Source: a virus
Strand: one strand, 5' to 3'
Virus record (IMG/VR): IMGVR_UViG_3300036785_000656
Location: 1-22,205 of that record
DNA: 22,205 nt
Made by a program: the position numbers and the translations under genes. The notes under the pieces are model-generated. The model searched no databases. It was not told the DNA's origin and worked only from the letters and a program-made list of their open reading frames with translations. Shown in pieces: positions 1 through 22,205 of the stretch; the stretch's first letter is position 1; each line of letters begins with the position of its first letter.

Positions 1-892
1 GCGCCGTACCGTGGAAGGTCGATGTTACTGTAATAGTGGCTGGAGAAACGCCGATTCCTTGAAACGGACTTGAAGCAGGATAACCAAAAATACTGAAAAC
101 ATTCTGAGCAGCATTTTGCGTCACGACATTGCTAATCGTACCAGCTGGCGTATAGGGCGGCAGATTAGGGGTGCCAAGGGCGACATTGCAATTTGGTGTC
201 GCGGCACTGCCGGCCAGAGAACCGAGTGTGATGGAATTACCCTTGCTGAAGACGGCGTTGGCCCAGAAGCCGGCATCGGCACCGCCCATGCCGCCCAACA
301 TCCCGAGCAGGCGCGCCCGACCATCCGGCAGCGCAAGGGTCTTGTTGGCCGCCCAGTCCGCTGCTGCCGAGGCGCCGCGACCACCTGGTGCCACGACTAG
401 TGTCGGGTCCACTCCCCAGAGAAAATTGAACAGGGATTGCGCACTGGCATCTGCCAGCTCAGTACCACCAGACGATGCGCTGCCAATCGTCCTGCCGTTC
501 AGCCGGACAAACCCGGCCAAAATCGCGGTGTCATACCTGATCTTGATATCGCCGGTTGACATCACCGTGGTCGGATCAACCGAACCACCGCCGCCGCCGC
601 CCCCGGCTGACGGGCCGATCACCAGCAGATTGTCGGCGACGAATTTGACAACACCATCGGCGTCCTGCAGCCGCACCTTGATCTGTCCATCCGCCAGGAA
701 GAATTGCGGAATCCGCCCGGCCTGATCCAGCGTGATCGGATTGGGCCACGGAATCGAGAGCGCCGTGTCCTGATAGGCATTCTGCGGCGTGGAGATGGTG
801 CCAGCCTGAATGAAAAACAATTTCCCACCAGAAAGCGGTTCACCGAATTCATCCAGTTGCTGCGTGAGAGCGAGATTGATGATGCCGGACAT
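1..892 (-). CDS. Phage tail-collar fibre protein, truncated by window edge
   Basis: An open frame runs from ATG (890-892) off the left edge, giving 297 codons with no stop. Residues 1-93 form a head/tail-binding-like module with GGKLFFIQAGT and NPITLDQAGRIPQFF, a pattern common at the start of podovirus tail proteins. A run of seven glycines (97-103) follows. Residues about 113-200 match the tail-collar pattern, with GDIKIRYDTA, GFVRLNGRTIG, a PGGRGASAAADWAANKT block and LPDGRARLLGMLGGMG; NLPPYTPAGT comes later. The protein is probably a receptor-binding fibre or collar component on the virion. The start overlaps the upstream stop as TAATG, suggesting translational coupling with the large ejection gene. 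The missing C-terminus would hold the receptor-binding tip. The family call is by remembered motifs. Confidence 0.85.
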   Translation of the reverse strand, partial: MSGIINLALTQQLDEFGEPLSGGKLFFIQAGTISTPQNAYQDTALSIPWPNPITLDQAGRIPQFFLADGQIKVRLQDADGVVKFVADNLLVIGPSAGGGGGGGSVDPTTVMSTGDIKIRYDTAILAGFVRLNGRTIGSASSGGTELADASAQSLFNFLWGVDPTLVVAPGGRGASAAADWAANKTLALPDGRARLLGMLGGMGGADAGFWANAVFSKGNSITLGSLAGSAATPNCNVALGTPNLPPYTPAGTISNVVTQNAAQNVFSIFGYPASSPFQGIGVSPATITVTSTFHGTA

Positions 893-3615
893 TATTTCTG
901 CTCGTTCAATGATCGAGTGGTTGCCTGCAGCATGTTGAGTGTCCTCACATCAGGCGTCGCCTGATAAGCTTTGGCAAGACGATTCCAGCGTCCAACCTGT
1001 GCAGCTCCTTGTGGCGTTGCCAGAAGTCCTGCAACACGTCGTAGACCAAGACCAGCCACCATCATGCCTGCAAGCGGAGTAACGCCGGCAAAATGTCCGA
1101 CAAGCAGGGCACCAACACCCTTGGTGGCGCCCTCTGCAAGTCTGTGCCAAGCCGTCACTTGCGCCGTTCCAGACGGATTACCGTATTTCTCGACCGCATC
1201 CTTGTATTGTTTGGCAATGGTATAAAAATCCTGCAGATTCTGCCGATGTCCGCGATCCCGAAGCAAAATTGCCTTTGCCTGATCGGAATATCTGTCCCAA
1301 TTGGTGACAAACTTGGCTAGGCTAAAATTCTCGCCACCTCCGCCCAATTGCCGCAGCCATGCACCACGAAATTCATCGCGGTTGGCATCTGTCATTTTTC
1401 CCCAGGTGCGAGCTGCTGTTTTGATATCGCCATCTTTATGAAAAGCATGATCGAGCGTGCCAAGGACATCTTCATCGCTGCGATTTCGGCCAACTACTCT
1501 CTTGGCAATCTGTTCGGCCTTGCCAGGCTCGACTTTTGCCAACTGCGGTGTCGAGGCTCTTGCCTCTATAGCCGCTGCCCGCAATGCTTCCGGTGTTTGC
1601 TGCCGAATATCGGCATAATTCCTCAACAATCCATGATCGTTGGGTTCGAACAGGGTCTGGCCCATTCTCGTATTGCGCAATTCATCCATATTGCTGGCAA
1701 TTGCGCGTGGCGTTTTCCCTTCCGTCAAGGCATTGAAATATGCACCCCGCATATTCGCCCGTACGGCAGCAGGATTTTCGACGGCATTCATGATTGCATC
1801 GTGCAACGGAGCAGATCCCGGCCGCGTACCAGGCTTGCCAGAACCCACAAGATTCTGCGCAATGGCTTCCGGCCCAATATCGCCTGTTGCCATCAGATTT
1901 AGGGTCTTGGCCGCGGTCCTGTCTTCCCCGCGTAGTCTTGAGGTGTTGTAGCCAAACCGTTCACGAAAATCCCGATGGCTGTCGATGGCCTTCTGAATGA
2001 CCGCGCGAGCATTGGGGTTGCTGCCAGGAGCAAGATGATTTTCAAGCGTGTTATCGAGAAAATCACCGAACAGGCTCTTGATGGCATTCGAGGCGCGGCG
2101 ATCAGTGTTGGATGTTGCATCAAAGGCCATTTCGCCGACACGCTTGCGCAATTCATCCAGCCCCTGCACCGGAACAGTTGTCGCATTAGGGTCTGGAGCG
2201 TGCCTCCCCATCAAGCGAAACTGCGGATCCTTTCCGGGTGTCATCGCCGCTGCAGAACCTGGAACAAGTTCCTCCAGAACCTGCGGCGGTATCTGCCCCT
2301 TGCCATAAGTATTTTCGAGAGCGGCCATCAGGCGCGGCGGAATGCCAACTGGTGCTCCAGCAGCTGCTTCGCCGGATAATCGCCGCATATCCTGCATCAT
2401 GCTCCAGGCATTCGGAGTTTTGACCGGATCCAGCGTCACGCCTTCTGTGTTCAATCCTTTCTCGATATTGCTATGCAGATCATTAAAAGCCGTTTTTTCT
2501 GTATGAGCATCGAGATTGTTCACCGCCTGCCAGTTGATCTGATTTTCTCCTTCCAGCCGATTATGCCGCTCCTGCACAGCATTGATGGCATTCTCGGCCA
2601 TCTGATTTGGCTCTACATTGCCAAATCGCTGTTCTGCCGCAGTGGCAACCTGGCTTTCCCGAGCATTGATTGCCTGTTCACGTGCCTGATTCTGCTGTTC
2701 CCATTGCCGCAACGCTGCAGCATGTTCAGCCTGGGCCTGTGCTTCCGCAGCAGCGCGTTCCCGTGTCCCTGCTTGACTCAAGGTTTGTTCAATGCCGCCG
2801 CCAACGATGTTCGGCGCCATTGCCGGCGAGAATTTTCCAGCTATATCTTCAATATGACCGCCAATCTGGGCGGGAACTGCCTGGCCGGCTTGCAAAAGCG
2901 GCGTTCCAACCATTGGCGCCCTAGCCAGCGCGACACCACCAGCCTGCACAGCAGGACTTTGCGCCGTAACTGCACGCGGAAGATCAACAGGCATACTCTG
3001 TTGCTGTAACCGTTCAAGAGCCGTCCCGACCTCGGCGGGAGGCCGTCCAAATGGAGAAATTTTTCCGATGGTTCTCGCAGCCACACCAGCCGGTTCCGTA
3101 ATGGCAGAGAGAGGATTTGTGACACGAGCCGCAATTTCAGCCGTTCGTGCTGCAGCCGGCAAACGCGCCAACGCCGATTCTCCACCAGTAAAAATCATCG
3201 ACATATCGCCGAGAACCGCGCCGGGATCCTGAGCAAGATGTTGCTTGAATCCCTCAAGCGAACCGTAATTCTCTTTGTAATAATCTCTGAATGCTTTTGA
3301 TGTCTTTTGAGATTCGACGGGTGGAAGGGGAGCAATTCCCATTTTCTCCCGATATTTATCCTCAAGATCCAGGCTCAGGCCCTTTACGAGATGATAAACA
3401 TCGGTCGCCGTTTCGATTGGATGTGCAATCTGATGAAAGACACCACCGATCTGTTCACCGACACTCGGGATTAGTCGGGATGCGGCACCACTAATAGCTC
3501 CGCCAGCAGTCAATGGCGGCTTGTAATCAGTCGCATAAGGGTCGAAAATTTTGGTCGATGACTGTGATGATTCTGGCGGGGTATAATCCGGAGCAAACGG
3601 ATCAAAGACTGGCAT
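892..3615 (-). CDS. Large DNA-ejection (internal virion) protein, P22 gp16-like role
   Basis: A 907-residue protein, the last and largest of the ejection-protein set. The frame also opens at TTG 3642, but the ATG at 3613-3615 lies 2 nt after the preceding stop and is the likelier start. The N-terminus holds a tandem motif, VFDPFAPDYTPP (3-14) and IFDPYATDYKPP (23-34). Alanine-rich amphipathic stretches follow, then an Ala/Gln/Glu-rich likely coiled coil at about 290-345. Near the C-terminus lies a hydrophobic segment with GVGALLVGHFAGVTPLAGM. There is no enzymatic motif that I recognise. Size, composition and position after two other ejection-type genes suggest it is packaged in the head and injected to help form the DNA conduit across the cell envelope. 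Homology to P22 gp16 is inferred from context, not from a clear motif. Confidence 0.8.
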   Translation of the reverse strand: MPVFDPFAPDYTPPESSQSSTKIFDPYATDYKPPLTAGGAISGAASRLIPSVGEQIGGVFHQIAHPIETATDVYHLVKGLSLDLEDKYREKMGIAPLPPVESQKTSKAFRDYYKENYGSLEGFKQHLAQDPGAVLGDMSMIFTGGESALARLPAAARTAEIAARVTNPLSAITEPAGVAARTIGKISPFGRPPAEVGTALERLQQQSMPVDLPRAVTAQSPAVQAGGVALARAPMVGTPLLQAGQAVPAQIGGHIEDIAGKFSPAMAPNIVGGGIEQTLSQAGTRERAAAEAQAQAEHAAALRQWEQQNQAREQAINARESQVATAAEQRFGNVEPNQMAENAINAVQERHNRLEGENQINWQAVNNLDAHTEKTAFNDLHSNIEKGLNTEGVTLDPVKTPNAWSMMQDMRRLSGEAAAGAPVGIPPRLMAALENTYGKGQIPPQVLEELVPGSAAAMTPGKDPQFRLMGRHAPDPNATTVPVQGLDELRKRVGEMAFDATSNTDRRASNAIKSLFGDFLDNTLENHLAPGSNPNARAVIQKAIDSHRDFRERFGYNTSRLRGEDRTAAKTLNLMATGDIGPEAIAQNLVGSGKPGTRPGSAPLHDAIMNAVENPAAVRANMRGAYFNALTEGKTPRAIASNMDELRNTRMGQTLFEPNDHGLLRNYADIRQQTPEALRAAAIEARASTPQLAKVEPGKAEQIAKRVVGRNRSDEDVLGTLDHAFHKDGDIKTAARTWGKMTDANRDEFRGAWLRQLGGGGENFSLAKFVTNWDRYSDQAKAILLRDRGHRQNLQDFYTIAKQYKDAVEKYGNPSGTAQVTAWHRLAEGATKGVGALLVGHFAGVTPLAGMMVAGLGLRRVAGLLATPQGAAQVGRWNRLAKAYQATPDVRTLNMLQATTRSLNEQK

Positions 3616-3617
3616 CT

Positions 3618-4703
3618 TCAGCCGCCATAATTCTTTTTCCAATGCGCCGCCAATTCACTGTCCGGAACATTTGCGTTGCGCGGATCGGCACGAGCCCTTT
3701 CCATGAATTCCTTCAGCGTAGGTTTTGCGAGAGCTGTCCCGCCAGCCGGCGCTGCGGGCGCCGCAGTTGTTGTACCGCCAGGAGCGGCCGTAGAGCCTGC
3801 GGGCGCAGGCAATGTGCCGCCGCCAGGCTTGAAATACGTCCTTTGCCTGATTCCTTTCGACTCTGCCTCAGCCTGGTCCTGCATCAACTGAATGCGCTTC
3901 TCAAGATTTTCCAGATTGACCCTGCGTTCCGCAGCATTCATGCTAGGAGATGTCTCAATGTCCTGCAAAAGCTTCAAATCCTGATTGGTAATTCTGTTGC
4001 CGAACGCGGCCTTGGCATTGCCTGCAATATTTGACTTGGCAAGATTGGCGTATTCCTGAGCATCGATAACTCCTTGGGGAGTTATGCCTTCCGGAAGCGC
4101 CTTTGCCACATCCGGAGCCAAGCCACCGGCATATCCGGACCATGCCGTCTTGTTCAGTTCCTTCATTCGCGCAATGCTATCCAGCGTTGTTCTTGCAGCG
4201 AGATAGCGCTTGTCGGCATCTTCCGCGAAACCCTGCTCCTTTGCCGTCAATTCCGGTCTCTGCAACGCAACTTTTTGCCCGGTCTGAATGTAGGCTTGCC
4301 ATGACGGATCTTGTGCTGCTTCTGGAGGAAGTTTGCCTGCCGCAATCGCTGTATCCAGTTGTTTTTGTCTGTATTCCGGAGTGTCTGCCTCGGCTGCTTC
4401 CTTCTCCAGCTTCAGCTTGCCTTCCCTCACTTGCTGCGCGAGATTGAATTGCCGGACATCTTCGGCACGAGTAGCTAGATCGCTCTGCATCTTAACGCCT
4501 GCCTGCACCAGTTCCGGAACACCGGACTTGATCAGAAATTGAGTATTAGCCACCGGATCAGGACCCAGTTGCGCCAGTGTCTGTCGAGTCGCATCCTGCA
4601 TTTGTCCCTGCCGGTAGACATTGCCGAGATTGGCCAGTGGCGAGAAATCCACGCCTCCAGAGAAGGCCGCGGGCATCGGGAACGAGGTCGGATTGATGGC
4701 CAT
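3618..4703 (-). CDS. DNA-ejection protein, P22 gp20-like position
   Basis: A 361-residue protein starting 2 nt after the preceding stop. The N-terminus (FSGGVDFSPLANLGNVYRQGQ) closely resembles that of the upstream lysozyme-like protein. A charged helical region at about 75-125 (DLATRAEDVRQFNLAQQVRE) is a likely coiled coil. A second helical region contains SIARMKELNKTAWSGYAGGLAP and NLENLEKRIQLMQDQAEAES. A Pro/Ala/Thr/Gly-rich linker near residues 295-325 leads to a short C-terminal helix ending AAHWKKNYGG. No catalytic motif is visible. Its place between the lysozyme-like and large ejection genes argues for an injected internal virion protein. It could alternatively be a tail-needle or scaffolding accessory. 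Confidence 0.75.
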   Translation of the reverse strand: MAINPTSFPMPAAFSGGVDFSPLANLGNVYRQGQMQDATRQTLAQLGPDPVANTQFLIKSGVPELVQAGVKMQSDLATRAEDVRQFNLAQQVREGKLKLEKEAAEADTPEYRQKQLDTAIAAGKLPPEAAQDPSWQAYIQTGQKVALQRPELTAKEQGFAEDADKRYLAARTTLDSIARMKELNKTAWSGYAGGLAPDVAKALPEGITPQGVIDAQEYANLAKSNIAGNAKAAFGNRITNQDLKLLQDIETSPSMNAAERRVNLENLEKRIQLMQDQAEAESKGIRQRTYFKPGGGTLPAPAGSTAAPGGTTTAAPAAPAGGTALAKPTLKEFMERARADPRNANVPDSELAAHWKKNYGG

Positions 4704-4705
4704 GT

Positions 4706-5377
4706 CTATTGACCCGTGTAAAATCCAATGCCGGGAATACCCCGGCTGATATCGGAATATCGAGATGAAAGATAACGGGCTGCCGGCTTGAGATATCCGG
4801 ACGCAAAGACACGCGCCGCATCTTCCGGCGTTCTGGCGTTTTGCAGACTCTTCATCACATCAGCATATTGGGCGTTGCCAATCTCGCCCTTGAGTCGTCC
4901 GGCGACAAATCGGGTCTGCTCCAGCGGGTCATACAAATTACGCCCCTGCATATGTGAAGCCATCAGATTGTATTCGTCGCCGCCCTCCTGAAACAAACCG
5001 TGCGCATAATGGGCCTCGCCGCCAAAACGCGGCTGATCAGGATGCCGCAAGGTCGGATCGAAACTGCTTTCCTGACCAACATTATAGAGAATGCCGGCAA
5101 TGGCGTTATCCGAGAAGCCTTGTGCCTTCAATTCGCCGGCAACTGTTTTGGCAACGTCCTGACTATTTCCGCTGTAGGAAGCGCGGGCTGCTGGGGGCGA
5201 TGGCGTCGTATAGGGTGAAACAGGCGCGGTACTATCAGCAGGTGCCTGACCAAGATTAGCCAGCATCTGGTTTTTCTGGCCCTGCTGTCCGATCTGGCCA
5301 AGCCTGGCCAATGGACTGAAATCAAATGAACTGAAGGCCTGCTGATTTGGAAACGGGATCGGCGCAATCGCCATCAT
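4706..5377 (-). CDS. Virion-associated lysozyme-like ejection protein
   Basis: A 223-residue protein. The N-terminal ~45 residues carry the shared motif AFSSFDFSPLARLGQIGQQG, followed by a Pro/Ala/Ser linker (50-67). Residues about 72-170 resemble the phage tail-lysozyme fold (Phage_lysozyme2-type): SDNAIAGILYNVGQESSFDP, with Glu103 as the likely catalytic acid, then HYAHGLFQEGGDEYNLMASH and RFVAGRLKGEIG. The inferred role is local cleavage of peptidoglycan during DNA entry, rather than lysis from within. The start is ATG-ATG (5377 or 5374), overlapping the upstream stop as ATGA. This is the only peptidoglycan-hydrolase-like domain I see in the window. The fold assignment rests on motif resemblance; the exact substrate bond is unknown. 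Confidence 0.75.
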   Translation of the reverse strand: MMAIAPIPFPNQQAFSSFDFSPLARLGQIGQQGQKNQMLANLGQAPADSTAPVSPYTTPSPPAARASYSGNSQDVAKTVAGELKAQGFSDNAIAGILYNVGQESSFDPTLRHPDQPRFGGEAHYAHGLFQEGGDEYNLMASHMQGRNLYDPLEQTRFVAGRLKGEIGNAQYADVMKSLQNARTPEDAARVFASGYLKPAARYLSSRYSDISRGIPGIGFYTGQ

Positions 5378-6159
5378 GTCGTTCCAAAACCACCCGACAG
5401 ACTACCGGGAGAGAACAATTTCGATGCACTGGAAAACAGTGATGAACCGCCGCCACCACCGCCTGTCAACGATCCGCCGAATGGATTGCCGCCAAGCCCG
5501 AGAGTGGCGAGGGAGAGACCGGCACCCAACAAATTCTTCGCCCCCGCGGCTTCACCCGCGGCGGCCAGATTGTTGGCGCCAACATTGGTGCCCAGGACGT
5601 TTCCGGCAACGCCGCTAACATCTTCGCCATAGCCTTTCGCGAGATTGGCAAGCGAGCCATAGCCGGCCGCCTGGCCTCCAGCCGCCGCGCCTGTCACGTT
5701 GGCGCCAAGGGTCGTTCCTTGCAACAAATTATTGATGTATTGCTGATAGGCATTGCTGGTAACGCCGGTCGAGCCCAATAGCGCCGCAATATCGGCATTG
5801 CCGCTGGCACCCATCCCACCAGCAGCTTCCTGTCGCTGCACTGCCTGCAGAGCGCTGTCCATCAGGGCTTTATAGCCGGGCGTCGAGGTAAATCCAGTTT
5901 GTGCAGCCGTCACCTGTTGTGGCGTCCCCACCCCGAGCGCAGCCATATAGTTCGGCGCACCGGCAGTCAGGGTCTTGCCAAGGTTGGCCAGTGGCGTATA
6001 GGCGCCAACGGCTTGGTTAAGCGCAGTCGTGCCAGTGCCATAGGCCGAGGTCAGAGCCTGATTGGCCTGATTTTGATATTGCAGCGCGGCGCCGCGGTCC
6101 TGCTGTGCCGCATCCTTTTCGGCGCCACCGCTGAAGAGATCAGAGAGAAAACTTGCCAT
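5374..6159 (-). CDS. Gly/Ala-rich ejection protein, P22 gp7-like position
   Basis: A 261-residue protein of low complexity, rich in Gly, Ala, Asn, Gln and Leu. It opens MASFLSDLFSGGAEKDAAQQ, continues with a helical QYQNQANQALTSAYGTGTTA region, and contains AYTPLANLGKT, an echo of the SPLAxLG motif of the next two genes. The C-terminus is glycine-rich, with a GGGGGG run and LFSSASKLFSPGSLSGGFG. The frame also opens at GTG 6162, but ATG 6157-6159, behind GGGGTAAGGG, is preferred. It is the first gene after the terminator at 6176-6200, so ejection genes may have their own expression level. The function as an injected head protein is inferred from composition and order. Confidence 0.7.
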   Translation of the reverse strand: MASFLSDLFSGGAEKDAAQQDRGAALQYQNQANQALTSAYGTGTTALNQAVGAYTPLANLGKTLTAGAPNYMAALGVGTPQQVTAAQTGFTSTPGYKALMDSALQAVQRQEAAGGMGASGNADIAALLGSTGVTSNAYQQYINNLLQGTTLGANVTGAAAGGQAAGYGSLANLAKGYGEDVSGVAGNVLGTNVGANNLAAAGEAAGAKNLLGAGLSLATLGLGGNPFGGSLTGGGGGGSSLFSSASKLFSPGSLSGGFGTT

Positions 6160-6175
6160 CACCCTTACCCCGCAT

Positions 6176-6200
6176 AAAAACGGCGCCCCAAGGCGCCATT
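6176..6200 (-). terminator. Rho-independent terminator after the tailspike gene
   Basis: On the minus strand a GGCGCC-TTGG-GGCGCC hairpin, extended by A-T and T-G pairs at its base, is followed directly by TTTTT (plus-strand A-tract 6176-6180). It starts 7 nt after the stop of the tailspike gene and ends about 17 nt before the start of the next gene. It would separate the tail genes from the ejection genes, fully or by partial read-through. Confidence 0.8.
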
Positions 6201-6206
6201 ACGGAT

Positions 6207-8444
6207 TTATCTTTTCAATGGTTTTCTGGGAGAACTTCTCGCCGATACATCGTTAGGTGTGCCAGCATCATATCGCGCCTTGGCGGGAAGGGTGCTAAGC
6301 GCCCCAGTGGCTGGATTGACCCACGGCCACGGATTGGAGCCGAAGAACGCAGGCGTCGATGTCAGGTACATCGAATTGGGGATGGTGAACCCACCGGGAG
6401 TGTTGTGCCACTTCTGCGAATTGGTCAGAAAATCGTAATTGCCGTCGCGAATGACAGTCGATAGTGCGCCTGATTCCGCCTGCTGGTTCCATTGACCATC
6501 GTCATAACCCACCATCCAGATATTTCCGCTTTTGCTGTTGGCCCATTGTCCACTGACGCCCCCGACACAATTGCTGCCGTTCACATCACAGCCCATCATC
6601 GGATCGGTGTAGAGCCACCCGGACATTTGGCCGGGACGCCCCAGGATATTTCCTATAAAGGTGAATTGCTTCGACCATGAATGCACGCCCGCGGTTCTCG
6701 GATTCGATTCCGACCCGGTCCAACTCCCGCGCCGTCCGGTAACATAATTTCGGAAATAGGTTATGTATTGCGAGCTGCCATGGGTGATGTCGGTGTCCAT
6801 GTTGAAACTGTAATTGCCTTCAAACAGGACGTGATGTGGCCCGGACATGTGGGAGGCGTTAAGACCGATCTCCTGCCATGCTGTATTGTATGAAATCCAG
6901 CCATCATCCATGTAGTTATAGGCGACGACACTGCCGGTCCCCGATGACCTGGAAACAATGACCTTGTTGACGTCGCGCGAGATGTTGTTCTCGATTAAAA
7001 CTTCGGACGAGCCGTCGGCTAGGCTGATCGCATAACCACCGCCGCCTGGTGTCGGCTGAGAGCCAGTATGGATATATGAGTCGCGCAGTTCCGTTCTGAA
7101 ACTGTCCTCTATCGCAATGCCTTCGCCGGTCCATTGCGTCACTTCGATGTTTTTGGCCCAGCAATAAGCCGTGATCTTGAACCGCAAATTGCCCTCACTG
7201 CCGCCCACCATTGTGAGATTTTCAATACCGGCATTAAAGACCGGCAATGCACCGTTGCCGGTCGCCGTATATCGGGTCAACTGGGCTCGATGACTGACGC
7301 GATAGCCGATGGAAAGCGGCGAGGTGAATGTGATCGTGTTGCCGGTAACAGAGGCGATTTCCTTGATCTCACTGATTGCGCGTCCATCGGTATCCGATGA
7401 TGACGATGAGCCGGACGGATAGCCTCGACAGAACCAGCCAAATGCAGCCGGCGGATCATCCCATGACGCCGCAGGAGAATGCATTTGCCACTCGACATGG
7501 TCTCCGACCTTCGTCTGAAGACCAGACGGACTGAAACCCGGTGGTGGAGTCACTAGGGACCAATTGGATATTTCGTCGAGCAGGACAATCTGCCCTGCCG
7601 TGAAGCCAGAAGCATTGGAAACGGTGACCGAAGTCACCCCCGCAGCACCATCCGCAGTTAAGTTTTGAGAAGTGGTGTTATCCGGCTTTCCCCATCTGCC
7701 ATTGCTTACGAGAATGATTGGTTGCTGGTCTGGTGGGCTCTGATTCTGTGGCGCGTAAATCATATTATTGAGTGGACCGCCCGTCGCAATGGTCCCAGCC
7801 ACCACCGTGGTTGTCCGGGACGTTGCACCATTGGTTTTGGTCAAGATGGTCTTGCCAGCGCCAGCGCCGCGAAGCGTGATTCCTTTATTGATTCGCAGCA
7901 AGTTATTAATTGTGAAATTCCCTGCTGCAAGCAACACAACTTGTCCAGCGGGGCAAGCATCAATCGCCGCCTGAATCTGTGCCTGGGTTGATCCTGCCGC
8001 TAATGTGGCGGCGATCTGTGTACGGACAGGAATTCCTCCTTTCGAGGTCAGGCCAGGATTCCAGGGAAAGTTGCGATCCGCAGGAATGATTCCGTCACCT
8101 GGAGGAACTGGGTCCGGAGGCGTTATGCCTCCGGTGTCATCCGGGTCGGTAGCGGTAACCGTCGTCACATCGGTCTGATTCTCATTCACACTTACGGCCG
8201 CCGCGGAGGTGATCTGCGGCGGCAAATTCTCGCTGACATCCTTAACGGTAACGCGCATGTCCTGGGTCGAGCTGGCACCGCCCGCATCGGTTGCCTCGAC
8301 CGTCACCTCATAGATATTGTCCGTGTTGGCGTCGCCTGGGTTTTCAAAATCCGGGGCCGTCCTGAACGTCAGCTTCCCAGTGGTGCTATCAATGTTGAAC
8401 TTATCCGCATCCGCGCCGCCTGCTATTGAGTAGCTGATTGCCAT
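6207..8444 (-). CDS. Tailspike-like beta-helix protein with cadherin-like N-terminus
   Basis: A 745-residue protein with SD AAAGGA 6 nt before its ATG. Residues 1-75 are the later part of a cadherin-like repeat (SYSIAGGADADKFNIDSTTG, DFENPGDANTDNIYEVTVEA). Residues about 76-105 are the first strands of another (PPQITSAAAVSVNENQTDVT). A proline-rich linker follows. The remainder looks like a right-handed parallel beta-helix: QAQIQAAIDACPAGQVVLLA and GITLRGAGAGKT near 155-195, then asparagine-rich rungs such as EVLIENNISRDVNKVIV and HHVLFEGNYSFNMDTDITHG, ending near NPWPWVNPATG. The fold suits a host-surface polysaccharide binder or depolymerase. I see no catalytic triad that I can name. It overlaps the preceding small gene by 22 nt. 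It could be a host-derived surface beta-helix protein recruited as a spike. Confidence 0.8.
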   Translation of the reverse strand: MAISYSIAGGADADKFNIDSTTGKLTFRTAPDFENPGDANTDNIYEVTVEATDAGGASSTQDMRVTVKDVSENLPPQITSAAAVSVNENQTDVTTVTATDPDDTGGITPPDPVPPGDGIIPADRNFPWNPGLTSKGGIPVRTQIAATLAAGSTQAQIQAAIDACPAGQVVLLAAGNFTINNLLRINKGITLRGAGAGKTILTKTNGATSRTTTVVAGTIATGGPLNNMIYAPQNQSPPDQQPIILVSNGRWGKPDNTTSQNLTADGAAGVTSVTVSNASGFTAGQIVLLDEISNWSLVTPPPGFSPSGLQTKVGDHVEWQMHSPAASWDDPPAAFGWFCRGYPSGSSSSSDTDGRAISEIKEIASVTGNTITFTSPLSIGYRVSHRAQLTRYTATGNGALPVFNAGIENLTMVGGSEGNLRFKITAYCWAKNIEVTQWTGEGIAIEDSFRTELRDSYIHTGSQPTPGGGGYAISLADGSSEVLIENNISRDVNKVIVSRSSGTGSVVAYNYMDDGWISYNTAWQEIGLNASHMSGPHHVLFEGNYSFNMDTDITHGSSQYITYFRNYVTGRRGSWTGSESNPRTAGVHSWSKQFTFIGNILGRPGQMSGWLYTDPMMGCDVNGSNCVGGVSGQWANSKSGNIWMVGYDDGQWNQQAESGALSTVIRDGNYDFLTNSQKWHNTPGGFTIPNSMYLTSTPAFFGSNPWPWVNPATGALSTLPAKARYDAGTPNDVSARSSPRKPLKR

Positions 8445-8605
8445 TGTGCATCCTTTCCATTCGTGGCGCTAACCTCTGCTTGTTTCTGCTCCTGGACCTG
8501 CCGCGCGATCTTCTCGATTAACTGGGCCACCTGGATATAAGGCGCTAGCGCGATCGCATTCAGCGCGCGGCTCCATTCCTCTTCGGTGAGTTCGATTCTG
8601 ATCAT
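8423..8605 (-). CDS. Small helical phage protein, unknown function
   Basis: A 60-residue protein ([20 protein letters not shown] start). Most of it appears to be a single amphipathic helix with alternating charged and hydrophobic residues, and it is rich in Gln and Glu toward the end. Its ATG overlaps the upstream stop as ATGA, and its last 22 nt overlap the tailspike start, so it sits in a coupled set of tail genes. It may be a chaperone or connector for a neighbouring tail protein, but that is a guess from position. Confidence 0.65.
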   Translation of the reverse strand: MIRIELTEEEWSRALNAIALAPYIQVAQLIEKIARQVQEQKQAEVSATNGKDAQWQSATQ

Positions 8606-8871
8606 GGCTGCATCTTGTAGAGGTACGACTTCTGGGTCGGTGAACCGGAATCAAAGGTAAACAGCATCTGCCCGAGCGCTTCCTGTGCATTGGTCACATC
8701 CGCCGCCACAATATCCGATCGAATCTGATTCGGATTCTGCGCGAAGTACCGCGTGATGATCGTTGGGTCTTGGGTGAGTTGATCGTTCTGGGTGCGCAGG
8801 GTCTGTATCAATTGCACGAACTGCACGATGTTCTGCGAATAAAGATTGATAAATGTGGTTGGGTTGCTCAT
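8602..8871 (-). CDS. Small tail-cluster protein, unknown function
   Basis: An 89-residue protein starting [20 protein letters not shown]. The frame is open further upstream to 8955, but the ATG at 8869-8871 forms an ATGA overlap with the fibre stop and is the natural start. It is helical and rich in Gln, Thr and Asn, with a tyrosine/phenylalanine-rich middle ([17 protein letters not shown]) and no recognised motif. The tight coupling to the fibre upstream and to the 60-aa gene downstream suggests a structural or assembly role in the tail. Confidence 0.65.
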
Positions 8872-10409
8872 ACCAGTTGGACCTTCCTCAAGGTGCCCGC
8901 CGCGTTGTAGCAAAGCCAGGTCTGGCCGCCGCTGGTGTCGTTGATCAGACCCCAAGTGCCGGACGGCAAATCGCCTGCGGCGGGAGCGCCCGCTTTCTGA
9001 AAGCCAATAAGCGCGGTCATCCGAGCGATGCCGGTGCCGCCGGCCTGCGTGCCGATGGTCAGGACATTGGCGGTAATATTCCAGTCGAAGACGGCGCGCT
9101 CGTAGTTGGTGGGCGGTGCATTGCCGTCTGTGGTCTTATAAACATGGAGACCTTGTTTGGTCGTACCGTACTGAAAGCTCCAAACCTGCGATGTGGTATA
9201 GGTATAATCTAAATTGGGATAGGCATTCTGATTTCCGTCAGAGAAAGCGATGGTGGCAGATGGCGTTCCAGACGCCGGGTTGAAAGTGCCGATCCATGTA
9301 TTGTAGTTTCCACCTGTAAGGCCGCTACCGGAATTGTACCCAATTAGGGTATTGGTTGTACATGACGCCACCATATTAGAGCCAGCGAAAGCACCAATAA
9401 TAGTATTGCCAGCGGCGGTGCCTATGTTCTGGCCAGCCTTATAGCCAATAAAAGTATCTCCGAAGATTCCTGTCGCAGTTTCCCCGGCTTGATAGCCCAA
9501 GGCAGTGCCATAGTTTCCGCTTACGATATTTGTAAACGCGCGCGCGCCGATGCCAAGAAATGAGGAGCTTGTCAGTAACCGTAGAGCACCGGTGCCAATC
9601 CCGACATTATCGTTTCCGGAAACAAGACCGCTTAGGGCATCTTGGCCAAGAGCGAAATTGGAACTGCCAGTTGTAATATTTTGTGCCGTTTGATTGCCAA
9701 TAGCTGTATTGGCGATTCCAGTTGTGAGAGAGACAAGTGAGCCGTCCCCGGTTCCAAAATTGGCATAGCCAGCAACAGAGGCATTGCCGGCGTTGCCTTC
9801 AAACCAGTTGTTGCCGCCGACGTTAGAGACCGAGAAAATAGCCGGAACGAATACGCCGCCGGCAAGCAAATCTATTTGCGCGCCAGACTTCAGGATTTTA
9901 TTAGTATCATCCCAGAAGAAATTGGCGTTGTCCTGGGCAAGCACACCGCCTGCACCGATGAACAGGACCGAGCCGGGCGTACCGCTGACCACAGCCCCGC
10001 CAATCGACATGCCGCCGCCACCGCCTGCGGGTGTGGCCCATGTCCCATCTCCGCGCCAGAAGGTCGTGCTGGACGCAAGCGTGCCGGAATTGAGATGCGA
10101 AACTGCGAGATTTCCCGTGACATCGTTGACGAGACTGACAGCGGAAAATGTTGGAAGACCCGCCGCATTGCCATGCAGCACTGTCGTTGCCGTCCCAAGC
10201 GAACCCAGCGTCTTGATATCAGCCCCGGCATTGCCCAGCACGATCTGGTTCAGCGCCAGCGGGCCGCCGCTGTTGGTAACGCCACCGCCGCCGCCACCGC
10301 CGCTGTTGATGAATTTTTCAATGAACCTCAGCTTTTCATACCAGACCGGTTCGATCTGTCCGTCCCTGGTTTGAATAGCAACGTTTTGGCCAGGCAGCGC
10401 AATGTTCAC
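8868..10409 (-). CDS. Tail fibre-like protein with YadA-head-like repeats
   Basis: A 513-residue protein with a GTG start (10407-10409) behind GGGAAAAATCT. Residues 1-36 ([31 protein letters not shown]) are a short N-terminal segment, followed by seven glycines (37-43). Residues about 45-130 contain phage-fibre phrases such as [12 protein letters not shown] and [18 protein letters not shown]. Residues about 231-378 are about nine repeats of 16-18 residues with an N-T-x-I-G / A-L-G core ([46 protein letters not shown]), like the YadA-type adhesin head. The C-terminus, [19 protein letters not shown], resembles common phage-protein tails. The likely product is a trimeric receptor-binding fibre. 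It lies between the gp10-like protein and two small tail genes. Confidence 0.75.
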
Positions 10410-10431
10410 AGATTTTTCCCGTGAGAAGATA

Positions 10432-11832
10432 TCATCGAAGTACGTCCGCCAGCATGTCGGCGCCCATGAATGCGAAATTCAGCCCGGCCGATTCATCGAA
10501 GCGCCAGCGCACGCCCTGGATTTCCGCTTGGCCCCAGATCGAGGCCCGCGCCCGCCGTGTGGTGACGGACTGCATCCCAATCGGCACCTGGCGCGGATTG
10601 CTCCAGGACTGGCCGCCGTTGCGCGACATCGAAATCTCGATCATGGCATCGGTCTCGTCGGGATCATGGCCTGACGCAATCGAGGCTCCTTTGGTCATGT
10701 AAAGCTCGATCGAATTGACCCGGATGGCTTTCGGAAATGCTCCCAAGGGCCCGGTCTCGATCCGCATTCGTAAGGGGTCCGAGACTTCCTTGCGGACATT
10801 GCCATCGATCTTCAGCAGGTTGGCGCCCTTCACGTCACCACACAGCCAGTTGCCAAACGCGAGAATCGGCTGATAACCGCGCCAATAGGTTTGCAAGTAG
10901 GATTGCCGTTCGTGCCATGATGTCAGCGTGGTGTCATATTCCCAGCACCAGGCAGGTCCCTGCACCACCACCATGCCGTGGCCGCGAGACACATAGACGC
11001 CAACGAGAATCTTGGTCTTGTCTGGCTCTCGTTCGATCAATTGGTCAAGATCCGGCACCGAGATCGGGGTCGGCGTGTAAGCGGTCAAGGTCGAGACCTT
11101 GTTGTCATCACCGACGAAGAAAATTCCCTTGCCCCAGCCGTCCTCGTTGCCGGCGATCGCACTTGGACCAGGAATGCCGCGCCAAATGGTCGAAATGTAG
11201 GAAAACGGATAGCCCGCCGTATTGACCGGTGGTCCCCACACTTCCATGGTGTTGGCCCCCGCCAATAACAACTGACCATTGCCGAGTGGTATAGGCCGGA
11301 ATAGCGCGTCGGCCTTGGATTGCGCAGTGGCGAAGTTAATCGGATTGATGCTGGTGGTATTGACATCGGAGGCAATCGTGGTGCCGTTGCCGTAGCTGAA
11401 CAGGAAAAATCCGCTCATGAACACGACGGAATTGGGCGTTCCGACATCGGAATCGGGATAGGTGGCAACACCAGTTGGATCGACCACGACAAAGGCGCCG
11501 ATTCCCGGTGAGACCACGGCGATATCCGGTGGCGAGTTCTGGTTGGCGGCAAACCAACAGAATTGCGTGCCACTGATCGATCCCGGTAGCGCTGTTCCCG
11601 CTCCGCCTGCGGAGGTGAATTTATAGACCGTCGATCCATACAAAGCATAGAACGTGCCGGCCACCTGGATGCCACCACGGTAGACGCCACTCGTAGCCGT
11701 GCCAAACACCGAAAGACCCGCCACCCGCCAATAGGCATTGGGCTTGCCGGCACTCTGCGCCAGCGGTTCCGGATAGCAATTGAGCAAGCGGCCGCCCGCC
11801 ACCTGCGGCGCCTGTCCCGGCGTGGTCAGCAT
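10432..11832 (-). CDS. P22 gp10-like tail accessory / packaged-DNA stabilisation protein
   Basis: A 466-residue protein, close to P22 gp10 (about 470). The N-terminus has [20 protein letters not shown], matching the family pattern of a conserved N-x-Y-P-E near the start. Repeated beta-propeller-like strands follow: [59 protein letters not shown] and [18 protein letters not shown]. In P22 this protein forms the tail tube that plugs the portal and holds DNA in. The start is uncertain: ATG 11832 has no SD, although the frame is open upstream. An AGGGGG lies 7 nt before an in-frame ATT (11851-11853), and an ATG at 11845 is out of frame by one. The gp4-like gene lies just upstream. Confidence 0.85.
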
Positions 11833-11864
11833 CGGAAAGGGACATCGCTCAATTTGCGTACCCC

Positions 11865-12209
11865 CTAGAAATAATAGGATGGCAAGATTTCATAGGTCGG
11901 CGATTGCGCCACCAAGTAGCGCAGGCGTTTCTCAAGTTCTGCAACCGGGCCGGTATAATCAAGCGGCACGTTGGAAAACGACGATGACGCATAGGCCGCC
12001 ACCAGCGAGGCAATACACTCATAGACAAATGCCGGAATCTGATCGCGGTCGTTGATGGCGATGATCTTGCTGGATTCCGCCAGTACCGCATCCAGGGCAT
12101 CCGACAGCGTATCGTGTTCGGCCGCGCCCAGCGCCTCGCCCGGCACCCACTTGCCGAGATCGCCCGCCGCCTTGTTGATGATCTGCTCGGAAGTATAAGT
12201 GAGCGGCAT
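11865..12209 (-). CDS. P22 gp4-like head-completion / neck protein
   Basis: A 114-residue mostly helical protein. It begins YTSEQIINKAAGDLGKWVPG and has an Asp/Ala/Glu-rich helix (AEHDTLSDALDAVLAESSKI), then DQIPAFVYECIASLVAAYAS and ELEKRLRYLVAQSPTYEI. This layout resembles gp4-like neck proteins (P22 gp4 is longer, about 166), which bind the portal and join it to gp10. Its position directly upstream of the gp10-like gene supports that role. The resemblance is structural and positional; I cannot confirm sequence homology. Confidence 0.6.
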   Translation of the reverse strand: MPLTYTSEQIINKAAGDLGKWVPGEALGAAEHDTLSDALDAVLAESSKIIAINDRDQIPAFVYECIASLVAAYASSSFSNVPLDYTGPVAELEKRLRYLVAQSPTYEILPSYYF

Positions 12210-12235
12210 GGCGATCCCCGATTTTGCTGTTATCG

Positions 12236-12424
12236 CTACTTGGGCTTGCTGTCGTGCTTTTCTCCGGAAAGCGAGAAGGCCGAATTGTTCTTGAACTTGG
12301 CCAAGGTCGCATCATCAACCTCGATTTCCTCGGCCTTGCCGTCGTAGAACGTGTGCCCGAAGACAGTCGCCATTTTGCTGTCGCCCTTCGGGGCATGATA
12401 GGTTACACTGACCTTAGTCATCAT
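12236..12424 (-). CDS. Small head-cluster protein, unknown function
   Basis: A 62-residue protein beginning MMTKVSVTYHAPKGDSK, with two adjacent ATG codons (12424 and 12421). SD AAAGGG lies 4 or 7 nt away, favouring the second. It looks like a small beta strand set (VSVTYHAP, MATVFGHTFYDGKAEEIEVD) followed by a lysine-rich tail (SLSGEKHDSKPK). Small proteins of this style occur between coat and neck genes in other podoviruses. No function is known to me. Confidence 0.7.
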   Translation of the reverse strand: MMTKVSVTYHAPKGDSKMATVFGHTFYDGKAEEIEVDDATLAKFKNNSAFSLSGEKHDSKPK

Positions 12425-12455
12425 TTTTCCCTTTCAAATCAGAGTAATGGTTAAG

Positions 12456-12471
12456 TGTTTCACGGGAAACG
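12456..12471. repeat. parS-like imperfect palindrome in a 55-bp gap
   Basis: TGTTTCACGGGAAACG differs at two of 16 positions from the bacterial parS consensus TGTTTCACGTGAAACA, the ParB/Spo0J binding site. It lies between the small head protein gene and the gene at 12480. It can also fold as a short GTTTC/GAAAC hairpin in RNA. No parA or parB gene is in the window, so binding by ParB is speculation. Confidence 0.4.
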
Positions 12472-12479
12472 CTGTTCCA

Positions 12480-12899
12480 TTACGGCCCGATATAGCCCTC
12501 CACGGTGAGGTTGACAGTGGGGGTTGCACCCAGACCTGCCGCCGCCGCCGTCGAGGTCAGGAGAATGTCGGTGTCGGTGGGAAACTGGTAGCCGACGGCC
12601 GTACCAACCAGAGTGACAGTGCCGCCAGCTCTTGGCGTGGTCGAGGTTGCCGCGAACCGCGCGGTAGAGACGGAATCGCCGACCGACATCGATAGTGTCG
12701 CGCCGGAATCACAAGCGCCGAATACTGCGTTCATGACTTGGATGACGAAATCCTTCGGCACTCTGAGAGCAGCCACCTGGGCGTTGAGCGCCACATCGGC
12801 GGCAACGAGGTTGAAAGTAGGGCCGCCGTACACTTTCTTGGTGCGAGCGAAACCCTGTGCGCCAGCCTGTGGCTGGGCATAACCCTGACGGGGAGCCAT
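12480..12899 (-). CDS. Small head protein, possible capsid decoration protein
   Basis: A 139-residue protein. The frame is open to 12959, but that extension would read through the terminator hairpin. SD AGGAG lies 9 nt before the ATG at 12897-12899 (only 3 nt before another ATG at 12905), so MAPRQGYAQPQ is the chosen start. The N-terminus is Gln/Ala/Gly-rich, then beta-rich segments alternate with Ala/Thr/Gly (FVIQVMNAVFGACDSGATLS, GTVTLVGTAVGYQFPTDTDI), ending VNLTVEGYIGP. Position immediately after the coat gene is typical of decoration or head-stabilising proteins. I do not recognise the family. Confidence 0.75.
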   Translation of the reverse strand: MAPRQGYAQPQAGAQGFARTKKVYGGPTFNLVAADVALNAQVAALRVPKDFVIQVMNAVFGACDSGATLSMSVGDSVSTARFAATSTTPRAGGTVTLVGTAVGYQFPTDTDILLTSTAAAAGLGATPTVNLTVEGYIGP

Positions 12900-12931
12900 G
12901 ATCATGATCTCCTTTGGTTTGAGGAAACAAG

Positions 12932-12956
12932 AAAAAGCCCCGGCTTTCGCCGAGGC
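12932..12956 (-). terminator. Rho-independent terminator after the coat gene
   Basis: On the minus strand GCCTCGGC-GAAA-GCCGGGGC forms an 8-bp stem (one T-G pair) closed by a GAAA tetraloop, followed directly by TTTTTCTTGTTT. The hairpin begins 10 nt after the coat stop codon and ends 32 nt before the ATG of the next gene. It is the strongest terminator in the window. It probably gives partial termination, so that coat is made in excess of the downstream head and tail proteins; it could also protect the coat mRNA end. Confidence 0.88.
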
Positions 12957-12965
12957 CATCAGTCA

Positions 12966-14174
12966 TTAGGTGTGGGCAGGAGCCGCCATGAAGCCTGTAA
13001 CCATGCCCCAGTCTACCAGGTCGCCCGTGGTTGCACCCTGCACGGCGAGCGGGGCCTTTGCAACCTTAGCCATGCCATACTGGCATTCGATGCCTAAGCC
13101 TGTAACGAACTCGTAGTCACCGTCTTCCAAGGTCGTCGGTCGTGGCATCTGGCCCATCGCATAGGCCAGTGCCGCCTGGCCGCACAGGAACACCGGCTCG
13201 ACATCGACGGCGGCGGCTCCCGCACCTTTCAGCAGCAGCCGCGTCGTAATCTCGGGGATGTTCTTGTAGAGGATGCCGTCATAGAGCAGCGCGCCCCCGG
13301 TGAAGATAGGGTTGGTGCCGGTGGCGTTGGCTTCGCGGGCGCGCGCGTCCCGGTTGGCCTGATACATGGTCGGGTCGGCCTGCAGCTGCATGAAGCAGCG
13401 GTCGCCGACGAAGGCCACGTACATTTCCTCGTCGAGTTCCTCGATCTCCCACGGCGTGATTTTTGGCCGTCCGTTGTAGACACCGGGATTGGCCGGGTCC
13501 ATGCCGCTTTCCTTGGCCAACAATTTCATCAGCGAACCGTTGGCCGCGGTCATCAAATCATTGGTGGCATCGACGTTGAGCAATAACGTCGCCAGCACCG
13601 CGCCACCGGCAGCGGTAGCACCGTTGGCGAGGTCCTTGCCGTACAGCGTGCGATCGTAGTTGGCATTGGCCCAGGAGTTTTTCTGGGCCGTGGTGGCCGC
13701 ACTGAACTTCACCCCGTTGATGCGATTGCCCGGTGCAGTGAACCGCCCGGCCTGGATCGATGCTGACGGGATCGACAACAGGGAATCGACGATATCATCG
13801 CGGACGATGCGTCGCGCCCAGCCACGCAGCAGATTTCTCGCGGTGGAGCGCACGTCGAAGGAGGATTCCTTATTCACCGCCCGGTTATTGGCAACGGCAT
13901 TCCTGGCCCAGTCTGCCCAGACCGGAAAGCCGTAGGAGTCCATCATTTCTTCATTGCCGCGCAGCGTGCCGACCCCGACGCCGGGGCCGACCAGTTGGGT
14001 GACCAGAGGGATGTTGATTTCCTTGCCGTTGGCTTCGAGATCAGCCATCCGGACGATGATGGAAGTAGAGGTGTCGCCCATGAAGGGATCGAAACGACTA
14101 CGCCTGAGAAAGTCGGAGATGACCTGCCGTCTGAATTTTATGAGTTCATTGTTGACATGATTACTGGTGAACAT
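12966..14174 (-). CDS. Major capsid protein, N4-gp56 / DUF4043-like
   Basis: A 402-residue protein, starting at the ATG 14172-14174. Residues about 25-120 match the N4-gp56/DUF4043 capsid pattern: RSRFDPFMGDTSTSIIVRMA, EINIPLVTQLVGPGVG, TLRGNEEMMDSYGFPVWADW, RNAVANNRAVNKE, and a FDVRSTARNLLRGWARR helix. Later comes a DEEMYVAFVGDRCFMQLQAD segment and ILYKNIPEITTR. The protein forms the head shell. It follows the scaffold gene by 36 nt and is followed by a terminator. The SD (GAGAGG) lies in a hairpin just upstream. The rest of the virion set is P22-like, so the coat may have been exchanged. Confidence 0.88.
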   Translation of the reverse strand: MFTSNHVNNELIKFRRQVISDFLRRSRFDPFMGDTSTSIIVRMADLEANGKEINIPLVTQLVGPGVGVGTLRGNEEMMDSYGFPVWADWARNAVANNRAVNKESSFDVRSTARNLLRGWARRIVRDDIVDSLLSIPSASIQAGRFTAPGNRINGVKFSAATTAQKNSWANANYDRTLYGKDLANGATAAGGAVLATLLLNVDATNDLMTAANGSLMKLLAKESGMDPANPGVYNGRPKITPWEIEELDEEMYVAFVGDRCFMQLQADPTMYQANRDARAREANATGTNPIFTGGALLYDGILYKNIPEITTRLLLKGAGAAAVDVEPVFLCGQAALAYAMGQMPRPTTLEDGDYEFVTGLGIECQYGMAKVAKAPLAVQGATTGDLVDWGMVTGFMAAPAHT

Positions 14175-14176
14175 GG

Positions 14177-14200
14177 CCGTACACCTCTCGGGTGTAGCGG
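14177..14200 (-). promoter_or_regulatory. RNA hairpin over the coat ribosome-binding site
   Basis: In the minus-strand transcript CCG-C-TACACC pairs with GGTGTA-CGG around a CGAGA loop (one bulged C), ending 2 nt before the coat ATG. The SD-like GAGAGG spans the loop and the 3' arm, so ribosome access may depend on hairpin opening, for example by ribosomes finishing the scaffold gene. This is inferred from pairing only. Confidence 0.5.
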
Positions 14201-14210
14201 CACTTCTTTG

Positions 14211-15035
14211 TCAAGAGCGCCGCTTGGCTGATACGGCTGCCCGGAACAGAGCTTCGTCTGAGGCTTCGGTTGGACCTTCATCCCCGCCTGCCGCTCCGAT
14301 ATCCGAGAGCGATGGAAGCGTGGGGACTGTCGATTGGGTGACGGGACGATTGATTTGCGTGGTCGCCTGACCCTTGGCTGCGGCAAGCGCCTGCTTCAGG
14401 AATTCAGGATCTTTAAGCGCTTGCTGCAAGGTACGCTGATTGTATTGTTCGAGGTCGCCGCCGATTTGCGACAGCATTTCCCGTTCCATGTGCCATCTTG
14501 TAATCAGGCCATAGGGATCGGGATGTCTGAGCGCGGCCTGGTGGACGGCTGTCGCGTTGGGATCGCCTGCAAACAAACCTTGCTGCAGGGCGTTGCGCGC
14601 CGCATTGACCTTGTCCGCGCCGTAGTAGTTGGCGGCAAAATTCGCGCTCATGCTCTCGGTCTGTGCCTGCATCCTTTCTTCCATGCGTTGCAGCAGCGGC
14701 GTCACCTCCTGCTGCACGAAGGCGCTGGGATTATCAAACACGTCGAGTTTCTTTTCGGGACTCTGTTGTGGTTTCGGCTGTACCTCATAGGCGGCCAGCC
14801 GTGCCCGCAATTCATCCCGCTCCCGCTCCACCTGTCGCGCTCTGTCGGTAAGTTCGCGAAAGCGACCGGAGGGGACCGCTGCATCCTCTTCTGGCTTTTG
14901 TTCTACTTCCTGTTTTACTTCCGGCCTGGCGTCCGGCCTGATCTCAGGGTTTTCAAACTTGTCCAGGGTTGGCGCATCAAGCGCTTCTCGAAACAATGCA
15001 CCATCGTTGTCTTGACCTTGAATCGTGTCACTCAT
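14211..15035 (-). CDS. Scaffolding protein
   Basis: A 274-residue highly charged protein placed between portal and coat, the normal place for a P22-type scaffold. The acidic N-terminal third includes EVEQKPEEDAAV. A likely coiled coil (RELTDRARQVERERDELRAR) spans about 58-85, with further helices including LLQRMEERMQAQTESMSANF and REMLSQIGGDLEQYNQ. The C-terminus ends in a short basic helix (ALFRAAVSAKRRS), like the helix-turn-helix used by P22 scaffold to bind coat. The ATG has SD GGGGAGA 8 nt upstream. It would drive procapsid assembly and leave, intact or cleaved, before DNA packaging. No protease domain is seen. Confidence 0.82.
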   Translation of the reverse strand: MSDTIQGQDNDGALFREALDAPTLDKFENPEIRPDARPEVKQEVEQKPEEDAAVPSGRFRELTDRARQVERERDELRARLAAYEVQPKPQQSPEKKLDVFDNPSAFVQQEVTPLLQRMEERMQAQTESMSANFAANYYGADKVNAARNALQQGLFAGDPNATAVHQAALRHPDPYGLITRWHMEREMLSQIGGDLEQYNQRTLQQALKDPEFLKQALAAAKGQATTQINRPVTQSTVPTLPSLSDIGAAGGDEGPTEASDEALFRAAVSAKRRS

Positions 15036-15196
15036 CTGTCAGTCTCCCCGGAATTTTCGTATCCGGCCACGTGGCCGACCATTTCGCTGTTCGGCAGGCG
15101 TGGTGAACCAACCCCGGTTCACAGGGCCGCAGATTTCGTTCGTGCGGGACGTGGTGCAGCGATGTCGTTCGCTGCCAACGTGAGTTCTCTTATCCG
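15036..15196 (-). other. Hairpin-rich 160-bp gap upstream of the scaffold gene
   Basis: This is the longest gap inside the head operon and contains no credible open frame. It has three inverted repeats: a perfect 14-bp palindrome CGGCCACGTGGCCG (15064-15077); GTGAACC-6 nt-GGTTCAC (15103-15122); and GCAGCGA-6 nt-TCGCTGC (15156-15175). None is followed by a T-run, so these are not simple terminators. Possible roles are RNA processing, translational control or a protein-binding site. Confidence 0.55.
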
Positions 15197-15430
15197 CTAC
15201 TTCTCAGGCGTCGGATTGAAATTCTCGTAATCCCGGAATTTGTTCCAGTCCGCTAGCGGCCTGCCGGTGGCCGGGCCGATCGGGGGATTCTTGTGGCCGA
15301 ATGGTTCGACCACCGGCGGTGCATCAGCTGGTTTTTTCTCTTCTATCTTTTTCTCGTCGGGATTGGTCATGGCTTTCCTGACCTTAGGTTTTCGATGGAT
15401 GATCCTGGGTTTCTTGACGGGCTTTCTCAT
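15197..15430 (-). CDS. Small Lys/Pro-rich protein, unknown function
   Basis: A 77-residue protein with an extremely basic, proline-containing N-terminus (MRKPVKKPRIIHRKPKVRK), a charged middle (NPDEKKIEEKKPADAPPVVE) and a FGHKNPPIGPATGRPLADWN motif near the end. It starts in an ATGA overlap with the upstream stop. The conserved-looking C-terminal part hints that it is real. It may bind nucleic acid or the portal; nothing specific can be assigned. Confidence 0.6.
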   Translation of the reverse strand: MRKPVKKPRIIHRKPKVRKAMTNPDEKKIEEKKPADAPPVVEPFGHKNPPIGPATGRPLADWNKFRDYENFNPTPEK

Positions 15431-15636
15431 TCATCATCATCGTCGAAATCATCGATATCAAAGGGAGCACTGAGGCGATTCAGCCGGTTGCGAAGGCGAA
15501 CGTGATGATCATGGTTTTTGCCGCCGTGCCAGGTACTGTACTGGCAGCGCCACCACACAACATGGGCGTCGTGCTGTCCCCTCTTGTGATATCGCTGCCA
15601 TTGCGGCCGAAAAGTCGTCAACAGTTCATTCCGCAT
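15427..15636 (-). CDS. Small protein downstream of portal, unknown function
   Basis: A 69-residue protein starting at ATG 15634-15636, inside the end of the portal gene (11-nt overlap). A longer frame reaches 15744 but would overlap the portal heavily. The sequence is rich in His, Trp and Arg (WQRYHKRGQHDAHVVWWRC, TWHGGKNHDHHVRLRNRLNR) and ends in an acidic tail (DIDDFDDDDE). The downstream gene follows in an ATGA overlap. No family is recognised. Confidence 0.55.
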   Translation of the reverse strand: MRNELLTTFRPQWQRYHKRGQHDAHVVWWRCQYSTWHGGKNHDHHVRLRNRLNRLSAPFDIDDFDDDDE

Positions 15637-17698
15637 TGGGCGGCATCCTGGGCATCGCCCGCTGGGCGTGCTGGTGGCCCGAATCGGTGGCGCGGTCGGC
15701 GGAGCGGTGGAAATGATCCAACACGCGGTCCACCACCTCGCCATGGCGATCGGCGTTTCTCTGCGCGTGCTCGCCCAACAACTGCAACGGAGACAATAGC
15801 GCCTTGTGGTACAGGCTTTGCGCCGAGGCGCGTTTGTGCATGGCGGTGGCGTTGGTTTCGTTGATATCGGCGAGCTGCTGCGCGGTCTGCAGCGGGGTTT
15901 GCGGCGGTGGCGGGGGTGGTGGCGTGCCCTGGGTGCGGGCCTTGGAGACGTTGAGCATGGCGGCGGTCTGGATCTTGCCGACCTCGGCCTGCTTCTTCTG
16001 GATGTCGGCGGCCTTGTCCTGCATCAGGAGTTGGCTGGCCTGCTGCTTCATCGGATCAGGCTGAGAGATCATCTGCTGCAGCTTCTTTTTCTCCGACAAT
16101 GGCAAGGTCGAGGCTTCGATGATCGCGGCGGGTGGAACCGGGACGTTATTCTGACTCAGCGCCATCAACAGGTCGAAGATATCGCCCATCACGGTCTCGT
16201 TGTCGGGGCCTTCGTCGATCTTGATCTCGACATCGATATTGCCGAGCATATTGACCAACACCGGCAGGCCGAATTCGTTCAGCTGCACGCCGTTGATCTG
16301 CAGGAACTGGGCAATCTGCTGATCACCGGAAACCCGCAGCATCCGGTCGGCAGTCCAGAACTTCTGCGCCGCCAGCCAGGCGGCGCGATAGCGCTCCAGT
16401 TTCCACATCCGGAAATTCTTCAGGAACGGCCCCAACTCCGCCAGTCCCGCCTGCTGCAAAAAGTTCGCCGCCCGTCCACTGACGTTCTGGCCGAATTTCT
16501 CGATCAATTGCTGGTTGGGGCCGAAACCGTCGATCTCCTGCTTGGCGTCCTGATAATAGGAGGTCTGCTGGATGAATTCCTGATCCGGCTGGATCACATC
16601 GAGATCTTTCTGGTCGCCGCGATAGACCAGGACGCCATCGGGACGTGCGGCCTCGCGCCGGGTCACCTCGACATCATCGACCGCGCCCTCCTTCAGCCGG
16701 ATCTGGCGCGTGTTCATGATGTGGATGGCCTTACTTCGGTGCTGGTTGATGGCGTCCTGCGGCCCCCTCAAGCGCCGGATCAAGCCGTAATGGTCGCCAT
16801 GGATGTCGATATAGGCAGAAAAGCCGTGGAATTTGGAAATCGACTGCCCGCGTTCATTGACGAACGGGGATTCGCCGCTCATCAATTCCACGATTCCGGT
16901 GTGCAGGCACCATTTCCAGATGTTGCCTTCCTTGTACCAGTGATCGACCAGTCTCACCCGGTGATAGATATCGATCCACATCGGCTCGCGGTCCGAGTCG
17001 AACGAGGTCCAGTAGCCGCCGTCATTGTTGATCGACTGCCGGATCATGTCCTGACGATCGGGGAAAGCGTCTTCCAGTTCGTCGGCGTCGGCCCACTTGT
17101 AGACCCCGTGAAACCTCGCGTCGTGAAAATCGTTCTTGGTACTGCGGGGATCATAGAAGAAGGTGCGGGGATCGACATAGGCAAAGGCCAGGTCGGGATC
17201 CTGCTTGTCACCCTTTCGCAACACCAGCTCGGATATCCCGATGCCGTGGATCAGAGCATCGCGACAACACTCCACTTCAAGGTCTTCAGCCATGGAAGCG
17301 TCGCAAATCGTGCGGATAACCTGGGTAGCCACTTCAGCACCCTGCTCTCCATTCGGTGTGTTGGGATAGGCTTTCGGATCGGTCCTCAAACGGCGGATGG
17401 TGCCGGCCAGGGAGTCGATCTTTCTGCCCGTTCGATCGAAGGTGATTTGCGGCTGTTGGCGTTTTTTCAAGATCCGCAATTGCTCCATGGTCCATTGATC
17501 GACGTGGTAGTAGCGCCAACTCATTCTTTGTTCGTCGATTTCCCGGCCCTTGGCGTAGGCGTAGTTCTCGAACGCTCTTCGGCGCTTGACGATCGAGGGA
17601 TAGGGATTGCCATTCTTGTCATAGCCCAAAGGGGAAGTGGTGCCATCGCTGTATTGGCCGAGGTTGCCGTCCTCATTCAATGAAATCACTGACTTCAC
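15626..17698 (-). CDS. Portal protein, P22-type
   Basis: A 690-residue protein (P22 portal is 725) that forms the dodecameric DNA channel at the head vertex and docks TerL. Recognisable features include WRYYHVDQWTMEQLRILKKR, RQQPQITFDRTGRKIDSLAG, GEQGAEVATQVIRTICDA, FAYVDPRTFFYDPRSTKNDF and GLIRRLRGPQDAINQHRSKA, all typical of the P22 portal family, and a Gln/Lys-rich helical C-terminal barrel region. A run of seven prolines lies near residue 590. GTG 17698 is the earliest possible start (an in-frame TAA precedes it); a second GTG at 17689 is better spaced from a GAG SD-like sequence. It follows TerL closely and overlaps the next gene by 11 nt. Confidence 0.92.
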   Translation of the reverse strand: MKSVISLNEDGNLGQYSDGTTSPLGYDKNGNPYPSIVKRRRAFENYAYAKGREIDEQRMSWRYYHVDQWTMEQLRILKKRQQPQITFDRTGRKIDSLAGTIRRLRTDPKAYPNTPNGEQGAEVATQVIRTICDASMAEDLEVECCRDALIHGIGISELVLRKGDKQDPDLAFAYVDPRTFFYDPRSTKNDFHDARFHGVYKWADADELEDAFPDRQDMIRQSINNDGGYWTSFDSDREPMWIDIYHRVRLVDHWYKEGNIWKWCLHTGIVELMSGESPFVNERGQSISKFHGFSAYIDIHGDHYGLIRRLRGPQDAINQHRSKAIHIMNTRQIRLKEGAVDDVEVTRREAARPDGVLVYRGDQKDLDVIQPDQEFIQQTSYYQDAKQEIDGFGPNQQLIEKFGQNVSGRAANFLQQAGLAELGPFLKNFRMWKLERYRAAWLAAQKFWTADRMLRVSGDQQIAQFLQINGVQLNEFGLPVLVNMLGNIDVEIKIDEGPDNETVMGDIFDLLMALSQNNVPVPPAAIIEASTLPLSEKKKLQQMISQPDPMKQQASQLLMQDKAADIQKKQAEVGKIQTAAMLNVSKARTQGTPPPPPPPQTPLQTAQQLADINETNATAMHKRASAQSLYHKALLSPLQLLGEHAQRNADRHGEVVDRVLDHFHRSADRATDSGHQHAQRAMPRMPPNAE

Positions 17699-17716
17699 TC
17701 TTTATATATGGCGTTG

Positions 17717-19159
17717 CTACAGGACCATGTGATCGATGGTCTTGATCCTGCGCGGCTGGTAGCCGTCATCCGGTAGGGTGGGAGTTGGCTTCTGTTTCAG
17801 CTTGCCCACCACCATCTTGTCGAGCAGTTGCCCGCAAAGGCCCAAGGCATCGACCTGGTCGTCATATTTACTGGACGGGAATTTGAGCAATTCAGCCAGA
17901 AAATCGCTGACCCAGTTGGCGTTCTTCGGATAGTACAGACCATCCAGGGCCATTCTTCCCTGGATCGATCTGGCCCTGACTGCCTTGTCGCCGCGGGTAG
18001 AGAACTGCTCGCGGTTCACATAGGCCCGGCGCTGCTGCATTCTTTTTTCGAGGAACGGCCCGACCCCCGACCTGATCTGGCCGGTTTCTTCCGCCCAATA
18101 GAGCGGACGGTATTTTGTGACAAGATCGCAGAAGGCATCCACCCATTTCTCGGATGAAGTCTGCCCTCGCCACACCTCAAGCAGATAGAGATTGTTAAGA
18201 TGGTCGATCCCGACGACCGCATGTACGGTATAATCTCCACCAGCGGCGGTAACTGCATAGTCTGAACCGCCGTACACACGCAGAGTGGAAGAATGAGGGA
18301 TGATGTCACGCGGTTTCAGCCATTCTTCCTTGAAGAAATCACCCTCATCGGGGGCCGGGGCCTGCTGGTAGAGCGCGGACCAAACTCTTGGCGGAGTAGT
18401 GTCGCGAAGGCCAAGCAGTTGAGCACCATAGCCGTAGTCATCGTCGCACCACAGAGGCTCATCCAGGCTTCGGCCCAGAGCGTCATCGGGCTTTGCCAAT
18501 GCTGGCAAGGATATGACATCCCACGGCTCATGATTAAGCACCCTTCCCGCCAAATCATCCTCATGCCAGCGGGTCTGGATCAGAACCTGACGAGCACCAG
18601 GTACAAGACGAGGACGAAAATCATTGAGATACCAATCCCACAGACGATCGCGAACCAGAAGAGAATCGGCGTCCTGCCTGGACCGAATAGGGTCATCGAT
18701 CAATCCATAGGACGCCCGGAAACCGGCGATGCCGACATTGGCGCCGGCGGCATAATATTCGCCGCCTTGTTCGAGCGACCAGCGGTTGACCGCCTGGTTG
18801 TCGTCGGAGAGTTTAATGCCCAACGTCAAGCCGTTGTCGGCGATGATATTCCTGACCCGTCGGCCCCAGCGTTCCGCCAGTTCCGTGGTATGCGACGCCG
18901 CCAATATCAGGGCCTTGTTATCCTGGCATAGCAGCCAGGGCGGAAACAGCACCGAGGTATAGGTGCTCTTCGCGGACCCTGGGGGAAGGAACAGCGCCAG
19001 TCTTAAAATGTCGCCGCGTGCAACCGCTTCCAGCTTTTCGATAATGAGACGGTGGTGCCTGGCCGGTTGATAGCCATTATAGATGCACCACCGCTTTAGC
19101 GAGTTGCGGACCTGCTTGCGCTCGAGGAATTCCTGGGCGCAAGTCTCGCGGTCGAGCAT
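17717..19159 (-). CDS. terL: Terminase large subunit
   Basis: A 480-residue packaging motor with ATPase and nuclease halves. Walker A is LPPGSAKST (58-66); a Walker B-like IDDP is at 154-157; the coupling segment LIQTRWHEDDLAGR is at 193-206. Nuclease-like acidic residues are Asp300 (GGSDYAV), Glu357/358 (WAEETG) and Asp433/Asp437 (YDDQVDALG). In complex with TerS and the portal it translocates and cuts DNA, probably by a headful mechanism given the P22-type context (inferred). The start ATG at 19159 has a weak SD. It lies 2.2 kb downstream of TerS, separated by several small genes. Confidence 0.95.
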   Translation of the reverse strand: MLDRETCAQEFLERKQVRNSLKRWCIYNGYQPARHHRLIIEKLEAVARGDILRLALFLPPGSAKSTYTSVLFPPWLLCQDNKALILAASHTTELAERWGRRVRNIIADNGLTLGIKLSDDNQAVNRWSLEQGGEYYAAGANVGIAGFRASYGLIDDPIRSRQDADSLLVRDRLWDWYLNDFRPRLVPGARQVLIQTRWHEDDLAGRVLNHEPWDVISLPALAKPDDALGRSLDEPLWCDDDYGYGAQLLGLRDTTPPRVWSALYQQAPAPDEGDFFKEEWLKPRDIIPHSSTLRVYGGSDYAVTAAGGDYTVHAVVGIDHLNNLYLLEVWRGQTSSEKWVDAFCDLVTKYRPLYWAEETGQIRSGVGPFLEKRMQQRRAYVNREQFSTRGDKAVRARSIQGRMALDGLYYPKNANWVSDFLAELLKFPSSKYDDQVDALGLCGQLLDKMVVGKLKQKPTPTLPDDGYQPRRIKTIDHMVL

Positions 19160-19184
19160 TAGATATTTTCCAGAGAAAAATCAG

Positions 19185-19571
19185 TTATGTACTGGGCGTC
19201 GGATGCGGTCCTGTCGGAACACCCACCACGACCCAGCCATCAGTCGGAGTCCAGATCGCTTTCCACTCCACCGGCGGCTGGACCGGATCAGGGGGCTTGT
19301 CCGGAGGCACGATCGGTCCTCCACCAATAACTGGAGGATACCCCGGCTTGTCCGGGAAGCCAGAACCCGGCCCTCCCCAAATCGGGAATGCTGGATGCGG
19401 CGGTCCTCCCGGTCCCCAATTCGGTGGTTGGCCACCGGAACCCGGAGGCATCGGCCCTCCACCGACCTGCAGACCGGTGATGGACGCTTCACCAAATAGA
19501 ACAACATTCTGCTGGGTTCGATTGTACTTGTCGTATAAGACGCCGGAAATGGTGATTTCAACCGCGGCCAT
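19185..19571 (-). CDS. Pro/Gly-rich conserved phage protein, unknown function
   Basis: A 128-residue protein with an excellent SD (AGGAGG, 5 nt before ATG). The N-terminal 40 residues look like a beta-sandwich strand set (VEITISGVLYDKYNRTQQNV, ASITGLQVGGGPMPPG). The middle is a long run of PPG/GPP-like repeats, and the C-terminus is WKAIWTPTDGWVVVGVPTGP, a tryptophan-containing tail seen in similar phage proteins. It may be a structural linker; I cannot assign a function. It overlaps the preceding zinc-ribbon gene by 14 nt and lies 25 nt before TerL. Confidence 0.75.
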   Translation of the reverse strand: MAAVEITISGVLYDKYNRTQQNVVLFGEASITGLQVGGGPMPPGSGGQPPNWGPGGPPHPAFPIWGGPGSGFPDKPGYPPVIGGGPIVPPDKPPDPVQPPVEWKAIWTPTDGWVVVGVPTGPHPTPST

Positions 19572-19860
19572 TAAATCCTCCTGTTGGGTTACAGCTTAAA
19601 GTCACAATCCGCATCCGCTCCTTGGGCGTCGGTCTCCTGACGTGCCAGCCCCATTTGTTGAACTTGCGATCTGAGATCACGCCGACCTTGCCGCAGCTGC
19701 AGAACAGGTAATCACCGCGATAGGGTGACTGATCACTTTGAGATCGCACCTTGTGGATTTTGCGATAACAGAACGGGCAAGTAAGGTTGAAGTTACTGAC
19801 ATCGTTTTCCAGCATGCCATGACTCTGCGGCATCGATACTTTCGAGCCGGGAAAGGACAT
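19558..19860 (-). CDS. Small zinc-ribbon-like protein
   Basis: A 100-residue protein with a Cys-x2-Cys (28, 31, in LTCPFCYRKIH) and a Cys-x-Cys (54, 56, in YLFCSCGKVG) pair, which could bind one zinc ion. A basic C-terminal part follows (KFNKWGWHVRRPTPKERMRI). Three possible ATG starts exist: 19860, 19833 and 19815. The first lies inside a hairpin with GCGGGG directly before it. Zinc ribbons in small phage proteins often bind nucleic acids; here the partner is unknown. The gene ends overlapping the proline-rich gene. Confidence 0.6.
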   Translation of the reverse strand: MSFPGSKVSMPQSHGMLENDVSNFNLTCPFCYRKIHKVRSQSDQSPYRGDYLFCSCGKVGVISDRKFNKWGWHVRRPTPKERMRIVTLSCNPTGGFNGRG

Positions 19861-19897
19861 CCCCGCAGCCTGGTGCGGAAGGGAAACTGCGGGGATG
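19858..19897 (-). promoter_or_regulatory. 11-bp inverted repeat covering the zinc-ribbon start codon
   Basis: CATCCCCGCAG (19858-19868) and CTGCGGGGATG (19887-19897) are perfect inverted arms with an 18-nt loop. In the minus-strand RNA the ATG at 19858-19860 and the GCGGGG before it are in the 3' arm, so the upstream start would be masked. There is no T-run, so it is not a standard terminator. It lies in the otherwise gene-poor stretch 19861-20088. Confidence 0.5.
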
Positions 19898-20018
19898 CCT
19901 GTCGGGTACCGTCCAATCTGGGGGCAAATTGTCCAGCACCAGGAAAACCTATGTCGTAATGATTACGCCAGCAAGACACCAGGCGAAATCAATGGTGGAT
20001 AGAAAGTGGAAAACTTTT

Positions 20019-20123
20019 TCAGCATCCCTTGCAGATATCAGGAGGAGCGGGAGGATACGGCGGAAGATCAGGTACTTGAGAGGTTGCTTTATCGCCCGAT
20101 GCGGGGAAAATGAATACTGGCAT
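20019..20123 (-). CDS. Possible small overlapping ORF after the holin-like gene
   Basis: A 34-residue frame starts inside the end of the holin-like gene (ATG 20121-20123) behind GGGAGG with only 2 nt spacing. It encodes MPVFIFPASGDKA and a proline-rich end, PDLPPYPPAPPDICKGC. Proline-rich small overlapping frames after holins sometimes encode spanin components, but there is no lipobox or clear signal here. The rest of 19898-20018 shows no gene that I can support. Confidence 0.2.
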   Translation of the reverse strand: MPVFIFPASGDKATSQVPDLPPYPPAPPDICKGC

Positions 20124-20316
20124 CGCCTCCCGCAATCAGGGTCAGAATCGCAATCAATACCAGAATCAACACAATCAGCCACACCGCCTGCTCGATCCGG
20201 TCCGGAATCTGGATCGCCATCACACTCCTTAGCACCCAGAACACGAAATAGATCACCGCGCAGATGACGATGACCCCAATCAGAATCCATAATAGCTGGA
20301 TAGCGATGCCAATCAT
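20089..20316 (-). CDS. Small two-helix membrane protein, holin-like
   Basis: A 75-residue protein with two strong hydrophobic segments, about residues 3-29 (GIAIQLLWILIGVIVICAVI onward) and 40-62 (IEQAVWLIVLILVLIAILTL onward), joined by a short charged turn (IQIPDRIEQ), and a short polar tail ending FPRIGR. A longer frame opens at 20355, but the ATG at 20314-20316 has SD GGGAGG 5 nt upstream and is chosen. The size and topology suit a class II-like holin that forms membrane holes at lysis. No endolysin lies beside it, so another small membrane role is possible. Confidence 0.65.
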   Translation of the reverse strand: MIGIAIQLLWILIGVIVICAVIYFVFWVLRSVMAIQIPDRIEQAVWLIVLILVLIAILTLIAGGDASIHFPRIGR

Positions 20317-20331
20317 GGAAGCCTCCCTGCC

Positions 20332-20363
20332 TTGATCCATTCCGGCGTCAAGCACATCATGTG
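20332..20363 (+). promoter_or_regulatory. Candidate promoter with palindrome for the plus-strand gene
   Basis: TTGATC (20332-20337), 17 nt, CATCAT (20355-20360) gives a moderate sigma70-like pair (4/6 matches each). The -10 sits in a perfect 11-nt palindrome CACATCATGTG (20353-20363) that could be an operator. The SD AAGGGG and ATG (20385) follow about 20 nt later. Predicted only from sequence. Confidence 0.35.
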
Positions 20364-20384
20364 ATCCAAAATAAGGGGAAAGCC

Positions 20385-20645
20385 ATGAAAACCCTCTCTA
20401 GCGAAGATGCGGTCCGATTGCTGGACAATGATCCGGATTGCTTGTGGATACCCTTGAAGCAATTAATGCGCGAATGGAAGTTGACGCCGGGCGAACTGTT
20501 GAAAGAGCTGCAAAGCGGTCGCCTGGTCGCTTCCGCTTTTTGCAAAAATCCGACTTTCGACGATCTCGTCGTCTCCGCTACCCATGCCATAGACTGGATG
20601 GCGCATCGGGAATTGCCGGATCATATCCGGCGACGCATCAAGTAG
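20385..20645 (+). CDS. Small counter-oriented protein, possible DNA-binding protein
   Basis: An 86-residue protein on the plus strand inside a minus-strand operon. ATG 20385 has SD AAGGGG 7 nt upstream, better than the further ATG at 20361. The sequence has an SSEDAVRLLDNDPDCLWIPL opening, then KQLMREWKLTPGELLKELQS and GRLVASAFCKNPT, which resembles the helix-turn-helix plus wing of small phage MerR/excisionase-type regulators, and ends DWMAHRELPDHIRRRIK. It diverges from the holin-like gene and overlaps the convergent gene by 8 nt. A regulatory role is inferred, not shown. Confidence 0.7.
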   Translation: MKTLSSEDAVRLLDNDPDCLWIPLKQLMREWKLTPGELLKELQSGRLVASAFCKNPTFDDLVVSATHAIDWMAHRELPDHIRRRIK

Positions 20646-20823
20646 CCGTCACTACCCAGCTCCACATCGTGTTGCCCTGCGCGTCAACTTGGGTGTATGG
20701 CGTCGGCAAATTGGAATTCCAGAATACTGCCTTGTCCGCCGCCTTCTGCATCCGGTCCGCTATCAAAGCCTGCGGCTGATTGGCCAAGGCTTGCGGAACA
20801 TTCACCGTCAATACTACTTGCAT
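20638..20823 (-). CDS. Small protein, unknown function
   Basis: A 61-residue protein with SD GGGAGG 5 nt before its ATG and only 1 nt after the preceding stop. It contains VVLTVNVPQALANQPQALIA, an amphipathic helix (ADRMQKAADKAVFWNS) and a Trp-containing end (GNTMWSWVVTAT). No motif is recognised. The stop end overlaps the plus-strand gene by 8 nt in a tail-to-tail arrangement. Confidence 0.6.
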   Translation of the reverse strand: MQVVLTVNVPQALANQPQALIADRMQKAADKAVFWNSNLPTPYTQVDAQGNTMWSWVVTAT

Positions 20824-20824
20824 C

Positions 20825-21175
20825 TCAGCCTCCCTTGATTGCTGACTTAAGTCGGCGCTTGCGCATGTACTCGCGGTGATAGGCCTTGCGATCGGTCTTT
20901 TCGTTGTTGTTCGTTTTCACCTCTGCTTCCACGACAGCGGTATCACGAACCGGATCGCCATGGATTCGCCCGGTGACCTTGTTCTTGCCCTCGTAGAATA
21001 GGCACTTCATGATCAGGTCGATCAAGTCCACTTCCTCAATCGTGGTCGCCTTGCGACGGAGCGCGTCTAGATACTTCACCACGTCAACATCACTGTTAAC
21101 CGATTTGTTGACATTGTTAACGCTGTGAACATCACCGAGTTCACGCAGTGCACGTAACTGGGCTTCCTTGTCCAT
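20825..21175 (-). CDS. Small basic-tailed protein, unknown function
   Basis: A 116-residue protein. GTG 21178 and ATG 21175 are both possible; ATG is preferred, with GGTGA 6 nt upstream. The N-terminal part has a Val/Asn repeat (VHSVNNVNKSVNSDVDVV), the middle a helical KATTIEEVDLIDLIMKCLFY segment, and the end a very basic AYHREYMRKRRLKSA helix, a style common in DNA- or RNA-binding phage proteins. It is the first gene after the promoter in the 21.18-21.40 kb gap, so it may be an early leader gene of the late operon. No family is assigned. Confidence 0.6.
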   Translation of the reverse strand: MDKEAQLRALRELGDVHSVNNVNKSVNSDVDVVKYLDALRRKATTIEEVDLIDLIMKCLFYEGKNKVTGRIHGDPVRDTAVVEAEVKTNNNEKTDRKAYHREYMRKRRLKSAIKGG

Positions 21176-21238
21176 CACAGTTCACCGGAAATGTTAACGG
21201 GTGAAGTTCGCGGATTTGTGGAACGCAGAGTTGCAAAA

Positions 21239-21260
21239 GGGGGCGGGTTTGTAGGGGGGG
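21239..21260 (+). other. G-rich tract with quadruplex potential
   Basis: Plus-strand G5-C-G3-TTTGTA-G7 meets the four-tract G-quadruplex pattern if the last run is split. It lies in the 230-bp gap 21176-21405, downstream of the leftward promoter. For leftward transcription the G-rich strand is the template, so it could stall polymerase. The same gap also has a perfect 12-bp palindrome TAAGCATGCTTA (21270-21281). Confidence 0.4.
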
Positions 21261-21353
21261 TTGTATAAATAAGCATGCTTAGGCCCAGGATTTTTCCCCC
21301 TCCCGGCCCGCGCCAGGAAATCAAAAGCCCCATGATATCAATAGATTATATAC

Positions 21354-21389
21354 TGGTATACATTATACCATATCAGTGCTACACGCTAA
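21354..21389 (-). promoter_or_regulatory. Leftward promoter with extended -10 inside a palindrome
   Basis: On the minus strand TTAGCG, 16 nt, TATAAT, with a TGG just before the -10, giving a perfect extended -10 (TGGTATAAT). The -10 lies in a 17-bp palindrome (TGGTATACATTATACCA on the plus strand, 21354-21370). This is the only strong promoter seen facing the long minus-strand operon. The weak -35 suggests it may need an activator or be tightly repressed at the palindrome. Confidence 0.65.
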
Positions 21390-21405
21390 CGTTGGTATGA
21401 GTGTG

Positions 21406-21882
21406 TCACTTCTCGCCTAACCTGGTCGCCGAGCCGTCGATAATCCCCACATCCGAAGGTGAATTCCCGGCTGCGATCGCCTCTAGTTGCTGATCTGTGA
21501 GCGTTCGGGCACTGATCGCATGGGTGTGTTCGGTGTGACGAACATCGCGCCATTCGTCCGGACTCGCATTCTTCAAAGCGAAGATTGACGCAGTAGTCTC
21601 GGCGCCCTTCCGGGAAGCTAACAGCTTGATTTCTAAGGCTGCAATGCGTGCAGAGCGCGCGCGGGAAACAGCGTCACCAAACTCGCTGTACGCTCTAGTC
21701 CACTCATAAACCGCATTCCGGCAGACCCGGATTGATCCTGCGAAAGCTGAGAGACTGTATCCCTTTGCCATGTACTCGATCACTAACGCGCAGTATTCCG
21801 GTCGATACTCGGACGGTCGTCCCGTGGTGTAGTTCGGTTCTCTGAGATGCGCTGGGACCGTAGTCTGCTTAAAGGGTGCCAT
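21406..21882 (-). CDS. terS: Terminase small subunit-like protein
   Basis: A 158-residue protein. It opens with a GRPSEYRPEYCALVIEYMAK pattern, then a helix-turn-helix (GYSLSAFAGSIRVCRNAVYE WT), then helical YSEFGDAVSRARSARIAALE and a SIFALKNASPDEWRDVRHTE block, matching the common phage TerS family in which an HTH binds the packaging site and the helices form the ring. The C-terminus is acidic and flexible. It would recognise phage DNA and activate TerL. The ATG at 21882 overlaps the preceding gene by 14 nt, and the stop is followed at once by the leftward promoter, so TerS and TerL can be transcribed separately. Confidence 0.82.
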   Translation of the reverse strand: MAPFKQTTVPAHLREPNYTTGRPSEYRPEYCALVIEYMAKGYSLSAFAGSIRVCRNAVYEWTRAYSEFGDAVSRARSARIAALEIKLLASRKGAETTASIFALKNASPDEWRDVRHTEHTHAISARTLTDQQLEAIAAGNSPSDVGIIDGSATRLGEK

Positions 21883-22105
21883 TCAACTGCTCTCGCGCTG
21901 CGCTGAGGGTAAAGTTGGCTGCCAGTAGCCAGAATACCGGGACGTGACCGTGGTAGCGGATGAGCTGGCGCCAATCCTGGGGCAATTGCTCGATCAGGAA
22001 CGCATTCGTCGCCGCATTGCAACGCCAATCATCCCAGGTCTTGCGCAGGTAATCCCTTATGGCCGTAACCATTAGCTCGGAGTTATCCACAGGATTTATT
22101 TGCAT
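21869..22105 (-). CDS. Small protein upstream of terS, unknown function
   Basis: A 78-residue protein from ATG 22103-22105. The frame is open to 22189, but that would cover the divergent promoter, so the internal ATG is chosen; it has no strong SD. It contains MVTAIRDYLRKTWDDWRCNA, a QDWRQLIRYHGHVPVFWLLA segment and FTLSAAREQLNGTL. The aromatic-rich middle might pack in a small helical fold. It overlaps terS by 14 nt and so belongs to the same transcription unit. No family is recognised. Confidence 0.5.
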   Translation of the reverse strand: MQINPVDNSELMVTAIRDYLRKTWDDWRCNAATNAFLIEQLPQDWRQLIRYHGHVPVFWLLAANFTLSAAREQLNGTL

Positions 22106-22118
22106 GTGAGTAGTCTTT

Positions 22119-22153
22119 GAGTGTTGACACTCTAGGAAGTCATACCCTATATT
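22119..22153 (+). promoter_or_regulatory. Strong rightward promoter with operator-like repeat
   Basis: TTGACA (22124-22129), 18 nt, TATATT (22148-22153) is close to the sigma70 consensus and faces the plus-strand gene at 22183. A perfect inverted repeat GAGTGT-TG-ACACTC (22119-22132) covers the -35 box, as a repressor site would. It lies in the 77-bp divergent gap between the leftward 78-aa gene and the rightward gene. Confidence 0.7.
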
Positions 22154-22182
22154 GCTGTTACTGAAGCAAAGGGGAAACCAAA

Positions 22183-22205
22183 ATGGCAAACGATCTGACC
22201 AAAAC
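22183..22205 (+). CDS. Start of a rightward gene cut by the window edge
   Basis: ATG at 22183 is preceded by AAAGGGGA and a strong promoter, so this is a convincing start; the first codons read MANDLTK. The gene leaves the window after seven codons, so its product cannot be identified. Its position opposite the packaging genes suggests an early, replication or regulatory gene. Confidence 0.6.

Follow-up and report, generated by a model that had tools for sequence, protein, structure and literature searches.

Two swapped half cadherin repeats form a conserved, mobile N-terminal module of phage spikes that may act by complementation between polypeptides

The N-terminus of a spike encoded in the window, i.e. 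the whole 22,205-base stretch of DNA analysed here (IMG/VR virus record IMGVR_UViG_3300036785_000656), reads as a conserved and mobile phage module in which two half cadherin repeats are swapped and which would work by intermolecular complementation, a reading to which we assign a probability of about 0.45. The module (~103 aa) consists of a first half with strands C to G (“CG”, residues 1–72) and a second half with strands A and B (“AB”, residues 74–103). The AB strands of one polypeptide would supply what the CG half of another lacks, yielding one complete cadherin-type beta-sandwich from two chains, and depolymerase-bearing proteins would thereby be attached to a base protein or chained together. 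Each chain in the window phage would present an acceptor CG, then a donor AB, and then a beta-helix enzyme, and its partner may be a second spike molecule or some base protein encoded beyond this fragment.

The window derives from a podovirus-like phage with genes read leftwards (Table 1), whose portal reaches at best ~32% identity to those of isolate phages, with Pseudanabaena phage Pan3 coming closest. The start of the tail protein truncated by the contig end resembles an ordinary podophage tail N-terminus, which suggests that a conventional tail appendage may accompany the spike. The portal gene is overlapped on the opposite strand by a 625-aa open frame (15806–17683, +), probably a composition effect. 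Small proline-rich proteins from the window (19185–19571, −) and from L010 (6078–6638, +), two otherwise unrelated phages, have a C-terminal peptide in common (WTPTDGWVVVGVPTGPHPTPS and WTEETGWVLVGVPTGPHPTPS, respectively).

Table 1. Location of the features discussed in the window and in related contigs.
Feature	Contig	Position	Strand	Basis or remark
Spike gene, permuted cadherin module + beta-helix	Window	6207..8444	−	Open frame, 745 aa
Ribosome-binding site AAAGGA, 6 nt ahead of ATG	Window	8451..8456	−	Sequence
CG half, proposed acceptor, residues 1–72	Window	8229..8444	−	Pfam profile positions 31–91; AF2 strands; kept in 7 contigs
Inter-repeat hinge DVSENLPPQ, residues 69–77	Window	8214..8240	−	
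AB half, proposed donor, residues 74–103, EN and DPDD motifs	Window	8136..8225	−	AB profile E 1.3e-16; alignment
Pro/Gly-rich linker TGGITPPDPVPPGDGII, residues 104–120	Window	8085..8135	−	Sequence
Pectate-lyase-like / beta-helix domain, residues 121–745	Window	6210..8084	−	Pfam matches
Tail protein truncated by contig end	Window	2–892	−	phrog_8763; begins LTQQLDEFGEPLSGGKLFF
Fibre-like protein with repeats	Window	8868–10409	−	Partial match to phrog_4636 tail spike
Head closure Hc3	Window	10432–11832	leftwards	
Major head protein	Window	12966–14174	leftwards	
P22-like portal	Window	15626–17698	leftwards	Pfam P22_portal E 2e-92
Terminase large subunit	Window	17717–19159	leftwards	
Terminase small subunit	Window	21406–21882	leftwards	
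CG-AB at gene start	L006 = 3300045120_000061			
CG-AB at gene start	L007 = 3300037119_000202			
CG-AB at gene start	L010 = 3300036832_000428			
CG-AB at gene start	L012 = 3300037070_004393 + 3300037071_003105			Near-identical pair
CG-AB at gene start	L013 = 3300037071_003489			
CG-AB at gene start	L079 = 3300009678_000021			
CG-AB-AB protein, 136 aa	L079	9995–10405		
CG-beta-helix protein without AB, 381 aa	L079	10407–11552		Start MAITFSITGG
GH16-like enzyme, AB without CG at N-terminus VNPPEITSPGTADTPENTTEVLTVTAVDKN	L013	7166–8131		Gene after spike

The spike protein begins with MAISYSIAGGADADKF, its module continuing to DVSENLPPQITSAAAVSVNENQTDVTTVTATDPDD, and GGAAAGGA lies directly upstream of the ATG. 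Residues 3–68 match the Pfam Cadherin family (PF00028) over profile positions 31–91 of 93, with an E-value of 1.2e-10 and a score of 42 bits, above the curated cut-off of 28.8. The repeat does not run from A to G: the profile is entered at position 31, and strands A and B come after G. This bears out the original prediction of a spike that starts in the middle of a cadherin repeat in permuted order, at coordinates (8110–8444) that are correct, with the module proper covering 8136–8444. The two parts are also complementary, as had been proposed, the matching AB strands of bacterial arrays leading directly into the next ...TYSI. In a phmmer comparison against the PDB, residues 3–103 align with protocadherins across an EC repeat boundary (in 5dzx, for instance, query 3–103 on chain 249–346), which identifies residues 75–103 as the A and B opening strands of the next repeat. 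Putative calcium-site motifs are present once each (E88-N89, D100-P-D102, D32-F-E34, D53 and D69..E72), and the window spike has a single CG and a single AB, without the serial repeats of a bacterial array. An upstream in-frame start completing the repeat was sought and none was found: the frame stays open for merely 7–8 more codons (RHEWKGCT), and a longer N-terminus is therefore out. The missing strands are not encoded elsewhere in the window either, an AB profile search of all six frames across its full length having returned no second AB-like stretch. The spike matches no PHROG, and none of its Pfam matches places a known phage head-binding family, such as those of the P22 or T4gp10 type, at the N-terminus. 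The linker that follows is low-complexity in the relatives too, but of other composition. Residues 121–745 are probably a depolymerase, with matches to Pect-lyase_RHGA_epim at residues 154–223 (E 8.2e-6, slightly below its cut-off) and, weakly, to Beta_helix at residues 431–515 (E 0.007); relatives of this C-terminal domain were absent from 50,697 isolate phage records.

A scan of 2.9 million viral contigs yielded seven further contigs with CG-AB at the exact gene start, which brings the IMG/VR total to eight including the window, seven of them distinct, and a pattern search for a CG half beginning at ATG recovered exactly the same seven. Their modules are 65–79% identical to that of the window, and the CG boundaries are identical, with a gene start of MAI and Pfam entry at position 31 in 8/8 phage CG domains (the one from L012 by its near-identity to L013). 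Such a shared boundary across seven distinct contigs argues that the module did not arise by chance. Judging from substitution rates among the phage modules (dN/dS ~0.05–0.3 in both halves, with dS often >1 or saturated), the module is under purifying selection. In a tree, the phage sequences group into a single clade, separate from the bacterial cadherin arrays (support 93/96), recovered in 94% of bootstrap trees from a bootstrap that had not wholly settled, and the module thus apparently has a single origin. The module matches 64 loci in the genomes of bacterial and archaeal species; wherever the frame could be traced upstream at the bacterial loci, AB precedes CG, mostly within long multi-repeat proteins. 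Across 304 testable bacterial CG domains, there was no convincing case of a gene beginning at the CG cut, and three apparent gene starts of this kind, all in L032, proved to be partial profile matches. The module was found in no isolate phage by tblastn with three queries, and one candidate carrier (L003) was rejected as a false match located in another kind of phage protein.

These relatives change how the origin of the spike N-terminus is viewed. It had been proposed to be a fragment captured by this spike from a multi-repeat bacterial surface protein, and the kinship to such proteins stands (up to ~60% identity). Capture by this particular spike does not, given the seven distinct contigs, the single clade, the low dN/dS and the near-saturated dS, and the same observations rule out a one-off capture or a decaying fragment; if capture was the origin, it was old and probably single. 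As for the suggestion that homologous spikes might reveal an ordinary conserved phage domain, the module is indeed a conserved phage one, although it matches none that has been described.

The module is followed by several unrelated C-terminal domains, namely the beta-helix of the window, a second beta-helix type in L010, and a third common to L012, L013, L007 and L079. In L006 (2149–2985), the C-terminal domain behind the module matches nothing in Pfam and may be a new type of enzyme. All-against-all comparison placed the module in three unrelated phage backbones. The first comprises the window, L012 and L013, whose terminase, and portal where present, are ~70% alike; the second comprises L079 and L010, which share a terminase and portal other than those of the window group; and the third is L007, with head-closure and tail-tube genes of another tailed-phage type. 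The same comparison found no neighbour gene common to all carriers that could serve as a docking partner. The original note had the module stand in for a normal head-binding domain; a docking site particular to one lineage is disfavoured by the spread over unrelated backbones. The spikes of L007 and L012 are 74% identical over their length, while no other gene on the 6-kb L007 contig is shared, which suggests that spike and module travel jointly between unrelated virions. The L007 spike gene (2507–3784) sits within the head-closure and tail-tube block, an unusual location for a spike.

In all phage cases, CG lacks preceding A and B strands, leaving a proposed acceptor fold short of strands, and in some phages CG and AB are carried by separate proteins. 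CG-only, AB-only, CG-AB and CG-AB-AB proteins were all found among the carriers, with AB-only and CG-only gene products in two of the relatives, L079 and L013. L079 is a 45-kb phage whose 123-nt terminal repeat indicates that it is probably complete. Its CG-AB-AB gene is separated by one base from the start of the CG-beta-helix gene, and two genes further on in the same cluster, a 674-aa protein ends in an AB (...PPVITSSTAVSIPENTTAVMTVTATDPG*). We propose that this cluster may encode a donor-only base, an adaptor and an acceptor-only enzyme. At 10385–10415, a TAA and the single base separate the first two genes, with a GGGG run before the TAA, and a one-base indel at this run would fuse the second AB to the second CG into a complete canonical repeat; the separation of these genes may thus reflect an indel introduced during assembly, or a frameshift. 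The C-terminal region of the 674-aa protein has one weak relative, in which the match stops short of the AB, and a search of IMG/VR with a single fixed tail length retrieved no C-terminal AB donor beyond that of L079. In L013, the enzyme with an N-terminal AB carries the motif EIDIFE, and its GH16-like class rests on this ExDxxE motif, given a sub-threshold Pfam match (E 0.037) and no match in the PDB. Neither the window fragment nor most relatives showed a donor-only or acceptor-only partner, and there the donor would have to be supplied by a second copy or by a gene beyond the contig. Trimers are common among beta-helix spikes, and as every chain has a single CG and a single AB, each AB might instead complete the CG of the next chain until the ring closes, serving solely as a trimerisation clasp. 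Such a symmetric swap would leave the separate AB and CG gene products of L079 and L013 unaccounted for, and we regard it as improbable.

Two other explanations dispense with pairing. The module could bind carbohydrate or act as a spacer that holds the depolymerase near its polysaccharide, with CG stable alone and AB as the start of a linker. This would suit the enzyme-like or beta-helix C-terminus of most carriers, including the predicted polysaccharide-active, pectate-lyase-like domain of the window, as well as a spread over backbones that is compatible with a function independent of virion type; moreover, cadherin domains of Saccharophagus degradans have been reported as carbohydrate-binding modules (Fraiberg et al. 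2011, as cited in PMC3124978). We nevertheless consider this live rival unlikely, as it accounts neither for the constraint on AB, equal to that on CG, nor for ABs that lack a CG and end one protein or begin an enzyme, nor for the precise boundary common to the carriers. The N-terminal DNA could alternatively be a recombination scar, a joint for swapping catalytic domains of which the AB-only and CG-only genes are left-overs, as the differing C-terminal domains behind a conserved N-terminus and the closely similar spikes of L007 and L012 might suggest. However, synonymous sites are near saturation while the protein is kept, which implies that conservation acts on the protein rather than on a DNA joint, and donor-only ABs retain their I-T-S, E-N and hydrophobic positions (pN/pS 0.3–0.7, a noisy estimate). 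A scar is therefore improbable in our view.

The hinge and the structure models bear on whether AB could instead fold back onto its own CG, an intramolecular circular permutation that would yield a closed domain acting as an N-terminal cap or in docking. Each spike has exactly one CG and one AB, as such a permutation would have it, and an AF2 monomer model built from the seven phage sequences places AB unlike tandem cadherins (rmsd 11–15 Å once the alignment includes AB), albeit without confidence (pLDDT 54–63, and 35 at the hinge). The two ends of a cadherin domain lie far apart, at opposite ends, and a connector spanning the domain would be expected to be longer. The stretch from residue 62 to 84 is instead 23 aa in the module, as against 20–23 aa in 110/200 bacterial matches and at least 24 aa in the rest, which disfavours this permutation. 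A second AF2 monomer model, built from 39 sequences, has a mean pLDDT of 89.7, with CG strands at residues 4–9, 16–18, 25–27, 44–52 and 58–66 (pLDDT 93–98). Residues 81–100 are modelled with similar confidence (pLDDT 94–95) and nearly no sheet or strand hydrogen bonding, as strands without a partner, although tandem bacterial arrays make up most of this alignment and bias AB toward a tandem-like place. With Foldseek, 103–116 columns of this model align to two-domain cadherins, mostly at 6.8–9 Å. AB alone on other proteins, and a second CG without AB in L079, also speak against a self-closed domain, which we hold to be rather unlikely.

The acid-x-acid motif (DPD) before strand C provides a further indication. 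It is present in 7/7 ABs that follow a CG and in 0/3 others, which read AGV, DPG and DKN at this site (p = 0.008, from a sample of 10 related cases), and in 142/151 bacterial ABs. Retention of DPD solely after CG would be expected if the CG-AB joint were a repeat boundary stiffened by calcium, with no repeat preceding a lone AB, and we infer that calcium may be bound at this joint. Taken together, the split gene products, the unlengthened hinge, the DPD pattern, the partnerless AB strands of the larger model and the low dN/dS of both halves favour completion between polypeptides.

Compared with known systems, the module shares with bacterial PF00028 tandem arrays ~40–60% identity, the strand order within each half, the hinge length and calcium-type motifs (EN, DxD, DFE and TD). 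Unlike these arrays, it has both its ends, at the gene start and at the linker, between strands B and C, and comprises one CG and one AB, while no gene starts at this cut in the 64 bacterial loci. Pili assemble by donor-strand complementation and exchange, in which one strand is donated (PMC4810151), and chaperone-usher pilins may resemble the module in pairing an incomplete Ig-like fold with a donor segment able to complete another subunit. There is, however, no sequence relation; the module would donate two strands (A and B), its fold is cadherin-type, no chaperone or usher was seen, and the pairing is here a predicted one. In phage CBA120, tailspikes branch via T4gp10-like N-terminal domains (PMC8825819), N-terminal modules that link several depolymerase spikes, as proposed here, whereas no T4gp10, XD or head-binding domain was detected in our case, and the connector would be a half cadherin repeat. 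Tail proteins of Rhizobium myophages likewise place a cadherin fold in the structural-gene region, but RL2RES_030, the one examined among the cadherin-containing isolate phages found by fold, and phage L008 each have one complete repeat, in which AB precedes CG as is canonical. None of the titles and abstracts returned by searches of open-access literature describes a split or permuted phage cadherin module. The module of the window spike is thus a variant of two known themes, the modular spike N-terminus and the cadherin repeat, and is real and conserved rather than a one-off fragment.

More broadly, we tentatively suggest that phages may assemble receptor-binding or depolymerase complexes from split cadherin halves joined non-covalently between polypeptides, the parts being a base protein with an AB at its end, adaptors that combine CG and AB, and enzymes that carry a single half, CG or AB. 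This coupling is supported by the anatomy of the predicted proteins, and it would be a donor-strand-like construction system without a description for phages among the open-access papers searched. If the halves pair, they would provide a natural plug-and-socket for the exchange of depolymerases between unrelated phages, would account for one spike working on different virions, and would amount to a two-part coupling fold that is small and genetically encoded. Should they not pair, a cadherin repeat severed at one precise strand boundary, apparently of single origin and swapped across phage lineages, still clearly exemplifies domain permutation under selection.
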